Shown in pieces: positions 1 to 64,000 of a stretch of DNA of 64,000 nt. The DNA is from Marinococcus halotolerans DSM 16375. GTDB taxonomy: Bacteria > Bacillota > Bacilli > Bacillales > Marinococcaceae. The DNA lies in NCBI RefSeq assembly GCF_000420725.1, contig NZ_ATVM01000013.1, positions 1 to 64,000 of the forward strand, written 5' to 3'. Below the pieces are notes generated by a model, which did no database searches, had not been told where the DNA came from, and saw only the letters and a program-made list of their open reading frames with translations. Both the position numbers and the translations under genes were made by a program. Numbering within the stretch: position 1 is the stretch's first letter; every line of letters starts with the position of its first letter.

Positions 1-265
1 AGAGGTTAATAATATCCCGCTGGGATATCCCCTCATTCAGGTACGCTTCCACAGCTTCTTGTTTCCATTCCGGGGGATACCGCTTCCACTGGGTGGCTTT
101 CGTCAGCGCTTCGGCTCCATGGCGTTCGTACCGATCGATCCATCCCCTTAACGTCTTTTCGTTGATGTCCCAATGACGACAAAACTCAGCCATATTCATT
201 GTCCTCTGATCAAAAGCGTGGATGATTTCTATTTTCTGCTCGGTCGTATATCCTCGATAAGGCAT
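1..265 (-). CDS. IS3-type transposase OrfA, helix-turn-helix protein (3' end outside window)
   Basis: An open frame starts with ATG at 265 and runs off the left edge after 88 codons. The product begins MPYRGYTTEQKIEII and carries a helix-turn-helix of the transposase type (MAEFCRHWDINEKTLRGWI), then a basic WKRYPPEWKQEAVEAYL stretch and a second predicted helix-turn-helix. In IS3-type elements this protein binds the terminal repeats, and the catalytic DDE domain comes from OrfB by -1 frameshifting. OrfB cannot be seen here. The next chromosomal gene starts 178 bases away in the opposite direction. Confidence 0.75.
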   Translation of the reverse strand, partial: MPYRGYTTEQKIEIIHAFDQRTMNMAEFCRHWDINEKTLRGWIDRYERHGAEALTKATQWKRYPPEWKQEAVEAYLNEGISQRDIINL

Positions 266-269
266 AAAA

Positions 270-332
270 ATGCTCCCCTCTAAGCAAAACAGATGATTTA
301 TTTCATCTGTCTACTTAAAGGGGAGCATATCA
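270..332 (-). repeat. IS terminal region with nested inverted repeats
   Basis: ATGCTCCCCT (270-279) pairs with AGGGGAGCAT (319-328). Inside it ACAGATGA (289-296) pairs with TCATCTGT (303-310). The outer copy is the presumed element end. The nested pair lies just upstream of the transposase start and could fold in RNA to limit read-through expression of the transposase, which is inference. Confidence 0.6.
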
Positions 333-442
333 CCTCATATGCCCCCTGTTTATTAAAAATATTAATTAATTATATTATATATATTTGTTTTTATAATAAA
401 AAGTCCAGGAGTACAATAGCATTAACAATTAGGAGTTGAAGA

Positions 443-1438
443 ATGATGAAACGACTTGTTTCTTCCGTTCCAATGCTATGGCCCGGACTCATCTTTACCT
501 TTATTGCTGCTGTACTCAGCAGTGCACTTGCAGAGATCGCTCCCTTCTCAGCGATGGGGGCACTCGTTACTGCAATACTTTTAGGTGTATTTTGGCGGTT
601 TACTGCCGGCGTACCTGAGCGGGCGCTTTCGGGGATCACTTTTTCAAGCAGGCATTTGCTCCGCCTCGGCATTATTTTCCTCGGTGCGCGCCTGCATCTA
701 GGAGATATTTACGAAGCCGGGTTTAACGCTTTTTTTATTGCTGCTTCCGGTTTGCTAATTACGCTTCTCTTTATTTACTTTGCTGCCAAAGCTTTAAGGA
801 TAGATAAAACACTCAGCCTGTTAACAGCCTGCGGTACAGCTATCTGCGGAGCTTCAGCTATCGCAGCCATCGCACCAATTGTAAAAGCAGAACAAAAAAC
901 AACTACTGCGAGCATCGCGATTATTGCAGTTGTTGGGACTATTTTTTCCATTTCCTATACTTTTCTATTTCCATTTCTGGGGATGAACGCGTATGAATAC
1001 GGTGTTTTGTCCGGCGGGACTCTTCATGAAGTGGCTCACGCAATAGCAGCATCCGAAGCAGGAGGTACAGTGTCGGAGGACCACGCCCTGATAATCAAAT
1101 TAACGAGAGTCGCACTTCTAATCCCAGTAGCACTTGCAGTGGCCACGCTTCAAAGCCGCAAAGAAAACCGGGGTTCACATGCGATCCCGGTGCCCTGGTT
1201 TATTTTCGGATTTTTAGCAGTGAGCCTGGCCAATACCTTTAATCTGCTCAGCGATTCCGCAGCTGCTTTTATGGTCTCAGCTTCATATGTTTTCCTGGGC
1301 ATGGCAATGGCTGGCTTTGGTATGCAGATGCCTGCCGCGTCTTTTAAAACAATTAGTTTAAAAATGTTTATCGTGACAATATGCGGTTCGCTTTTATTAT
1401 CTTTTCTCGGCTACGTGCTTATCGAAGCTATGCTTTAA
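443..1438 (+). CDS. YeiH/UPF0324-family putative sulfate exporter-type membrane protein
   Basis: A 331-residue integral membrane protein of the YeiH (UPF0324, PSE) family, proposed to export sulfate or related anions. About ten hydrophobic segments are visible, together with family signatures such as HLLRLGIIFLGARL near residue 72, CGTAICGASAIAAIAP near 130 and GGTLHEVAHAIAA near 192. The ATG at 443 follows AGGAG at 431-435 with seven bases between; an adjacent second ATG is possible. The LysR regulator often found beside this family is absent, and an IS end lies just upstream. The substrate is not proven by sequence. Confidence 0.85.
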   Translation: MMKRLVSSVPMLWPGLIFTFIAAVLSSALAEIAPFSAMGALVTAILLGVFWRFTAGVPERALSGITFSSRHLLRLGIIFLGARLHLGDIYEAGFNAFFIAASGLLITLLFIYFAAKALRIDKTLSLLTACGTAICGASAIAAIAPIVKAEQKTTTASIAIIAVVGTIFSISYTFLFPFLGMNAYEYGVLSGGTLHEVAHAIAASEAGGTVSEDHALIIKLTRVALLIPVALAVATLQSRKENRGSHAIPVPWFIFGFLAVSLANTFNLLSDSAAAFMVSASYVFLGMAMAGFGMQMPAASFKTISLKMFIVTICGSLLLSFLGYVLIEAML

Positions 1439-1519
1439 TCTGACCGGCGCTGCAGCATCCGTTTGAAGCAGCTGTTTACAGGGTAAACAGTTATATTCAC
1501 ACTATCGCGGAGGCTGACC

Positions 1520-2389
1520 ATGAAATTTTCAGGCACGATTTTAGTAGTACTGGCCGCGATACTATGGGGTATTTCAGGTGGATTGGCAGATATACTTTTA
1601 CATAAGGGCTGGGACCCGTTAGTCATTTCCTTTTACCGGGGAGCCGTTGGTTTTGTCTGTATTTTTATATGGTTCCTTTTACGGATTCGAAAGACCGGAT
1701 CCCCCTCCACCCGATTATTTATATGGGCTGCTCTCGCCGGGGCGGGCGTCGCCGGCAATTTCACCTTTTACTTCCTCAGTATTGAGGCCTCAAGCGTAGC
1801 CATCGCTGCCACGCTAATGTATACCGCACCTATATTTGTATTTTTGATTTCTTTTTTTCTAAAGCAGGAATCCTCTACTTTTTTCAAGTGGGGATGTATT
1901 GCAGTAGTGCTTGTAGGAATTTTCCTCCTGACAGGTGCTTATGACACGGGCGGTTCTTCGGTTACACTTGCAGGCGCCGCTGCCGGCCTTGGGGCCGGTC
2001 TTTCGTATGCGTTGTTTATTTTCGGATTTAAATACGCCTCTGCAGTCGGCAGGCCCGAAACCTCTTTAACGATCGCTTTTTTTGTTTTTTGTGTAATTCT
2101 TTTGATGTTTGTCGACCAACAGGAAGCAGTATCTGTTTTGACCTCCAGTGACATTGGGTGGTTCCTGCTGCTCGGGCTCGTTGGTGCAGGCATTTCCTTT
2201 GTACTGTATGTTATCGGCATAAAGCTGACGACCCCGGTTACTGCTTCAATGGTTGCCATGGCAGAGCCGGTCACTGCTTCTTTGTTTGGAGTAGTTCTGC
2301 TTGGAGACAGCCTGGCAATCATTCAGGCATTGGGCATCGTTATTATTCTGGTTTCCATTACTGCGTTCAGCGTGCGCCAGTCTGCCTAA
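1520..2389 (+). CDS. EamA-family (DMT superfamily) transporter
   Basis: A 289-residue drug/metabolite-transporter-type protein with two EamA halves, each with about five transmembrane segments. It starts ILVVLAAILWGISGGLADIL, and the second half carries the typical PVTASMVAMAEPVTASLFG end motif near residue 240. GCGGAGG lies just before the ATG at 1520. It is 80 bases downstream of the YeiH-type gene in the same direction, and a terminator starts at its stop codon, so the two may form one transcript. EamA proteins usually export metabolites or amino acids; the substrate cannot be told. Confidence 0.85.
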   Translation: MKFSGTILVVLAAILWGISGGLADILLHKGWDPLVISFYRGAVGFVCIFIWFLLRIRKTGSPSTRLFIWAALAGAGVAGNFTFYFLSIEASSVAIAATLMYTAPIFVFLISFFLKQESSTFFKWGCIAVVLVGIFLLTGAYDTGGSSVTLAGAAAGLGAGLSYALFIFGFKYASAVGRPETSLTIAFFVFCVILLMFVDQQEAVSVLTSSDIGWFLLLGLVGAGISFVLYVIGIKLTTPVTASMVAMAEPVTASLFGVVLLGDSLAIIQALGIVIILVSITAFSVRQSA

Positions 2390-2420
2390 AAAAGCAGCTC
2401 CCGGGAGGGGGGCTGCTTTT
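2390..2420 (+). terminator. Rho-independent terminator after EamA gene
   Basis: AAAGCAGC pairs with GCTGCTTTT around a GC-rich loop and ends in a T run. It begins at the EamA stop codon. Confidence 0.8.
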
Positions 2421-2546
2421 CGTTGTTCAGCAGGTGTCAATTTAAGTTTCAAAATAATCCAGCATATAAGCTTCGTTATTTATTTCCCCCGGCCCTCCCC
2501 TCTCGATACCTTGCCTAAATGTGCATTTCTTTATTTTAAAAATAAT

Positions 2547-2577
2547 AAAAAAGCCTCCTGCATATAAGCAGAGAGAC
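2547..2577 (-). terminator. Probable terminator of the 48-residue membrane protein gene
   Basis: On the minus strand CTCTCTGC, a six-base loop and GCAGGAGG form an imperfect stem with wobble pairs, followed by six T. It lies just past the stop of the small gene at 2594-2740. Confidence 0.5.
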
Positions 2578-2593
2578 CTGTACGGCACGTATA

Positions 2594-2740
2594 TTATAAA
2601 AAACTGATGGAGGTAATAGATTTCATAATCTGCTGCACGCCTGTCAGCACGGTCGGCATTTGCTCAATATTCATAAACGGCACAATAATATAAAACATAG
2701 AAAGTCCCATTACCATCATTAATACAATTGGGTTTCGCAA
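2594..2740 (-). CDS. Small membrane protein, 48 residues (TTG start)
   Basis: A 48-codon frame starts with TTG at 2740, preceded by AGAGGT with seven bases of spacing, and ends TAA. The product starts MRNPIVLMMVMGLSMFYIIV. It has one or two hydrophobic segments (about residues 4-22, and a weaker one at 30-47) and resembles the many single-span peptides of Bacillaceae. A terminator-like hairpin follows. No family was recognised. Support comes from the ribosome site, the terminator and the membrane-like composition; the non-ATG start means gene finders may miss it. Confidence 0.55.
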   Translation of the reverse strand: MRNPIVLMMVMGLSMFYIIVPFMNIEQMPTVLTGVQQIMKSITSISFL

Positions 2741-2885
2741 ATTGCAGACCTCTTTTCCCCGTAATAATTAATTAAATACTATCATATCAACCCAAATACG
2801 ATTTTTGTGTTTTATTATCCACTTGTAACTTAAACGTAATTTCTTTAATCTTTTGTTCATCAAATGGTTATTTTTGTTATTTAAT

Positions 2886-3134
2886 TTATCCGGAATTCGT
2901 TCTTTGCTGGCTCCATGGGATTTTAAAACCCACAAGTTCAATTTGCAGCTGATCGATACGTTTGGTCTGGCCCTCTACATACCCGTGATCATGAAGAACA
3001 TTAATAATTTCCTGTATTTCTTCCCACTGTTCATTGCTAGCTGTATAAGGCACTTCCAAAATAACAATGTCATCATGCTCTTCTACTGTAGAACAAAACT
3101 GATGATTTTTAACCCAATTCATACCTCTCCCCAT
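2886..3134 (-). CDS. Conserved-looking small acidic protein, function unknown
   Basis: An 82-residue protein read from ATG at 3134, eight bases after GGAGG; an upstream TTG in the same frame would overlap this ribosome site and is less likely. The sequence (MGRGMNWVKNHQFCSTVEEH...) has a predicted alpha/beta pattern with an acidic middle and no membrane segment. Base composition and spacing look like a real gene, but I do not recognise the family. It is monocistronic between a small membrane protein gene and the divergent brnQ leader. Confidence 0.6.
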   Translation of the reverse strand: MGRGMNWVKNHQFCSTVEEHDDIVILEVPYTASNEQWEEIQEIINVLHDHGYVEGQTKRIDQLQIELVGFKIPWSQQRTNSG

Positions 3135-3431
3135 AGTTCTCGCCTCCAAGTGATATTGGACCTATGCATATATACCCTATTATAAACGATATACACTTAA
3201 AATCATTAATATCCCTAATTTTCCTTCTAATTTTTTATAATTTTTCTGCGTATCCGTTTTCAGCAATTTTTGTTGTTTTTATGCATGTTTACAGTTTACT
3301 TTCAGTCAGATCCGCGTTACATTGTAGAATGATTATTAATCTTACATAATGCTTTACCGTATATAGTCATTTTCTCACAAGGTGAGCCAAGTGCAGCATG
3401 ATATTTCAGGGACTCTCTTAAGAATTTGACT

Positions 3432-3457
3432 CGTTTCCTTTTGGAAGCGGGTTTTTT
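3432..3457 (+). terminator. Terminator-like hairpin in the brnQ leader (possible attenuator)
   Basis: CGTTTCC (3432-3438) and GGAAGCG (3443-3449) form a seven-pair stem with a TTTT loop, then GG and six T. No gene ends just upstream on this strand, and brnQ starts 42 bases downstream. That suggests transcription attenuation in a leader covering roughly 3350-3460. T-box (GGGTGGNACCGCG) and S-box landmarks are absent, so the effector is unknown. Confidence 0.5.
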
Positions 3458-3498
3458 GCGTTGTGTGGCGATCTTACTTACACTCAGGAGGCGCTGGT

Positions 3499-4824
3499 AT
3501 GAAAAAGTCGCGTATTCTTTTTATCGGTTTTATGCTTTTCTCGTTATTTTTTGGAGCGGGTAATTTAATCTTCCCGCCATTTCTTGGTTATTCTGCAGGT
3601 GACAATTTCACTTCTGCTATCCTTGGTTTTCTATTTACAGGAGTACTTCTCCCCATCCTTGCTATTTTGGCAGTCGTGCAGGCACGACACGGACTTATCA
3701 GCATGGGAAGCAGAGTCCATCCCATGTTCGGCCTGTTGTTTGCTGTACTGATTTATTTATCCATCGGAGCTTTATATGGAATTCCCAGGGCTGCTAACGT
3801 TGCCTATGAAATCGGTTTTGTGCCAGCAGCGGGTATCGGGACCTGGTGGACACTTTTACTTTTCTCCTTAATCTTTTTCACAGTTGCTCTCTGGCTGAGC
3901 TTAAATCCTGAAAAAATAGTCGATCGCCTGGGCCAATGGCTGACGCCTATTCTATTCGTTACTTTAGCCGCTCTATTTGTACGGGCATTTTTTATTTTCG
4001 ATACAAATTCTTCTTCAGCTGAAGCCCCTTATAATAATTCTCCTTTTATTGGAGGATTTCTAGAAGGGTATCTGACGATGGATGCTCTCGGTGCCCTTGC
4101 CTTCGGAATGGTGATTGTTAACAGCCTGCGCACCCACGGGGCGTCTTCTAAACGTGAACTGATGTCCGGCGCTGCAGCAGCTACTGCAGTAGCTGGGATC
4201 GGCCTTTCTATAGTCTATGTTTCGCTTGGATGGATCGGTGCCCGGATGTCACAGCAGGAAGGGATTACTGACGGGGCCGGCATTCTTGAACCTGCCGCAG
4301 CCATGCTTTTCGGACCATCCGGCAGCTTCTTTTTTGGTGTGATCGTTCTGCTTGCCTGCCTGACCACCAGCGTCGGCCTGATAACGGCATGCTCTGAATT
4401 TTTTCACAGCATAATGCCCCGCATTGCCTATAAATCGTTTGTCGTTCTTTTTACATTTATCGGGATGCTGGTTACTAATTTAGGATTGTCTTTAATTTTA
4501 AGCATCGCAGTTCCTTTACTCGTATTTATTTATCCGCTTGCTATTGTACTCATCGTACTTTCACTTCTGCGCCCTGTTATTGGTGAAGGTTCACTAATGT
4601 ATCAGCTTTCAATTATCTTTACAGGGATCTTTGCGCTTTACGAAGGGCTTTCAAGTATAGGAGTCTTTGTCCCGGCTGTCACAAGTATTCTTCAGACCTC
4701 GCCGTTTTTTGAGCAGGGACTCGGCTGGGTGGTGCCTGCGTTTATCGGAGCTGCCGCCGGATATCTTCTCGACAGGCTTATGCCTTCCCACTCCACGCAA
4801 AAGACTTCCTTTCATGAAAAATAA
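3499..4824 (+). CDS. brnQ: Branched-chain amino acid transporter, BrnQ/LIVCS family
   Basis: A 441-residue cation-coupled carrier for leucine, isoleucine and valine. The start MKKSRILFIGFMLFSLFFGA followed by GNLIFPPFLG is the BrnQ signature. About twelve transmembrane segments follow, and the family stretch ALAFGMVIVNSLR lies near residue 200. The ATG at 3499 follows CAGGAGG with good spacing; an upstream ATG at 3463 has no ribosome site. The gene is preceded by a terminator-like hairpin that may attenuate transcription, and ends at a bidirectional terminator shared with the convergent channel gene. Confidence 0.92.
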   Translation: MKKSRILFIGFMLFSLFFGAGNLIFPPFLGYSAGDNFTSAILGFLFTGVLLPILAILAVVQARHGLISMGSRVHPMFGLLFAVLIYLSIGALYGIPRAANVAYEIGFVPAAGIGTWWTLLLFSLIFFTVALWLSLNPEKIVDRLGQWLTPILFVTLAALFVRAFFIFDTNSSSAEAPYNNSPFIGGFLEGYLTMDALGALAFGMVIVNSLRTHGASSKRELMSGAAAATAVAGIGLSIVYVSLGWIGARMSQQEGITDGAGILEPAAAMLFGPSGSFFFGVIVLLACLTTSVGLITACSEFFHSIMPRIAYKSFVVLFTFIGMLVTNLGLSLILSIAVPLLVFIYPLAIVLIVLSLLRPVIGEGSLMYQLSIIFTGIFALYEGLSSIGVFVPAVTSILQTSPFFEQGLGWVVPAFIGAAAGYLLDRLMPSHSTQKTSFHEK

Positions 4825-4832
4825 TATCCCAT

Positions 4833-4867
4833 AAAAAAACTGCCCCTTTTTCAGGAGCAGTTTTTTC
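4833..4867. terminator. Bidirectional terminator between brnQ and the FNT channel gene
   Basis: AAAAAACTGC and GCAGTTTTTT form the stem, with A and T runs on both sides. It serves the two convergent genes. Confidence 0.85.
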
Positions 4868-5706
4868 TATTCAATACCGTCGCTATCACGAAGTTCTTCC
4901 CTGTAGGCAAACAAGAACAGCAGAGAAACAAGGAGGGCTCCGCCGATTAAATTTCCAATACTTGCCGGTATTAAATTAAACAACAGGTATTCATACCAGG
5001 CATACTCAGTATCTGCAAATACCCCCATGCTGAAGTAGCCCATGTTCGCCGCGCTGTGCTGAAAATTACCGGCCACAAATAGAATGACCGGAAGCGCAGT
5101 CGCCACTACTTTACCTGTAACATCTCTCGCAGCTGTCGTGAGAAACGATGCCATGCCGATTAACCAGTTAGCCAGAATACCGGACAAAACGACCTGGAAC
5201 CAACCAATTCCGCCAGAATCTTTAAATTTCATCTTGTCCGATAGATACACCTGCAACTCTCCGTAAAATTCCGAAGTCAAGGAGCCGGAAAGCTGAATGA
5301 CTGCTGCAACGAATAATGCACCGACAATATTGCCGATGTAAGTAGCAAGCCAGAACCTTGCAATAGGCATAAAGTAGACACTCGGCTTTCGGAATAAGTA
5401 ACTCGGAAGTAGAATGTTAATTTCTGTAAATAATACAGCGCCGGATAAAAATACCATGACATAAGCTGCCGTAAAACCAAGTCCTGACAATAGATAGTAC
5501 AGCCCTTTCGCTTCTACGCCTGTTGCAAGGAGAATCGAAAATACCGCCCCGAAGGTCATGAACGATCCTGCCAGTATCGCCAGCAGAAATTGCGCTTTGA
5601 ATTCCTTACTTAAGTGGTTGCGTCCATTTTCTCCAAACGCCTGTACCACCTCGGGCGGTTCTTTATACTGCCGGTCGGTTGCCCCGAGCTTTTGTTCTTT
5701 CGGCAT
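4867..5706 (-). CDS. Formate/nitrite transporter (FNT) family channel
   Basis: A 279-residue membrane protein of the FocA/NirC family, which forms pentameric channels for formate, nitrite or similar monovalent anions. Six transmembrane segments are visible. The family motif GNFQHSAANMGYFSMG near residue 213 contains the conserved pore histidine seen as EHSVANM in FocA. The N-terminus is a hydrophilic tail of about 35 residues. GGAGA precedes the ATG at 5706. It stands alone between a terminator and the Fe-alcohol dehydrogenase gene. Formate and nitrite cannot be distinguished by sequence. Confidence 0.88.
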   Translation of the reverse strand: MPKEQKLGATDRQYKEPPEVVQAFGENGRNHLSKEFKAQFLLAILAGSFMTFGAVFSILLATGVEAKGLYYLLSGLGFTAAYVMVFLSGAVLFTEINILLPSYLFRKPSVYFMPIARFWLATYIGNIVGALFVAAVIQLSGSLTSEFYGELQVYLSDKMKFKDSGGIGWFQVVLSGILANWLIGMASFLTTAARDVTGKVVATALPVILFVAGNFQHSAANMGYFSMGVFADTEYAWYEYLLFNLIPASIGNLIGGALLVSLLFLFAYREELRDSDGIE

Positions 5707-5754
5707 AACACATCTCTCCTTCTCCTGATCTCTGCCGCAGGAGCAGTACCAAAG

Positions 5755-5777
5755 GAAAAACCCCGAAACAATCGGGG
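5755..5777 (-). terminator. Terminator after iron-containing alcohol dehydrogenase
   Basis: On the minus strand CCCGA and TCGGG arms close a short loop and are followed by TTTTT. Confidence 0.8.
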
Positions 5778-5805
5778 CTTCCGGTTCATCTTTTTTCCTT
5801 TATAC

Positions 5806-6978
5806 TCAGCCTTTTACCAGAGCTTCTTTTCCGTAATACGAAGCCTTGAACAAGTCCTTCATCTGTTCGAAGGAGGTTTCCCGTGGATTGGTGCCGGTAC
5901 ATGGATCGCTTAGTGCATTTTGAGCCATTGTATCCAGATGCTCTTCGAAATCTTTTTCAGGGACACCGAATTCTTCAAGCGTAACAGCTAATCCTAAATC
6001 TTTGTTGAGTTCAAAAATATACTCTACAAGCGAATCTGTCAATTCTTTATCTGTCTGCCCTTTTAAATGCAGGCGACGCGCAATTTCTGCATAGCGGTCT
6101 TCTACCACTGCACGGTTGAACTCAATGACATACGGAAGATAGATCGCATTGGCATAGCCGTGGGGAATATCAAACGTAGGTCCGCTTTTATGAGCGAGAC
6201 TGTGCACATTTCCAAGTACCGCGTTCGCAAATGCCATACCGGCCATCGCCTGAATGCTGTGCATCTGCTTTCCGGCTTCATGATCGCCGTTATACGATGC
6301 TTTCAAATTATCTTTAATCACTTCGGCACCGCCGAGAGCAAGAATGTTAGTATATAACGTCCGCGGCTTAGCTACGTAAGATTCAATAGTATGGGTGAAA
6401 GCATCCATACCCGTGTAAGCGGCAATATGCTTCGGCAGATCTTCCACCATGACAGGGTCAATAATAGCAATGTCCGGTGTCAGGCCAAAGTCTGCAAGCG
6501 GATACTTGACGTTTGTTTTTTCGTCCGCCACTACTGAAAGGTTGGAAACTTCAGAACCGCTGCCGCTTGTCGTAGGAATGCCGGCAAATTTCGCCTTCTG
6601 GCGGAGACGCGGCAATTCAAAAGGCTTCGTGGCATCCTCAAAGGAAAGCTCAGGATGCTCGTAAAAGAGCCACATCGCTTTAGCGGCGTCCATTGCGGAA
6701 CCACCGCCGATACCTATAATCCAGTCAGGAGCAAAGGAACGCATTTCTTCCGCTCCTTCTTTAACCATTTTTGCAGTTGGTTCTGTATTATACCCTTCCA
6801 GAACTTCAGTTTCGATGCCTGCTGCAGCAAGATGCTCCTGGATGCGGTTTAAATTACCGTTTTTTTTCACTGAGCCGCCGCCAATAACGAGCGTGGCTTT
6901 TTTTCCTTCAAATGTGCGCAGTACTTCAAGCGCATTATCTTCAAAATAGATGTCTCTTGGAATCGTAAATCTGCTCAT
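5806..6978 (-). CDS. Iron-containing alcohol dehydrogenase
   Basis: A 390-residue group III (Fe) alcohol dehydrogenase that interconverts alcohols and aldehydes or ketones with NAD(P). The dinucleotide motif GIGGGSAMDAAK lies at residues 89-100. Metal ligands expected from FucO align as Asp192 and His196 in GMDAFTHTIE, His259 in GNVHS and His273 in IPHGYANA. AAGGAGG precedes the ATG at 6978. It is a single gene with its own terminator. Substrate could be butanol, ethanol, lactaldehyde or others. All ligands are present, so it should be active. Confidence 0.9.
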   Translation of the reverse strand: MSRFTIPRDIYFEDNALEVLRTFEGKKATLVIGGGSVKKNGNLNRIQEHLAAAGIETEVLEGYNTEPTAKMVKEGAEEMRSFAPDWIIGIGGGSAMDAAKAMWLFYEHPELSFEDATKPFELPRLRQKAKFAGIPTTSGSGSEVSNLSVVADEKTNVKYPLADFGLTPDIAIIDPVMVEDLPKHIAAYTGMDAFTHTIESYVAKPRTLYTNILALGGAEVIKDNLKASYNGDHEAGKQMHSIQAMAGMAFANAVLGNVHSLAHKSGPTFDIPHGYANAIYLPYVIEFNRAVVEDRYAEIARRLHLKGQTDKELTDSLVEYIFELNKDLGLAVTLEEFGVPEKDFEEHLDTMAQNALSDPCTGTNPRETSFEQMKDLFKASYYGKEALVKG

Positions 6979-7114
6979 TGGTGAAGCCTCCTTGTTGTTT
7001 TAAGCTAAACGAAGATGTCTGGTGTGATTGATGCACATCTATTTTAACTACAAGTTAAGCTTTTCCTTTTAGCCGGACATATTAAACATCAAAGAGGTAT
7101 TCCCCCGGGTATAA

Positions 7115-7150
7115 GCATAAAAAAAGACCCGGGAGCGGGCCTTTTTATGC
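7115..7150 (-). terminator. Terminator of the acidic repeat protein gene
   Basis: GCATAAAAA...AGACCCG pairs with CGGGCCTTTTTATGC. It overlaps the stop codon of the acidic protein gene and has a T run on either strand. Confidence 0.75.
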
Positions 7151-8203
7151 AGACTCATCTTTTGCAAGTGCGCTGTTCAAGTCTTTTTTGACACTTTCCA
7201 TGACCTCAGACTTAATTTCATTCAACAGATCACTTTCAGAATCCCCGATCAGCTCATTACGCAGCTGTTGCACGAGCTCCTGCTTTACATCTTCATATAA
7301 ATCATCTTTTAGTTCGTCAATCAGCGAATGCTTTACGTCTTCGAGGAGTTGGCTGGTCGCTTCTTTGGAAATAAACGAAGAACCTTCTTTTGTATTGTCC
7401 TCTTCGGCTGCAGGTTCTTCCTGTTCCACTTCACCACTGTTTTCTTCTGTTTCTTCTTCGTGATCTTCTGACGAACTCTCCTGTCCCTGCGAAGAGTCTG
7501 CTTCTTCTTGCGTATCGTCTTCTTCTGCAGCAGGCTCTTCCTGTTCTTCTTCATCTGACGTTTCTTGTTCACTGCTGTCCGCTTCTGAAGAATCTTCATC
7601 CGCATCTTCCTCACTGTCTGCCGCTTCCTGCTCTTGTTCCTCAGAAGCCTCTCCTGTATTTTCTTCGGACTGCTCCCCGCTTTCGCCGCTGTTAACCTCA
7701 GCCATGATTTCATCAATCATTCCTTGTTTATCTGTTGAGGAGAGCTCAAGGCCGCTCTCTTCAGCAAGAGCCTGAATATATTCTATACTCTGCGTATATA
7801 AATCGATTTCTTCATCTTCACCATCTTCATTTGTAATAACCACGTTTGCGTGGTCCTGCTCTTTCTCTTCTTCTGATGAGGCATCCTTCTCATCATTTTC
7901 GCTGCTCGGTTCTTCCTGCTCTTCTTCCTCAGGAAGCTCTTCGTCGCTCTCTTCCTGCTGACCCTGATTTTCTTCGTCTTCCGACTCCTCTTCTTCCCCG
8001 CTGTCTTCGTTTTCCACCTCGTTCATGATTTCATTAATCATGTCCTGTTTTTTAGTAGAAGATAATTCGAGACCGCTTTCTTCGGCAAGAGCTTTTATAT
8101 CTTTCACGCTCATCATGTAAAGATCTACTTCTTCATCTTCTCCGTCCTCATTTGTGATGACAACATTTGCCTGCTCCTCTGATGATTGTTCTTTTTTAGC
8201 CAA
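7145..8203 (-). CDS. Hyperacidic protein with two SAP/Rho-N-like repeats
   Basis: A 352-residue protein dominated by Glu, Asp, Ser and Gln. Two near-identical modules occupy about residues 12-65 and 118-172. Each starts ANVVITNEDGEDEE, continues DLY, then a helical unit such as IKALAEESGLELSSTKKQ ending in (I/M)NEIM. That unit resembles the helix-turn-helix of SAP or Rho N-terminal domains. Between and after the modules lie low-complexity acidic linkers. Residues 275-352 form charged amphipathic helices, possibly a coiled coil. The TTG at 8203, six bases after AGAGGG, is preferred; a TTG at 8221 is possible. No signal peptide or membrane segment. Function unknown; nucleic-acid or partner binding by the SAP-like units is inference. 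Confidence 0.75.
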   Translation of the reverse strand: MAKKEQSSEEQANVVITNEDGEDEEVDLYMMSVKDIKALAEESGLELSSTKKQDMINEIMNEVENEDSGEEEESEDEENQGQQEESDEELPEEEEQEEPSSENDEKDASSEEEKEQDHANVVITNEDGEDEEIDLYTQSIEYIQALAEESGLELSSTDKQGMIDEIMAEVNSGESGEQSEENTGEASEEQEQEAADSEEDADEDSSEADSSEQETSDEEEQEEPAAEEDDTQEEADSSQGQESSSEDHEEETEENSGEVEQEEPAAEEDNTKEGSSFISKEATSQLLEDVKHSLIDELKDDLYEDVKQELVQQLRNELIGDSESDLLNEIKSEVMESVKKDLNSALAKDESA

Positions 8204-8254
8204 TGCAATCCCTCTTTTCAATTCTCTCCATCGAGAATGTATTGTTGTATTTAT

Positions 8255-8572
8255 TTAGACAAAATGAATAATAATCTGCCGGATTTCTTTTTGAAATTCT
8301 TCAGGAATCCGCTTTTCATACCTTGTCGAAATTACGCAGTGATCATGCCGTTGAATTTCTGTAATTGGATATTGAAACATTAGCTGCTCATTTTCATCTT
8401 TTACATAAAAAATCATGCGCGCTCTTTTCTTCACACCGTTGGCATATCGTCCTTTACCCTGCCACTGTGGAAATTGAAACCCGAAGGTATATGTTCCGTC
8501 TTTTTTCTCCCCTGAAGCCTGCTCATCTAACGGAATACGGATATTTACTATTCGTCCAGGAAGAACTAACAC
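8255..8572 (-). CDS. Hypothetical protein, 105 residues
   Basis: A small, soluble, mainly beta-strand-like protein starting MLVLPGRIVNIRIPLDEQ. The GTG at 8572 is chosen because AAGGAG lies nine bases upstream; earlier in-frame starts overlap or precede that site. The middle has TFGFQFPQWQGKGRY, followed by a strand-rich stretch and a helical C-terminus (PEEFQKEIRQIIIHFV). I do not recognise the family. It sits 51 bases upstream of the acidic repeat gene on the same strand with no terminator between, so the two may be co-transcribed. Confidence 0.55.
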   Translation of the reverse strand: MLVLPGRIVNIRIPLDEQASGEKKDGTYTFGFQFPQWQGKGRYANGVKKRARMIFYVKDENEQLMFQYPITEIQRHDHCVISTRYEKRIPEEFQKEIRQIIIHFV

Positions 8573-8739
8573 GATTAACATCTCCTTACAGATGAATGTT
8601 TTTTCACCGTGACGGATTTTCCCTTTTATTTTTATCTTAATTATACCATTACCTTTCCAAAAGACTTTCAACCTTCTACTAACGACTCAATTTTACCTCT
8701 CAGCATCTATCAGAAAATCATCCGGTCCTGGTCACATAA

Positions 8740-8766
8740 TAAAGCCTCCTGAAGGTTTCAGGAGGC
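8740..8766 (-). terminator. Terminator downstream of the esterase gene
   Basis: GCCTCCTGAA and TTCAGGAGGC form a perfect ten-pair stem. On the minus strand it is followed by TTTATT. Confidence 0.8.
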
Positions 8767-8815
8767 TCCGTGCTATAATCCGGCTGGCATGCCGGGGTTC
8801 ATTATTGTAGAGCTG

Positions 8816-9757
8816 TTACAGGTTTCTCTTTAAAGCATCTATATATCCTCTGACCGCCCGCTGGCTGACTTCTGCCTGCGGGGCAATGCCTTCAAAGCCG
8901 TGAAAGCAACCCGGGTACAGGTGGAACTCTGCCTGCACTCCGGCCTGGCTTAATCGCAAAATATATTCTATCGTTTCATCGCGAAACGGATCCGCGCTTC
9001 CTACCATCGTATAGGCGGGGGGAAGATCGGAAAGATCCTCTGCGAGGGCTGGAGAAGCGTAAGCGGAAATGTCTTCATTATGATCACCGAGATAGGCTTT
9101 CCACGCTGCCTGGTTGGAGTAATAGTTCCACACCCTTGTGTCCGTGATTTCCCGGCTTGAAACAGTAACATTTCTATAATCCAGCATTGGGCAGAGCGGC
9201 ATTTGAAAAGCTATCGCCGGTCCGCTCCGGTCTCTTGCCATCAAGGAGACAGCTGCTGTCAGCCCCCCACCGGCGCTGTGGCCGGCTACTCCAATGCGTT
9301 CTGCATCTATCCCAAGTTCACCGGCGTGTCCGGCCGCCCATTTAAGACCAGCATAGCAGTCCTCCACCCCGGCCGGAAACGGATGCTCCGGGGCGAGCCG
9401 GTAGGCCACAGAAATCACCACACACCCTGCTTCGAGCACAAACCTTTCGCACAACTCATCATTCATTTCCGGCGTGCCGCTCAAATATCCGCCTCCATGG
9501 ATCCAATACAAGCCTGGAGAAATTGTTTTTACCGGCATCCCCGGCTCATATATACGAACCCGTATATTTTGTCCTTCCTCATGGCCGGGAATGTGTTTGT
9601 CTGTGATCCTTACTTTACTGCGGCTGATGGGCGCCTCTCCCTCAAATGCCTGCTTCGTTAATACACGGCTGTTTCTGATTTCTTCCCGGGTGGAAAACTT
9701 CATTTCCGGCAGCCCATCCAGTACTGTGTGCAATTCATTCTGAATTTTTTCTTTCAT
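8816..9757 (-). CDS. Alpha/beta hydrolase, hormone-sensitive-lipase-type esterase
   Basis: A 313-residue carboxylesterase of the HSL (family IV) group. The oxyanion-hole motif WIHGGGYLSGT lies near residue 83. The nucleophile Ser is in AGHSAGGGL near 158, the acid Asp in GSADPFRDE near 256, and the catalytic His in PGCFHGFEG near 285. GGAGA precedes the ATG at 9757. No signal peptide, so it is probably cytoplasmic and acts on short-chain esters. A cre-like box 57 bases upstream of the start suggests carbon catabolite control. Confidence 0.9.
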   Translation of the reverse strand: MKEKIQNELHTVLDGLPEMKFSTREEIRNSRVLTKQAFEGEAPISRSKVRITDKHIPGHEEGQNIRVRIYEPGMPVKTISPGLYWIHGGGYLSGTPEMNDELCERFVLEAGCVVISVAYRLAPEHPFPAGVEDCYAGLKWAAGHAGELGIDAERIGVAGHSAGGGLTAAVSLMARDRSGPAIAFQMPLCPMLDYRNVTVSSREITDTRVWNYYSNQAAWKAYLGDHNEDISAYASPALAEDLSDLPPAYTMVGSADPFRDETIEYILRLSQAGVQAEFHLYPGCFHGFEGIAPQAEVSQRAVRGYIDALKRNL

Positions 9758-9813
9758 TTCCGGCTCTCCTGCTTTCTGCTGGTGACATAAACTGTATTAC
9801 AATAAGCATTAAT

Positions 9814-9827
9814 TGTATACGCTTTCA
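9814..9827. promoter_or_regulatory. cre-like box upstream of the esterase gene
   Basis: TGTATACGCTTTCA differs at one position from the Bacillus CcpA consensus TGWAANCGNTNWCA. It lies 57 bases before the esterase start. Confidence 0.55.
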
Positions 9828-9968
9828 AAATTTCCCAAAAGGCTTGGCATTGCTGATATTTTTATTATAAGGGCTGCTGTATTTATCTACAATTAATAAA
9901 TGAAAAACAGAAAAGCTTTTTCAAGGTATACTTTTCAGCCAAAACAGGCCTCTCACATTGCGCCTCTG

Positions 9969-10367
9969 TTAATCAGAAGACAGATTCAGCTGCCAGGAAA
10001 CATTAAATCTATCCTGGATCCAGGCGAAGCGTTTACTGAATCCGTAATCTTTTAAAGCCATCAGCTTTTTACCACCCTCGGAAAGATGATTGTACAAGTA
10101 CTCAATTTCCTGATCCGATTCACAGTTAACAAAAAGTGAAAAGGAAGGCGTGAACGTAAAATCGTGCTTCACGTTACTGTCCATGCATATGAATTCCTGG
10201 CCCTGCAGCGAAAGCACGGCCTGCATAACATTCCCTTCTTTACCGGATTCATGCGGCCCATACCGGCTTAAGCTTACTATTTTTGCTTCATCAAGCAGGC
10301 TCACATAATAATTAAGTGCTTCTTCTGCATCCCCCTGAAACATAAGAAAAGGTTTAATTGCCGCCAT
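9969..10367 (-). CDS. VOC-superfamily protein, PhnB-like
   Basis: A 132-residue protein of the PhnB/3-demethylubiquinone-methyltransferase-like branch of the vicinal oxygen chelate superfamily. Motifs include KPFLMFQGDAEEALNYYVSL at the N-terminus, the central SFSLFVNCESDQEIEYLYN, and the end GFSKRFAWIQDRFNVSWQL. AAAGGAG precedes the ATG at 10367. Such proteins are small metal-binding or metal-less beta-alpha-beta proteins of mostly unknown role. A single gene with no clear functional neighbour. Confidence 0.85.
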   Translation of the reverse strand: MAAIKPFLMFQGDAEEALNYYVSLLDEAKIVSLSRYGPHESGKEGNVMQAVLSLQGQEFICMDSNVKHDFTFTPSFSLFVNCESDQEIEYLYNHLSEGGKKLMALKDYGFSKRFAWIQDRFNVSWQLNLSSD

Positions 10368-10565
10368 TGGTACCCGCTCCTTTTATTTTAACTCTTTTTG
10401 TTTATGTTCCCTGGATAAGAATCTTTGAAGCAGGACTCCAGGCTTAGTTTTTCGCCGCCTGCCAACCAAATGATTTTATCTTTGTAAAAATTATATATAT
10501 GGCCCTATCCTCCTTTTATGCCTGCTGCCTTACACTAAAAGAAAATTCAGTAGAACGGATGATGG

Positions 10566-10832
10566 ATGATGGCCGTGAATACAAAGATGAGTCTGCCGTG
10601 GCTGATAGCGGCAGCAACGGTGGAATTTCCGGCCCTGCTGCTTTCGGCCGGCTGCTTCTTTGCTCTTGCAGGAATGCTCCATATTCCTGTCTACATTTCT
10701 TTTGTCAGCGTGTTTATCATTCATTATTTTTACTATGAACAGGTATTTTATAAAAGATGGCGGAAGGTGCTTCTCGTTATATTAAATACTTCGGGCGTAA
10801 CTGCTCTGCTTTTTCTTTTGGGATCAATTTAA
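10566..10832 (+). CDS. Small membrane protein, function unknown
   Basis: An 88-residue hydrophobic protein with probable membrane segments at about 10-32, 38-56 and 68-86, and a short basic loop FYKRWRKV between the last two. A strong terminator follows 13 bases after the stop, supporting a real transcript. The ribosome site is weak: only GGATGATGG before tandem ATGs at 10566 and 10569, and ATG at 10587 is also possible. No family was recognised. Confidence 0.5.
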   Translation: MMAVNTKMSLPWLIAAATVEFPALLLSAGCFFALAGMLHIPVYISFVSVFIIHYFYYEQVFYKRWRKVLLVILNTSGVTALLFLLGSI

Positions 10833-10844
10833 ATATAATTTTTT

Positions 10845-10878
10845 CAGCAGCGTTCGTCCTGGCGCTGCTGTTTTTTTT
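10845..10878 (+). terminator. Terminator after the 88-residue membrane protein gene
   Basis: CAGCAGCG and CGCTGCTG form a perfect eight-pair stem followed by eight T. Confidence 0.85.
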
Positions 10879-11059
10879 GATTGTTATTTTTAAATGTAAA
10901 TGGGTAAATAACATTCATGCTTTAGTTTATTCAGCTGTTTTTTGAGGAAGAAGAGGATTATTGATATTTTTCATATGGATTTATTGTGATTTATTTGTTT
11001 TCTGCATTCCTTAATTTTCACAGCCATCATGAAAAGACAAAATAAAAAGGGGGATATCA

Positions 11060-12619
11060 ATGAGTGAACAGAATAATGATCAGCAGTCAAAATTAAAGCT
11101 GATTGATTACCGGATTTTTGTTCCGGCACTTTTAATCATCATTGCAATCTGTATACCGCTTGCTTTGTACGAAACACGAAGCATGGAAGTTTTAAATGGG
11201 ATTTTCGATTCCCTTGTGGAAGTATTTACATGGGGCTACCTTTGGTACGGTTTAATACTTCTTGCTGCCGGCCTTTATTTCTCTTTTTCCAAATATGGAA
11301 AAGTTGTATTGGGGGATCCGTTGGAAAAACCGCGTTTTTCACTATTCGAATACGCGTCGATTCTAATTGCTATGGGGCTCGGCTCCACTATTATGCGTAC
11401 CGGAATGGTGCAGTGGACCTCCGTAGCAAGCGACCCGCCAACCGGTGTAGAAGCCGGTTCCACACAGGCCCTGATGTGGGGGAACTCCTACAGCATGTTT
11501 CTCTGGAGCTTTCAGACATTTGCTATTTTCGTTATGGCGGCGCCAGCGATGGCCTACATTCTTCATGTGCGTAAACGCCCGTTAATGCGTATTTCTGAAG
11601 CATGCCGCGTGCTTTTTGGTGACCGGTTTACCGATGGCCTTGGCGGTAAATTTTTAGATGTTATTTTTCTGATCAGTATTCTTGCAGGCGCTGCAGTGAC
11701 GCTCGGGCTTGGCTCCCCGATCATTACCAACAACCTCGCAGAGCTGCTGGGAATCGAAATAAGCTTTGGCCTTACACTGATCGTAACACTCATCTGGGTG
11801 TTCATGTTTTCTCTAAGCGCCTATCTTGGGATCGAAAAGGGCATCAAACGCCTTAGTACGTTTAACATGTACCTGGCGGGAATATTCGCTCTGTTTATTA
11901 TGGTGGCCGGCCCGGGGATATTTATTTTGGATTATTTCACCGGCAGCCTCGGCTTTCTTATGACTAACTATATTAACATTTCCTTTTATACTGAAGCCCT
12001 TTCTTCCGGAGAAGCCAGTTATATAAAAAGCAATACCGTGTTCTGGTTCGCTTATAACGCTACCTGGGCGATGCTGCACAGCGTATTTGCCGCGAAAATC
12101 TCCCAGGGACGCACCATTAAAGAAATGATCATGACGTACTTAGCCGCTCCAACGATTATCTCCTGGATAGCTACAGGAGTTCTCGGCGGACTGGGTGTAG
12201 ACAGATTTTTAAATGGCAACCTCGATGTGCTCAGCATCGTGGAAAATCAGGGTAATATGGCAGCTATACCGGCAATTTTAACTACACTGCCACTCTCTGG
12301 TCTTGCTCTGATCATATTTATGGTTGTCGCATTGATTTTCTTAACTACGACCCTTGATTCTACGACGTATACTATTTCAGCGTATGCAAGCACCGAAGAT
12401 ATGAGTAAAAATGAGCCTTCTAAATTTCTTCGCATTTTGGTCGCTGCCATCATCACCACCCTCGCTTTAATCTTAATGAGAATTGGAGGCCTTCCTCCGC
12501 TTGAAGTACTTTCAGGGCTGATGGGGCTGCCAATCATTGTCATACAGTTTTTGACAATTGCAGCAGCAAAGAAAATGATAGATCAGGACAAAGCATGGAT
12601 CCACAACGTAAGAGAATAA
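11060..12619 (+). CDS. BCCT-family transporter with diverged substrate site
   Basis: A 519-residue, twelve-segment carrier of the betaine/choline/carnitine family. The family core is clear (FSKYGKVVLGD near residue 76, AAKISQGRTIKEM near 345, TTTLDSTTYTISAYAS near 432). Both ligand segments depart from the norm. The TM8 aromatic box, usually a Trp-rich stretch ending WSPFVG, reads VFWFAYNATWAMLHS at 327-341. The glycine-rich stretch near 104-115 reads AMGLGSTIMRTG, and the usual GVAEP motif after it is missing. Substrate is therefore probably not glycine betaine. AAGGGGG precedes the ATG at 11060. It is followed by a terminator and then an amidase-family gene, which may act on the imported compound (inference). 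Confidence 0.88.
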   Translation: MSEQNNDQQSKLKLIDYRIFVPALLIIIAICIPLALYETRSMEVLNGIFDSLVEVFTWGYLWYGLILLAAGLYFSFSKYGKVVLGDPLEKPRFSLFEYASILIAMGLGSTIMRTGMVQWTSVASDPPTGVEAGSTQALMWGNSYSMFLWSFQTFAIFVMAAPAMAYILHVRKRPLMRISEACRVLFGDRFTDGLGGKFLDVIFLISILAGAAVTLGLGSPIITNNLAELLGIEISFGLTLIVTLIWVFMFSLSAYLGIEKGIKRLSTFNMYLAGIFALFIMVAGPGIFILDYFTGSLGFLMTNYINISFYTEALSSGEASYIKSNTVFWFAYNATWAMLHSVFAAKISQGRTIKEMIMTYLAAPTIISWIATGVLGGLGVDRFLNGNLDVLSIVENQGNMAAIPAILTTLPLSGLALIIFMVVALIFLTTTLDSTTYTISAYASTEDMSKNEPSKFLRILVAAIITTLALILMRIGGLPPLEVLSGLMGLPIIVIQFLTIAAAKKMIDQDKAWIHNVRE

Positions 12620-12629
12620 GAAAATTTTT

Positions 12630-12664
12630 GCCGGGTATCCCCATAAAGGATACCCGGCCTTTTG
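12630..12664 (+). terminator. Terminator after the atypical BCCT gene
   Basis: CCGGGTATCC and GGATACCCGG form a perfect ten-pair stem followed by CCTTTT. Confidence 0.85.
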
Positions 12665-12713
12665 CATTACGATGAAAAGCAGCTGCTGGGCTAATTCCCT
12701 CTTCCGTGTTAAA

Positions 12714-12729
12714 GTTAGAATATTCTAAC
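12714..12729. promoter_or_regulatory. 16-bp perfect palindrome before the amidase gene
   Basis: GTTAGAATATTCTAAC is perfectly symmetric and ends 16 bases before the amidase start, overlapping the expected promoter or leader. It looks like an operator for a dimeric repressor. No regulator gene is adjacent. Confidence 0.45.
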
Positions 12730-12745
12730 ACAGGGAGTGAATAGT

Positions 12746-14039
12746 ATGGATGCCAAGCAAACCGTATACGTTAATACCTTTACAGATGGCATGCTCGATC
12801 CGGCTCTTGAAATGGAATATAAAGTTAAAGACGGCGGCCGCATTGTTGCCAACACCACCCCCGGGTGCTGGGGGCCGATGATCACCCCTGCCCTTCGCGG
12901 CGGCCATGAGGTGACAAAGCCGGTGTATGTCGAAGGTGCAGAAGTCGGCGATGCTGTTGCTATCCGGATCAAATCTATTGAAATTACCTCTCAAGCCACA
13001 GCCTCCGGTAATGATAAAGCGGTAGACGGCCGTTTTGTCGGTGATCCATTCGTTGCTGTAAAATGTCCCGGCTGCGGGCAAATGCATCCAAAAACGGTGA
13101 TTAAAGGTATTGGCCAGGAAGCGGTCCGGTGTGCCAACTGCGGTGAGGATATCACTCCGTTTGTATTTACAAACGCATACACGATGGCTTTTAACGATAA
13201 TAAATCGATCGGGCTCACCCTTTCACAGGAAGCAGCTGAAAAAATTGCCCACGACGGAAAAAATTACATGAACACCCCCGAAAATTCGATTCAAAACCCG
13301 GTAGTAACCTTTGCTCCTCATGACATTATCGGTGCAGCAGCCAGAACCAGGCCTTTTTTAGGGCAGCTTGGAACTACTCCATCACGCGCTCTGCCTGATT
13401 CCCATAACGCCGGAGACTTCGGGCAGGCATTAATTGACGCCCCCCACGAGTACGCTATTACTAAACCACAACTGGAAGAACGCACAGACGGCCACCTTGA
13501 TATCAGTCGTGTCCGGGCCGGAGCTGTGTTAGTTTGTCCGGTTAAAGTCCCCGGGGGGCGGCATCTACCTTGGTGATATGCATGCCATGCAGGGTGACGG
13601 CGAAATTGCCGGCCATACCACCGATGTTTCCGGGATTGTGCACCTCCAGGCCAATGTTTTAAAAGACGTCAAATTAGATGGCCCGGTACTGCTCCCTGTG
13701 ATTGAGGATCTGCCCTATACGGCAAAGCCCTTTAGCGAGCAGGAGAAAAAAGAAGCACTCGAACTTGCCCGGCAGTGGGGTGTTAATGAGCTCGAAGAAG
13801 CTTATCCGGTATCTTTTATCGGCAGCGGGGCGAGTCTGAATGAAGCAACAGAAAACGGAATGCAGCGGGCAGCCAAAGCACTGGGTGTCACTGTACCGGA
13901 AATTATGAACAGGGCAACCATTACTGGCTCTATTGAGATTGGAAGACACCCCGGTGTAGTTACTGTTACTTTTTTAGCACCGGAACCTCTTCTTGAAACA
14001 GCCGGACTCCTTCATACGGTGAAAGATAATTACCAGTAA
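12746..14039 (+). pseudogene. Acetamidase/formamidase-family protein, interrupted by a frameshift
   Basis: The reading frame from ATG at 12746 (eight bases after GGGAG) covers 276 codons and stops at 13576. The rest of the protein continues in another frame through 14039. Removing one base from the six-G run at 13553-13558 restores VPGGGIYLGDMHAMQGDGEI, the conserved acetamidase/formamidase motif, and gives about 430 residues, a normal family length. Residues 107-132 hold an extra CPGC...CANC Cys4 segment, like a zinc ribbon, that is absent from the second family member in this window. The break could be a genuine mutation, phase variation at the G run, or a base-call error. Amidases of this family release ammonia from short amides. 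Confidence 0.8.
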
Positions 14040-14076
14040 CATTATACTTTTCTGCTAAATAGTCACGGTCATTAAA

Positions 14077-14104
14077 AACCCGGCTGCCATCCAGCCGGGT
14101 TTCC
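14077..14104 (+). terminator. Terminator after the amidase gene
   Basis: AACCCGGCTG and CAGCCGGGTT form a perfect ten-pair stem with flanking A and T runs, so it may work in both directions. Confidence 0.8.
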
Positions 14105-14151
14105 TTTGTTATAGACCAGCTGCACTGGCAAACTGAATGTGGGAAAGTATT

Positions 14152-15039
14152 TTAAATGTGTTCATTTCTGACAACGAGAACGTCGCATTCCGCTCTACGG
14201 ACGATGCTTTCCCCGACGCTTCCGAGAAGCAGCCGTTCGGCACTGCTGACTCCGGAAGCCCCCGAGACGATTAAGTCTGCCTCATATTTTTCCGCAGCAT
14301 CCTTTGGAATTACCATTTTCGGTGAGCCGTACTCCAAAGCAAAAGAAACATTGGGAACGTTGCTTTTTAACGCAAGCTCCCGGTATATTTCAAGCAGATT
14401 TCTCCCGTTTTTCTTAAATATTTCAATGACGTTACCTCTTGTTTTCTCTACTGATGAAACGAGCGGTGTATGAATAACATGGGTGACCACGGCCTTCGCT
14501 TCTTCTTCTTCTGCCATTGCCAGGCCGGCACGAAAGGCGTTGGCAGACATTTCTGAGTCATCTACTGCGATCAGAATGTTATTATATTTTTTGATCCCCC
14601 GTTTATTTCTAACCACCCAGACGTCACACTCTGCATTTCGTACGATACCTGCGGAAACGCTTCCAACAATGAATCTTTCAAATGTACCTATACCTGAAGC
14701 TCCGCAAAGAATCAAGTCCGCTTTAAACCGTTTTGCAGTGTCCTTTGGGATAGTAGTTCTCGGAGAGCCGTTTTCCAAAAACACGGTTACATCCGTCAGC
14801 CCTGCGTTTTCGGCTTCTTCTCTGCAGGCAGCAATAATTTCTTCCCCTTTTTCCTTTGAGGCCTGTAATAAATCCGTAGTATGAAGCCGGGCCTGGCTAT
14901 AATGGTTGTAGTCGATAATGTAGCAGATTCCCAATGAACAATCATACGCTTTGGCGAGCGCAATTCCTTTTTTCAATGCAAATTCAGCTTCTACAGAGCC
15001 ATCTGTTGCTACTAAAATACGGTTGTACCTTTTTTCCAT
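14152..15039 (-). CDS. Tandem universal stress protein (two UspA domains)
   Basis: A 295-residue protein made of two UspA domains, about residues 1-147 and 150-295. Each ends with the nucleotide-binding signature: GASGIGTFERFIVGSVSAG in the first and GASGVSSAERLLLGSVGES in the second, matching G-x2-G-x9-G-(S/T). Both halves start with a beta strand followed by ATDGS or AVDDS. Such proteins bind ATP and help survival under stress. AGGGGGCA precedes the ATG at 15039. It is divergent from a paralogue at 15300 that is also a two-domain Usp. Confidence 0.92.
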   Translation of the reverse strand: MEKRYNRILVATDGSVEAEFALKKGIALAKAYDCSLGICYIIDYNHYSQARLHTTDLLQASKEKGEEIIAACREEAENAGLTDVTVFLENGSPRTTIPKDTAKRFKADLILCGASGIGTFERFIVGSVSAGIVRNAECDVWVVRNKRGIKKYNNILIAVDDSEMSANAFRAGLAMAEEEEAKAVVTHVIHTPLVSSVEKTRGNVIEIFKKNGRNLLEIYRELALKSNVPNVSFALEYGSPKMVIPKDAAEKYEADLIVSGASGVSSAERLLLGSVGESIVRRAECDVLVVRNEHI

Positions 15040-15299
15040 TTTGCCTGCCCCCTATCCATCATCGTCAACGCCGGATGCTGCCCTGAATGAATTTTACTTT
15101 CGCCAGCCCGGCTGTCTTAGTTCTATCTCTATTATAGCACTATCTTCAGTTTTACTATTGTACTTTTTTTGCCAAATTATACAGTGGAGTTCTTCGCTTA
15201 TATGTTTCATAATGGAGATAGATAGAGAGATATTTCACTTTTGTTTCAGGTCATTTCGTGCTCGAAAATCTACTTCTGTAAAGAAAGCGGGGCGTTATC

Positions 15300-16190
15300 A
15301 TGATCAAACACTATCAGAATATTCTCACAGCTGTGGACAGTTCGGATGAATCTATGCAGGCATTCCGCCGCAGTCTCTCACTGGCCAGGAAACACCAAAG
15401 CCAGCTGACGGTCGCCCATGTTGTGGAGTACAGAACATTGAACCGCCTGATTCAATATATACCGACTATTATGGAAACGGCGGGAGAACAGGGAAAAGTA
15501 TTGTTAAACATGTACAAAGCAGAGGCTGAAGGAGCTGGCGTGAATATCCAGACAATAATGGAAACCGGCGTACCAAAAACCATTATTACTAAAGATCTCG
15601 CTCCAGATTATGAGACCGATTTGATTATTACCGGCGCCTCCGGGGCTGGAACAGTCGGACGCTTCATTATGGGAAGTGTTTCCACCGGCATCGTGCGCAA
15701 TGCCAAATGCGATGTCCTCGTCGTCCGGAAAAAGGATTCAGACAGTGACTATAAGAGGATCATCATTGCCATCGACGGCTCGAAAGAAGCAGCCCATGCC
15801 TTTGAAAAAGGAATTGCGCTCGCAATGGAAGAAAATGCAGCTGTGCTGATCACGCATGTAATTGATTCAGTGGTACTCACCTCTATGGAGCAGCATGACA
15901 CCGGGCTGTTTATCGAAATGGAAAGCTACTCTGAAAAAATGCTTGAAGAATACCGGGAAAAAGCCGTGAATGCCGGCCTCGAGCACGTAGAAGCAGAGCT
16001 TCACCACGGAGCTCCTAAGGTCGTTATTGCGGAGGATTTAGCTAAAAAGTATAAAGCCGATCTGATTGTCGTTGGCGCCTCCGGCCTGAATACGACAGAG
16101 CGGTTTTTCCTCGGCAGCGTTTCGGAGGGTATCGTACACCGGGCTGATTGTGACGTTTTACTGGCCCGCCTGCCGGAAGGAGAACAATAA
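15300..16190 (+). CDS. Tandem universal stress protein (two UspA domains)
   Basis: A 296-residue paralogue of the divergent gene at 14152-15039. Domain one (about 1-145) has TAVDSSDES at the start and GASGAGTVGRFIMGSVSTG; domain two (about 150-296) has AIDGSKEAA and GASGLNTTERFFLGSVSEG. Both nucleotide-binding loops are intact. The ribosome site before the ATG at 15300 is weak (GCGGGGCG). The gene ends in a strong hairpin shared with the convergent polyol operon. The role is general stress tolerance; ligands and triggers are unknown. Confidence 0.92.
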   Translation: MIKHYQNILTAVDSSDESMQAFRRSLSLARKHQSQLTVAHVVEYRTLNRLIQYIPTIMETAGEQGKVLLNMYKAEAEGAGVNIQTIMETGVPKTIITKDLAPDYETDLIITGASGAGTVGRFIMGSVSTGIVRNAKCDVLVVRKKDSDSDYKRIIIAIDGSKEAAHAFEKGIALAMEENAAVLITHVIDSVVLTSMEQHDTGLFIEMESYSEKMLEEYREKAVNAGLEHVEAELHHGAPKVVIAEDLAKKYKADLIVVGASGLNTTERFFLGSVSEGIVHRADCDVLLARLPEGEQ

Positions 16191-16196
16191 AATTAT

Positions 16197-16244
16197 AAAA
16201 GCGGGGCCTTTCTCCCTTCACCCGGGAAACGGCCTCGCTTTTAT
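16197..16244. terminator. Bidirectional terminator between Usp and the polyol operon
   Basis: AAAAGCGGGGCC pairs with GGCCTCGCTTTT around a 22-base interior. It ends both the Usp gene and the operon entering from the right. Confidence 0.8.
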
Positions 16245-16252
16245 TTAATTTA

Positions 16253-17302
16253 TTATTTTTCGGGATGAAAAACGACCTTCACATAATTTCCTTTTCCGTT
16301 AATTAAATCGTCAAAGGCCCCTGGCCCCTCTGAAAGAGCTGGCGTATGTGAGATCATCGGCTTTACATTAATCTGGCCGGTACCCATATAATGAAGCGCA
16401 GATGTCCATTCCTTTCCGGGAAAAGGCGACGATACCGCGTTCCAGGAGCCGAGTATTCTTAACTCATTGCGCACAATACGCTCGAAATAAAAACGTTCAA
16501 TAGTAATATCTGCGTACGGAATACCCATAAACACGACCTCGCCCCCCTTCCCTGGAAGAGCAAGTACCTGGGCCGAAGTTGCAGGTGCTCCTGCAGATTC
16601 TACCGCAAGGTCCACCCCGTACCCGCCTGTATGCTCCTGCACTTGTTCGTGGGCTGGACGCTGACTTGAATTGATCAATACGTCTGCGCCCACTTCCCGG
16701 GCAGTTTGCAGCTTTACGTCATCGATATCAATCGCATACACTTTTTTCGCCCCGAATATTTTCGCCCACTGAACTGCCAGAAGGCCAATGCTTCCGCATC
16801 CCATCACGGCTACTTCCGCTCCGGGCTGAATACTCGTACGGTAAAATCCATGAGCCACGACAGCAGCAGGCTCAACGAGCGCAGCAGTGTCATAATCCAC
16901 CTGGCCGGGCAGCGGCAGAACATTTTCAGCCGGAAGCCTGACGTATTCAGCATAGGACCCCGGGTGGCGGGCTCCGATCACCGTCAGATTTTCACAGCGT
17001 GAAAGCTCCCCTTTCTGACAGCTCAGACACTTCCCGCACCGAAACGTTGGGCATCCGGCCACACGGTCCCCCTGTTGCACCTCTGATACCCCGGGGCCGG
17101 TCTCAACGACCTCTCCTGCGAATTCATGGCCGAAAATCATACCTTCCACGTAAGGGCCCAGCTTTTTGTAGCGGGAAATGTCGGAGCCGCAAAGGCCTGC
17201 AGCCTTCACCTTAATAATAACATCATCAGCATTTTCGATTACCGGCTTTGAAGCTTCTTCGAATCGGAGGTCCTGCTGTCCGTATAGTTTAAGACTTTTC
17301 AT
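16253..17302 (-). CDS. Zn-dependent polyol dehydrogenase, galactitol-1-phosphate 5-dehydrogenase-like
   Basis: A 349-residue medium-chain dehydrogenase. Catalytic-zinc residues appear in AGLCGSDISRY and FGHEFAGEVVETG; the structural zinc loop is CGKCLSCQKGELSRC near residues 89-103. The NAD motif is GCGSIGLLAVQWAK near 168. The sequence resembles GatD, which oxidises galactitol 1-phosphate to tagatose 6-phosphate. It is the last gene of the PTS polyol operon, 26 bases after the 55-residue protein gene, and is preceded by AAGGGAG. The enzyme presumably acts on the phosphorylated sugar alcohol delivered by the IIABC carrier. Confidence 0.85.
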   Translation of the reverse strand: MKSLKLYGQQDLRFEEASKPVIENADDVIIKVKAAGLCGSDISRYKKLGPYVEGMIFGHEFAGEVVETGPGVSEVQQGDRVAGCPTFRCGKCLSCQKGELSRCENLTVIGARHPGSYAEYVRLPAENVLPLPGQVDYDTAALVEPAAVVAHGFYRTSIQPGAEVAVMGCGSIGLLAVQWAKIFGAKKVYAIDIDDVKLQTAREVGADVLINSSQRPAHEQVQEHTGGYGVDLAVESAGAPATSAQVLALPGKGGEVVFMGIPYADITIERFYFERIVRNELRILGSWNAVSSPFPGKEWTSALHYMGTGQINVKPMISHTPALSEGPGAFDDLINGKGNYVKVVFHPEK

Positions 17303-17328
17303 GTTTTTCTCCCTTCAAAGTAACGATA

Positions 17329-17496
17329 TTACAATTCTGAATTGGCCGGTTCATTTTTTGCCTTTTTCTTTCCAAATAATATTTTAATTAAAGCTGCCCC
17401 AACAATGATTGGATTAAAAATCATCTGGTGATCAAAATAGAATTCCCCGATTACACGCATTGGGCCCAGCATAAAATCAAGCATTAATTCCGTCAT
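17329..17496 (-). CDS. Small membrane-anchored protein in the polyol operon, 55 residues
   Basis: A 55-residue protein starting MTELMLDFMLGPMRVIGEF with one membrane segment (about 22-39) and a lysine-rich tail (FGKKKAKNE). The ATG at 17496 has AAGGAGG with good spacing; longer in-frame versions from upstream starts overlap this site. It lies between the two dehydrogenase genes in the polyol PTS operon. I do not recognise a family. A role as accessory to the PTS membrane complex is only suggested by position. Confidence 0.65.
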   Translation of the reverse strand: MTELMLDFMLGPMRVIGEFYFDHQMIFNPIIVGAALIKILFGKKKAKNEPANSEL

Positions 17497-17612
17497 AGTG
17501 AGCCTCCTTACCTTCTTAATATATTTTTTGCCGCTGACGGCGGGCAGAGAGTCCTTTTTTTCCCGGCTCCCTGCCTTTCCATGTATTAGTGTCTGCACTT
17601 TTCCACCAGATG

Positions 17613-18644
17613 TTAATCCACAGGCGTAAGCAGTACTTTAATAGCTTCTCCGTCTTTAATTTTTTGATAGGCCTGATCCCATTCTGTAATGTCATATTCA
17701 TGAGTGACCATCGCCCGGGCATTCACAAGCCCGCTGTTCATCAGCTCAAGGGAAGGCTCCCAGTCAGCGGGCTTCTGGCTGCGGCTGCCAACTACACGAA
17801 TTTCTTTTTGAATCACTTTATCAAAATCAAATTGAATATCCGGTGTCGTAAAAATCCCTACCTGGGCGTACTGCCCTTTTTTCCGCAGCAGCCCAATTGC
17901 CTGTTTGGCCGCCGGTACAGCTCCCGAACATTCGAAAACGATATCTGCCCCGTACCCATCGGTTACGCTGTTGACGAATTCATGAAGATCCTCTTCCTGT
18001 GAATTAACAACGTAATCAATGCCGAGCTCTTTTGCTTTTTCCAGACGCACTTTATCATTTGTAAGCCCGGTTATAATAACTCTGGCCCCTCTGCTTTGCG
18101 CCACCTGGGCAGTAAACAGGCCGATAGGCCCCGGTCCGATGACGACTGCAATGTCCCCATCCGAGATCTCTGTTTTAGCTACCGCATGATGCGTGCAGGC
18201 AAGCGGCTCTGTCATCGCAGCCGACTGGTAGTCAACGTTTTCCGGAAGATGATGAAGACTCGCTTTTCTGGCAATTAAGTACTTCGCAAATGCACCGTCA
18301 TACTGGTTGCCAAGCCCTTTGCGCCAGCTGCATAAGTTGTAATCGCCGGCTTTACAGTACCGGCACTCCCCGCAAATATAGAAGGTCGTTTCTGAGGTGA
18401 CCCGGTCTCCGGGCTTAAAGTCGCTGACTCCCTCTCCGACTTCTACGACTTCACCGGCAAATTCATGTCCAAGCGTCACCGGCGCACTAACTTTATAATG
18501 ACCTTCGTAGGCGTGAATATCTGTGCCGCAGACGCCTGCGTACTTTACTTTGATCTTTACCTGGTCTTTCCCGGGCGTCGGCTCCTGCTTTTCCTGCACT
18601 TCGATGCTTCCATGCTCTAAATCGGTTTTCACCAATGCTTTCAT
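17613..18644 (-). CDS. Zn-dependent sugar-alcohol dehydrogenase (sorbitol/threonine dehydrogenase type)
   Basis: A 343-residue medium-chain dehydrogenase with zinc-site residues in AGVCGTDIHAYEG and LGHEFAGEVVEVG, a structural zinc loop CGECRYCKAGDYNLC near residues 91-105, and a Rossmann motif IGPGPIGLFTAQ near 168. It lies between gatC and the 55-residue protein gene, 53 bases after gatC. With the second dehydrogenase it would oxidise PTS-imported sugar alcohols such as galactitol or sorbitol phosphates. The exact substrate is not readable; the two enzymes differ enough to act on different intermediates. Confidence 0.87.
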   Translation of the reverse strand: MKALVKTDLEHGSIEVQEKQEPTPGKDQVKIKVKYAGVCGTDIHAYEGHYKVSAPVTLGHEFAGEVVEVGEGVSDFKPGDRVTSETTFYICGECRYCKAGDYNLCSWRKGLGNQYDGAFAKYLIARKASLHHLPENVDYQSAAMTEPLACTHHAVAKTEISDGDIAVVIGPGPIGLFTAQVAQSRGARVIITGLTNDKVRLEKAKELGIDYVVNSQEEDLHEFVNSVTDGYGADIVFECSGAVPAAKQAIGLLRKKGQYAQVGIFTTPDIQFDFDKVIQKEIRVVGSRSQKPADWEPSLELMNSGLVNARAMVTHEYDITEWDQAYQKIKDGEAIKVLLTPVD

Positions 18645-18697
18645 GCTTTCATCCTCCCAGTGTGTTAATTTTCATGTATGTTCTGCTTGAGAGAGGT

Positions 18698-19960
18698 TTA
18701 ATTAAACAGTTCGAAGAATCTCCAGATGAGCCAGTTGATCAGGTTTCCGCCCTGGTCAATACTTGAAATACGTGCGGAATCTTCAGGCATGTCGAAATCG
18801 GCGTTTTGAGCCATTGTCGTAAATACGTTTGCAATATCTGTAGCCATGTAAAGCGAAAGTGCAATCATCACGGTACCTACTAAGACAGAGTGTATAATAT
18901 TACCTCTCGCTGCCCCGACAATAAACGCAACAACAAATGGAATTGTCGCCAGGTCCCCGAAAGGAAGCAGAGCGTTACCAGGCAGAAATACTGCCAGGAC
19001 CACTGTGACTGGTACAAGAATCAATGCAGTTGCAATAACGGATGGATGGCCCAAAAGAACCGCTGCATCCAGACCGATATAAATTTCTTTGTTGCTGAAG
19101 TGCTTGTTTAACCAGTTTCTGGCTGACTCTGATACAGGCATTAAGCCCTCCATCAAAATCTTTACCATACGCGGCATCAGCACCATAACGGCAGCCATAG
19201 CCATGCCGATTTCAATTACTTCGCCTACGCTGTAGCCAGCCAGGGCGCCAATTGCTACACCGAGGAACAAGCCGATAAAGATGGATTCGCCGAACACACC
19301 AAACCGTCTCTGAATACTGTCAGGGTCTGCATTGAGCCGGTTGATACCAGGAATCTTCTGCAGCCCTTTTACGAGAAAAATACCAGGTGCGTACGATACG
19401 GTACTTCCTGTAGCGATTGATACTCCGGGCAGCTCATAAAAGTCTTCCACCATCGGAGCCGTCCAGTCAGCAATTTTCAAGGTGACAATTTGAAAGATAA
19501 CTGCAGCGATAAGTCCTTGAATAATGCTGTCGGATACGGTATATACTACCGCAGCCATAAAGGTATAATGCCAAAAGTTCCAAATGTCCACGTTCATTGT
19601 TTTCGTCGTTTTTGTCAAAAGCATAACAACGTTTACAAGCAGTCCCAATGGAATAATAAAGGCTGCTACCGCCGTAGAAGCCCAGGCAATAGATGATGTC
19701 GCCGGCCAGCCGACGTCAATTACATCCAGGTTAACTCCTAATCGATCAACCATTCCCTGCGCTGCCGGCCCTAAGTTATTAACCAGTAAGTCAACAACAA
19801 GAAATATCCCTACAAATGCTACCCCGATTGTCAGACCGGACCGGAATGCTTTCCCCGGCTTCTGCCCGAACAACAAACCAAGCAAAAAGATAACCACTGG
19901 TAAAATTACTGTTGCACCCAGAGCAAGAAACCCCTGTACAAGATCTACAAATCCTTGCAT
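18698..19960 (-). CDS. gatC: PTS galactitol-type EIIC permease
   Basis: A 420-residue membrane component of a galactitol-family phosphotransferase system. It has about ten to twelve hydrophobic segments. The N-terminal stretch QGFLALGATVILPVVIFLLG, the GMVDRLGVNLDVIDVGWPA region, and the FGESIFIGLFLGVAIG stretch near 215-240 fit the GatC family. GAGGGGGA precedes the ATG at 19960. It is the third PTS gene of the operon, after gatA and gatB. It moves the polyol across the membrane while IIB phosphorylates it. Confidence 0.88.
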   Translation of the reverse strand: MQGFVDLVQGFLALGATVILPVVIFLLGLLFGQKPGKAFRSGLTIGVAFVGIFLVVDLLVNNLGPAAQGMVDRLGVNLDVIDVGWPATSSIAWASTAVAAFIIPLGLLVNVVMLLTKTTKTMNVDIWNFWHYTFMAAVVYTVSDSIIQGLIAAVIFQIVTLKIADWTAPMVEDFYELPGVSIATGSTVSYAPGIFLVKGLQKIPGINRLNADPDSIQRRFGVFGESIFIGLFLGVAIGALAGYSVGEVIEIGMAMAAVMVLMPRMVKILMEGLMPVSESARNWLNKHFSNKEIYIGLDAAVLLGHPSVIATALILVPVTVVLAVFLPGNALLPFGDLATIPFVVAFIVGAARGNIIHSVLVGTVMIALSLYMATDIANVFTTMAQNADFDMPEDSARISSIDQGGNLINWLIWRFFELFN

Positions 19961-19991
19961 GCCACTTCCCCCTCATACCTGTAATAATGAG

Positions 19992-20020
19992 TCCGGCTTC
20001 CCGTCTAACAGGAAACCGGC
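19992..20020 (-). other. Intercistronic hairpin between gatB and gatC
   Basis: CCGGCTTCCCG and the facing AGGAAACCGG form a stem with one mismatch. No T run follows on the minus strand, so it is more likely an mRNA processing or stability element than a terminator. Confidence 0.5.
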
Positions 20021-20026
20021 GTACTC

Positions 20027-20311
20027 TTATTTTTTCAATTCATCCAGAATTTCCTGTTTGGTATCTTCCATTCCGATCCCTGTCAGGAAAGAACGTGCAT
20101 TGATTACCGGAAACGGATATTCCTTTTTGATAGTAGCCGTTGTTACCAGTAAGTCAGCAGTATCAACGTAGCTTTCTACTTCCGCTATTTTAATCTGTTT
20201 GAGATCTACTGATAATTTATGCTCCTTAGCCATATCTTCAATAGCACCGTTAACAACTGTGGAAGTTGCCACGCCTGCTCCACATGCTACTAATACTTGT
20301 TTTTTTGCCAT
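20027..20311 (-). CDS. gatB: PTS galactitol-type EIIB
   Basis: A 94-residue cytoplasmic phosphocarrier. The phosphorylated cysteine is Cys10 in LVACGAGVATST, the family P-loop-like motif. It passes phosphate from IIA to the substrate bound at IIC. The ATG at 20311 shares one base with the gatA stop codon (TAATG), so translation is coupled, and AAAGGAGGTG lies upstream within gatA. Length is normal for the family. Confidence 0.9.
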   Translation of the reverse strand: MAKKQVLVACGAGVATSTVVNGAIEDMAKEHKLSVDLKQIKIAEVESYVDTADLLVTTATIKKEYPFPVINARSFLTGIGMEDTKQEILDELKK

Positions 20312-20799
20312 TATTTTTCACCTCCTTTAAGTGATAACGCATCCAACTTCTCTTCCATTGTATGCTTGATCTGTTTTTTATCAGACGTACTGATGAGTCC
20401 GTTTAAAACACTTTGGTCCTGAAATACCTGCATAAGCTGCTGCAGAAGCTTCAGCTGGGAGTGAGCCTCATCCATGGCAAGCATAAATACAATTTTGACC
20501 GGAACCGTTTCCGTGTCGTCACCCATAATGACAAAGTCGACAGGATCTTTAAGTATTCCTACACTGATTGCTTTTTGCTGCACGTGTTCTACATCTGTGT
20601 GAGGAATTGCAACCGCAATTTCGCCTGTCGGCAGGCCGGTAGCATATTCATTTTCTCTCTGGATCACTGCTTTAACGAAGCTTTGTTTTACCAGACCATT
20701 GTTCACTAAATTTTGTGCCATTGCCCGCAATACTTCTTCTTTGGATCCCCCGTCCATATCTAATAGAATCACGGGAGTATCAAAATACAAATCGCTCAT
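20311..20799 (-). CDS. gatA: PTS fructose/galactitol-type EIIA
   Basis: A 162-residue IIA domain protein. His67 in AVAIPHTDVEH is the expected phosphorylation site, accepting phosphate from HPr. AAGGAGG precedes the ATG at 20799, and the C-terminus overlaps the start of gatB. The upstream regulator carries a related IIA-like domain, so phosphate state can be sensed. Fructose- and galactitol-type IIA are the same fold; the neighbouring IIB and IIC point to galactitol-type substrates. Confidence 0.9.
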   Translation of the reverse strand: MSDLYFDTPVILLDMDGGSKEEVLRAMAQNLVNNGLVKQSFVKAVIQRENEYATGLPTGEIAVAIPHTDVEHVQQKAISVGILKDPVDFVIMGDDTETVPVKIVFMLAMDEAHSQLKLLQQLMQVFQDQSVLNGLISTSDKKQIKHTMEEKLDALSLKGGEK

Positions 20800-20835
20800 T
20801 AGGCCCCTCCTTGGTGAAATTGAAATTTTGCTTAT

Positions 20836-22893
20836 TCAGTCTTTGGAATATGACTGAATAATTTTATATATCTCTTTGACCGAATCTGCAGCTGTTATTT
20901 GATCCCTTGCGGTTTGTGAGCCTGCAAGCTTCATTAACTGCATCAGCGCATGAATATGCTTCTGCTTATCTACAGCAGCAATAACAATCACCAGATTGAC
21001 CCGGTATTCTTCGGAAAAGAGAACCCCTTCCTTCAGTCTTAACAAACTCATTCCCACTTCATTTACCCCGTCCTCCGGAGAAGCGTGGGGAATCGCAATA
21101 TTTGGCCCTATGACAATGTAGGGGTCTTCTTCGGTATAGCGCAGCATACTGTCTATATAGCCGCCCGTAATGCTTCCATTTTCGAGCAGTGGTCCGGCCC
21201 CCATTTTGACAGCCTCTTCCCAATCGCCCGCTTGATCCTTCAGGGTAATGGAAGCTGGAGTGATTAATTCATCCAAATTGTATTCAGCCTTGCCCATGCT
21301 GTAATTCACTGAGTTTTCATTGTCCTGATTAATATAACTTTGAATATCTTCTATGAGTGCGCTTTCATTATGGATATGAGCGTGACGGCTGATAATCTGA
21401 ATGATTTCATCGATGTCCAGATGGTTCGGCAGATACCCGTACAGCTCGAGCATTACCTGCTTGCGAAGACGCTGCCGTTCCTCCCTGCCTAAGAAGGTTT
21501 TTACTACAAACAATTTTTTATCAGTCTCGAGAAACGTCGGAGCGAAGACGATGTCATACTCCAGATGGTAGTGAAGAAATTCCCGTACAGATAAAGAGTC
21601 CAGGAACACAAATTCCGGGAAAAGCTCACTCAGCTCATTAAGCATCAGTCTTGATACAGACACTCCCTGAGGACATACCACAATGGCTTTTACTTTCTTT
21701 TCAATACTTTCGCCCTGTCTTTTCATCCAGCCCCCGATCAGCATTGTAATGAAGCTGCTCTCACTGTCCGGGATCCGGCTGCCGATTAACTGTTCAAGCG
21801 GCGCAGTGGATTGTTTTACCAGGTGATGCAGAGCTTTAAATTCCTTGCTTAGCGGCACCTGTGTGAATGCTGTTTCCGACAGCTGGTATTTGATACGGTA
21901 ATATGCCGGCTTAATGTGCTGAAGCAGCTTATCAAGCAGCTGGTCGCGCTCGTGTAAATACACACAGGCGCTTTTCTCAAACTGGCGCAGCATATCGTCT
22001 GTGGCGGCGCCTAAATTCGGAATTACATCGTCTTCCATAGGAAACGAAGTACTGTATACATTAGCTGTTAAAAGATGCAGCGTGATAAACAACCGCTCTT
22101 CCATCGGAATGTGTTCATTTTTTTTAAATATTTCCTCTGTAGCCTGGTACTCTTTCGTATCCGAAAGTTCTTCATACTGGATGGAAAATGTATTAATGCT
22201 AAAGCCTTTTTTAATTCTCTTTAAAATTAAAGCTAATATATACGGCATTGTTTCCAGCTTTTCATCAGTGAATTTCAGGCTGAGCTTGTTTTCGATATTT
22301 TCAATTCGTTTGCGGTAATCGCCGAGCTCATTCTCGTCAATTCCGGCTATTTTTTTGATTCTTGCCGCACCATCCTGCATAGTGAGCAGCTGATACGTCA
22401 CATTCATCAACAATTTCCGGATTTGAAATTCTTTTCCGTCTACCAGATAACCCTCTTTACGGGAATATTTAATAAGAAGCTGGTAGTCATCTAGATACTG
22501 CTGCGCTTCTTTCAGCTCGTTCAATACGGTATTTTTACTCAGCTGCAGTTCACTCGTAAAATGATTTAATGAAAGCGGCTCTTCGCTGCCTACAAGCATC
22601 ATAATGAGATAATAAGTCCGCTGCTTTCCAGTGAGTATTGGTTTTTCAGCTGCAATAATTTCTTCATCCACACCAAAATTTGTGTAAACAGACTGATCAA
22701 TAATGAAATGCCCCTGGCGCGTTCTTTCAATAACCGGAAGGTCTTTGCTTAAAAGCCAGTCGTTCACTTTAGTAATGCTGTAGCCCAGCTGTCTTCGTGT
22801 CAGTTGATGCTTTTCCTCAAGCGCCATGCTAGTGACCGACGGGTTGCGGATTAGTTCGTTTAATATTTCATTGTCCCGTTCACTCAGCGGCAT
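20836..22893 (-). CDS. PRD-containing PTS transcriptional activator (MtlR/BglG-type)
   Basis: A 685-residue regulator. N-terminal helix-turn-helix domains (about 1-160; QLTRRQLGYSITKVNDW and ELQLSKNTVLNELKEA), then two PTS regulation domains (about 165-395), a galactitol IIB-like domain (KAIVVCPQGVSVSRLM, Cys near 408) and a C-terminal IIA-like domain (about 535-685) with PHASPEDGVNEVG. This is the layout of MtlR-type activators controlled by phosphorylation. AAGGAG lies just before the ATG at 22893. It heads the polyol operon and is 36 bases before gatA, so it probably activates its own operon. A cre-like box lies 52 bases upstream. Confidence 0.9.
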   Translation of the reverse strand: MPLSERDNEILNELIRNPSVTSMALEEKHQLTRRQLGYSITKVNDWLLSKDLPVIERTRQGHFIIDQSVYTNFGVDEEIIAAEKPILTGKQRTYYLIMMLVGSEEPLSLNHFTSELQLSKNTVLNELKEAQQYLDDYQLLIKYSRKEGYLVDGKEFQIRKLLMNVTYQLLTMQDGAARIKKIAGIDENELGDYRKRIENIENKLSLKFTDEKLETMPYILALILKRIKKGFSINTFSIQYEELSDTKEYQATEEIFKKNEHIPMEERLFITLHLLTANVYSTSFPMEDDVIPNLGAATDDMLRQFEKSACVYLHERDQLLDKLLQHIKPAYYRIKYQLSETAFTQVPLSKEFKALHHLVKQSTAPLEQLIGSRIPDSESSFITMLIGGWMKRQGESIEKKVKAIVVCPQGVSVSRLMLNELSELFPEFVFLDSLSVREFLHYHLEYDIVFAPTFLETDKKLFVVKTFLGREERQRLRKQVMLELYGYLPNHLDIDEIIQIISRHAHIHNESALIEDIQSYINQDNENSVNYSMGKAEYNLDELITPASITLKDQAGDWEEAVKMGAGPLLENGSITGGYIDSMLRYTEEDPYIVIGPNIAIPHASPEDGVNEVGMSLLRLKEGVLFSEEYRVNLVIVIAAVDKQKHIHALMQLMKLAGSQTARDQITAADSVKEIYKIIQSYSKD

Positions 22894-22944
22894 CTCCTTC
22901 CCCCCTTTGGTTAATTTTTATTCTATCAGCTGCCGCCATCTAAA

Positions 22945-22958
22945 TGTATACGTTTTCA
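22945..22958. promoter_or_regulatory. cre-like box upstream of the polyol PTS operon
   Basis: TGTATACGTTTTCA differs at one position from the CcpA consensus, at the same position as the box before the esterase gene. It lies 52 bases before the activator gene and fits carbon catabolite repression of the operon. Confidence 0.6.
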
Positions 22959-23126
22959 TCACAGTCCTTTGAACATTTACTGTACAATATTGTGATTTAC
23001 ATTCTACAAACCAATTTCGTACATTGATACAACAGGCTTAAGGAAGTGCAGCGCGTCATACACAGATCAATAAGCAGAGCAGCTTTTTTACTGTTTCTTT
23101 TCAGAAATTTTTGTTTATTTTTTTCC

Positions 23127-23157
23127 ACAAAAAAACAGCCGCCGGCGGCAGCTGTTA
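23127..23157 (-). terminator. Terminator of the 58-residue protein gene
   Basis: On the minus strand AACAGCTGCCG and CGGCGGCTGTT form the stem, followed by seven T. Confidence 0.75.
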
Positions 23158-23173
23158 AATGTCACTACTATAT

Positions 23174-23350
23174 TCAGGCTTTTTCTTTAAAATCATCGGC
23201 TTCTTTCTCCTGCTTCTCCTGGGCAATTTTATCTTTTTTAACTTTAGCCCGTTTTTTTATAAAATCCATTTCCACAGGAATATAGCCGCCCTCATTAACC
23301 ATGCGGTCTATTTCACGTTCATATTCATCGTCAATCATTCGGCGGTTCAT
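23174..23350 (-). CDS. Small charged protein, 58 residues
   Basis: A 58-residue, highly charged, helical protein starting MNRRMIDDEYEREIDRM and ending in a lysine- and glutamate-rich coil (KKRAKVKKDKIAQEKQ). The ATG at 23350 follows AAAGGGGGA with good spacing; a longer version from 23386 has no better site. A terminator follows. No known domain, membrane span or cysteine is visible. It lies between the polyol operon promoter and the rhamnose mutarotase gene without clear functional link. Confidence 0.6.
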   Translation of the reverse strand: MNRRMIDDEYEREIDRMVNEGGYIPVEMDFIKKRAKVKKDKIAQEKQEKEADDFKEKA

Positions 23351-23537
23351 CGGTACTCCCCCTTTTTTGCAGCTGAGTTTTATCACACGACTGAACCAGG
23401 GTTTTATGCACCATTTACTTTATTATCAGCTTCTCACGTATGCAGCTATTCATACGCATTCCCCCTCATGTTGTTTTTGTATGTCTGGCTGCCCTCTTCC
23501 TTATACTTTTCTATTCCCGTTTTTACGCATTTTGAAC

Positions 23538-23571
23538 AAAAAAAATCCGCTGATAATAAATATATCAGCGG
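23538..23571 (-). terminator. Terminator after rhamnose mutarotase gene
   Basis: CCGCTGATA and TATCAGCGG form a perfect nine-pair stem. On the minus strand it is followed by ATTTTTTTT. Confidence 0.85.
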
Positions 23572-23587
23572 GGATAGTACTTGCTTT

Positions 23588-23902
23588 TTATTCGAGATGA
23601 AATACTTCATCGAGCGGGGTGGCAACCGGACTGTTATCCTCATTTGTTTCCATTAACGGGGCCATTGCTTCCCACCACCTTTGATTGATGGAGGTGGAGG
23701 CCATCTGCTGCCACCGCTCTTCACTCTCTATCTCAAGATAAGCAAACAGCCTGCTTGTTTCTCTTTCCAGAAAGATCGAATAGTTAGCTGCTCCGTGCTC
23801 CTTTAATGCCTCTTTCATTTCCGGCCAGAGCTGCTCATGCTTTTTAATATATTCCTCTATTTTTTCCGGATACACATACATGATTAAAGCCAAACGCTTC
23901 AT
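23588..23902 (-). CDS. rhaM: L-rhamnose mutarotase
   Basis: A 104-residue enzyme that interconverts alpha and beta L-rhamnopyranose. Family landmarks are the start [41 protein letters not shown] with the catalytic-type His and Tyr residues, and [16 protein letters not shown] near the end. The length equals that of E. coli RhaM. AGGAG precedes the ATG at 23902. It lies 99 bases after a sugar MFS gene on the same strand, with a hairpin terminator between, so it may be read at a lower level than the carrier. No other rhamnose catabolic gene is in the window. Confidence 0.85.
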
Positions 23903-23954
23903 ACTCCTGGTCCTTTCTTCAGCAGTTTTATTTCAGGAAACTCCTGCCATTAAT

Positions 23955-23990
23955 AAAAGGAGGACGGAGGGGTAAATTCTCCGTCCTCCA
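23955..23990 (-). terminator. Hairpin terminator between MFS gene and rhaM
   Basis: GGAGGACGGAG and CTCCGTCCTCC form a perfect eleven-pair stem, followed on the minus strand by TTTTATT. It would partly or fully separate rhaM from the carrier transcript. Confidence 0.8.
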
Positions 23991-24001
23991 GTAATACCTG
24001 C

Positions 24002-25309
24002 TTATTTCACTAAATCTTTCTTTATTTCTGCTTCTTCGGTTGTCCCGTACCGTTCGATCTGTATTTCCTCAAGCGATTTATTGCGGGTTTCCGGTGCGAG
24101 AGTCAAGCCTGCGACCATATGCACTACCAAAAATCCGATCATAATCGCACCGGCTGTCTGGAAACCAAACACGGTAATCAGCGTTGGGATCGCAAGCGAA
24201 ATTAAACCGACAAATACCCTGGCGGTACAAAAGAGCAATCCCTGTGCCGCTGCACGGTATTTTGTATGGAATAGCTCGGCTGACCACAGACCGTAAAACG
24301 CCTGGGCACCAAAGCCTGCTGCAAGGCCCCAGAGGACAACGAAAACGAGCAGTTCTAAAGTGCCCATGCCCCCGAATGAAAGCACTGTCCAGGCCACAAT
24401 TCCCATCACGGCGCTCACTCCAAAGATAAGCTTACGATTTACCCTGTCCCCCAGTTTAATAAATACAAAATAAGTGGACAATACGGTCAGTCCCCAGAGA
24501 AATGCCTGCAGAAGATTGGCCTGAGCTCCCGAAAGCCCTCCTACCGTTTCGTAAATGTACGGCATAAAGTACCCCATAACGCCGGCTACCATATTCCAAA
24601 AAGTATATACTCCGACAAGCAGCGTGATTGCATGCAGGTTGGCACGATTGGTGAACAGTTCTTTAATGTTTTCTTTGCTGAAGATCCCGCCTTTATTTTT
24701 TGCACGATCTTCTTTCTTTTGTTTTTCCCAAATCGCGGACTCTTCAATTTTGCGCTGAAAGAGCCAGGTGATAAAAGCGATTACAAAAAGCTGAAAAAAG
24801 ATAATCCTGCTTCCAAGCAGCCCTAACGGGGCCAGAACTACAGATAATATAAAGACTACCGCAGGTCCCATCGACCAGGCAAACTGCCCCCAGCCGACAC
24901 GTGCTGCCCGTTCCTTCTCCGGCGCTTCTTCAGCAATGTATGTCCAGGAAGGCGGTATGCCGGCACCGACGGAAATACCGGTAATCACGTAACCGACAAG
25001 AAGCATCGGGAAGGAAAAAGAAAAAACAATAAGCAGAATACCGAGCATGTAGACGAGCAGATTATACTTATAAATAAACTTTCTTCCATATCTATCAACT
25101 AAAAAACCGCTGACAAGTGCTCCAAGCGCAGCCCCGAACCCGTTGGCACTGAGTGCTCCGAGCAGTCCTACAGTGGCATCTGTAAGGCCGAGATACTGAA
25201 CCCAAAGGGTGAGCCCGGCAGCTCCGGCTACGATTGACCCTGCTTCGAGATAGTTCGACATGGATACCGAAAGAGTGGCAGCCAGACTGCCTCTTTCCAC
25301 TTTTTTCAT
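24002..25309 (-). CDS. MFS transporter, sugar-porter type (possible rhamnose carrier)
   Basis: A 435-residue, twelve-segment major facilitator protein. The loop between TM2 and TM3 reads GFLVDRYGRKFIYKYN, and the C-terminal end carries the sugar-porter signature APETRNKSLEEIQ near residue 410. AAGGAGG precedes the ATG at 25309. With rhamnose mutarotase next downstream it may import rhamnose or a related sugar; this rests on context only. The 400-base upstream region contains an inverted repeat and a cre-like box. Confidence 0.87.
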   Translation of the reverse strand: MKKVERGSLAATLSVSMSNYLEAGSIVAGAAGLTLWVQYLGLTDATVGLLGALSANGFGAALGALVSGFLVDRYGRKFIYKYNLLVYMLGILLIVFSFSFPMLLVGYVITGISVGAGIPPSWTYIAEEAPEKERAARVGWGQFAWSMGPAVVFILSVVLAPLGLLGSRIIFFQLFVIAFITWLFQRKIEESAIWEKQKKEDRAKNKGGIFSKENIKELFTNRANLHAITLLVGVYTFWNMVAGVMGYFMPYIYETVGGLSGAQANLLQAFLWGLTVLSTYFVFIKLGDRVNRKLIFGVSAVMGIVAWTVLSFGGMGTLELLVFVVLWGLAAGFGAQAFYGLWSAELFHTKYRAAAQGLLFCTARVFVGLISLAIPTLITVFGFQTAGAIMIGFLVVHMVAGLTLAPETRNKSLEEIQIERYGTTEEAEIKKDLVK

Positions 25310-25371
25310 TCCGTTTCCTCCTTAAAAATGACAGACTTTTCAGCTGGCCTCCTTGTAATAATTAATAAACA

Positions 25372-25388
25372 AAACATTTTTTATGTTT
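25372..25388. promoter_or_regulatory. Inverted repeat upstream of the sugar carrier gene
   Basis: AAACAT, five T and ATGTTT make a symmetric site 63 bases before the MFS start, in an AT-rich tract with repeated TTTGTT words (25385-25420). It looks like an operator, but no regulator gene is adjacent. Confidence 0.4.
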
Positions 25389-25429
25389 GTTTTTAGTTTG
25401 TTAATGTTGTTTTATTTTGTATTAATCAT

Positions 25430-25443
25430 TGTAAAGGCTTACA
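25430..25443. promoter_or_regulatory. cre-like box upstream of the sugar carrier gene
   Basis: TGTAAAGGCTTACA differs from the CcpA consensus TGWAANCGNTNWCA only at the central C and is nearly symmetric. It lies about 120 bases before the MFS start. The rest of the 25310-25714 gap is AT-rich and shows no other clear feature. Confidence 0.5.
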
Positions 25444-25714
25444 AAAATGAAAGTCAACACTAATTTATCATTATTTCTTCTTTGTTTTTCTCCTGATTTA
25501 TTCATATGAAATTTTAATGCGGCATAAATATGCTTCAAAGCTGCCGGTTTTATTTTATTTTCCCTGTAAAAGCAAAATGAGAATAAAATCTTTTTGCATA
25601 TTTAAATCCCCCCGGGTGCTTTTATGTTATTTTTAATATTGGATAGTTGTTTGAACGTTTAATTTACGGCAGGCAGGAAATAAAATGTAAAGAATAAGCC
25701 AGTGGAGGGTATTT

Positions 25715-26947
25715 ATGATAGCGGTTATTATATTATTTTTATTCGTTTCCTTCTTTTTATCCGGAAGCGAAACAGCTTTAACAGCAGCAAACCGGGCACG
25801 AATGCAGGCACGGGCCGAAGAAAACGACAAGCGTGCGAAGAATTTATTAAAGCTGACGAGAAAACCGGATGAGTTAATTACAGCCATCCTTATCGGAAAC
25901 AACATTTCCAATATTATGCTTCCTACCCTCGTTACCGTGCTCGCTCTTAATTACAATTTTTCCGTTGGTATCGCTACTGCTATTTTGACGTTTGTGCTTA
26001 TCATTTTCGCGGAGGTTCTGCCTAAATCCATTGCTGCAACCTTTGCGGACAAAGTGGCCTACATAGTTGCACCGGTCATCGCAGTGCTCGTATTTGTATT
26101 TAAACCGCTCACGTTTTTATTGAATTCTTTTACACGCGGTGTTATTAAGCTGATCACCCGGGGCGAGGGACCATCGCAGACATATTCGCGTGAGGAAATC
26201 AAAACCATGGTCGATGTAGCCTCTTCGGAGGGCACCTTTGAAAAACAGGAGCAGGACCGGATTAAGCGGGTAATTGATTTTTACCGCAAGGATATCCGCG
26301 ACGTATTGAAGGTCCCTCGTATGGAGATTACCGGCATCCCGATCGAAAGCAGTTTTCAGGAAGTACGGGACATCACCATCAGCCATAATCATACGAGGTA
26401 CCCGGTTTATCAGGATAATATGGATCATATTGTCGGAGTCTTTCATGCCAAGCTGCTGCTTATATGGGCTGAGCAGGAGAACAAAACACTCAATGATTTT
26501 ATCGATAACAACCCTTTGTATGTAGTGGAGACCAATTCTGTCGATAACGTGTTTAAACGAATGCTCAATGAGCAGAAGCACCTTGCAGTAGTACTCGATG
26601 AATACGGCGGTACGATGGGCATGGTAACCCAGGAGGACATTATCGAAGCGATGATCGGCCAGGAGATTGAAGACGAGCATGACACCCGCTCCGAACAGCT
26701 TATTGAGGAGCTTACCGACGAGGTTATCATCTGTGATGGAAAACTCGCCATCAGCCGCTTCAACGAAATCTTCAATACCCGGGTTGAAGAAGAAGAGGAT
26801 ATTATCGCCGGGCTGCTCTACCAGGAATTCGATCACATTCCTGAAGAGGGGGAGACCCTCCAGTACGAGAATCTTCATTTTGAAGTACTGACCATGGATA
26901 ATAATCAGATCAAACGCGTACGCGTCGTAAAAGAAGAGGAAGACTAA
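25715..26947 (+). CDS. CorC/HlyC-type hemolysin family protein (DUF21-CBS pair-transporter-associated)
   Basis: A 410-residue membrane protein. The DUF21 transmembrane region covers about residues 1-180 (start MIAVIILFLFVSFFLSGSET, GNNISNIMLPTLV near 60). Two CBS domains follow (about 200-320; LAVVLDEYGGTMGMVTQEDI in the second). A CorC/HlyC domain occupies about 335-410. Proteins of this layout are linked to magnesium or cobalt efflux; older names call them hemolysins. GGAGGG precedes the ATG at 25715. Single gene with its own terminator. Confidence 0.9.
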   Translation: MIAVIILFLFVSFFLSGSETALTAANRARMQARAEENDKRAKNLLKLTRKPDELITAILIGNNISNIMLPTLVTVLALNYNFSVGIATAILTFVLIIFAEVLPKSIAATFADKVAYIVAPVIAVLVFVFKPLTFLLNSFTRGVIKLITRGEGPSQTYSREEIKTMVDVASSEGTFEKQEQDRIKRVIDFYRKDIRDVLKVPRMEITGIPIESSFQEVRDITISHNHTRYPVYQDNMDHIVGVFHAKLLLIWAEQENKTLNDFIDNNPLYVVETNSVDNVFKRMLNEQKHLAVVLDEYGGTMGMVTQEDIIEAMIGQEIEDEHDTRSEQLIEELTDEVIICDGKLAISRFNEIFNTRVEEEEDIIAGLLYQEFDHIPEEGETLQYENLHFEVLTMDNNQIKRVRVVKEEED

Positions 26948-26954
26948 CACACTT

Positions 26955-26984
26955 AAACCCGGGGATAGCTCCCCGGGTTTTTGT
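26955..26984 (+). terminator. Terminator after CorC-type gene
   Basis: AAACCCGGGG and CCCCGGGTTT form a perfect ten-pair stem followed by a T run. Confidence 0.9.
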
Positions 26985-27091
26985 TTGATTGCTCCAGAAA
27001 CAAAAATGATATTCATAAAGCCAGCTTTTATTTTGATTGCTCCTAAGGATTCCGGTATGATGGAGGCATTCATTTCGTAGGGGGCAGGGCA

Positions 27092-27985
27092 ATGCGTAAA
27101 ACTGTTTATATTCATGTGGGGTATCATAAAACCGCCACCACTTTTCTGCAGAAAAGCATTTATCCTAAATTGACACACCAAATTACATATCTTTCCCGGG
27201 GAGATGCTCAGGCGTACCTTTACGACATACGCCATAAAAAATTATCGGACAAAGCCATCACTGATTTGCGCCGCGGTTTTGAATCGATGATGGAGGCGGA
27301 AAAACCGCTCCTCATTTCATACGAAGGCCTCTCCGGCAATCCGATGTCCACGAAAAAAAAGGTTAAGGACAATCACGCTATTTTAAAAGACCTCCGCCAA
27401 ATCTTCCCGGAGGAAAGCTATAACGTTCATATTATTGTTGGAGTCAGGCGGCAGCTCGATCTTCTCACTTCCCTTTACGTGCAGTATATTCACCAGGGCG
27501 GATACAAACAGGCTGCTGCTGTTTTTGAGGAGTGGGAGCAGCTTGGAGTCCTCAATGGCTACTATTATTTCAGCTATATGGACCGTGTCATTCAGCTGTT
27601 TGGCCAAAAAAACTACTACCTCATGCAGTACGAAAATTTCCGGGAAAATGAAATAAAAGAAATTACAAAACTGCTCCAGTATATGGGCGTCCATGAAGTA
27701 CCCTCCTACAGTAATACAAAAGTAAACCGGAGCTACGGCACGATGCAGGTAAAAACTGCCAGAAAGATGAACTATTTCCTGAAAACTCCGTTTAACCCAG
27801 AAGCTCCTGTGCCAACAAAAAGAGGACGTCCCCTCTCCCGGGTAATGCTGCAGAGCCGGGCGAGTTTTATGCTTCACCACCAAAAGTATTCTCTGCCGGC
27901 TTCTTTGCAGCAGGTGCTTCAGGCGAAATATCAAAGCGATAATCAATTGCTTCTTCACCATTACGGTATTGATTACACGAAGTAA
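27092..27985 (+). CDS. Sulfotransferase-family protein
   Basis: A 297-residue P-loop protein. The N-terminal VYIHVGYHKTATTFLQKS (residues 5-22) matches the PAPS 5'-phosphosulfate loop of sulfotransferases, and IIVGVRRQLDLLTSLYVQY near 110-130 resembles the 3'-phosphate loop. No signal peptide or membrane span. GTAGGGGGCA precedes the ATG at 27092. Genes of this type usually modify polysaccharides or small molecules, but no glycan gene is nearby. It is a lone gene; transfer into the genome is possible. Acceptor unknown. Confidence 0.75.
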   Translation: MRKTVYIHVGYHKTATTFLQKSIYPKLTHQITYLSRGDAQAYLYDIRHKKLSDKAITDLRRGFESMMEAEKPLLISYEGLSGNPMSTKKKVKDNHAILKDLRQIFPEESYNVHIIVGVRRQLDLLTSLYVQYIHQGGYKQAAAVFEEWEQLGVLNGYYYFSYMDRVIQLFGQKNYYLMQYENFRENEIKEITKLLQYMGVHEVPSYSNTKVNRSYGTMQVKTARKMNYFLKTPFNPEAPVPTKRGRPLSRVMLQSRASFMLHHQKYSLPASLQQVLQAKYQSDNQLLLHHYGIDYTK

Positions 27986-28098
27986 GATATTTAGCAGCCT
28001 CGTTTCTTAATAGCTTTTCCGAATTTTTCAGGCTGTGATTGAACCATAATTTCTTCGGGTAAAGTGATTCAACTATCCTGAAGGAGGCTCAGATACGT

Positions 28099-28254
28099 AT
28101 GAACGGTAAAGCAGGAAACGAAGCTGATAAATCCCACCGTTTATTTTTAAAAATTACTAAACGACCTCTTCTATCTTCTTCTATTATTTATGGCGTCATG
28201 CTGACCGCTATAGCAATTATTGGTGTAGTCGGAAAAGATAAAGAGACAAATTAA
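28099..28254 (+). CDS. Small membrane protein, 51 residues
   Basis: A 51-codon frame from ATG at 28099, preceded by AAGGAGG with eleven bases of spacing, and followed by a terminator. The product starts MNGKAGNEADKSHRLFLKIT and has one membrane segment (about 27-45, IIYGVMLTAIAIIGVVG) and a short charged tail. Function unknown. The strong ribosome site and the terminator 22 bases after its stop make it likely to be real. Confidence 0.6.
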   Translation: MNGKAGNEADKSHRLFLKITKRPLLSSSIIYGVMLTAIAIIGVVGKDKETN

Positions 28255-28275
28255 TTAGAAAGTCAAAAACAGTTA

Positions 28276-28307
28276 AAGGAGACCCAATTATGCGGGTCTC
28301 CTTCTTT
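28276..28307. terminator. Terminator between the 51-residue protein gene and fmdB-like gene
   Basis: AAGGAGACCC and GGGTCTCCTT form a perfect ten-pair stem followed by CTTT on the plus strand. On the minus strand TTTAAC follows, so it could also end the fmdAB transcript. Confidence 0.7.
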
Positions 28308-28575
28308 AATGTCCTGCCTGCCACGGGCGTGGTGTCCGCTGCTTTTGTCTTTGTTGTACGGGCAGATCTTTTCGCTGTACCGTTTTCGGCTGCATTCCGT
28401 TTTCGATCCGGAACTTTACTTTCGCATCCATTTTTGACAGGTGTACCGGCTGAAAGACTCTCGCGGACGTTTCCCCGCACAAGGGGCACAAAGCTTCATT
28501 GATACGGGCCCCGTTTGCTGCAATCCAGCTTTCAAACGTGCCGCACGTTCGGCATTTAAAAGTAAACTGGGCCAT
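28306..28575 (-). CDS. FmdB-type zinc-ribbon protein
   Basis: An 89-residue protein starting MAQFTFKCRTCGTFESW. Cys pairs CRTC (residues 8-11) and CPLC (30-33) form a zinc ribbon of the FmdB type. The tail is basic (KTVQRKDLPVQQRQKQR). The ATG at 28575 lies one base past the formamidase stop, so the two are translated together; upstream in-frame starts lie inside fmdA. In Methylophilus FmdB was described as a regulator of formamidase; that role here is inference from linkage. Confidence 0.75.
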   Translation of the reverse strand: MAQFTFKCRTCGTFESWIAANGARINEALCPLCGETSARVFQPVHLSKMDAKVKFRIENGMQPKTVQRKDLPVQQRQKQRTPRPWQAGH

Positions 28576-28576
28576 A

Positions 28577-29761
28577 CTAATCCAGCTCCGGCAGAATATT
28601 TTTATAAAATATATCTTTGGGCAGCGCGAGCGTGCAGCACGCATTCGGTATATCCACTACACCTGCTACAGTGCCCTGCACTGGAGCCGTGCCTAAAAGC
28701 ATATAGGCCTGCTCCCCTGTGTAACCAAGCGTTTTTAAAAAATCAATCGCATTCAGGCAAGCATTCCTGTAAGCAACGTTGGCATCAAGATAAGTCTGGG
28801 TGCCCGAAAATTCGTTCACCGACACGCCTTCAAAAACAAGAAATTCATTATAATGCGGCATGACCGGCCCCGGCTTAAAGACAGGATTACGTTTAATACG
28901 GTGTTTTTCCATACCGTTCTTGATCACGTGTACTTTCAGGTCGATCCAGCCGGGCATTTCAATTCCGCCGCAGAATGTAATTTCCCCGTCCCCCTGTGAG
29001 AAGTGAAGGTCTCCTACGGACAGCTTTGCCCCGTCTACAAACACCGGAAAGTAGACCCTCGACCCTTTCGATAAATTCTTGATGTCGCAGTTGCCCCCGT
29101 TTTCCCGGGGCGGCACCGTTCTTGCTCCTTCGGCTGCCACCCGTTCAAACTCTTCTCCTTTAAGCTCCCCAAGTACGACCGAATCCTTCGTTGGAAGATT
29201 CGCAAGCGGCGGCACCCGGTCGGGATTCGTATCCACCAGCTCCTTCTCCCTGCGGTTCCATTCATTCAGCATATCCTGGGAGGGAGCCACGCCGATCAGC
29301 CCCGGATGGATAATGCCTGCAAATTTTACATTCGGCACATGTCTGGAGGTTGCATAAATACCTTCAAAATCCCAAATAGATTTGGCCGCTTCCGGATAAT
29401 GATCCACTAAAAAGCTTCCGCCATTTTCTTTGGCGAAAATCCCGTTAAACCCCCATTCATGCGAATGAAACGTTCCGATGTCCAAAATATCAACAACGAG
29501 CAGGTCCCCCTCCTCCACTCCGTTCACGTGCACCGGCCCGCTTAGTACGTGCACACGGTCAAGGTTCACATGTTTAATGTCTGAAGGATCATCATTGTTG
29601 CTGATCTGGCCGTCAGTCCAATCCAGACATTCCATCCGGAACGTCTCGCCCGGATCTATGGAAAAAGCGGCAGGAATATCCGGATGCCATCGGTTATGCC
29701 CCGGCGTCGTCTGCTGGTCCATCGTCTTGTTCAGGTCTACTTCAAACAGTTTTTTCGGCAT
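28577..29761 (-). CDS. fmdA: Formamidase
   Basis: A 394-residue acetamidase/formamidase-family enzyme that splits formamide to formate and ammonia. Motifs include PGHNRWHPDIPAAFSIDPG near residue 20, ENGGNCDIKNLSKGSRVYFP near 222 and VGDLHFSQGDGEITFCGG near 250. The last is the conserved motif broken by frameshift in the other family member at 12746. AGGAGG precedes the ATG at 29761. It is followed directly by an fmdB-type zinc-ribbon gene. Unlike the other copy it has no Cys4 insertion. Short aliphatic amides are possible substrates. Confidence 0.88.
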   Translation of the reverse strand: MPKKLFEVDLNKTMDQQTTPGHNRWHPDIPAAFSIDPGETFRMECLDWTDGQISNNDDPSDIKHVNLDRVHVLSGPVHVNGVEEGDLLVVDILDIGTFHSHEWGFNGIFAKENGGSFLVDHYPEAAKSIWDFEGIYATSRHVPNVKFAGIIHPGLIGVAPSQDMLNEWNRREKELVDTNPDRVPPLANLPTKDSVVLGELKGEEFERVAAEGARTVPPRENGGNCDIKNLSKGSRVYFPVFVDGAKLSVGDLHFSQGDGEITFCGGIEMPGWIDLKVHVIKNGMEKHRIKRNPVFKPGPVMPHYNEFLVFEGVSVNEFSGTQTYLDANVAYRNACLNAIDFLKTLGYTGEQAYMLLGTAPVQGTVAGVVDIPNACCTLALPKDIFYKNILPELD

Positions 29762-29834
29762 ATAAAAAACCTCCTGTGTATAAAGATAGCCAGGGACACA
29801 GCAATAATGTTTAAATCTTCTGAAATTATTAGAT

Positions 29835-29863
29835 AAAAAAAGAGGGATCTTCTCCCCCTTTTT
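29835..29863 (-). terminator. Terminator after class I aldolase gene
   Basis: On the minus strand AAAAAGGGGGA and TCCCTCTTTTT pair with one wobble, followed by a T run. Confidence 0.75.
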
Positions 29864-29870
29864 CTACTTC

Positions 29871-30920
29871 TTATGCCAAAGTAATTGACTCATCCGCATA
29901 AACGCTCTGCACCGAGCGGATAATCTCTATGCCATCGTCCATTGGCCGCTGGAACGCTTTGCGCCCCATAATCAGTCCCATGCCGCCGGCACGCTTGTTA
30001 ATTACTGCTGTTTTTACGGCGTCCTCTAAATCCGATTCTGCAGAACCGCCGCCGGAGTTGATTAAGCCGGCCCGCCCCATAAACGAGTTCATTACCTGAT
30101 AGCGTGTCAGATCAATCGGGTGGTCACTTGTAAGCTCCGAATATACTTTATCATGTGTTTTTCCGTAGCTGACAGCAGTATAGCCGCCATTGTTGGTCGG
30201 CATTTTTTGTTTCACAATATCAGCCTGCAGACTTGCGGACAAATGAATCGCCTGACTCGTCAAGTCAGAGGCAGTGTGATAATCCGTGCCGTCTTTTTTA
30301 AAGCCCGGATTGCGCAGATATGCCCAGAGAATGGTGCCAAGACCGAGCTGGTGAGCCCGTTCAAAGGCTTTCGAAACTTCCTGGATCTGCCGGTCGCTCT
30401 GTTCTGAACCAAAATAAATCGTCGCCCCGACTGCTACGGCGCCCATATTGTAGGCCTGGTCAACAGAGCCGAACATAATCTGGTCGTGTGTTTCCGGATA
30501 CGTTAACAATTCATTGTGGTTAATTTTAGCAATGAAAGGGATTTTGTGCGCGTAATCTCTTGCGATCGACCCAAGCGCCCCCACCGTCGAAGCTACCGCG
30601 TTACAGTTACTTTCCATTGCAAGCTTCACAATATTTTCCGGGTCAAAATACATCGGGTTCGGCGCAAACGAAGCGCCTGCTGAATGCTCAATTCCCTGGT
30701 CCACCGGCAGAATCGAAAGATAGCCTGTACCGCCAAGCTGACCGTGATCAAACAAGCTCTGCAGGTTACGCAGCACTACTGGAGAACGATCCGTTGACTT
30801 GTACACACGGTCGACAAAGTCGGGTCCCGGCACATAAAGATTTTCTTTCGGCACCGTTTTGCTTTCATGATTTAATAAGTAATCCGCATCCTGTCCTAAT
30901 ATTTCCTTTGTTGAAGCCAT
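29871..30920 (-). CDS. fbaB: Class I fructose-bisphosphate aldolase (DhnA/FbaB type)
   Basis: A 349-residue Schiff-base aldolase of the bacterial DhnA group, equal in length to E. coli FbaB. It splits fructose 1,6-bisphosphate into two triose phosphates. Motifs include [20 protein letters not shown] near residue 66 and [15 protein letters not shown] near 127 (a lysine-bearing strand). A C-terminal [11 protein letters not shown]...[15 protein letters not shown] stretch fits the phosphate-binding and active-site region. GAGGAGG precedes the ATG at 30920. It is a single gene; most Bacillaceae also have a class II enzyme elsewhere. Confidence 0.9.
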
Positions 30921-31083
30921 TGGAATACCTCCTCACCAGTTTAGGAAATTCTTCTTACCTAATTCCCTTTTTAGGGAAGAACATAAACAAATTTTTGAAA
31001 GATTTTATAAAAAGCTCAGCCCTCTGAAAAAATATGTGCATAAATGATTTTCGCTTTAAGTATACGATTTCAGGAGTGTGACG

Positions 31084-31338
31084 ATGTATACAACAAGTGC
31101 CGCCCCGCGTTTTAAACCATTGTGACCCAATCAAATTTCCGTTGGAAAGAGCGTTTCTTATATCTGTCTTGAGACAACTAAAGAAATGGTTGGCCGCGAC
31201 GATTTAACCAAGCTGCCCAATTCCCCCTGCAGCAGTTCTTTCAGGAAACCTCCAGATCGGGTCCTCCCTGCCTTCTTTATTTCAATGTTTATAACCAAAC
31301 GCCGGAAGCACAAAAATGTACTCCCATTAAATGAATAA
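31084..31338 (+). other. TGA-interrupted open frame in the aldolase-chemoreceptor gap
   Basis: The 620-base gap at 30921-31544 has no standard gene. AGGAG and an ATG at 31084 begin a 13-codon frame (MYTTSAAPRFKPL) ending in TGA at 31123. The same frame then stays open for 70 more codons to TAA at 31336-31338 (PNQISVGKSVSYICLETTKE...). It may be a decayed gene, a leader peptide or chance. No family was recognised. Confidence 0.25.
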
Positions 31339-31544
31339 ACACTGGCCGCAATTGTTCCACCACAATTTCTTCATTTTTACAGTAACAATGTCCTATACTT
31401 TTCAGCCTAATTTATATCGATAAATATGTGTAGTGTTAATTGTTTTTATCTGCTTGTAATCGTCATTCCCAGTTCCTTGCCAAAAGCAGAAATAAAAGAA
31501 TAACGGCTGGAAGTATTACTACTTTATTTAGAGGGGTGTATGGA

Positions 31545-33242
31545 ATGAAGGAATGGTTTAATTTTAAAAGTTTGCGCGCAAAAATCTTAACCGGCTTTTT
31601 GGCAATTATTATACTGGTAACGGCACTTGGCATCTATAATTTTTACGCTAACAGCAAGGCGAATGCCGAAACAGAAAGCATTGTAGAAGAGCAGCTGCCG
31701 CTGTTGATCGCTGACGAAAAACTCGCGTTTAATATGGCTCAGCGTGTTGCTTTATCCCGTGGATATATTTTATTCGGAGATGAGGAATTCAAAAGCAGCT
31801 TTATGGAATATACAGAGGAAAGCGCTGCGCTGGAAGAGGAGACACTTGCCAGCTTCGATTCTGCTGAGCTGGAGGCATTAACAGAAAAAAGTATTGAATG
31901 GGAGCAGATTATTACCTCAGAAGTTTTTCCAGCCTATGAAGCTGGAAATGAAAACGAAGCTAAACAGATTTTAAATACAACAGCTAAACCTTTAGCCCGG
32001 GAGATTATGACCGGCTTTGAAGATTTAGCCACAGAAAGAGAAGGATTGATCACCTCGGCGGGTGAAAACGTACTTGAAAGCGGTAGAAACCTGATGACTA
32101 CCGGTACTGTTATCTCCGTTCTGGTTATTCTCTCCGGCATCGGCATTGCCTTTTTTATGGCACGTGCAATTTCTGCCCCGGTCAAGGCGGTTATGCAGCG
32201 GATGCAGTCTATTGCAGAGGGAGATTTGAGCCAGGAGCCGATGCAGACTACGGCACGCGATGAAACCGGAAAGCTGGTACAAGCTGCAAATCAAATGAAT
32301 GATAATATGGCCCAGCTGCTCACTCAAATTAAAACGATGTCTACAAACGTATCGGATCAGAGTCAAAATCTGACCCACTCGGCGAACGAGGTGAAAGCAG
32401 GCTCCCAGCAGGTGGCAGTTACGATGGAAGAGCTTGCTTCCGGAGCGGAATCCCAGGCTACGAGTGCGAGCAGCATCGCCTCTTTAATGAGTGATTTTAC
32501 AGAAAATGTTTCTGATGCCCACATAAAGGGAGAAGACGTCCGCAGCGCCTCGACTCATATTTTATCCATTACAAACGAAGGCCGGGAGCTGATGGATAAT
32601 TCGGTCCATCAAATGGAAAAAATCGATGCCATCGTGAAAAATGCTGCTGTAAAGGTAGAAGGACTTGATAAACAGTCCCAGGAAATTTCAAAATTAGTGT
32701 CTGTCATTAATGATATTGCCAACCAGACCAACCTGCTCGCTTTAAACGCAGCCATTGAGGCCGCCCGGGCCGGCGAACAGGGACGGGGCTTTGCCGTGGT
32801 CGCTGATGAAGTGCGAAAGCTCGCCGAGCAGGTATCTGCTTCTATCACAGACATTACCAGTATTGTTGAAGGGATCCAGAATGAATCTTCTGCCGTCGCT
32901 GCCTCCCTGCAGGCAGGCTATAAAGAGGTGGAAATCGGCACTACCCAGATTCAGACCACCGGCGACACCTTTAATACAATTAATACCGCTATTCAGGAAA
33001 TGGCAGAAAACCTTCAATCTGTCACTAAAAATCTGGCGGCCATCTCTTCGAGCAGTCAGGAAATCAATGCTTCCATCGAAGAAATAGCTTCTGTCTCCGA
33101 GGAATCAGCGGCCGGCGTCGAACAAACTGCCGCGTCTGTCCAGCAGACGAGCAGCTCCATGGAGGAGGTTTCCGCTAATTCGGAAAACCTTAACGATCTT
33201 GCCCGCCGGCTGAACGCTGAAGTAGATAAATTTAAGCTTTAA
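31545..33242 (+). CDS. Methyl-accepting chemotaxis protein
   Basis: A 565-residue transmembrane chemoreceptor. TM1 covers about residues 12-32. The extracytoplasmic sensor (about 33-190) is helical and resembles four-helix-bundle receptors. TM2 is near 191-213 ([20 protein letters not shown]), then HAMP. The signalling domain has the conserved hairpin tip region [20 protein letters not shown] followed by [20 protein letters not shown]. The ATG at 31545 follows GAGGGG at eight bases; the longer frame from 31440 has no ribosome site. It would signal through CheA/CheW; ligand unknown. Confidence 0.9.
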
Positions 33243-33247
33243 TGTAA

Positions 33248-33284
33248 AAAGAAGGCCCGGAGTTTTTTTCTCCCGGCCTTCTTT
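33248..33284. terminator. Bidirectional terminator between chemoreceptor and YhfW-like gene
   Basis: AAAGAAGGCC...GG pairs with CCGGCCTTCTTT with one mismatch; T-rich loop. It ends both convergent genes. Confidence 0.8.
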
Positions 33285-33285
33285 G

Positions 33286-34827
33286 TTATTCAAGATCTTT
33301 TTTACGCTTCAGCGGTTTTACTGCCGGTCCTTCAATAACCTCTCCGTCGTAGGAAAATCTCGACCCGTGGCACGGACAGTCCCAGCTCCGTTCTGCATTG
33401 TTCCAGGAGAGATCGCAGCCCATATGCGTACAGGTAGTGTCGACAACATACAGCCTTCCGGTTTCGTCCCGGTAGGCCCCGGCCTTTCCGTCTTCAGTAT
33501 TAATTAAAGCCCCTTCATCGTTTTCCAGAGTCTTTTCTTTATCGCCTCTGTTGGATTTTCCTTTAACCATTTCTTTTCCTACGTCCATGTTTTCAGCTGC
33601 AAACGATTGAATGTTTTTCTTTTTCAATTCAGACCGCGTCGGATCAAAAGCTTCCTTGTATACGTTTTCATTGCCAAGAACGTAATCAGCGAGCATTTTT
33701 CCTGCCGCTTCACTGTTGCTGATGCCCCATTTCATAAAGCCGGTGGCGGTAAAAATCTGCTCTTCTCCGGATGTCATCGGCCCCACATAGGGCATTTTAT
33801 CCAGGGTGATCAAGTCCTGCGCCGACCAGCGGTAAGGCACCTCCTGCAGGCCGAAATACTCTTCACCGAAGGAGCGCAGTGCTTCGTACCGCTCAAACGT
33901 GTTCATTTCATTTTTACCGGAGGTATGGCCTTCCCCACCGATTAAAAGCAGATCTTCCCCATTTTCATCCTTTGCTGTGCGAAGCGACCGTGACGGGGAA
34001 TCTACACTAATGTACATATGCTTCGGCATCGTCTGAACCTTAGCGCCAATAATATAGGAGCGCTCCACATGCAGACGGCTGTAGTATTTTCCCATACCGT
34101 CATTAAAAGGGAAATGAGTTGTTACCAAAAGATAGTCACTCGTAATCGTGCTGTCATTATTTGTGTTTACCACTACATTACCATTGGATTTATTCACATC
34201 CGCTGCACGTGTATTTTCGTACACGCGCCCGCCAAGGCGGACCACCTCTTCCAGAAGCGCCCGGTAATAATGCACCGGCTGAAACTGAGCCTGGTCACGG
34301 ATAACAAGAGCCCGCTCGACAGCGTATGGAAGGTCATGCTCTTTTAAAGCATCCCCGCCATTAACATTTAATAACCGGTACGCCTCTGCTTCCTGCTCCA
34401 TCACTTTTTTCTGCTGCTCGCTTTTCGTGTAAATAAAAGCATCCCGCTCTTCCCATTCACAGTCAATACTGAGCTCAGTAACCCGCTTGCGCATATCACT
34501 GATCGCCTGTTCGTTCGCTTCAAAATACTGGCTTGTTTTCTCCCGGCCGTGATTTTGAATCAGTTCATCATACACCATCCCGTGCTGGGAGGATATTTTT
34601 GCAGTTGTATTCCCGGTGGTACCTTCCAACACCCTGCCCGCTTCGAGAAGCACCACCTTTGTTCCGGCTTTCGCTAAATAATAAGCTGCTGTGATGCCAG
34701 CTGCCCCGGCTCCTGTGATAGTAACTTCAGTTGCGTCTTCCCCGCTGTGGGCAGGCATGTTTGTAGGTTCACTTTCCTTGAGCCATAAAGAATTAGGATA
34801 TAAAGGGACTCGCTTATCGTTAGTCAT
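33286..34827 (-). CDS. yhfW: FAD-dependent oxidoreductase with C-terminal Rieske domain (YhfW-like)
   Basis: A 513-residue two-domain protein. Residues about 30-400 are a DAO-type FAD oxidoreductase with the dinucleotide motif ITGAGAAGITAAYYLAKAG and VVLLEAGRV. Residues about 420-513 are a Rieske [2Fe-2S] domain with CTHMGCDLSW and CPCHGSRFSYDGE, giving the Cys-His pairs of the cluster. The layout and length match B. subtilis YhfW. AAGGAGG precedes the ATG at 34827. It is upstream-linked to the CtaG-DUF2243 genes on the same strand, separated by only 22 bases, so it may share their transcript. Electron donor and substrate are unknown. Confidence 0.88.
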   Translation of the reverse strand: MTNDKRVPLYPNSLWLKESEPTNMPAHSGEDATEVTITGAGAAGITAAYYLAKAGTKVVLLEAGRVLEGTTGNTTAKISSQHGMVYDELIQNHGREKTSQYFEANEQAISDMRKRVTELSIDCEWEERDAFIYTKSEQQKKVMEQEAEAYRLLNVNGGDALKEHDLPYAVERALVIRDQAQFQPVHYYRALLEEVVRLGGRVYENTRAADVNKSNGNVVVNTNNDSTITSDYLLVTTHFPFNDGMGKYYSRLHVERSYIIGAKVQTMPKHMYISVDSPSRSLRTAKDENGEDLLLIGGEGHTSGKNEMNTFERYEALRSFGEEYFGLQEVPYRWSAQDLITLDKMPYVGPMTSGEEQIFTATGFMKWGISNSEAAGKMLADYVLGNENVYKEAFDPTRSELKKKNIQSFAAENMDVGKEMVKGKSNRGDKEKTLENDEGALINTEDGKAGAYRDETGRLYVVDTTCTHMGCDLSWNNAERSWDCPCHGSRFSYDGEVIEGPAVKPLKRKKDLE

Positions 34828-34849
34828 TATAGTTCCTCCTTATAGTTAT

Positions 34850-35608
34850 TCAAGCTGCCGTTGCTTCTTCCTGTCTGGGACGGGCCGCTCTATACCAGTG
34901 CCAGCAGAGTATCACCATAATGGCAACATCCACCACATCGCCCCCGTAATACATCAGCATTGAACCTGCCCGGGCAGCCTCCTGCCCGACTCCAGGCGGC
35001 GGTGACATGTACAAATACTTGGACAAAATGCCGTGCCCGGCAAGCGCCGTTACAAGAACCCCGGACCGAAACAGGAAAGAATACCGGTGCGGCGCCGGAT
35101 CGATATAAATAATAGAAGCTGTAAACACATATCCCGCTAAAAAGATATGAATATGAACAGCGATGTAAACGAGAGCAGATTCGTGCATCCACGCATACAA
35201 CCCGGTTGTATACAAAAGCCATAAACCACCAATGTTTAATACTGCGGCCGTTACCGGATGAGACACTATTGCTATAAAACGGCTCCGCAGTAATTTAGCC
35301 AGTTTTTTTGCTGCAGCCACAGGCAGTGCACGAAGAGCAAGCGTGACCGGAGCCGCAAGCACGATACAAAGCGGAGCCAGCATACCAAGCAGCAAGTGCC
35401 CGGTCATATGAATGACAAATGAATCATGAGCCATCCGGGGAAGCGGCCCAAGCACCGAAACGACTGCCGCCGCTGCACCAACAGTAAACAGCCCAATGCG
35501 GTATACCGGCCACCCGGTGTCACGAAAAGCTGCAGCAAGATACAAGAGACAGGCAAGGACAAAAGGGGCTGCAAGCACGTCTTCTGCAATATAATGTGAA
35601 GTAGTCAT
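34850..35608 (-). CDS. CtaG/Caa3-type cytochrome c oxidase assembly family membrane protein
   Basis: A 252-residue protein with about seven membrane segments, of the CtaG (caa3_CtaG) family. Visible family features are the LGPLPRMAHDSFVIHMTGHL stretch near residue 53 and conserved histidines such as YIAVHIHIFLAGYVF near 147-161. CtaG proteins help copper-dependent oxidase assembly. No cytochrome oxidase subunit gene is in the window. It starts 4 bases after the DUF2243 stop with no clear ribosome site, suggesting translational coupling. Confidence 0.82.
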   Translation of the reverse strand: MTTSHYIAEDVLAAPFVLACLLYLAAAFRDTGWPVYRIGLFTVGAAAAVVSVLGPLPRMAHDSFVIHMTGHLLLGMLAPLCIVLAAPVTLALRALPVAAAKKLAKLLRSRFIAIVSHPVTAAVLNIGGLWLLYTTGLYAWMHESALVYIAVHIHIFLAGYVFTASIIYIDPAPHRYSFLFRSGVLVTALAGHGILSKYLYMSPPPGVGQEAARAGSMLMYYGGDVVDVAIMVILCWHWYRAARPRQEEATAA

Positions 35609-35612
35609 TGGC

Positions 35613-36104
35613 TTATGCAGCCGCTCTCTGTTTTTTCATCTGCGAAGTCTGCCTCCATATAACTATTCCAGCAACAAGGAGGATAAACGCACTGATGTTC
35701 CATACGAGATCATAGGGCAGAATGTCCACGCCGTATCTTATTTGGTGGATCCCCATCCACTTATGATGAACGATTCCATCATACAGCTGAAAAAAGCCAA
35801 CTCCTGTTAACATTCCACCGATCCACCGGCGCATCCAGAAGCTCTGCCGGCGCCGGAGGTCAGCAACCATAAACAGGGCAGCTACTGTAGCAAACCAGCT
35901 GAAGGCATGAAAAAAGCCATCTGAAACGATCCCAACAGCCGTAGTCGACAGGTCGTAAAAATGATGCCAGTTGAGCAGTTGGTGAAATACTACTTCGTCT
36001 ATAAAAGCGATGAGGCCGAGGCCGAAAAGAAAGCCGGATAACACGTTTCTTCCAGCGTAATTCGCCTGATTCCTCCGAAGCATCGCTTCGTTTTTTTCTG
36101 ACAT
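35613..36104 (-). CDS. DUF2243 membrane protein
   Basis: A 163-residue membrane protein with four segments. Typical DUF2243 features are SGFLFGLGLIAFIDEVVFHQ near residue 23, LLNWHHFYD, SDGFFHAFSWFATVA near 61 and GVGFFQLYDGIVHHKWMGIH near 97. The many conserved His residues suggest metal or heme contact, which is inference. GAGGAGG precedes the ATG at 36104. It lies directly upstream of the CtaG-family gene, a frequent pairing, and 16 bases after yndM-like. Function unproven. Confidence 0.82.
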   Translation of the reverse strand: MSEKNEAMLRRNQANYAGRNVLSGFLFGLGLIAFIDEVVFHQLLNWHHFYDLSTTAVGIVSDGFFHAFSWFATVAALFMVADLRRRQSFWMRRWIGGMLTGVGFFQLYDGIVHHKWMGIHQIRYGVDILPYDLVWNISAFILLVAGIVIWRQTSQMKKQRAAA

Positions 36105-36120
36105 GACTAAGCCTCCTCAG

Positions 36121-36492
36121 TTACATATCCGTTTTGACACGATTGCTTGAGAAAAGCACGTGCGTGCCCAGATAAAAATGAAACATATATTCTGCTATAC
36201 CCATCAATACAGCAGATACAGCTGCTGCAAGCAGCAACGGGCCTGAAAAGGAAAGCACGGTGCCTGCAATTAAAACTATCACAAACACCAGCCCGGCATC
36301 CGCAGCCGCTGCGAACAGGCTTTTTACACGCGGGAGCAGCACGAGGTCACCGAGTGGATAGCTGATCACACCAATGATAATAGTAAGTCCCAGCACGCTC
36401 CAAACAGACACCCCGTTTGCAATGCTGAGCACTAAAAACAACAAAGCAGCTGTCATGAGAGCTTTTCCGGTTAATGCTTTAACGTGTTTCAT
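36121..36492 (-). CDS. YndM-family (DUF2512) membrane protein
   Basis: A 123-residue protein with four membrane segments, starting MKHVKALTGKALMTAALLFL. The stretch IIIGVISYPLGDLVLLPR near residue 40 is the family hallmark. The ATG at 36492 follows AAAGGAGGAG; a longer frame from 36528 has no site. It heads the CtaG-cluster transcript, which has a terminator-like hairpin 38 bases before this start. Function of the family is unknown. Confidence 0.8.
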   Translation of the reverse strand: MKHVKALTGKALMTAALLFLVLSIANGVSVWSVLGLTIIIGVISYPLGDLVLLPRVKSLFAAAADAGLVFVIVLIAGTVLSFSGPLLLAAAVSAVLMGIAEYMFHFYLGTHVLFSSNRVKTDM

Positions 36493-36525
36493 AGTCTCCT
36501 CCTTTCTAAAATGCTCCATAAAACG

Positions 36526-36566
36526 CAAAAAGCCAGGGAAAGACGTAGCTCTTTTCCTGGCTTACC
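36526..36566 (-). terminator. Leader hairpin A (TAAGCCAG...CTGGCTTTTT)
   Basis: On the minus strand AAGCCAGGAAAAG and CTTTCCCTGGCTT pair around a six- to eight-base loop, then TTTT. It lies in the yndM leader, about 290 bases past the nearest upstream gene. Nearly the same hairpin recurs at 43376-43412 and 46803-46844. It may be a plain terminator or an attenuator. Between 36567 and 36852 I see no gene. Confidence 0.6.
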
Positions 36567-36852
36567 GCAAGGCTTAATCCTGCGATTGCTGCCTCCGTTT
36601 ATTCAGTTAATAATTGGCTATCCTTCTATTTCCTTTAAATGCATTTTCATAAACGCTCTTTTATTTACTCGAGCGTACGCTGCACAACTTAAAGCGAAAG
36701 GCTGTTAATAATACGGCATGCCCCTCTTTTCTTTGTTCAGCGCTTATCGTTTCAGGTCATTCGAATGCTCTAATGAGAAAACGGTGTTTGTCCATGGTTT
36801 TACCTCGTTTTTAACTTTTTTGTTATTCATGCAATTATGGCCCGCATTTTAT

Positions 36853-37680
36853 TTATGACCGAAAAAGATAGTGCAGCTTTGCAAGTGACTCCTCCGCATA
36901 TTCATTAATATAGTCTATACTGGACTTTTCTCTTTCTGGAGAAAATACATTCAAGGCCGGTGCCAGGCACTCTACCGTAATCGTTCCTTCGTATCCAGTT
37001 TTTTTAATAGCTTCGGCAATCGCCTCCCAGGATAGTCTCCCGTACCCCAGGCCCTGACGGTTAGTATCTGCTACGTGTATATGGCTGAGGGCTGGGCCAA
37101 GATGATGAAAGGGGGCCTCCATGCTGCTTTCCTCAATGTTCATATGAAATGTATCGAGCATCGTCGTAACAAATGGATGCCCGATTTCTTCCACGAGCAC
37201 AAGCGCCTGCCCCCCAGTATTAATAATACAGCTTTCATAACGATTTAAGGGCTCAATCACCAGAGCAACGTTTCTTTCTTCTGCGTAGGGAGCCAGCTCC
37301 TGAAGTGATAAAACTGCTGCTTTCCATTCTTCTTTGCCGTTTCCTTCCAGCTCTGATTTGCCCGGTGCGCACGGGGAAAGTACCATATATTCTGCCCCGG
37401 CACGGTATGCGCGGCTGATCTGTTCTTTAAAATAATTTACAGCTGTTTTTCGCTTGGAAGGGTCAATCTGCGATAAATCCGTTTCCTTCCGCGGCCAGCC
37501 GGCATCTGCGCACAGTCCCCGGATACGGAGTCCAAGGGTTTCCGCCAGCTGGGTTAATTCCTCCCAGTCATAATCTTTTGCATGAATCTCAATTTCATCG
37601 TATCCGACGGAAGCTGCTTCGCGCATTGTCTGCTCAATCGCCTGGTCTCCAAAAATCCAGCTGCATATCGAAAATCTCAT
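36853..37680 (-). CDS. Sugar phosphate isomerase/epimerase, xylose-isomerase-like TIM barrel
   Basis: A 275-residue AP-endonuclease-2-type TIM barrel protein. Metal and substrate residues expected in the family appear in VALVIEPLNRYESCIINTG (Glu near residue 147), TMLDTFHMNIEE (Asp and His near 180), HIHVADTNR (His near 206) and ITVECLAP (Glu near 240). This fits ketose 3-epimerases. The ATG at 37680 follows AAGGAGGAG with six bases; an upstream GTG overlaps that site. Single gene; the sugar is unknown. Confidence 0.83.
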   Translation of the reverse strand: MRFSICSWIFGDQAIEQTMREAASVGYDEIEIHAKDYDWEELTQLAETLGLRIRGLCADAGWPRKETDLSQIDPSKRKTAVNYFKEQISRAYRAGAEYMVLSPCAPGKSELEGNGKEEWKAAVLSLQELAPYAEERNVALVIEPLNRYESCIINTGGQALVLVEEIGHPFVTTMLDTFHMNIEESSMEAPFHHLGPALSHIHVADTNRQGLGYGRLSWEAIAEAIKKTGYEGTITVECLAPALNVFSPEREKSSIDYINEYAEESLAKLHYLFRS

Positions 37681-37769
37681 CTTATTCTCCTCCTTCACTG
37701 TTATGCTGCCCTTCTACTATATTCCTTGCCCGGTTCTCCCGTAAGCATGATTTTAACCAAATATAAAAC

Positions 37770-37803
37770 AAACAAAGACCAGCGGCTGTGCCCCGCTGGT
37801 CCT
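37770..37803 (-). terminator. Terminator after SleB-type hydrolase gene
   Basis: GACCAGCGG and CCGCTGGTC form a perfect nine-pair stem; the minus strand continues TTTGTTTG. Confidence 0.8.
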
Positions 37804-37805
37804 TC

Positions 37806-38384
37806 TTAAACGTCTTCCGAGAAAACGTGGCCGCCGATTTCATAATCAACTGTCTTTGTTTCCCAGAGCCAGTTGTCTTTTGGCACGTCTTCACTCCAGA
37901 AGAACAATGAATCCCCTACCGGCTCCGATCCGTCCAGAGCCTCTTCCGTCGCTTCTTCTGCGCGCTCAGAAGGAGATTCTTCTATGCTTCCGTTATCTAC
38001 TACCTGGAATTGATTTTCTTCGTATATGACACTTTCGACATCGTCTGGAAAGGTTTCAGATTCAATGCGGTTCAAAATGACACTCGCCACAGCCACCATG
38101 CCTTCAAAAGATTCATCTTTAGCTTCTGCATGAACGGCCCGTTCAAGCAGCTCTTCATTTTCCACCTCAGGCACTTCACTTGAGGCGACTCTTTCTTTCT
38201 CTGATTCCTGTTCAGGGGGCTCTGCTTCCTGTTCTGTTTCTTCTTCTGCAGCCCGCTGCTTTTCTTCTGCTTCCTGCTCAGCTGTCTGGCTTCGTTCGTG
38301 CACATTGTAAACTAAAAAGCCTAATACAGCAGCAAAAACAGCTAGCGCTCCCAATACAGTGTAAATAGAATACTGCCTGGACAT
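37806..38384 (-). CDS. Cell wall hydrolase, SleB-type, membrane-anchored
   Basis: A 192-residue protein. A single membrane segment (about residues 9-27) is followed by a very acidic coiled stretch (about 32-75, rich in Glu and Gln). A SleB-like hydrolase domain spans about 78-192, with LLERAVHAEAKDESFEGM, ASVILNRIESETFP and ENQFQVVDNG. SleB-type domains are lytic transglycosylases of spore cortex or cell wall. The ATG at 38384 follows AAAGGG at eight bases; a GTG three codons earlier is possible. Here the enzyme would face outside the membrane. Single gene. Confidence 0.8.
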   Translation of the reverse strand: MSRQYSIYTVLGALAVFAAVLGFLVYNVHERSQTAEQEAEEKQRAAEEETEQEAEPPEQESEKERVASSEVPEVENEELLERAVHAEAKDESFEGMVAVASVILNRIESETFPDDVESVIYEENQFQVVDNGSIEESPSERAEEATEEALDGSEPVGDSLFFWSEDVPKDNWLWETKTVDYEIGGHVFSEDV

Positions 38385-38602
38385 CGTAATCACCCTTTAT
38401 CAGTGAGGCAAGATTATTGTTCCTATGATGGCGGTAAATGACATGTCTGTCGTTATTTTACCACTTTACTTCCAGGAATAATAATTTCTGCTGAAGGCGT
38501 ATCCGGCTGTTTTTTGCTCTAATACGCTGAGAACAGATATAGGCACAGAAATGGGCATTGTAATTCCACTATAAGGGCACACACACCATAATGCATTTTC
38601 CT

Positions 38603-39826
38603 TTAGGAGGAGGATGCCTGCCGTTTTTTTGATTTCGCACGTTCATTGCGAATGCGCTGACGATAGCCATAGGTCGCTTTGAGCACCGTTTCTTCACTTT
38701 CAAGCCCTGCACCCAGAGCCCCGCCAAGCGTAGCGACCGTGCAGGCAAGCCAGGATATTTTCAGGTACGTCGCAAACGTCACGGTCCCCTGTAGATTTAA
38801 TGCCAGCTGTGAGGTGGGGATAAACAGCAGAGAAACAACTAAAAACATTACGAATAAAATAATATAATAATGAATAATAGCAATCCCGATTGTAGCGGTC
38901 GTAGCTTTATTATAAGAGCGCACCAAAAATTTGGACTCAGCATTTGATTCTTTTTCCCACAAGCCATGGGCAACGATAAACCATACAGTCATAGCCACCA
39001 TGGCCGTAAACATAACAGCAAGAAAGCGCCAGAATCCATACGTGTCACTCAGCATCCAGAAGCTTGGAAAGATCAGTCCGTAAGCACCGGTAGCAAAAGC
39101 TAAAGCAATTACACGCTTAAATGCCGGAAAAATCGTCCAGGGCCGGTTTGCGAGCACCATGCCCGAAAGCAGCCTCGTACGTCCTCTCATATTCAGGTTA
39201 GCATAGAAACGGACGTGCTGGCTTTCTTCTTCATTAGAGTATACCGTCCGTTTAATCGGAGAAAAGCGCTCATACAAACGGCTCCCCATCAACTCCCTTG
39301 ATCCTCTTCCCCGGACCTGATAGGAATGTTCGTCCTCATGATCTTCGAGCTGCTCCTGGTTTTCTGTGATACGTTCATTCTGCCGTTCCCGATCTTCTTC
39401 CAGGCTTCCATGATGCATTTCGTTTACAAGCTGCATCATTGCCTCACGGACGCGCTTTCTCATTGGCATGGCTCCCAGGGATGGCAGGGAAATGAGACCG
39501 ATTTCCCGATCTGCACTGGCGTCAGCTATCACCAGTTTTTTCCCGTCTACAATTGGGAGATCCGTAAAACAGAGGGCATAATCCCATTCATGCTTTTGTT
39601 TATGTTTCTGTGCTTCCTCAATCACCGGTTCTGATTTTTCTATCACTCCGGCAAAAGGATCAAGAACCACTTCCACTTCCCAGTTTCTCCGGTCATCTAC
39701 ATAGTTTTTGAGCAAATCAGGCAGCTCTTCTGCCATCTCATCGCAAATATCCTTTGGCAGCTCCGGAGCAGATATCAATCCGAGTGTATAGCTCTCCGGT
39801 GAATGTTTGTTTTTCTTCGAAGCCAT
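38603..39826 (-). CDS. Uncharacterised membrane protein with N-terminal soluble domain
   Basis: A 407-residue protein. Residues about 10-145 form a soluble alpha/beta region (YTLGLISAPELPKDICDEM, YALCFTDLPIVDGKKLVIA). Residues 145-200 are a charged linker rich in Glu, Arg and Gln. About 225-385 hold four membrane segments (for example VIALAFATGAYGLIFPSFW and YYIILFVMFLVVSLLFI). The tail is basic (RQRIRNERAKSKKRQ). AAAGGAGG precedes the ATG at 39826. I recognise no characterised family. It stands alone and is divergent from a metallo-hydrolase. Confidence 0.75.
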   Translation of the reverse strand: MASKKNKHSPESYTLGLISAPELPKDICDEMAEELPDLLKNYVDDRRNWEVEVVLDPFAGVIEKSEPVIEEAQKHKQKHEWDYALCFTDLPIVDGKKLVIADASADREIGLISLPSLGAMPMRKRVREAMMQLVNEMHHGSLEEDRERQNERITENQEQLEDHEDEHSYQVRGRGSRELMGSRLYERFSPIKRTVYSNEEESQHVRFYANLNMRGRTRLLSGMVLANRPWTIFPAFKRVIALAFATGAYGLIFPSFWMLSDTYGFWRFLAVMFTAMVAMTVWFIVAHGLWEKESNAESKFLVRSYNKATTATIGIAIIHYYIILFVMFLVVSLLFIPTSQLALNLQGTVTFATYLKISWLACTVATLGGALGAGLESEETVLKATYGYRQRIRNERAKSKKRQASSS

Positions 39827-39980
39827 CGGTGTTCCTCCTTTCTCTAAAGTGTTTTAAAAATAAGCCCAACGATAAGGTATCATACTTTGATCCTTTTCCA
39901 TACACGTACATTTTTCTATTAGGCACATGTTATAGATAAAAGAAAATGAGGAATGATTCCTTTAGGTTCATTATTAATAC

Positions 39981-40015
39981 AAGGAGGTGAACCGAAGCTA
40001 AGTGCTTCGGCCGCT
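39981..40015 (+). promoter_or_regulatory. Ribosome site separated from its ATG by a perfect hairpin
   Basis: AAGGAGGTGA at 39981-39990 is a near-perfect Shine-Dalgarno, yet the first good in-frame start is ATG at 40016, 28 bases past GGAGG. Between them CCGAAGC (39992-39998) and GCTTCGG (40004-40010) form a perfect seven-pair stem with a TAAGT loop. Folding it leaves an effective spacing of nine bases. No in-frame ATG, GTG or TTG lies between. Confidence 0.6.
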
Positions 40016-40741
40016 ATGAAGCTGACAGAAACTATGCACGTACTCGAGCTTTCTGTGCCCCGGGGAACAGACACAATGGTACTAAACTTAACTCTCATGA
40101 ATGACGGAGGACGTCTGATTCTCTTTGACACAGGTATGCCCGGGTACGAAGAAGAAATATACGAATTGATACGAAAGGAAAATTTGAACCCCGATCATCT
40201 TGATACTGTCATTCTGACCCATCAGGACATTGACCACATTGGGAGCCTCCCGGAAATTCTTCACGACCATCCGCAACTGCGTGCTCTCGTCCATCATGCC
40301 GACAAGCCTTACGTGGACGGAGAAGAGCCGCTGATCAAACTCAGCAGCAGCGCCAAAGCAAATCTAATCGACACTCTTCCGGAAAAAAAGCGGGACAGGG
40401 TTGGCTATATGCTCGATAAAACTGAACCCTCGCTAATTAATGAAACCATAAAAGAGGGAAATACACCTGTGGAGGGACTGACCGTAGTGCATACGCCCGG
40501 CCATGCTCCCGGACACGTCAGCCTCTATCACGAAAACAGCCGGACGCTTATTGCGGGCGACGCTTTGACTGCTCAAGACGGCGAACTTTTCGGGCCCCGC
40601 GCAGAAGTCACGCCAGACATGGAACAAGCCCGCCGTTCTCTGGAAAAGCTGCTCGATTTCGATATGACTACTGCGGTTTGTTACCACGGCGGCGTAGTAC
40701 ACGGAGATATTAATCAAAAAATCCGGGAAATCTTATCCTAA
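40016..40741 (+). CDS. MBL-fold metallo-hydrolase
   Basis: A 241-residue metallo-beta-lactamase-fold hydrolase. The metal motif is LTHQDIDHIGS near residue 69; further ligands are in VHTPGHAPGHVSLY near 156 and IAGDAL near 178. The C-terminal His in CYHGG near 221 completes a two-metal site. Start ATG at 40016 depends on the hairpin-spaced ribosome site just upstream; the only earlier in-frame ATG (39953) has GAGG directly abutting it, which is poor spacing. Substrate is unknown; similar proteins act on thioesters or lactones. Ends at a bidirectional terminator. Confidence 0.85.
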   Translation: MKLTETMHVLELSVPRGTDTMVLNLTLMNDGGRLILFDTGMPGYEEEIYELIRKENLNPDHLDTVILTHQDIDHIGSLPEILHDHPQLRALVHHADKPYVDGEEPLIKLSSSAKANLIDTLPEKKRDRVGYMLDKTEPSLINETIKEGNTPVEGLTVVHTPGHAPGHVSLYHENSRTLIAGDALTAQDGELFGPRAEVTPDMEQARRSLEKLLDFDMTTAVCYHGGVVHGDINQKIREILS

Positions 40742-40743
40742 AC

Positions 40744-40781
40744 GAAAAAAGCACCCCCGCTAACTGCGGAGGTGCTTTCGT
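40744..40781. terminator. Bidirectional terminator between MBL hydrolase and BCCT genes
   Basis: AAAGCACC(C)CCGC and GCGG(A)GGTGCTTT form the stem, with an A run before and T-rich sequence after. It serves both convergent genes. Confidence 0.8.
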
Positions 40782-40792
40782 CTATATTTTGA

Positions 40793-42370
40793 TTAAGAGT
40801 TTTCGATATCCTCCCGTATCCGCTGCCGACGCTCTTCCTCCTCCCGGAGTCTCGTTTCCTTGTAATCCTTTCGTACGGATTTCAGTAAGGAAATAGCGGA
40901 GATGAACAGGACGATAGAGAATGGCAGGGCCCCGATAAGAGAGACCGTCTGCAGTCCATTGAGACCGGCGCTGATAATCAGTACAGTAGCCAAACCAGCA
41001 ATCAATGCGCCCCAGATTACTTTCAGGAGCATGGATGGGTTCGTGTCCCCGTTAGAGGTCATCATGCCAAGTACAAACGTTGCAGAGTCTGCGGACGTTA
41101 CCAGGAATGTAAACAGCAGACAGATCGACAGTATTGAAAGCAGCGTGCCAAGCGGTATGTTATCCAGCATGGCAAACATGGCCCGTGTCGTATCCTCCGC
41201 GACTATTCCTGCTATATCTGTGCCGTGGAATAAATCCAGATTGATTGCGGTACCGCCGAAAATGCCAATCCAGATCATACCGATAAACGGCGGCGCCACC
41301 ATAACACCAAGGACGAATTCCCGAAGCGTCCGTCCTTTGGAGATACGGGCTACGAACATACCCACAAACGGGGACCAGGCGATCGTCCAGGCCCAGTAAT
41401 AAATCGGCCAATCCTGCACCCAGGTACCGTCTGTATAGTTTTCCATACGAAGACTTGCCTGGAAGAAGTTTTGAACATAGTCGCCAAGGCCCATTGTGAT
41501 AGTTTCGAGAATAAAACCGGTAGGTCCGATAAACAATACCGCCACCATTAAAAACAAAGCCAGGCCAAGGTTTACGTTACTCAAATATTTTATTCCACGA
41601 TCCAGACCAGAGATGGTGGAAATCATAAAGGCTACAAACATGACAGCTACAATAGTAAACTGGGTGGTGGAACTCGCGGGGATATTAAATACGCTGTTAA
41701 GTCCCCCGCTGATCTGCAGAACACTCAGGCCAAGTGTAGTAGCCACCCCCATCACTGTAGCAATCACAGCGATAATATCCACACCGTTACGGAAGCCTTT
41801 GCGCAGCGGGCGGGAGCCGTCCCCAATTACACCGTTCATCGTGTCACTGATAAGACTCCGCTCTTCCTGCCGGTATAAAAAGTAGGAAATCGCAAGTCCC
41901 ACAAATGTAAATGATGCCCACTGGTGAATACCGTTGTTAAAAAAGGCGTTCCACATTGCTTCTCTTGCCGCTTCCGGCGTTCCCGGGTCTACATTCGTCC
42001 ATGGCGGAGGAGTCTGGAAGTGGGTCATTGGCTCTGCCACACCCCAGAATACGATACTTACACCAAATCCACAGCTGAACAGCATCGCGATCCAGGTGAA
42101 AAAAGGATATTTCGGCCGGGCGTCATCGCCTCCGAGCCTCACACGTCCGTACTTGCTGAACGCCATATAAAAATTAAATAAGATCAAAAACAACACAAAC
42201 AGTAAATAGAACCAGCCGAACGTATCAGCGATAAAGCCGTATGTAAATTCGGCCTGGGACTGCAGTGCCTGTGGCGCTATTGCTCCCCACAATGCAAATA
42301 CAAAAATGATGATAAAAGAAATGAAAAAGATACTGTTGAGAAATTTAAATTTCTTCCCTTTTTCACTCAT
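40793..42370 (-). CDS. BCCT-family glycine betaine transporter (OpuD/BetP type)
   Basis: A 525-residue carrier with twelve membrane segments. It has the standard signatures: FSCGFGVSIVFWGVAEPMTH near residue 98, and the TM8 aromatic box PIYYWAWTIAWSPFVGMF followed by ARISKGRT near 333-357. The end is a long charged tail (RLREEEERRQRIRED), as in osmosensing BCCT carriers. GAGGGGGA precedes the ATG at 42370. It should import glycine betaine or similar osmolytes with Na+. The divergent neighbour is a Usp gene. Its aromatic box contrasts with the diverged BCCT at 11060. Confidence 0.9.
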   Translation of the reverse strand: MSEKGKKFKFLNSIFFISFIIIFVFALWGAIAPQALQSQAEFTYGFIADTFGWFYLLFVLFLILFNFYMAFSKYGRVRLGGDDARPKYPFFTWIAMLFSCGFGVSIVFWGVAEPMTHFQTPPPWTNVDPGTPEAAREAMWNAFFNNGIHQWASFTFVGLAISYFLYRQEERSLISDTMNGVIGDGSRPLRKGFRNGVDIIAVIATVMGVATTLGLSVLQISGGLNSVFNIPASSTTQFTIVAVMFVAFMISTISGLDRGIKYLSNVNLGLALFLMVAVLFIGPTGFILETITMGLGDYVQNFFQASLRMENYTDGTWVQDWPIYYWAWTIAWSPFVGMFVARISKGRTLREFVLGVMVAPPFIGMIWIGIFGGTAINLDLFHGTDIAGIVAEDTTRAMFAMLDNIPLGTLLSILSICLLFTFLVTSADSATFVLGMMTSNGDTNPSMLLKVIWGALIAGLATVLIISAGLNGLQTVSLIGALPFSIVLFISAISLLKSVRKDYKETRLREEEERRQRIREDIENS

Positions 42371-42773
42371 GATGCCTTCCCCCTCTCTTTGCTTGCAGAA
42401 ACGAATTAACGAAACTTTAACATATAAGGCCTTCCAATAACAGCTAGTTTCAAAAAACTCTTTAAAATAGTATTAGGATCAAAGAACTAATGCATAAAGG
42501 CCTATGCTTTGATTTACCCGAAACATCTTACAAATAATACACAAATTCACTTATTTGAAGAATTTTTCAACGAATTCTCTTTATCTTCATGACTATTTCA
42601 CTAATTATTCATTTATTGGCGTCGTAAATGTCAAAAATATCATGTACAATGAATATAGAATATAGTTCATCAAAGAGCTGCATAAAACGATCTGTATTTG
42701 TCCTATTCCTCTTTTCCTCGCTAGGTTTCAGGCAGGTTAGCCCTGCTAATTCACTATATTAGGAGGATGTTCT
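42371..42773. other. Divergent intergenic region between BCCT and Usp genes
   Basis: An AT-rich 403-base gap. GCATA and TATGC flank AAGGCC at about 42492-42507, a possible imperfect operator. No open frame with a ribosome site, and no clear sigma-B or sigma-54 promoter, was seen. Promoters of both genes must lie here. Confidence 0.4.
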
Positions 42774-43208
42774 ATGCACACAATGAACGTGGTATTAGTC
42801 GCTGTCGACGGATCCGAACAGGCTGAATATGCTTTTGAGACCGCTCTCCCCATTGCTAAAGCTCAGGAAGCTCAGCTTATAATTGCCAGGGTTATTAATA
42901 AAAACGCCTATCAGCCGATGAGCAGTTATGCTCCTTCTATTATTGAAAAAGTACAGGAGGATGCCAATGAACTGCTCGCAAAGTATAAAAAACAGGCAGA
43001 AGAAGCGGGCATTACAGATGTCACGGTAGAACTTGTATACGGCTCTCCCAAAACGAAAATTATCCGTGATATTGTCCCGAAGTATCATGTGGATTTAATA
43101 ATCACCGGCGCGACCGGATTAAACGCCGTAGAAAAAATATTTATGGGCAGTGTATCCGAACACATTGCAAAAACGGCACCGTGCAGTGTCATGGTGGTCC
43201 GTTCTTAA
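42774..43208 (+). CDS. Universal stress protein, single UspA domain
   Basis: A 144-residue UspA protein starting MHTMNVVLVAVDGSEQAEYA. The nucleotide loop GATGLNAVEKIFMGSVSEH near residues 116-134 is intact, and the end PCSVMVVRS is typical. AGGAGG precedes the ATG at 42774. Located between the betaine carrier and the ectoine hydroxylase genes, it may belong to the osmotic response. It ends in its own terminator, so it is not an operon with ectD. Confidence 0.92.
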   Translation: MHTMNVVLVAVDGSEQAEYAFETALPIAKAQEAQLIIARVINKNAYQPMSSYAPSIIEKVQEDANELLAKYKKQAEEAGITDVTVELVYGSPKTKIIRDIVPKYHVDLIITGATGLNAVEKIFMGSVSEHIAKTAPCSVMVVRS

Positions 43209-43223
43209 AAATTAAAAGCTTTA

Positions 43224-43260
43224 AAAGGCAGCCAGCAATTTTTGCCGGCTGCTTTTTTTT
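43224..43260 (+). terminator. Terminator after the single-domain Usp gene
   Basis: GGCAGCC(A)GCAA pairs with (TT)GC(C)GGCTGC, followed by eight T. Confidence 0.85.
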
Positions 43261-43375
43261 GAAAATTTATGTTTATTCCTTTTATGAGCGGGAACTATTT
43301 AAGTGTTCCCACTTATTTGAGGGACAAAAAAATATATGCATGGTGGAAATGTTTGGACAATAGCGCCTAAAACAT

Positions 43376-43412
43376 AAGCCAGAAAAGACCTGTCTCTTTT
43401 CTGGCTTTTTTG
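43376..43412 (+). terminator. Leader hairpin B (TAAGCCAG...CTGGCTTTTT) upstream of ectD
   Basis: AAGCCAGAAAAG (43376-43387) and CTTTTCTGGCTT (43396-43407) form a perfect twelve-pair stem, then a T run and GCG. The previous gene already ended at a terminator at 43224-43260, so this one lies in the long region before ectD (start 43615). It may attenuate ectD. A further GGGAAC/GTTCCC inverted repeat lies near 43289-43309. It matches hairpins A and C. Confidence 0.65.
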
Positions 43413-43614
43413 CGTGCAAAAGCCGATTTACTCCTCTCCCGGGCTTATTGTTCTTTTGTTTTCGCTGTGCATTATTTTTACCTTATGTTCTACATGCAAC
43501 TAGGCATGCAGCCGGTGCACAAAAAGAACCGTCTTTTCTACACCTACTTTAAAGCGGGAGCCTCTAGCCCGCACTCATTCTTTTATTTTAAAAAATTTTT
43601 AGGAGGACTCGAAA

Positions 43615-44550
43615 ATGGCAATTGATAAGTATCCATCCAGGCAAGGCGATCATAAGGAAATCATGGACCGGAAGGGCCCTGTTGTACACGGCGGCTCCGA
43701 TTTTGACGGCCCGCTGCAGAAAGAAGAGCTGGACTTTTACGATGAGAACGGCTACCTCATGCTCCAGAAGCTGTTTACCGATGAGGAAGTCGAAATGATG
43801 AAAAAGGAGCTCCACGAAACGATGAAGCGCAACGAGGAGCGCGACGCGCCCGACGTGATCAAGGAGCCAAACAGCAACGAAGTCCGCTCCGTCTTCGAAA
43901 TCCACAAGGACAGCGGGTTCTTTGAAATGCTCGCCAAAAACGAACGCATTGTGAAAGCCGCCCAGCAGATTCTCGGCAGCCAGGTGTATATGATGCAGTC
44001 CCGGATAAACTTTAAGCCAGGCTTTAAAGGTAAGGAGTTCTACTGGCATTCGGATTTTGAAACCTGGCACATGGAGGACGGCATGCCAGACATGCGTGCG
44101 CTCAGCTGCTCGATCATTTTGACGGACAACTACGAGTTCAACGGCCCGCTCATGCTGATCCCCGGCTCGCAGAAATGGTACGTGTCCTGCCCGGGCACCA
44201 CGCCGGAGGACAACTTCAAGCAGTCGCTGAAAAAGCAGGAGACCGGCGTGCCGGACAACGAAAGCATGGAATGGCTCACGGAGCAGGCCGGCGGCCAGAT
44301 TGACCGCGCGACTGGCCCGGCGGGCTCGGTGCTCTTCTTTGACTGCAACACGATGCACGGCTCGGCCGGCAACATCTCGCCGTACCCGCGCAGCAACGTG
44401 TTCTTCGTGTTCAACTCGGTGGAAAACAAGCTCGTGGATCCGTTCAGCGGCCAGGAGCCGCGCCCGGAATTTCTGGCCAACCGCCAGGATACTTCCGCTA
44501 TCGAACCAACATCCGAAGCCCTTACAGAAGGCACAAAATCCTTTAAGTAA
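43615..44550 (+). CDS. ectD: Ectoine hydroxylase
   Basis: A 311-residue Fe(II)/2-oxoglutarate dioxygenase that converts ectoine to 5-hydroxyectoine. The EctD signature FYWHSDFETWHMEDGMP lies at residues 142-158. Iron ligands are His145, Asp147 and His248 (CNTMHGSAG), and Arg259 (SPYPRSN) fits the 2-oxoglutarate contact. AGGAGG precedes the ATG at 43615. No ectABC synthesis genes are in the window, so ectoine is made elsewhere or imported. Codon third positions are much richer in G and C from about 43800 to 44480 than in neighbouring genes. Confidence 0.95.
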   Translation: MAIDKYPSRQGDHKEIMDRKGPVVHGGSDFDGPLQKEELDFYDENGYLMLQKLFTDEEVEMMKKELHETMKRNEERDAPDVIKEPNSNEVRSVFEIHKDSGFFEMLAKNERIVKAAQQILGSQVYMMQSRINFKPGFKGKEFYWHSDFETWHMEDGMPDMRALSCSIILTDNYEFNGPLMLIPGSQKWYVSCPGTTPEDNFKQSLKKQETGVPDNESMEWLTEQAGGQIDRATGPAGSVLFFDCNTMHGSAGNISPYPRSNVFFVFNSVENKLVDPFSGQEPRPEFLANRQDTSAIEPTSEALTEGTKSFK

Positions 44551-44563
44551 TCTTTAAACCTTC

Positions 44564-44591
44564 CCGGACCGCATTTGCGGTCCGGTTTTTT
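44564..44591 (+). terminator. Terminator after ectD
   Basis: CCGGACCGC and GCGGTCCGG form a perfect nine-pair stem with a four-base loop, then six T. Confidence 0.9.
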
Positions 44592-44619
44592 ATGCGCCTT
44601 TGAAACATTTATAGTATAC

Positions 44620-44658
44620 AAAAAACCGATCCAGTCATTTTTGATGATGGATCGGTTT
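44620..44658 (-). terminator. Terminator after DUF2254 gene
   Basis: AAACCGATCCA and TGGATCGGTTT form a perfect eleven-pair stem; on the minus strand a T run follows. Confidence 0.85.
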
Positions 44659-44662
44659 CATT

Positions 44663-46099
44663 TTACCCCTTTTCTTGTTTTCTGCGATCTACCAATTTCT
44701 TTTCCAGTAAATCTTTTTCTACAAAATCATCAAGCATTTCGTAAAATTTATCTTTATCGTTCACCGAGCCTGAAAGGTGCTCCAAATGGTTCATAAACGT
44801 GACCTGATCATAATCCTGCGGAAGTTTTCCGGCATAATTACGGGCAATGCTTTTACCGTAATGCCAGCAGCAGTTTTTATCCTTCGTTTCCAGCGCTTTT
44901 GACAAAATAACCAACGCTTCAAGAAGCGTCAAAGTTACGCCGGGCTTTTCTTCTGCATAAGAAGCGATGTAGGTAAATGCGGAATAGACATAATAAGAAA
45001 ACTGCTCATCTTTCATAATCAACCGGAGCGTATCGTTATCGTCGGTTAAATACGATGTAAAGCGAGTTACCTTGGAAATAGAAAACACGAGGTCCGTTAA
45101 CTGATAGATAGCATCCTGTGCTGTCATTGGTTCATCGTTTCCAAGTGCTTTGATCGCAATTTCGGTTAATTTCCGGATCCCGAATTCAATATCCTGCACT
45201 TCCGTTTTGCTTTTCCCAAGATACATAAAGTTACGATACTTTTTTTCGTTCACCGGCAGGTCCGGCTCTTCATTTGTCTTCCAATAAGAAAAAATAGGAA
45301 TGCCTTCAAGCACAAAATCCCCAATCCGGCGATCCAGCCGTACTACAATACCGTCTTTGGCTGCTTCTTTTACGATTTTTCCAAAATCAATCACCTGGAT
45401 AAAGCCGGTCGTTTCACTTGCGACAACATTTGGCTCTCCTTCTGTCTCCGGCTCACGCACCTCGCTTTTATCTTTAGCGCGGTGAGCTTCGAGATCATAA
45501 AGCAGCGTGTTAAGAATGCGCTGCTGCGATTCCTCTTTCATGTTCGTCGTAATACTTGGCACCTGCATCCATTTCGTTGCATGATTGATAAACAAAATAA
45601 AGTTTATCACTGAAACGGCTGTTGCTAATACGCCGAGTACAGGAAATACCGTATACTGCTCCATCGAGGAATTCAAAAAGAAAAACCCGATCAGCAGGAA
45701 AAAGAAACACAGGTTAAAGATGCCGATGGAATGCTGGGTTCTGCGGTCTGAGATAAAGTTGAACAAAACCCGCGGCGTAAACTGGCCGGAAAAGCTCGTC
45801 AAAACAACGAGAATTGAGTTGAACGTAAAAGCGTTTAACGTGAGTACACCCGAGAGCAGTGTACTGTACATTGTCTGGGTTAATGAATAACCTGTTGATA
45901 GAATCGGCGCCATAGCGAATGCAGGCTCGAGCCCGAATTCCACGTAGTATGCGCCAATGGCTAAAAGTACAGCCAAAATGATGTAAATGGCCGGTAGCAC
46001 CCAAAGACTCGAACGGAGTTCGTACCAGCGCTGTCTCGAGGACATGCTTTTAATCTGCCGTAATTTTTTAGGCATCAGCTGCTGTAAAGAATATTTCAA
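44663..46099 (-). CDS. DUF2254 membrane protein
   Basis: A 478-residue protein. Four membrane segments occupy about residues 30-165 (WVLPAIYIILAVLLAIGAYY and the LCFFFLLIGFFFLN segment). The rest is a large cytoplasmic domain. The stretch STLLSGVLTLNAFTFNSILV and QFTPRVLFNFISDRRTQ near 85-125 are typical of DUF2254. The TTG at 46099, five bases after AGGTGA, is preferred; the GTG three codons upstream overlaps that site. It lies 134 bases downstream of a Usp gene on the same strand and ends at a terminator. Role unknown. Confidence 0.83.
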   Translation of the reverse strand: MKYSLQQLMPKKLRQIKSMSSRQRWYELRSSLWVLPAIYIILAVLLAIGAYYVEFGLEPAFAMAPILSTGYSLTQTMYSTLLSGVLTLNAFTFNSILVVLTSFSGQFTPRVLFNFISDRRTQHSIGIFNLCFFFLLIGFFFLNSSMEQYTVFPVLGVLATAVSVINFILFINHATKWMQVPSITTNMKEESQQRILNTLLYDLEAHRAKDKSEVREPETEGEPNVVASETTGFIQVIDFGKIVKEAAKDGIVVRLDRRIGDFVLEGIPIFSYWKTNEEPDLPVNEKKYRNFMYLGKSKTEVQDIEFGIRKLTEIAIKALGNDEPMTAQDAIYQLTDLVFSISKVTRFTSYLTDDNDTLRLIMKDEQFSYYVYSAFTYIASYAEEKPGVTLTLLEALVILSKALETKDKNCCWHYGKSIARNYAGKLPQDYDQVTFMNHLEHLSGSVNDKDKFYEMLDDFVEKDLLEKKLVDRRKQEKG

Positions 46100-46168
46100 T
46101 TCGTTCACCTTTTCTATTACTTTAATCTGTGGACAGCATCACCGCTATGGAGTTATTCCCATGCATGA

Positions 46169-46199
46169 AGCCTTCCTCCGCGTGAGCGGGCAGAAGGCT
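46169..46199. other. Hairpin between Usp and DUF2254 genes
   Basis: AGCCTTC and GAAGGCT enclose a second pairing (CCGC/GCGG). No T run follows on either strand, so it is probably an mRNA structure in the Usp-DUF2254 intergenic region. Confidence 0.4.
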
Positions 46200-46232
46200 C
46201 TGAAACAGGTATGCTGCTTTGACTGTTAGCGT

Positions 46233-46691
46233 TTATTCTTTTACTGCTTCTTTGGTTGATACGACCTTTACGTCGCATTTTGCTTTCTTCTGAATGGCTT
46301 TAGCTGTATTGCCGAGAAACAGCCGGTCTACTTTAGTAGTGCCGGTTTCACCGACGACGATCATGTCGACATTATATTTCTCACACAGATTTTCCATTTC
46401 CTTTTTCGGAATTCCTACCTCGAGAACGGTTTCTACGTCTTTGACCCCATTCTCTTCTGCCATTTCTTTATAGGCTTTCAAACGTGATTGCGCCTGGTTT
46501 TTCAATCTTCCGAAACCATGTGGATCCATACGCTCCAGGGAAGCGTAGCCATTTTTGTCCATAACAAATGCAATGATCAACGTAGCGTTGTTTTCCTCTG
46601 CCAGTTCCTTTGCTTTATAAAATGCATCATGGGAGGCGCCTTCGAGAGCTTCTACTCCTACGAGTATACGATTAATTTGTGCCAATTTCAT
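46233..46691 (-). CDS. Universal stress protein, single UspA domain
   Basis: A 152-residue UspA protein starting MKLAQINRILVGVEALEGA. The loop GETGTTKVDRLFLGNTAKA near residues 115-133 follows the G-x2-G-x9-G-(S/T/N) pattern with Asn in place of Ser. AAGGAAAG precedes the ATG at 46691. A terminator-like hairpin (C) lies 112 bases upstream in its leader. DUF2254 follows on the same strand. It is the fourth Usp gene of the window, and the most divergent. Confidence 0.9.
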   Translation of the reverse strand: MKLAQINRILVGVEALEGASHDAFYKAKELAEENNATLIIAFVMDKNGYASLERMDPHGFGRLKNQAQSRLKAYKEMAEENGVKDVETVLEVGIPKKEMENLCEKYNVDMIVVGETGTTKVDRLFLGNTAKAIQKKAKCDVKVVSTKEAVKE

Positions 46692-46802
46692 CTTTCCTTT
46701 CTTGTTTTAAATTACTTGTTTCAGCTTTCTGCTTGAACCTTCGCAAAATAGCCTGTTTCTGCTTTGTGTTTCGTCGTTTGCACCTGCTTTTCATCTAAAA
46801 AA

Positions 46803-46844
46803 TATAAAAAGCCAGAAAAAGAACGATCATCCTTTTTCTGGCTT
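46803..46844 (-). terminator. Leader hairpin C (TAAGCCAG...CTGGCTTTTT) upstream of a Usp gene
   Basis: On the minus strand AAGCCAGAAAAAG and CTTTTTCTGGCTT form a perfect thirteen-pair stem around about ten bases, then TTTTATATTTTTT. No minus-strand gene ends here: the next one ends at 47429 with its own terminator. It belongs to the leader of the Usp gene at 46233-46691 and closely resembles hairpins A and B. Confidence 0.65.
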
Positions 46845-46979
46845 ATGTTCTGGCTTTTATATCCATTCATTTCCGCCGCATATGAAATTGTCGCCCTGCC
46901 ACACCCGGACGTTTTTGTTTTTATGGCGTTACTAGGAAAATACCCGTACAATATACGTATTAAACGTTCACAAATTAAT

Positions 46980-47369
46980 GTGTTTGAAATTCTTTCAAAG
47001 GACAGATGCTTTATCCATTACTTATTTTTCGACAAATACTGCCCGCCCTGCCGTGCAGCCGTATGTATTTTTAAATTTTTCGATCTGTACCGCCGCTGCC
47101 AGTGGGTTCCCATCCAGGAAGCTCGGTCCCGTCTGAAAGACTACCCATATCTAACCTCAAGAAACGCCGCGCACGAGCTGCATATGTACACAAATGAAGG
47201 AGTAGTGCTGCATGGCTTTTATGCCCTCCGCCGGCTGCTGCTTGCTATTCCGCTCAGTTTTCTTCCCGCTGTGCTTCTCTATTTCCCGTACGCTGATTAT
47301 ATTGGAGTGCCGCTGTATAACGTGATTTCAAAAAGCCGCCTAAAGCATATCTCTTTTAAGAATAGTTAG
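46980..47369 (+). CDS. DCC-family (DUF393) thiol-disulfide oxidoreductase-like protein
   Basis: A protein of about 129 residues with the DCC motif FFDKYCPPCRAAV (Cys pair near residues 21-24) and the family end YIGVPLYNVISKSR. It is a second, divergent copy of the DUF393 protein at 57390. The N-terminus is unclear: no good ribosome site precedes GTG 46980, ATG 46923 or ATG 46764. The GTG gives a normal family length. The gene may be weakly expressed or have lost its start. It ends at a terminator. Confidence 0.55.
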   Translation: MFEILSKDRCFIHYLFFDKYCPPCRAAVCIFKFFDLYRRCQWVPIQEARSRLKDYPYLTSRNAAHELHMYTNEGVVLHGFYALRRLLLAIPLSFLPAVLLYFPYADYIGVPLYNVISKSRLKHISFKNS

Positions 47370-47383
47370 CATCCCGAAGACAG

Positions 47384-47427
47384 AAAGCCCAGCCTTCCAG
47401 TTGTATCTGGAGGACTGAGCTTTTTTT
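47384..47427. terminator. Bidirectional terminator between DCC protein and aldo/keto reductase genes
   Basis: AAAGC-CAG-CTTCCAG pairs with CTGGAGG-CTG-GCTTT, with T runs on both sides. It serves the two convergent genes. Confidence 0.8.
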
Positions 47428-47428
47428 A

Positions 47429-48412
47429 TTACCGGTTCACCGTTTTCATTCCTTCTTCATGATACCGCATGCCTGCAGCAGCGCCTTTAGGAGCAATATC
47501 ATCAATTGCTTTCATATCGGCTCCTGTAAGCTTAACCTGCAGACTATTAATATTTTCTTCCAGGTACGTACGCCGTTTCGTCCCGGGGATCGGTACCACG
47601 CCCTGCTCTCTCAACCAGGCCAGGGCCAGCTGGGAGGCTGTACATTCTTTTTCTTCAGCTAATTCCTTCATTTTATCCACGAGCTCAAGATTTTTGTTGA
47701 AGTTTTCTCCCTGAAACCTTGGAGAAAAACGGCGGAAATCATCTTCCTCCAGATCCTCAAACTGCTTGATCTGTCCGGTTAAAAATCCTCGCCCCAGTGG
47801 GCTGTAAGCCACAAATGAAACTCCAAGGTCTCTGCAAAGCGGCAGAATTTCATCCTCCACATCCCGGCTCCATAACGAATATTCTGTCTGCAGAGCCGTA
47901 ATCGGATGCGTAGCGTGAGCTCTTCGAATCGTTTCCGTTGCTGCCTCTGACAAGCCCAAATACCGGACTTTTCCGGCATCCACGAGTTCCTTCATCGCAC
48001 CTACGGTTTCTTCAATTGGCACATCCGGATCCACCCGGTGCTGGTAATACAAGTCAATAGTATCAATGCCGAGCCGCTTCAGGCTCGCATCGCATGCCTG
48101 CTTTACATACTCCGGCCGCCCGTTTACTCCTCCTGTAAGTTCACCTTTATTGCTGTACACATTCCCGAATTTTGTAGCAAGCACTACTTCCTCCCGACGG
48201 TTTTGAATCGCTTCACCAACCAGCCGTTCATTAGTCATCGGGCCGTACATATCAGCCGTATCGAGAAAATTAATACCGTGGTCAAGTGCTGTGTGTATCG
48301 TTTTCTTCGACTCTTCATCGTCTAATTTTCCATAAAAAGCGGACATTCCCATACATCCCAGGCCAATAGGGGAGACATGCAGGTCACTGTTGCCAAGCTG
48401 TCGTTTTTCCAT
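47429..48412 (-). CDS. Aldo/keto reductase
   Basis: A 327-residue NADPH-dependent reductase. It starts [20 protein letters not shown]. Catalytic residues of the family appear as Asp51 and Tyr56 in FLDTADMYG, Lys in VVLATKFG near 80 and His in LYYQHRVD near 123. The end has the cofactor motif [15 protein letters not shown] near 270. This is the AKR13/YajO-like group, typically acting on small aldehydes. AAAGGA precedes the ATG at 48412. It lies 96 bases downstream of the UbiD-family gene on the same strand. Confidence 0.9.
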
Positions 48413-48508
48413 TACAGGGATTCGTCCTTTCTGGATGAATGACTCTGCTTTTTCAAACAGGTGTCTTTCTGTTCACGCTTTTGTACCACTTTAAACATTT
48501 TCGGTAAA

Positions 48509-50329
48509 CTATTTTTCCCTTAAGCCAGACCGTTCCATAAGATCGTCCACCCGGTGCTCCACATTTTCATCCGGGATCAGCGGCGGAGCATGGTGAGGCT
48601 TGATACGGGCATCGATGATCATGCTGTCGCATCCCCAGTGCTTGTTTTCATAAAAGCTGTTCACTCCGTGAATATCGTGGGAAGGATTGCTGCGTGTAAA
48701 AACGGCCCAGAGGAAATTGCGCATCGTCTCACTAACAAAGTCGCTGTCATCACAGATGATAATCATTGGGGTTTCTTTGATGTCCCACTGCTCATCGAGA
48801 CGTTCAGCGAAAGCAGATATTTCTTCAGCCGCCTGCCTGTAACTGGAAAATTCTGATGCTTCCACCGCTATTACGCCCGGCATTACAAGCTTGGGCGAAT
48901 GCATCAAACTGTCAGCCGGGAAGCTGTCCGGTACGCGTTGACAAAGACTCCTCTTCACGTCTCCATAAGCCGCGATAACTACCTTGCTTCCCTCATTCAG
49001 TCCTTCCCCGCTGTAATCAAGCGTATCGATCGTGGTTTTGGTCTGAAAGTGAAGATCGCGGCGCAGATTGATCCGCTCAAGCATGTACGTGAAAAAATCC
49101 TTCTCCTGATGCGTATCGAGTGCTGTTTCCTGTTCCGCTGTAATAAATAAATATTTAGCCAGACTTAACTGCCCTGTTCCAAGAATACGATTAGCAATTG
49201 TTAAAAGCTCTGCCGGCTGCTTCACGCTTTGAAACGGCGTATACCGTTCGCTGCCAATGGCCAGCAGAAGCGGATGCACTCCTGCAGCATCTACAGCATG
49301 AACTTCTTTAACTCCGGTAATCTCCTGCTTGATCGCTTCCCCTGTCATTTCGTGGATCACCGCGCCAAATGATGTATCCTCCTGCGGCGGTCGGCCGACT
49401 ACGGTAAATGGCAGAATCGCTTTGTCTCTGGCATATACCTTATGAACCTTCATGACCGGAAAATCATGCGTCAGGCTGTAATAGCCCAGATGGTCGCCAA
49501 ACGGTCCTTCCGGCTTTGTGTCTTCCGGATAAATTTCACCGGTAATAACAAAATCAGCGTCATGATTAATGCAGTAGCCATCTTCATAGCTGTACTGAAA
49601 ACGACGCCCGGCCAGCATGCCGGCAAACATCATCTCGCTCAGCCCTTCCGGAAGAGGCATCACGGCTGAAATAGTGTGTGCCGGAGGCCCGCCGAGAAAA
49701 ATACTAACCTTCAAAGGCTCTCCCTTAGCTACGGCCTTCGCCTGATGTACACCAATGCCCCGTTGAATCTGGTAATGCAGCCCCACTTCTTCATCCTGTA
49801 TAAATTCATTACCGCTAAGCTGTACCCGGTACATGCCAAGGTTGGCATTCATCGGCCCCGATTTTTCCGGATCCTCTGTATAAACCTGTGGAAGAGTGAG
49901 AAAGGCGCCGCCATCCCGGGGCCAGTGCTGGATCATCGGCAGATCGCTGATGCTTACCTCCCGAAAATTTTCCGTGCCGCCTTTCTTTTTCTTCGGAAGC
50001 GCTTTTACTGCCGTCAGGCCGCTCGTCATATTACGAATTGGATGCTTCAGCGCCTGCACCGGATCATTTCTCATCGCAATAACATTTTGCACCTGCTTCC
50101 AGTTTTTCCGGAAAATGAATTTGCTGCGTTCGACAGTGCCAAATAAATTAGAAACGGCCTGGAACGGACTTCCTTTTACATTTTCAAATAAAATCGCCGG
50201 CCCTTCCTGTTCATAGATCCTTAAATGTATGGAAGCCATTTCCAAATAGGGGTCGACCTCTTCTTTGATTCGTACTAAATGGCCGTGCTTTTCAAGATCT
50301 TCTACGCATTCGTTGAGGTTTTGATACAT
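48509..50329 (-). CDS. UbiD-family decarboxylase
   Basis: A 606-residue prenyl-FMN-type decarboxylase. Residues typical of the active site include ISDLPMIQHWPRDGGAFLTL near 127 and an E-P-G motif PEGPFGDHLGYYSL near 272. The length is greater than E. coli UbiD (about 500), mainly from a longer C-terminal region, as seen in a subgroup from Bacillaceae and Bacteroidetes. AAGGATG precedes the ATG at 50329. No UbiX-type flavin prenyltransferase gene is in the window. Substrate may be a quinone precursor or aromatic acid. Confidence 0.85.
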   Translation of the reverse strand: MYQNLNECVEDLEKHGHLVRIKEEVDPYLEMASIHLRIYEQEGPAILFENVKGSPFQAVSNLFGTVERSKFIFRKNWKQVQNVIAMRNDPVQALKHPIRNMTSGLTAVKALPKKKKGGTENFREVSISDLPMIQHWPRDGGAFLTLPQVYTEDPEKSGPMNANLGMYRVQLSGNEFIQDEEVGLHYQIQRGIGVHQAKAVAKGEPLKVSIFLGGPPAHTISAVMPLPEGLSEMMFAGMLAGRRFQYSYEDGYCINHDADFVITGEIYPEDTKPEGPFGDHLGYYSLTHDFPVMKVHKVYARDKAILPFTVVGRPPQEDTSFGAVIHEMTGEAIKQEITGVKEVHAVDAAGVHPLLLAIGSERYTPFQSVKQPAELLTIANRILGTGQLSLAKYLFITAEQETALDTHQEKDFFTYMLERINLRRDLHFQTKTTIDTLDYSGEGLNEGSKVVIAAYGDVKRSLCQRVPDSFPADSLMHSPKLVMPGVIAVEASEFSSYRQAAEEISAFAERLDEQWDIKETPMIIICDDSDFVSETMRNFLWAVFTRSNPSHDIHGVNSFYENKHWGCDSMIIDARIKPHHAPPLIPDENVEHRVDDLMERSGLREK

Positions 50330-50427
50330 ATGCAGCGCTTCATCCTTCCAAATAGTATTTCACTTTCTATACTTATTTTAGTATATTTTCCTTTACCGCT
50401 GTGTTTATTTACCTTTTGAGCCCATTT

Positions 50428-51363
50428 TTACGCCGGTGCAGGCTTTTTTGCCTGCTGCTTTTGCGGCAGTGACAAATAAACGACCATGGCAAGTATCAGA
50501 CAGGCACCCACGCTCTGGTAGAGTCCAAACGGAACGTGCAGCCACCATACCGAAGCCAAAATAGCAGACAGAGGCTCCAGACACCCTAAGATGCTTGTTT
50601 CCTGCGGCTTTAAATATTTCAGGCTTTCCAGGTAAAACCAAAAAGCAATCATGGTACCGAAAATAACGACAAAAATTACGCTCCCGGCCACGCTCCATGT
50701 CCAGCTCTCCCATGCAATGTCCCACGGGGCATGCAAAAAGCTTACAGCTGCTCCTCCGACCGTCATCGCCCATCCGATTACATTCATAGACCCCCACGCT
50801 GCTAAAAGAGGTCCTGCGTACAGAGTATAGAAGGCAAGCGCGGCCCCGGAAAGAAGACCCCAGACTACCGCTTCCGTTGGCACGGATAATCCGGACAGCT
50901 CCCCGTTTGTGAGCAGCAGAAACGTGCCGGCAAGTCCCATTAGCACAGCGCCGGTGTCCCGTATATTCCAGTATGTATGCCGGACAGCAAGCAGGTACGC
51001 AAGAATGAATACCGGTGCCAAATATTGCAGCAGCGTAGCCACGGCTGCGTTTCCGCTTTCAATGGAAGCCATATATGTATACTGAACGGCGAGCATGCCG
51101 AACAACCCAAATATAAGCACTGCCCCCGCGCTTTTTTTCTGCTTCCAGACCCCGGTTACTTTTTCTTTATTTCCAAGCATTAAAGAAATAGTTAACAGAA
51201 GAATTCCGGAAAGAAGCAGCCTGACAGCCACCAGCCACTCCACAGGCAGGCGGTAGGTTTCAAAAATATACTGCGATACTGTTCCTCCAATACCCCAGAG
51301 GGAGGCTCCACTTATGACCAGTAAAAAGCCTGCCAGCCGTCGTTTTTGTATTGTCTGCATCAT
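50428..51363 (-). CDS. EamA-family (DMT superfamily) transporter
   Basis: A 311-residue ten-segment transporter with two EamA halves. LLVISGASLWGIGGTVSQYI at the start and the end stretch KPQETSILGCLEPLSAILAS near residue 250 are typical of RhaT/EamA carriers. The ATG at 51363 follows AAAGGA with five bases; the next ATG at 51360 has eight bases and is equally possible. The frame from 51447 has no site. It lies on the same strand as the UbiD-family gene, 98 bases upstream. Substrate unknown. Confidence 0.85.
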   Translation of the reverse strand: MMQTIQKRRLAGFLLVISGASLWGIGGTVSQYIFETYRLPVEWLVAVRLLLSGILLLTISLMLGNKEKVTGVWKQKKSAGAVLIFGLFGMLAVQYTYMASIESGNAAVATLLQYLAPVFILAYLLAVRHTYWNIRDTGAVLMGLAGTFLLLTNGELSGLSVPTEAVVWGLLSGAALAFYTLYAGPLLAAWGSMNVIGWAMTVGGAAVSFLHAPWDIAWESWTWSVAGSVIFVVIFGTMIAFWFYLESLKYLKPQETSILGCLEPLSAILASVWWLHVPFGLYQSVGACLILAMVVYLSLPQKQQAKKPAPA

Positions 51364-51471
51364 CGGCGTCCTTTCTATTGCCAGTTTCAGCTGCGTCTCA
51401 CTTCCATTATACGCAAAAAGCACTGCCTGATTAAACTGTTGCTTCAAGGTTTTCTGCCTGCCTGAAAATCA

Positions 51472-51497
51472 AAACGCCGCTCCGTTTCGGGAGCGGC
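51472..51497 (-). terminator. Terminator after proline dehydrogenase gene
   Basis: GCCGCTCC and GGAGCGGC form a perfect eight-pair stem with a six-base loop. The minus strand continues GTTTTGA. Confidence 0.8.
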
Positions 51498-51505
51498 GCA
51501 TCTTT

Positions 51506-52414
51506 TTATTTGGTAATCATCCCTTTAGCCACTGATACGAGGTTCTGCGGGCGTTCCGCCAGTCTTCTCATAAAATACCCGTACCATTCTTTACCAAAGG
51601 GCACATAGATCCTGACATTGTAGCCTTCCTGCACCAGCTGCAGCTGCAGCTCTGTCCGGAAGCCATACAGCATTTGAAATTCAAATGTGTCATAATCTAT
51701 TCCCTGATCTTCCACAAACAGCTTAACCGCGTTAATAATACGATGATCATGGGTGCCGATGGCTGTAAAGCCTTCCTGCTGTAAATGTTTTTGAATCATC
51801 AGAAAATAATTGGCATCAATGTCATGCTTGTCTTTAAAAGCAACCTCTTCCTTTTCCTGATAGGCCCCTTTTACAATCCGGAGAGGCACTTCTGCGAGGC
51901 TGTCGAGATCCTCGAGGCCCCGCCGTAAATATCCCTGGAGGACGGTGCCTACATTATCATATTCCTTTCGGAGCGTTTTCAGTACATTCAGCGTCTTCTC
52001 ATAACGGGAATAGTCTTCCATGTCGATGTTTACGAAATTTTGCTTTTCTTTGGCTGCCTGCAGGATTTCCTTCATATTTTCGATGCAATAGTCTGTATCT
52101 ATATCAAGACCAAGCTTCGTTAATTTCACTGTCAGCTCTGACTGTACGTTTTTCGCATAGACGCTCTCAATAATTTCGATCGTTTTCTGCTTGGCTTCTT
52201 CCACCTCTGATTTTTCTGTTATAAATTCACCAAGGTGGTCAATAGTTGCCATCAGGCCCTGCTCATTCATCGACTGAATGGTTGTTAATGCTTCATCAAT
52301 ATTTTCTCCAGCCACTACTTTTGAAGCTCCGAGGTGAATGCCCCACTTTTTAGCGCCCTTTGTCAGCGTCTTATTTTGGGAAAGAAAGATAAAAAACGAA
52401 CGTGAAATTGTCAT
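51506..52414 (-). CDS. putB: Proline dehydrogenase
   Basis: A 302-residue monofunctional FAD-dependent proline dehydrogenase, the first step of proline breakdown to glutamate. TIM-barrel motifs include NFVNIDMEDYSRY near residue 127, GTVLQGYLRRGLEDL near 155 with RIVKGAYQEKE near 178, GTHDHRIINAV near 219 and YGFRTELQLQL near 246, then YVPFGKEWYGYFMRRLAERP. AGGAGGG precedes the ATG at 52414. A sigma-54 promoter lies upstream, and the activator gene is next. The pyrroline-5-carboxylate dehydrogenase gene is not in the window. Confidence 0.93.
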   Translation of the reverse strand: MTISRSFFIFLSQNKTLTKGAKKWGIHLGASKVVAGENIDEALTTIQSMNEQGLMATIDHLGEFITEKSEVEEAKQKTIEIIESVYAKNVQSELTVKLTKLGLDIDTDYCIENMKEILQAAKEKQNFVNIDMEDYSRYEKTLNVLKTLRKEYDNVGTVLQGYLRRGLEDLDSLAEVPLRIVKGAYQEKEEVAFKDKHDIDANYFLMIQKHLQQEGFTAIGTHDHRIINAVKLFVEDQGIDYDTFEFQMLYGFRTELQLQLVQEGYNVRIYVPFGKEWYGYFMRRLAERPQNLVSVAKGMITK

Positions 52415-52453
52415 AGGTGCACCCTCCTGATCTTTTCAGTACTGCCCTACACT

Positions 52454-52473
52454 GTTGCAAAATACGTGCCAAC
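52454..52473 (-). promoter_or_regulatory. Sigma-54 (-24/-12) promoter of the proline dehydrogenase gene
   Basis: The minus strand reads GTTGGCACGTATTTTGCAAC, with TGGCAC, five bases and TTGCA, and GG and GC exactly ten bases apart. It lies about 40 bases before the ATG at 52414. Confidence 0.85.
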
Positions 52474-52532
52474 ATGTATGTCTTGGCGTGTGCAGGGTTT
52501 TCCGCAAAAAGAAAGAGCACGTTTGTCAGAAC

Positions 52533-52548
52533 CGCAAGAAATTTTGCG
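52533..52548. promoter_or_regulatory. Possible activator binding site upstream of the putB promoter
   Basis: CGCAAGAAATTTTGCG is an imperfect inverted repeat, about 60 bases upstream of the -24 element. Further GCAAAA words lie at 52503-52508 and 52554-52559. It resembles the perfect site at 54052-54067 before putP, so both may bind the RocR-like regulator. Confidence 0.5.
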
Positions 52549-52562
52549 ATATATGCAAAAAA

Positions 52563-53966
52563 TTATAAATGAAATTTACTCATCCGGTACTGCAGACTCT
52601 GCCGGCTGATGCCAAGCTCTTTGGCTGCCTGCATTACGTTGCCTTCGCTTTGGTGCAGTGCTTCTTTAATTAAAGCAAATTCCATTTCAAGCAGACGTTC
52701 CTTTAAATTTCCATCGTGGCTTTCCGCCCCGGCCGGACCGCTTTTCTCTATTTCTCCAGTTTCCAGGATATCGGTACGTTTGCGAAAGTGATCCGGCAGG
52801 TGGCTTTCTTCGATCACTTCTTCATCAAGCATCAAATTCATCGCTCCTTCGATGACGTGTTCAAGCTCCCGGATATTTCCGGGCCAGTGATAGGCCTCAA
52901 GCCTCGTTTTCACCGCCGGGGAGACGCGATTCACATCCATTTGAAAAACCCGGTTGTACTTCTCCAGAAAAGTTTCCACCAGCGGCTCAATATCTGTTTT
53001 CCTTTCCCGGAGCGATGGGACATACAACGTAACGACACCAATACGGTAAAAAAGATCCTCACGCAGCTCGTTGTTTTGAATAGCCTCTGCCGGCTCTTTG
53101 TTCATCGTGGCAATAATGCGGACATTAATGGACTGCTCTTTGTGCGAGCCTAAACGGGTCACCTTTTTTTCCTGCAGGACACGCAGAAGCTTTGCCTGCA
53201 GCGCCACCGGCAGCGAATTAATTTCATCGAGCAGAAGCGTTCCGCCTTCTGCTTTTTCAAATAATCCAGCCCGTTCGGATGCCCCTGTAAACGCCCCTTT
53301 TACGGTGCCAAATAAAATACCTTCAATAAGCGTTTCCGGAAGCGCGGCACAGTTCTGTGATACAAACGGCTGCCCGGCCCGCTCGCTTTCACTGTGGATG
53401 CTCTGGGCAAACAATTCCTTTCCTGTGCCGGTCTCTCCTACAATTAATACCGATGATGACGTTCTCGTTGCCCGCTTCGCGTTCTGCACCACACCCGTGA
53501 TTTCAGCAGAATGCCCGATAATCTGATCAAATGTGAAAAGCCCGCTGCCGGTTTTTTTCTGGTTTTCCCGGACCAGCTTCTCCATACGGGTGACATCTTT
53601 TGCGATTTCGGCTGCTGCGACAATCCGCCCCCCCGAATAAATCGGAAAAATTTCATTAATAGTCGTGATGTTTTTTCCACGGCTGTTTGTATAATGCTGC
53701 TTTTTTTCCCTCGTTTCTACTCCCTGCTTGATAGCCTGGAGCAGTCTGCTGTCCCGTTCATGCTCGAAAAGAAAAACATCCATCATACCTTTGTTGTCAA
53801 AATCTTCATACGTCATGGACTCAATTTCACGCATTTTGTCGTTATAAATAATCAGGTTTTCATCTGCATCAATCACACGGATTCCCTGATCCATTTTTAC
53901 CATTAAATGATCAAACACATCGTTCAGCTCAGGATAGGATAACGAATTCGTACCTTGATATACCAT
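52563..53966 (-). CDS. Sigma-54-dependent activator, RocR-like
   Basis: A 467-residue enhancer-binding protein. A PAS domain occupies about residues 15-125. The AAA+ domain has Walker A GETGTGKE near 177, the sigma-54 contact loop GTVKGAFTGASERAGLF near 220, and Walker B GGTLLLDEI. A C-terminal Fis-type helix-turn-helix reads VMQAAKELGISRQSLQYRM. The ILFGTVKGAFTGA form is like RocR of B. subtilis, the arginine/ornithine catabolism activator. GAGGGTG precedes the ATG at 53966. It lies between putB and putP and should activate both through the sites at 52533 and 54052. The PAS ligand may be proline. Confidence 0.9.
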   Translation of the reverse strand: MVYQGTNSLSYPELNDVFDHLMVKMDQGIRVIDADENLIIYNDKMREIESMTYEDFDNKGMMDVFLFEHERDSRLLQAIKQGVETREKKQHYTNSRGKNITTINEIFPIYSGGRIVAAAEIAKDVTRMEKLVRENQKKTGSGLFTFDQIIGHSAEITGVVQNAKRATRTSSSVLIVGETGTGKELFAQSIHSESERAGQPFVSQNCAALPETLIEGILFGTVKGAFTGASERAGLFEKAEGGTLLLDEINSLPVALQAKLLRVLQEKKVTRLGSHKEQSINVRIIATMNKEPAEAIQNNELREDLFYRIGVVTLYVPSLRERKTDIEPLVETFLEKYNRVFQMDVNRVSPAVKTRLEAYHWPGNIRELEHVIEGAMNLMLDEEVIEESHLPDHFRKRTDILETGEIEKSGPAGAESHDGNLKERLLEMEFALIKEALHQSEGNVMQAAKELGISRQSLQYRMSKFHL

Positions 53967-54051
53967 GGACCCACCCTCTTTATAATTTATTCTTGCTCTG
54001 ATTTTATCATGAAGTGCGGAGGCTACGTACGCAAAATCCCAAAACTTAGGA

Positions 54052-54067
54052 GTGCAAAATTTTGCAC
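54052..54067. promoter_or_regulatory. Perfect palindrome upstream of the putP promoter
   Basis: GTGCAAAATTTTGCAC is a perfect 16-base palindrome, about 105 bases before the -24 element of the sigma-54 promoter. It is a good candidate upstream activator sequence. ACGCAAAAT at 54029-54037 gives a further half-site. It lies 86 bases before the activator start codon, so autoregulation is also possible. Confidence 0.6.
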
Positions 54068-54170
54068 CTTTAACCCCTTAATTTTTCTAATTATGCTTCT
54101 ATACAATAGATTATTCAATTATAATGGACGTCTCCGCCGGTTTTATTCAGGCTCGTTGAAGTTAAGAATA

Positions 54171-54188
54171 TTGGCACTATTCTTGCAA
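54171..54188 (+). promoter_or_regulatory. Sigma-54 (-24/-12) promoter of the putP operon
   Basis: TTGGCACTATTCTTGCAA has TGGCAC, five bases and TTGCA, with GG and GC exactly ten bases apart. The small membrane peptide gene starts 35 bases downstream. Confidence 0.88.
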
Positions 54189-54222
54189 CATATAAAAGTA
54201 CATTCAAGGGGAGGTGTACTGA

Positions 54223-54330
54223 ATGGAAGGAATAACACTATTCACATGGCTGCTGATATTAATACCCATGCCGATTACTGTAGTTTTAGCAGCGATCAGT
54301 TATGTTAAATCAAAAAAGGAGACCACCTAA
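54223..54330 (+). CDS. Small single-span membrane protein upstream of putP
   Basis: A 35-residue protein, MEGITLFTWLLILIPMPIT followed by VVLAAISYVKSKKETT, with one membrane segment and a short basic tail. GGGGAGG precedes the ATG at 54223. The stop codon directly abuts the putP ATG, and the next ribosome site AAGGAG lies inside this gene, so the two are tightly coupled. Small peptides of this kind precede sodium:solute symporter genes in other Bacillaceae and are thought to be accessory subunits. That role here is inference. Confidence 0.75.
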   Translation: MEGITLFTWLLILIPMPITVVLAAISYVKSKKETT

Positions 54331-55812
54331 ATGGATATTTCCATACCGACAATTGTAACCTTTATCGTTTACCTTGTTGTAATGCTTGGCATTGGTTTTT
54401 TATTCTACAAGCTGACCAACAACCTTTCGGATTACGTTTTAGGCGGACGAAAATTAAATGGCCCCGTAGCCGCACTCAGTGCCGGCGCATCTGACATGAG
54501 CAGCTGGCTTCTGCTCGGCCTGCCCGGAGCCATGTACCTGGGCGGAATGAGTGAAATTTGGCTGCCTATCGGTCTCACCATTGGAGCATATTTAAACTGG
54601 CAGTTTCAGGCGAGAAGACTGCGCAGGTATACCATCATCGCCAACGACTCCATTACGATACCCGATTTTCTTGAAAACCGCTTCCACGATAAAACAAAAG
54701 CACTTCGTATCGTTTCGGCATTATTTATACTTATTTTCTTTACCTTTTATACATCCTCCGGTCTGGTCGGGGGAGCCACCCTGTTTGTCAGTTCCTTCGG
54801 CCTTTCCTATCAGGCGGCCCTTTGGATCGGCGGTGCTGTTATTATTACCTATACATTCCTCGGCGGATTTATGGCTGTCAGCTGGACCGACTTTATTCAG
54901 GGCATTCTGATGTTTCTGGCACTCGTTGCCGTGCCGATCGCTGCCGTTATAGAAATTGGCGGATGGGGAAATTCTGTTCAGACCGTATCATCCATTAATC
55001 CGGACGCGTTAAGTGCCTTTACGAATGTGAGCGTTATTTCTATCGTTTCCCTGCTTGCCTGGGGGCTCGGCTACTTCGGCCAGCCGCATATCATTACGAG
55101 GTTTATGGCGATACGTTCCGAAAAAGAAATTCCGATGGCACGGCTTGTAGGTATGAGCTGGATGGTTATTTCTCTTCTCGGCGCTATTTTCACAGGATTT
55201 ATCGGTATTGCTTATTTCTCAGGGAATGCTCAGCTCGGAGAAGGAAACCAGGAAACGGTCTTTATTCTGTTTACCCAGGTACTGTTTAATCCCTGGGTAT
55301 CCGGGGTTCTTCTCGCAGCGATTCTGGCTGCTATTATGAGTACAGTAGACTCTCAGCTGCTTGTATCCTCAAGTGCTCTTGCGGAAGACTTTTACAAAGG
55401 GATGCTTCGCCCCAAAGCTTCGGACCGCGAGCTCGTCTGGGTCGGCCGGATTGGCGTTATCGTCATCGCCCTCGTCGCACTGCTGCTCGCCTCCAACCCG
55501 GGAAGCACGGTGCTTGAACTCGTGAGCTATGCCTGGGCCGGTTTTGGTGCAGTATTCGGGCCTGCGATGCTTTTCTCCTTATTCTGGCGCCGTACGAGCA
55601 TGTGGGGTGTACTTGCCGGGATGATCGCCGGCGGCGCCACTGTAATCATCTGGGTCCAGCTTACCGGAGGGTTGTTTGACCTTTACGAAATAGTACCCGG
55701 CTTCTTCATCAACGTCTTAATCATTATTGTCGTCAGCCTGCTCGGACCGAAGCCTTCAGACAAAATTAAAACCGAATTTGACTCTGTGGGCACATACACA
55801 GAGAAAAACTGA
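54331..55812 (+). CDS. putP: Sodium/proline symporter
   Basis: A 493-residue SSS-family Na+/solute symporter with about thirteen membrane segments. Typical PutP parts are LSAGASDMSSWLLLGLPGAM near residue 50, WQFQARRLRRYT, FGQPHIITRFMAIRSEKEIP near 250 and MSTVDSQLLVSSSALAEDFY near 335-355. It starts right after the stop of the 35-residue peptide gene, under a sigma-54 promoter and near the RocR-like activator, so it serves proline uptake for catabolism, while an osmotic role is also possible. Ends at a bidirectional terminator. Confidence 0.93.
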   Translation: MDISIPTIVTFIVYLVVMLGIGFLFYKLTNNLSDYVLGGRKLNGPVAALSAGASDMSSWLLLGLPGAMYLGGMSEIWLPIGLTIGAYLNWQFQARRLRRYTIIANDSITIPDFLENRFHDKTKALRIVSALFILIFFTFYTSSGLVGGATLFVSSFGLSYQAALWIGGAVIITYTFLGGFMAVSWTDFIQGILMFLALVAVPIAAVIEIGGWGNSVQTVSSINPDALSAFTNVSVISIVSLLAWGLGYFGQPHIITRFMAIRSEKEIPMARLVGMSWMVISLLGAIFTGFIGIAYFSGNAQLGEGNQETVFILFTQVLFNPWVSGVLLAAILAAIMSTVDSQLLVSSSALAEDFYKGMLRPKASDRELVWVGRIGVIVIALVALLLASNPGSTVLELVSYAWAGFGAVFGPAMLFSLFWRRTSMWGVLAGMIAGGATVIIWVQLTGGLFDLYEIVPGFFINVLIIIVVSLLGPKPSDKIKTEFDSVGTYTEKN

Positions 55813-55824
55813 GCAAAATATAAA

Positions 55825-55866
55825 AATACCCGCTTCCTGGATTAAACAGGAGCGGGTTATTTTTAT
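55825..55866. terminator. Bidirectional terminator between putP and metK
   Basis: AATACCCGCTTCCTG pairs with CAGGAGCGGGTTATT with a single bulge; A and T runs lie on both sides. Confidence 0.85.
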
Positions 55867-55868
55867 AT

Positions 55869-57083
55869 TTACTGTTGTTTTTCGGTGAATGCCTGTTCCT
55901 GAAGCGCTGCTGCTTTATCCGTACGCTCCCAGGGCAGATCAACATCATGACGGCCAAAATGACCGTAAGCAGCTGTCTGTCTGTAAATCGGCTGCCGGAG
56001 ATTAAGCATCTTGATGATCCCGGCCGGCCGAAGGTCAAAGTTTTCATTGGCAAGCTTTACGAGCACCTCTTCTGATACTTTTCCAGTACCGAATGTGGCG
56101 ATCGAAATAGAGACCGGCTGAGCTACTCCGATCGCGTAGGCAAGCTGAACCTCGCATTTATCTGCAAGTCCTGCTGCAATAATATTTTTCGCTACATACC
56201 GGGCTGCATACGATGCGGAACGGTCAACTTTTGTCGGGTCTTTACCGGAAAACGCACCACCGCCGTGACGGGCATAGCCTCCGTACGTATCAACGATGAT
56301 TTTTCTTCCTGTAAGCCCTGCGTCTCCCTGTGGCCCGCCAATAACAAAGCGGCCGGTCGGATTTATGAAGTAGTTGGTTTTAGCATCGAGAAGCTCTGCT
56401 GGCACTACCGGCTCGATAACGTATTTATGCATATCCTCTTCAATCTGTGCAAGCGTCACGTCGTCCGAATGCTGAGTGGAAATAACAATTGTTTCCACCC
56501 GGAGCGGCTTTCCGTCGTCTCCGTATTCCACTGTAACCTGCGTTTTTCCATCCGGACGCAGATAAGAAAGATTACCGTCTTTGCGGACTTTCGTCAGCTG
56601 GCGTGCCAGCTTGTGCGCAAGCGAGATCGGCAGAGGCATGAGTTCGTCGGTTTCATTATCTGCATACCCAAACATTAAGCCCTGGTCCCCCGCTCCGATC
56701 GATTCCAGTTCATCTTCAGTCATGGAACCTTCACGGGTTTCAAGCGCCTCATCAACGCCCTGGGCAATGTCGGCCGATTGTTCATCTATAGAAGTCAAAA
56801 CCGAGCACGTTTCGTAATCAAAGCCGTATTTTGCTCTTGTATAACCAATATCCTTCAAAGTTTCCCGGGCAATCTTAGGAATATCCACGTATGTAGATGT
56901 CGATATCTCTCCTGCCACTAACACGAGACCAGTGTTCACCACTGTTTCTGCTGCCACCCTGGCATTCGGGTCATCCTTTAAAATTGCATCCAAAATCGCG
57001 TCGGATATCTGATCACATACCTTGTCCGGATGCCCTTCTGTAACAGATTCCGACGTAAATAAACGTCGTCCAATTGTAGACAC
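55869..57083 (-). CDS. metK: S-adenosylmethionine synthetase
   Basis: A 404-residue enzyme that makes SAM from methionine and ATP. It starts [20 protein letters not shown]. Signatures are [12 protein letters not shown] near residue 130 and [16 protein letters not shown] near 278, with GHPDKVCDQ at the N-terminus. The start is GTG at 57083, seven bases after AAGGAGG. A SAM-I riboswitch with terminator lies upstream. The gene is divergent from pckA with a DUF393 gene in between, close to the B. subtilis arrangement. Confidence 0.96.
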
Positions 57084-57176
57084 GCTGCTGCCTCCTTTTT
57101 AACTGCCTGCTACGGGTGTACTCTCCCATTCTCGGGGTAGACGAAAAGAAAACGGCAGTAGGCCGTTGTGTACAAG

Positions 57177-57342
57177 AAAAACCCCTTGTCCCAAAAAATT
57201 GAGGGAAAAGGGGCTGTCAGTTCAGCTTTTTCGCCTCTTATCTTTCAAGGCATCTGTGTGCCTCTCCAGGTTAGCACCTTTCCGTTCCCGGATGGTTGCT
57301 GGGCTTCTCAGGGACTGTCCCTCCACCTGCTCAGGATAAGAG
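57177..57342 (-). promoter_or_regulatory. SAM-I (S-box) riboswitch with terminator, metK leader
   Basis: On the minus strand the aptamer (57342-57235) starts CTCTTATCCTGAGCAGGTGG, then AGGGACAGTCCCTGAGAAGC, CCAGCAACC, AAAGGTGCTAA and GAAAGATAAGAG, which closes stem P1. These are S-box landmarks. The expression platform at about 57214-57177 is CCCCTTTTCCC, a loop, GGGACAAGGGG and five T. High SAM should terminate metK transcription. Confidence 0.95.
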
Positions 57343-57389
57343 TATCCGTTCGTACAAAATCTTAACGCAAACCCTATTTGATGTCAAAC

Positions 57390-57785
57390 CTAGTGCCCTT
57401 CCCGCTGGCACGTTTTATCATCGCAAAGGAAATGAAACCACTGGTACCGGTTTGTAGACACTGTATGGTACAGCTTCCGGCCGAGCGTTTCTACTCCTGG
57501 CAGTAAAAATACGGCCTTTAACGGCTTTAATGCCGGAATAGTATAGCACAATTTTTTCACTGTAAAATATCCGGCATATACGTACGTATTATCTTCCACA
57601 CTGTGCATCTGCTCTTCAAGCGGCTCTCCCTTAAGCATAGGATACTTTTCAAACAAGTCCTCATCATATATAGGCTTCCAACTCACCCTGTTCGTTTTAT
57701 CCATCGCTGAAAGATAAGTATGGAACCTGGTGCATAACGGACAGTCACTATCATAAAACACAATAAATTCCGATTGTTGTTCCAT
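57390..57785 (-). CDS. DCC-family (DUF393) thiol-disulfide oxidoreductase-like protein
   Basis: A 131-residue protein with the DCC signature VFYDSDCPLCTRFHTYLS (Cys17 and Cys20) and the typical end LGRKLYHTVSTNRYQWFHF, plus extra cysteines in the tail. The Cys pair sits at the start of a thioredoxin-like fold. AAAGGGG precedes the ATG at 57785. It is located just upstream of the metK riboswitch and may read into it. A second, shorter-motif family member lies at 46980. Function unknown. Confidence 0.85.
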   Translation of the reverse strand: MEQQSEFIVFYDSDCPLCTRFHTYLSAMDKTNRVSWKPIYDEDLFEKYPMLKGEPLEEQMHSVEDNTYVYAGYFTVKKLCYTIPALKPLKAVFLLPGVETLGRKLYHTVSTNRYQWFHFLCDDKTCQREGH

Positions 57786-57962
57786 AGTTTTCCCCTTTCA
57801 TTGCTTTCTTACATCTTTTCCCTTCCAGCACTAAAAATATTCATGAACTTTTTTAACGAATAAGTATGTACTATTTAATTAAATGTGTTACACTATTTTA
57901 TATTCTATCCATCATTCATGATGAATAAATCCAACTTCCCCCTCATTAAGGAGTGATTGTTT

Positions 57963-59546
57963 ATGAAGCCGCCGTTCGCTTCCAAACCTGAAACAAATCT
58001 ATTGAATGAAGCGCACATCCAATGGAATCTCTCTGTCCCTGCGCTTGTGAAGCGCTCGCTGGCTCTGCAGGAGGGATCCCTTACAGCAGAAGGTGCTCTT
58101 GCTGTGAAAACTGGCAAATATACCGGCCGGTCGCCAAAGGATAAATATATTGTCGATGAGCCCGGCAGTTCTCCTTCCATTGACTGGGGGAATGTAAACA
58201 AACCAATGTCCGAGGAAGTGTTCGAACGGCTTTATAACAAAGTGACGGCTCATTTGAACAGTCAGGACGAGGTTTTCGCAGGTGATGCCCTGGCCGGAGC
58301 CGATCCCGACTACCAGCTTCCTGTCCGGGTCGTCACCTCCTATGCCTGGCATCAATTGTTCGCCCGCCAGCTGTTTATCCGTCCTGATGGAAGGGAAGCT
58401 CCTGCCACTCCACCCTTCACTCTTATTTCTGCTCCGGAATGTAAAGCAGATCCGGAGGTAGACGGTACGTCTTCGGAAACATTTATCGTCATCAGCTTTG
58501 CCCGGCGCACAATTTTAATCGGCGGTACAGAATACGCCGGGGAAATGAAAAAATCAATCTTTTCTGTTATGAATTACCTGCTTCCGGAACAAAACGTGCT
58601 CCCGATGCACTGCTCGGCAAACATCGGCAGCGACGGAAAAAGCGCGCTGTTTTTTGGGCTTTCCGGCACTGGAAAAACCACCCTTTCCGCGGACCCTTCC
58701 CGGCTTTTGGTCGGCGATGATGAACACGGTTGGTCTGAAAACGGAATTTTCAACATCGAAGGCGGATGCTACGCCAAATGCTCGAACCTGTCCAAACAGA
58801 AAGAACCGCAGATCTGGAACGCTATCCGTTTTGGTGCCGTGCTTGAAAATGTCGGCGTAGACGTTGCCAGTGGAAAAGTTGACTACACTGATACTCAAAT
58901 TACGGAAAACACGAGGGCGGCTTATCCGATTGAACACGTCGACGGGATTGTCCCCTCCGGCACAGCCGGCCACCCTTCGGCAATTATCTTTTTAACTGCA
59001 GATGCGTTCGGTGTTCTCCCGCCTATCAGCAGACTGACGAAGGAGCAGGCTATGTACCATTTCCTCAGCGGCTACACAAGCAAGCTCGCCGGCACGGAAA
59101 GAGGCGTCACTTCTCCTGAAGCAACCTTTTCCACCTGCTTTGGGGCACCATTTCTTCCACGGCAGGCTTCTGTGTATGCAGAAATGCTCGGTGAAAAAAT
59201 TGATGAACACAATGTGCCTGTCTTTCTGGTGAACACCGGATGGAGCGGCGGCGGTTACGGAGTCGGCAGCCGCATGGATCTTTCATACACCCGGGCTATG
59301 GTGCAGGCAGCCCTCAACGGAGAGCTGACTGATACAGCCACGGTCGAGGATCCTATTTTCGGACTGCATATTCCTGAGTCCTGCCCTGGCGTTCCAGAAG
59401 ATATGCTCCAGCCTAAGAAAATGTGGAAAGAAGCCGGAGATTACGAAATTCAGGCCCGTATGCTTGCCCGCAAGTTCGCCGAAAATTTCAAACGTTTTTA
59501 CGATGTTCCTGCCTCTATTGCAAACGCCGGGCCCACTCAGTTATAG
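57963..59546 (+). CDS. pckA: Phosphoenolpyruvate carboxykinase (ATP)
   Basis: A 527-residue gluconeogenic enzyme that converts oxaloacetate and ATP to phosphoenolpyruvate. The kinase loop [16 protein letters not shown] lies near residue 236, with [20 protein letters not shown] near 180 and [10 protein letters not shown] just after the loop. The start [14 protein letters not shown] at 57963 follows AAGGAG by nine bases; a TTG six bases upstream is less likely. Divergent from metK and the DUF393 gene. Its promoter region has short inverted repeats (GTGTTACAC near 57886) that might bind a glycolysis repressor. Confidence 0.96.
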
Positions 59547-59586
59547 TTGCCATTGTTCATTAACAACAGAAATACTCAATGCTAAA

Positions 59587-59630
59587 AAAGGAACCGGTGC
59601 CTGTTTATATACAGATACCGGTTCCTTTCA
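59587..59630. terminator. Bidirectional terminator between pckA and NUDIX genes
   Basis: AAAGGAACCGGT and ACCGGTTCCTTT form a perfect twelve-pair stem around an AT-rich loop, with A and T runs on the two sides. Confidence 0.9.
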
Positions 59631-60119
59631 TTTTAATGTAATATATCCTGCTTCCTCCGCATATTTCACAGAACGGGGGAGCACTTCATCCTTCATAATA
59701 AAGCTGTAGCCGGGATGATCACGAATATTACTTGGAAGTGTTTCTATCAGCACCGGGCCGTCTGTTTCCATATAATCCTCATGAGGAACCAGTGAATCCA
59801 CCACTGCGATGTATATATTTTTTATTACATCTTCACTCCGGCCCGCCACTTTGTACTGGCCGAGAGAGCGTATCACTTCAATCCGGCCGCCAGTTTCTTC
59901 ATCGACCTCTCTTACAGCTGCTTCTTCGGGGACTTCTCCCTCTTCAATCTTTCCACCCGGAAACTCCAGCCCGCGCTGAGAGTGACGAGTGAGCAGCCAC
60001 CTGCCGGCATATAAACATATAACCCATACATGTCCCGGCTTGTCTGAAAATGGAGTGCCGTTTAACGCCAATTCCACTTCGTTATTGTAATAGTCCCGGA
60101 ATTTGTAGCAGGTCGTCAT
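59628..60119 (-). CDS. ytkD: NUDIX hydrolase, YtkD-like nucleoside triphosphatase
   Basis: A 163-residue NUDIX protein starting MTTCYKFRDYYNNEVELALN. The NUDIX box GGKIEEGEVPEEAAVREVDE (residues 55-74) continues ETGG and follows the consensus. YtkD of B. subtilis removes oxidised nucleoside triphosphates and has mRNA 5'-pyrophosphohydrolase activity. It lies near pckA and metK there as well, which supports the name. The ATG at 60119 is used; a TTG two codons upstream is possible. Last gene of the patB-like/ywpF-like operon. Confidence 0.85.
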   Translation of the reverse strand: MTTCYKFRDYYNNEVELALNGTPFSDKPGHVWVICLYAGRWLLTRHSQRGLEFPGGKIEEGEVPEEAAVREVDEETGGRIEVIRSLGQYKVAGRSEDVIKNIYIAVVDSLVPHEDYMETDGPVLIETLPSNIRDHPGYSFIMKDEVLPRSVKYAEEAGYITLK

Positions 60120-60175
60120 ATGCAAAGATCCTCACACATACGTATCACTCCACTTCTATCATCTCTCCGGGGAAA

Positions 60176-60646
60176 TTATTTTTCCTGGCGGCTGTATAAT
60201 CTCGCCGCCATGGCCTTAGACCAGGAGCGCTGATCGTTTTTTCGCTCGTGAAACTCTTCCATCAGCCGATCGCCTTCATATCCTTCGGTGATCAGCTCTT
60301 TTAATATCAATTCGGTGATATTTTCATCTTTCCCGGCCATATAAGCCTGGATTAAAACGCCAAGAGAATGCTCGAGCCTTGTGGTTTTTTTCACGACACC
60401 CCTCAAAAGCGCCGGGGCATTGTCGGGATGGGTGATGACTGCTTCCATCAGCATTTCTTCTTCGTGTCTTTCCCACTCATGAATGATATCTTCATACTCT
60501 GTAGGTATGACCGCGTCAAGCAGCCAGGATCTATCAGGCTCTTCCCGGTTAATAATGAGGCCTTCTTTCATTTTGATCTCATGCATTTCGATCGTGTCAC
60601 CGTCTTTTTGAAACAAGCTGAGGCGGACAAGACGGAAGGTCTTCAT
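60176..60646 (-). CDS. YwpF-like protein
   Basis: A 156-residue soluble protein starting MKTFRLVRLSLFQKDGDTIE. The N-terminal strand-rich part and the KMKEGLIINREEPDRSWLLD stretch resemble YwpF; the rest is helical and acidic with no catalytic motif. Its ATG overlaps the stop of the upstream lyase gene by four bases, so translation is coupled. The NUDIX gene follows 56 bases later. Function is unknown; the family assignment is moderate. Confidence 0.65.
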   Translation of the reverse strand: MKTFRLVRLSLFQKDGDTIEMHEIKMKEGLIINREEPDRSWLLDAVIPTEYEDIIHEWERHEEEMLMEAVITHPDNAPALLRGVVKKTTRLEHSLGVLIQAYMAGKDENITELILKELITEGYEGDRLMEEFHERKNDQRSWSKAMAARLYSRQEK

Positions 60647-61830
60647 GATTTACGGCCGGCGGCCTGAATGGTGCGTTCATATGCCTCTTTTAAGCGGCGT
60701 ACTCCTTCATCGATATGCGTACGTGGGCAGGCGACGTTGATACGGACAAAACCAGCGCCTTCCTCTCCAAAAATATGCCCGTCACTCAGAGCTACCCCTG
60801 CTTCTTTGCGCAGCCATTCCTCCAATTCTTTTTTGTCCATGCCAAGGTCCCGGAGATCAATCCAGACGAGATACGTTCCTTCCGGCTTAATAACGTGCGC
60901 TTCCGGGATTGCCGATTCCAGTTGGTCCTTTAAGTAATCAACGTTTTCCCGCAGGTGGACGAGCAGTTCTTCCAGCCACTCGGTTCCGTACCGGTAGGCA
61001 GCTTCGGCAGCGGCTGTCGCAAATGGATTGTCGATTCCTACGAAATTGCGCTGCAGATGGGCTTCGTATGCTTTTTGCGAAGCCTTTTTCTCAAAAACAA
61101 CGTAGGAGAGCTGCAGGGCTGCAAGATTAAAGGTTTTGCTCGGTGCCATGCAGGTGATGGTTTCCACGTCGTAGCCATCCGCCGCCTTCGAAAACGGGAC
61201 ATGCACGCCGGAGAGAATAAGGTCTGCGTGAATTTCATCGGATACTACCAGCACGTTGTATTTCTCTGCCAGTGCGGCAATCTGCTGCAGCTCCTCTTCG
61301 GTCCATACCCGACCGATAGGGTTATGGGGACTGCACAATAACAGCATTTTCGCGCCGGCTTTCATCTGTTCTTCAAGGTTTTCCACATCGATAGTAAATC
61401 CTTCGTCTGTTTCCTTCAGCGGGTTCTTATAAAGCGTACGTTCGTTATTATTCACTAACGCATAGAACGGATAATAGACCGGCGTCTGCAGAATAACGCC
61501 CTCACCTTTTTCGGTAAATGTCTGAATCAGGTGACTAATCGCCGGCACCACGCCCGGGGTAAAGACGAGCTGCTCATTGCTTACATTCCAGTTATGGCGC
61601 GTACGAATCCATTCGGTCGTCGCATCCTTCAATGATTCCGGCCGCCGGTGATAGCCGAAAATTCCGTGATCCAGCACCTCCTGCATGGCATCAAGCACGG
61701 GCTGCGGCGCCTGAAAGTCCATATCCGCGACCCACATTGGCCATAGTTCCGAAGAGCCGTAGCGTTCGGCAGCAAAGTCCCACTTCATTGAGTTTGTATT
61801 TTTACGGTTTAATACTTTGTTAAAATCCAT
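60643..61830 (-). CDS. patB: PatB/MalY-type C-S lyase (cystathionine beta-lyase)
   Basis: A 395-residue fold-type I PLP enzyme. The pyridoxal lysine is in CMAPSKTFNLAALQ near residue 230, with LLCSPHNPIGRVWTEEEL near 160 and the N-terminal FNKVLNRKNTNSMKWDF typical of the MalY/PatB group. It cleaves cystathionine or cysteine to homocysteine or pyruvate and sulfide. The ATG at 61830 follows GAGGAGG by ten bases; the longer frame from 61854 lacks a better site. Operon with the YwpF-like and NUDIX genes. Confidence 0.87.
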   Translation of the reverse strand: MDFNKVLNRKNTNSMKWDFAAERYGSSELWPMWVADMDFQAPQPVLDAMQEVLDHGIFGYHRRPESLKDATTEWIRTRHNWNVSNEQLVFTPGVVPAISHLIQTFTEKGEGVILQTPVYYPFYALVNNNERTLYKNPLKETDEGFTIDVENLEEQMKAGAKMLLLCSPHNPIGRVWTEEELQQIAALAEKYNVLVVSDEIHADLILSGVHVPFSKAADGYDVETITCMAPSKTFNLAALQLSYVVFEKKASQKAYEAHLQRNFVGIDNPFATAAAEAAYRYGTEWLEELLVHLRENVDYLKDQLESAIPEAHVIKPEGTYLVWIDLRDLGMDKKELEEWLRKEAGVALSDGHIFGEEGAGFVRINVACPRTHIDEGVRRLKEAYERTIQAAGRKS

Positions 61831-61920
61831 GCTTAAAAATCCTCCTCGTTTCATCTTCCCATGTCTATTCCGTTCTTTATTTTATCACTTTCTTTTTAGG
61901 AAGACGAATCCAAACGGCTT

Positions 61921-62685
61921 TTAAACAATGAATCGTTTTGCCTCCACTACAGACTCTTTCCAGTAATCCGAAAAATCGGTATACCCGACACCATCAGATT
62001 CTGTGGCATGAAACAGCGTTTCGTCAGAAATATACATGCTCACATGATTAATTCTGCCGTCTCCAGTCGTATCGAAAAAAATCAGGTCTCCCCGTTTCCA
62101 GTCTTCTTCAGCAACGTCCCGGCCTTCCTGCGCCTGGTCCTCCGACACCCTGGGAAGATCAACATTTTCTTCAGCGTACATGCGCTGGGTAAAGGAGGAG
62201 CAATCGAAATATTCGGTCGTAGTTTCAGATGCTCCCCATTTGTATGGAACGCCTGTAAACTCTTCGCCTTTTTCAATCACTCTGGCGATTCTTTCCTGGG
62301 CCGGGCTCCACAGCTGGGCTGTATAGCGGTTTTCGGTCTCTTCTTCTTCGAATGCCAGTTCTTCGGCGGCTTCTTTTGCAGGAACATAAGCCGCTCCCCT
62401 CCAATTGAACCACGCCGGACTCTGTTCAAGCTCTCCCTCCCACGAATTGCCATTCACCGATAAACGCACGGCCTCACCTTCTTGTTCTAATTCCGCACCG
62501 TATAACGAGGCCGCCGTTTCTGGACGAAGATAGAGCTCTTCCTCCGCCTTGCCGCCCTCGATATACCAGGCTTTGTCATTGCCATCGACATTTGTGATTA
62601 AAACGTGCCGGTCTGCCCAGTAGCCCGCACCGCCTGCCATAACCATTGCCGCAGCAACACTTACCCACATCCAGTTTCTCTTCAT
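61921..62685 (-). CDS. NlpC/P60 peptidoglycan hydrolase, exported
   Basis: A 254-residue protein. An uncleaved or signal-type N-terminal segment (about 5-23) is followed by an acidic region with a copper-amine-oxidase-like repeat character (about 30-115). The C-terminal NlpC/P60 domain (about 130-254) has catalytic Cys in YFDCSSFTQRMY near 160 and His in GRINHVSMYI near 212 with a third polar residue in LFHATESDGV. It splits peptide bonds in peptidoglycan stems. GGAAGGAGG precedes the ATG at 62685. Probably wall-associated. Confidence 0.85.
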   Translation of the reverse strand: MKRNWMWVSVAAAMVMAGGAGYWADRHVLITNVDGNDKAWYIEGGKAEEELYLRPETAASLYGAELEQEGEAVRLSVNGNSWEGELEQSPAWFNWRGAAYVPAKEAAEELAFEEEETENRYTAQLWSPAQERIARVIEKGEEFTGVPYKWGASETTTEYFDCSSFTQRMYAEENVDLPRVSEDQAQEGRDVAEEDWKRGDLIFFDTTGDGRINHVSMYISDETLFHATESDGVGYTDFSDYWKESVVEAKRFIV

Positions 62686-62771
62686 ATTTTACCTCCTTCC
62701 CGTGTAATTGTTCCTATTTTCTTGCTTTAACATGATAAAATGAATGTATTAACAGAGGGGGAGTGGTCACG

Positions 62772-63311
62772 ATGAAGCCAGTAATTCTGTTTATCGCCGC
62801 CAGTCTTGACGGTTATATCGCTGATGCAGAAGGGAGTATTGACTGGCTGCTGAAAGCCGAAGGCGAAGATGACAATGGCTACGATGAAATGTACCAGCGG
62901 ATGGATACGGTCGTAATGGGGAGAAAAACCTATGAACACGTGCTCGTCTTAACGGATTCCTTTCCGTACAGCGATAAAGACTGCTATGTATTTTCCACCA
63001 GCCGCATGGGAAACGATGGCCACGTCTCCTTTGTACAGGGTAACGTGGCAGAATGGCTTCAAAACAAACAGCAGGAGTCCGGGAGTGGCATCTGGGTCAT
63101 TGGAGGAGCAGACATTATAGATTCTCTCCTTGAAGCAGAACTGATCGATGAATATATTATTACCTTTACGCCCGACCTTTTAGGAAGCGGCATTCCATTG
63201 TTTAAGCAACGGACCGGCCAGCCGAAACGGCTGCACCTGCACGAAGTGAAGCGTTGGGGAGAATTGGCACAGCTTCACTATAAACGGGCTGAATATTTAA
63301 CCAGTCAGTAG
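62772..63311 (+). CDS. Dihydrofolate-reductase-like / RibD C-terminal domain protein
   Basis: A 179-residue protein starting MKPVILFIAASLDGYIADAE. The motifs VVMGRKTYEHVL near residue 48 and IWVIGGADIIDSLLEAELID near 108, and the end FTPDLLGSGIPLF, belong to the RibD_C/DHFR-like family that binds NADPH. Length fits free-standing family members such as YyaP. The ATG at 62772 follows GGGGAG by eight bases; a GTG nine bases upstream is possible. Substrate not known. Divergent from the NlpC/P60 gene. Confidence 0.87.
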   Translation: MKPVILFIAASLDGYIADAEGSIDWLLKAEGEDDNGYDEMYQRMDTVVMGRKTYEHVLVLTDSFPYSDKDCYVFSTSRMGNDGHVSFVQGNVAEWLQNKQQESGSGIWVIGGADIIDSLLEAELIDEYIITFTPDLLGSGIPLFKQRTGQPKRLHLHEVKRWGELAQLHYKRAEYLTSQ

Positions 63312-63448
63312 TTTAGACCCACAAGCCTGTGTAGGTAAAAGCATCATTTTTTCTGAAAAGTGTGTACTTTCCCTACTCTTTAGGTAATAATAAACATATA
63401 GAGTAACATTCGTCCAATTTGTTGCTCTTATCCCATATTTCATTTTGT

Positions 63449-63478
63449 TCCTGCTAGCTTGGCAGGAGCCTTTTTTAT
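63449..63478. terminator. Hairpin terminator between RibD-like and AadK-type genes
   Basis: TCCTGC and GCAGGA close a short loop, followed on the plus strand by GCCTTTTTT. It can end the RibD-like transcript and possibly the convergent one. Confidence 0.6.
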
Positions 63479-64000
63479 TTACGGCACGCGTGCGACCTTT
63501 TTAATATACTGCTGCACCCGTGCTGCCTCCTCTCCTTTCAACGCAAACCCGCATTGATTCGCAACAAAAGCAGATTCCCGGGCAAACATAGTCATCGCTG
63601 TCTGCAGCGATGCCCAGATACTTTCGTAAGAACCCGCTGCAAAAGTAGATTCCAGTTCTTTCCCGGTCTTGTCCCCCAGGTGCTTTTCCAGATGTTTCGC
63701 TTCCTGTCCGAAATTTATTGATGTCTTTTTTTCGAGTACCACCTTCCATTGGAGCATTTGCACCAGCATATGGCGGATAATATGAAGATGAGCCTGGGCA
63801 TAGATCATTTCCTTGCGCCTCCAGCCTTTTGCCACGTACACAGCCACCCACCAAAACTCATTACAGCATTGCTGAAAGAAAGACTCTCCCGGCATATTTG
63901 TTTTGTAGCCCATATCTGTGGGAGCAGGAAAATCAGAAGCCGGGTTATCTTTATCCAGCAGACAGCGGGTCAAACCGTCCTGCTTCCAATGCTCATATCT
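63479..64000 (-). CDS. Aminoglycoside 6-adenylyltransferase (AadK-type), C-terminal part
   Basis: A frame open from the window's right edge (173 residues seen) down to 63479. The motif CCNEFWWVAVYVAKGWRRKE near the middle and LHIIRHMLVQMLQWKV are the conserved part of AadK, the streptomycin 6-adenylyltransferase of B. subtilis. The start codon lies beyond 64000, so only the C-terminal domain is visible. The TTG at 63973 is not the true start: the frame continues upstream as RYEHWKQDG. It may confer intrinsic streptomycin resistance. Confidence 0.8.
   Translation of the reverse strand, partial: RYEHWKQDGLTRCLLDKDNPASDFPAPTDMGYKTNMPGESFFQQCCNEFWWVAVYVAKGWRRKEMIYAQAHLHIIRHMLVQMLQWKVVLEKKTSINFGQEAKHLEKHLGDKTGKELESTFAAGSYESIWASLQTAMTMFARESAFVANQCGFALKGEEAARVQQYIKKVARVP

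Follow-up and report, generated by a model that had tools for sequence, protein, structure and literature searches.

The gene for an MBL-fold metallo-hydrolase in the 64,000-nt stretch of Marinococcus DNA analysed here (the window) is probably preceded by a hairpin-bridged, or split, ribosome binding site of the type described for phage T4 genes 25 and 38, a reading to which we assign a probability of roughly 0.78. In this arrangement, the 19-nt mRNA segment at 39992-40010 would fold into a stable 7-bp hairpin between the Shine-Dalgarno (SD) sequence and the AUG, while the 16S tail of the 30S subunit would pair with AAGGAGGUGA. The subunit would leave the hairpin folded and extruded, so that GGAGG and AUG would be seen as 9 nt apart rather than 28 nt, an effective spacing within the Bacillus optimum. 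Of the features that define a split site of the T4 gene 25/38 type, all those open to testing on sequence are present, and function in the cell is predicted.

Architecture of the MBL hydrolase leader

The MBL hydrolase gene (40016-40741, + strand) encodes a 241-aa protein matching Pfam PF00753 (4.9e-28). Its SD, AAGGAGGTGA (39981-39990, + strand), is the same in all five Marinococcus species compared, and all 10 nt are complementary to the 16S 3′ end, GGATCACCTCCTTTC, as found in two congeners (with five copies in G001). GGAGG ends at 39987 and the ATG (40016-40018, + strand), which is kept in all five species, lies 28 nt downstream, giving a strong SD with an overlong spacing and neither a closer SD nor a closer in-frame start. 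The interval holds a perfect stem formed by a 5′ arm, CCGAAGC (39992-39998), and a 3′ arm, GCTTCGG (40004-40010), around the loop TAAGT (39999-40003), and is completed by a linker of the form NCGCT (40011-40015; CCGCT in the window), all on the + strand. With the 19-nt hairpin folded, 9 nt remain, and the optimum SD spacing in Bacillus subtilis is 7-9 nt (PMC7392706). A preliminary description of this DNA had reported a 28-base gap from GGAGG to the start, a perfect seven-pair stem with a five-base loop, and a folded spacing of nine bases as the usual optimum; the gap proved exact, the stem and loop can be read directly at 39992-40010, and the folded spacing agrees with the B. subtilis range. 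When 1.26 Mb of the window's genome was sampled, a perfect hairpin of at least 7 bp was present in 0.59% of 28-mers.

A putative extended −10 element (TG-T-TATAGA, 39928-39936, + strand) lies within a block that is invariant in the five species and was not recovered by a −35/−10 consensus scan. Transcription would begin near 39943, giving a leader of ~73 nt.

The start codon of the MBL hydrolase gene

The arrangement depends on where the gene begins, and ATG 39953 is the sole other upstream in-frame ATG, GTG or TTG in the window. A gene beginning there would encode a 262-aa protein, with AAGGAGGTGA and the inverted repeat as internal coding sequence. The preliminary description had named a start at this codon as a finding that would count against a split site, and we checked it by sequence comparison. 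In the window, as in G004, the frame is open back to 39953, but the codon at that position is ATA in G001, G002 and G003, where there is no other upstream ATG, GTG or TTG. In M. halophilus, a TAA in this frame stands directly before GGAGGT, between the 39953 codon and 40016. Read as protein, the stretch from the SD to the ATG is GGEPKLSASAA, GGESKLSASAA, GGEPEPSASDA, GGEPKPSASAA and GGEPELTASAA in the five species, with amino acids changing freely, and the first methionine of homologues with 33-36% identity aligns with Met 40016. Distant homologues also have normally spaced SDs (AGGAGG-AATTT-ATG, GGAGG-CTGAACGT-ATG and AGGAG-TGATGAT-ATG). Since 39953 is unavailable in three species, and given the homologue N-termini and the normal SDs of the homologues, the start is, as judged from these comparisons, the distal ATG 40016. 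A start at 39953 is ruled out in three of the five species, and we consider it hardly credible. With the start at 40016 and the homologue SDs at normal distance, the long spacing is thus a Marinococcus feature.

Other potential initiation events in the leader were rejected. The mini-ORF GTG CTT CGG CCG CTA TGA at 40002, which would end in an ATGA overlap, lacks its GTG in G001 and G003; a leader ORF running from ATG 39946 to a TGA in the SD has no SD of its own, and its start is missing in M. halophilus; and a CTG at −18, at good spacing, is present in M. halophilus only.

Conservation of the hairpin across Marinococcus

Conservation was assessed in the window genome and four other Marinococcus genomes (G001-G004), representing five species. 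Among named relatives, Marinococcus luteus, M. halophilus and an uncultured Marinococcus stand nearest to the window's 3.14-Mb genome. All five species retain the SD, the ATG, the 28 nt between GGAGG and ATG, and every one of the seven pairs. The 5′ arms read CCGAAGC, TCGAAGC, CCGGAGC, CCGAAGC and CCGGAGC, and the opposing GCTTCGG is identical throughout; each stem change turns C-G into U-G or A-U into G-U, and standard pairs fill 100% of the stem pair cells. Four of the five loop positions vary, while the CGCT of the linker is invariant. Variable columns number 2 of 14 in the stem versus 6 of 8 in the loop and immediate flanks (Fisher p = 0.008), a value that is descriptive because the structure was chosen from the same sequences. 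At four-fold sites of the MBL gene, 66% are variable, and pairwise differences are 1-14% over 80 nt of leader versus 14-46% at four-fold sites. Conservation spans the whole leader between the putative promoter and the ATG. These comparisons appear to provide a good argument for the stem, but one that is not independent of its surroundings, since the whole leader is constrained and the conservation of the stem is partly shared with it. The preliminary description had proposed looking for covariation in homologous leaders, and the outcome was divided: the stem is kept throughout with pair-preserving changes only, but strict two-sided covariation is absent, with no two-sided compensatory change at any stem pair among the five species.

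A covariance model of the leader matched each Marinococcus genome once and gave no credible match in 36 further genomes, and the SD-AUG bridge, kept in Marinococcus, is absent from the distant homologues.

The same inverted repeat could act as a DNA operator for a regulator rather than as an RNA hairpin, with the very strong SD simply tolerating a long spacing, and its form (a perfect 7+5+7 palindrome just downstream of the putative promoter) would suit such a role. However, the exact palindrome is unique in the genome, matches with two or fewer mismatches occur at the control rate (52 versus 48, both strands counted), and the changes in the relatives break the DNA symmetry while RNA pairing is kept via G-U every time, making an operator very unlikely. 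A repeated element or regulon was also rejected, as the palindrome is unique and the leader occurs once per Marinococcus genome.

Energetics of initiation on the folded leader

The isolated hairpin has a predicted stability of −10.9 kcal/mol in the window and −8.6 to −10.9 kcal/mol across the five species. Initiation was estimated with a simple balance of SD pairing with the AUG region single-stranded, which ignores tertiary limits in the 30S channel. The net was −6.9 to −12.4 kcal/mol for initiation on the folded hairpin and −1.6 to +3.8 kcal/mol for the melted one, the latter before any spacing penalty. Hairpin-kept initiation is therefore ahead by about 9 to 12 kcal/mol in this estimate, with the 28-nt penalty excluded. 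The modelled energetics favour initiation with the hairpin kept, and we infer that the ribosome leaves it folded. Counting against the bridge, the predicted folds contain the weak extension GGUG:CGCU in every species and, in three, strongly pair the AUG, which would reduce initiation.

Outer helices and a possible translational switch

The minimum free energy folds of all five species add two weak helices to the hairpin. The first, P2, is the extension GGUG:CGCU, in which the CGCU of the linker weakly pairs with the GGUG of the SD, and the second, P1, is UUAGGUUCAU:AUGAAGCUGA, in which the 5′ half at 39962-39971 (+ strand) pairs with 40016-40025 and so includes the start codon. Together these helices could form a translational switch, in whose closed state P1 (UUCAU:AUGAA) and P2 mask some of the SD as well as the start codon, and in whose open state the bridge alone is folded; a ligand, a protein, an RNA or ribosome occupancy would then set the masked/open balance. 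Pairing in both P1 and P2 is possible in each of the five species, all 9 pairs of P1 are kept (two via G-U changes), and leader columns vary at 12 of 25 unpaired positions versus 4 of 40 paired ones (p = 0.0008, descriptive for the reason given above), within a leader whose conservation, as noted, extends to the putative promoter.

The 3′ side of P1 is, however, coding sequence and constrained anyway, and predicted masking of the AUG is strong in three species but weak in two (AUG unpaired 0.65 and 0.73) and hardly shifts between 30 and 45 °C. In four of the five species, the predicted stability of the stem is nearly constant between 10 and 65 °C, which also led us to reject an RNA thermometer. 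A comparison of 39850-40100 with Rfam gave no family at E up to 1, the MBL leader showed no ligand or protein site, and each genome carries a single copy of the element and no regulon. The preliminary description had suggested a switch acting on the stem through a ligand, a protein or temperature, and the analysis yielded nothing that shows one. A switch is thus an unlikely alternative, and we infer that the split site is mainly constitutive.

A competing stem, GGTTCA/TGAACC (39965-39970/39988-39993), would hold the SD in its loop and rival the bridge for CC. Its pairs are kept in the five species with G-U changes, but it was rejected as predicted to be rare, with a probability of at most ~0.04 in four species and 0.3 in M. 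halophilus.

A possible second bridge, before a sugar-porter gene

A survey covering 2.04 of the 3.14 Mb of the window's genome (1,954 ORFs) sought starts with no near SD that have a strong SD 17-52 nt upstream and a single hairpin bridging the two. For most matches, another start with a normal SD was available, and reading the matches without such an alternative left the MBL gene and one sugar-porter gene only. Matches L056, L057, L145, L169, L135, L085 and L059 were rejected because they lie inside genes that start further upstream or are not real genes. The sugar-porter (MFS) gene (G000:C8:13913-15349, − strand; leader around 15349-15398) has a hairpin between SD and ATG, its leader reading GAAAGGAGG-AAGGAAGGGAGCGCCTTTCCCTTCTT-ACATTCAA-ATG, and of the four Marinococcus genomes compared with it, G001 and G004 also have a hairpin at the corresponding place, G004 despite a strongly diverged leader sequence. 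It appears to be the one other convincing candidate for a bridge in the 2.04 Mb surveyed. Sequestration instead of bridging is a serious alternative for this leader, because the 5′ arm is itself SD-like.

The Marinococcus bridges might also be regulated devices, the MBL leader as a three-helix element with the bridging hairpin as its fixed core, P1 covering the AUG and P2 covering some of the SD, and the sugar-porter leader as an independent case; translation would be turned on when the outer helices open and the bridge remains folded. We regard this as improbable.

Relation to known split sites

In T4 gene 38, the precedent for hairpin-bridged sites cited in the preliminary description and borne out by the literature, a hairpin cuts the SD-AUG distance from 22 to 5 nt, and in T4 gene 25 from 27 to 11 nt (PMC3014915). 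The Marinococcus leader is alike in that a strong SD is too distant and an intervening hairpin would shorten the distance, here from 28 to 9 nt. The gene 25 split site is confined to close relatives, distant relatives being without the arrangement (PMC3014915), and the MBL bridge is likewise kept in the genus and missing in distant homologues. Unlike the T4 examples, the Marinococcus case concerns a chromosomal gene of a Bacillota halophile, is known here from sequence alone, and apparently has its own promoter and leader rather than lying at an intercistronic junction.

SD-sequestering leaders and RNA thermometers also place local structure at the initiation region, and the weak P1 and P2 helices could partly mask the SD and AUG in a similar way, but the main Marinococcus hairpin holds neither SD nor AUG and, unlike RNA thermometers, is predicted to have no thermal response in four of the five species. 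In Escherichia coli thrS, the hairpin lies upstream of the SD and serves as the ThrRS operator, and the SD-AUG spacing is not shortened. The split site of thrS is nevertheless similar as a hairpin on a chromosomal mRNA that the ribosome accommodates without unfolding (PMC3936740).

A literature search, with subscription papers mostly outside it, returned bridged SD-AUG spacing from T4 genes 38 and 25 only and no bacterial chromosomal SD-AUG bridge; priority is not claimed. Conservation of a chromosomal bridge throughout the genus, with another candidate elsewhere in that genome, indicates that the arrangement can arise and persist in cellular genes. Gene callers and ribosome binding site predictors that use linear spacing alone can choose the wrong start in such a gene (here ATG 39953), and the MBL leader would lend itself to testing the amount of folded RNA that the 30S subunit can accommodate between SD and P-site.

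Neighbouring features and the encoded protein

A divergent gene (38603-39826, − strand) encodes a predicted membrane protein of 407 aa that matches neither Pfam nor NCBIfam; the region upstream of this gene is shared with the MBL leader, and the gene's start is conserved in all five species. Elsewhere, a SAM riboswitch (RF00162, 63.4 bits; 57235-57342, − strand) is the only Rfam match in the window. The MBL protein itself also matches the ODP diiron-type family weakly and carries HQDIDH instead of the usual HxHxDH metal motif, with Asp in place of the second His, and this HQDxDH form is conserved in distant MBL homologues.
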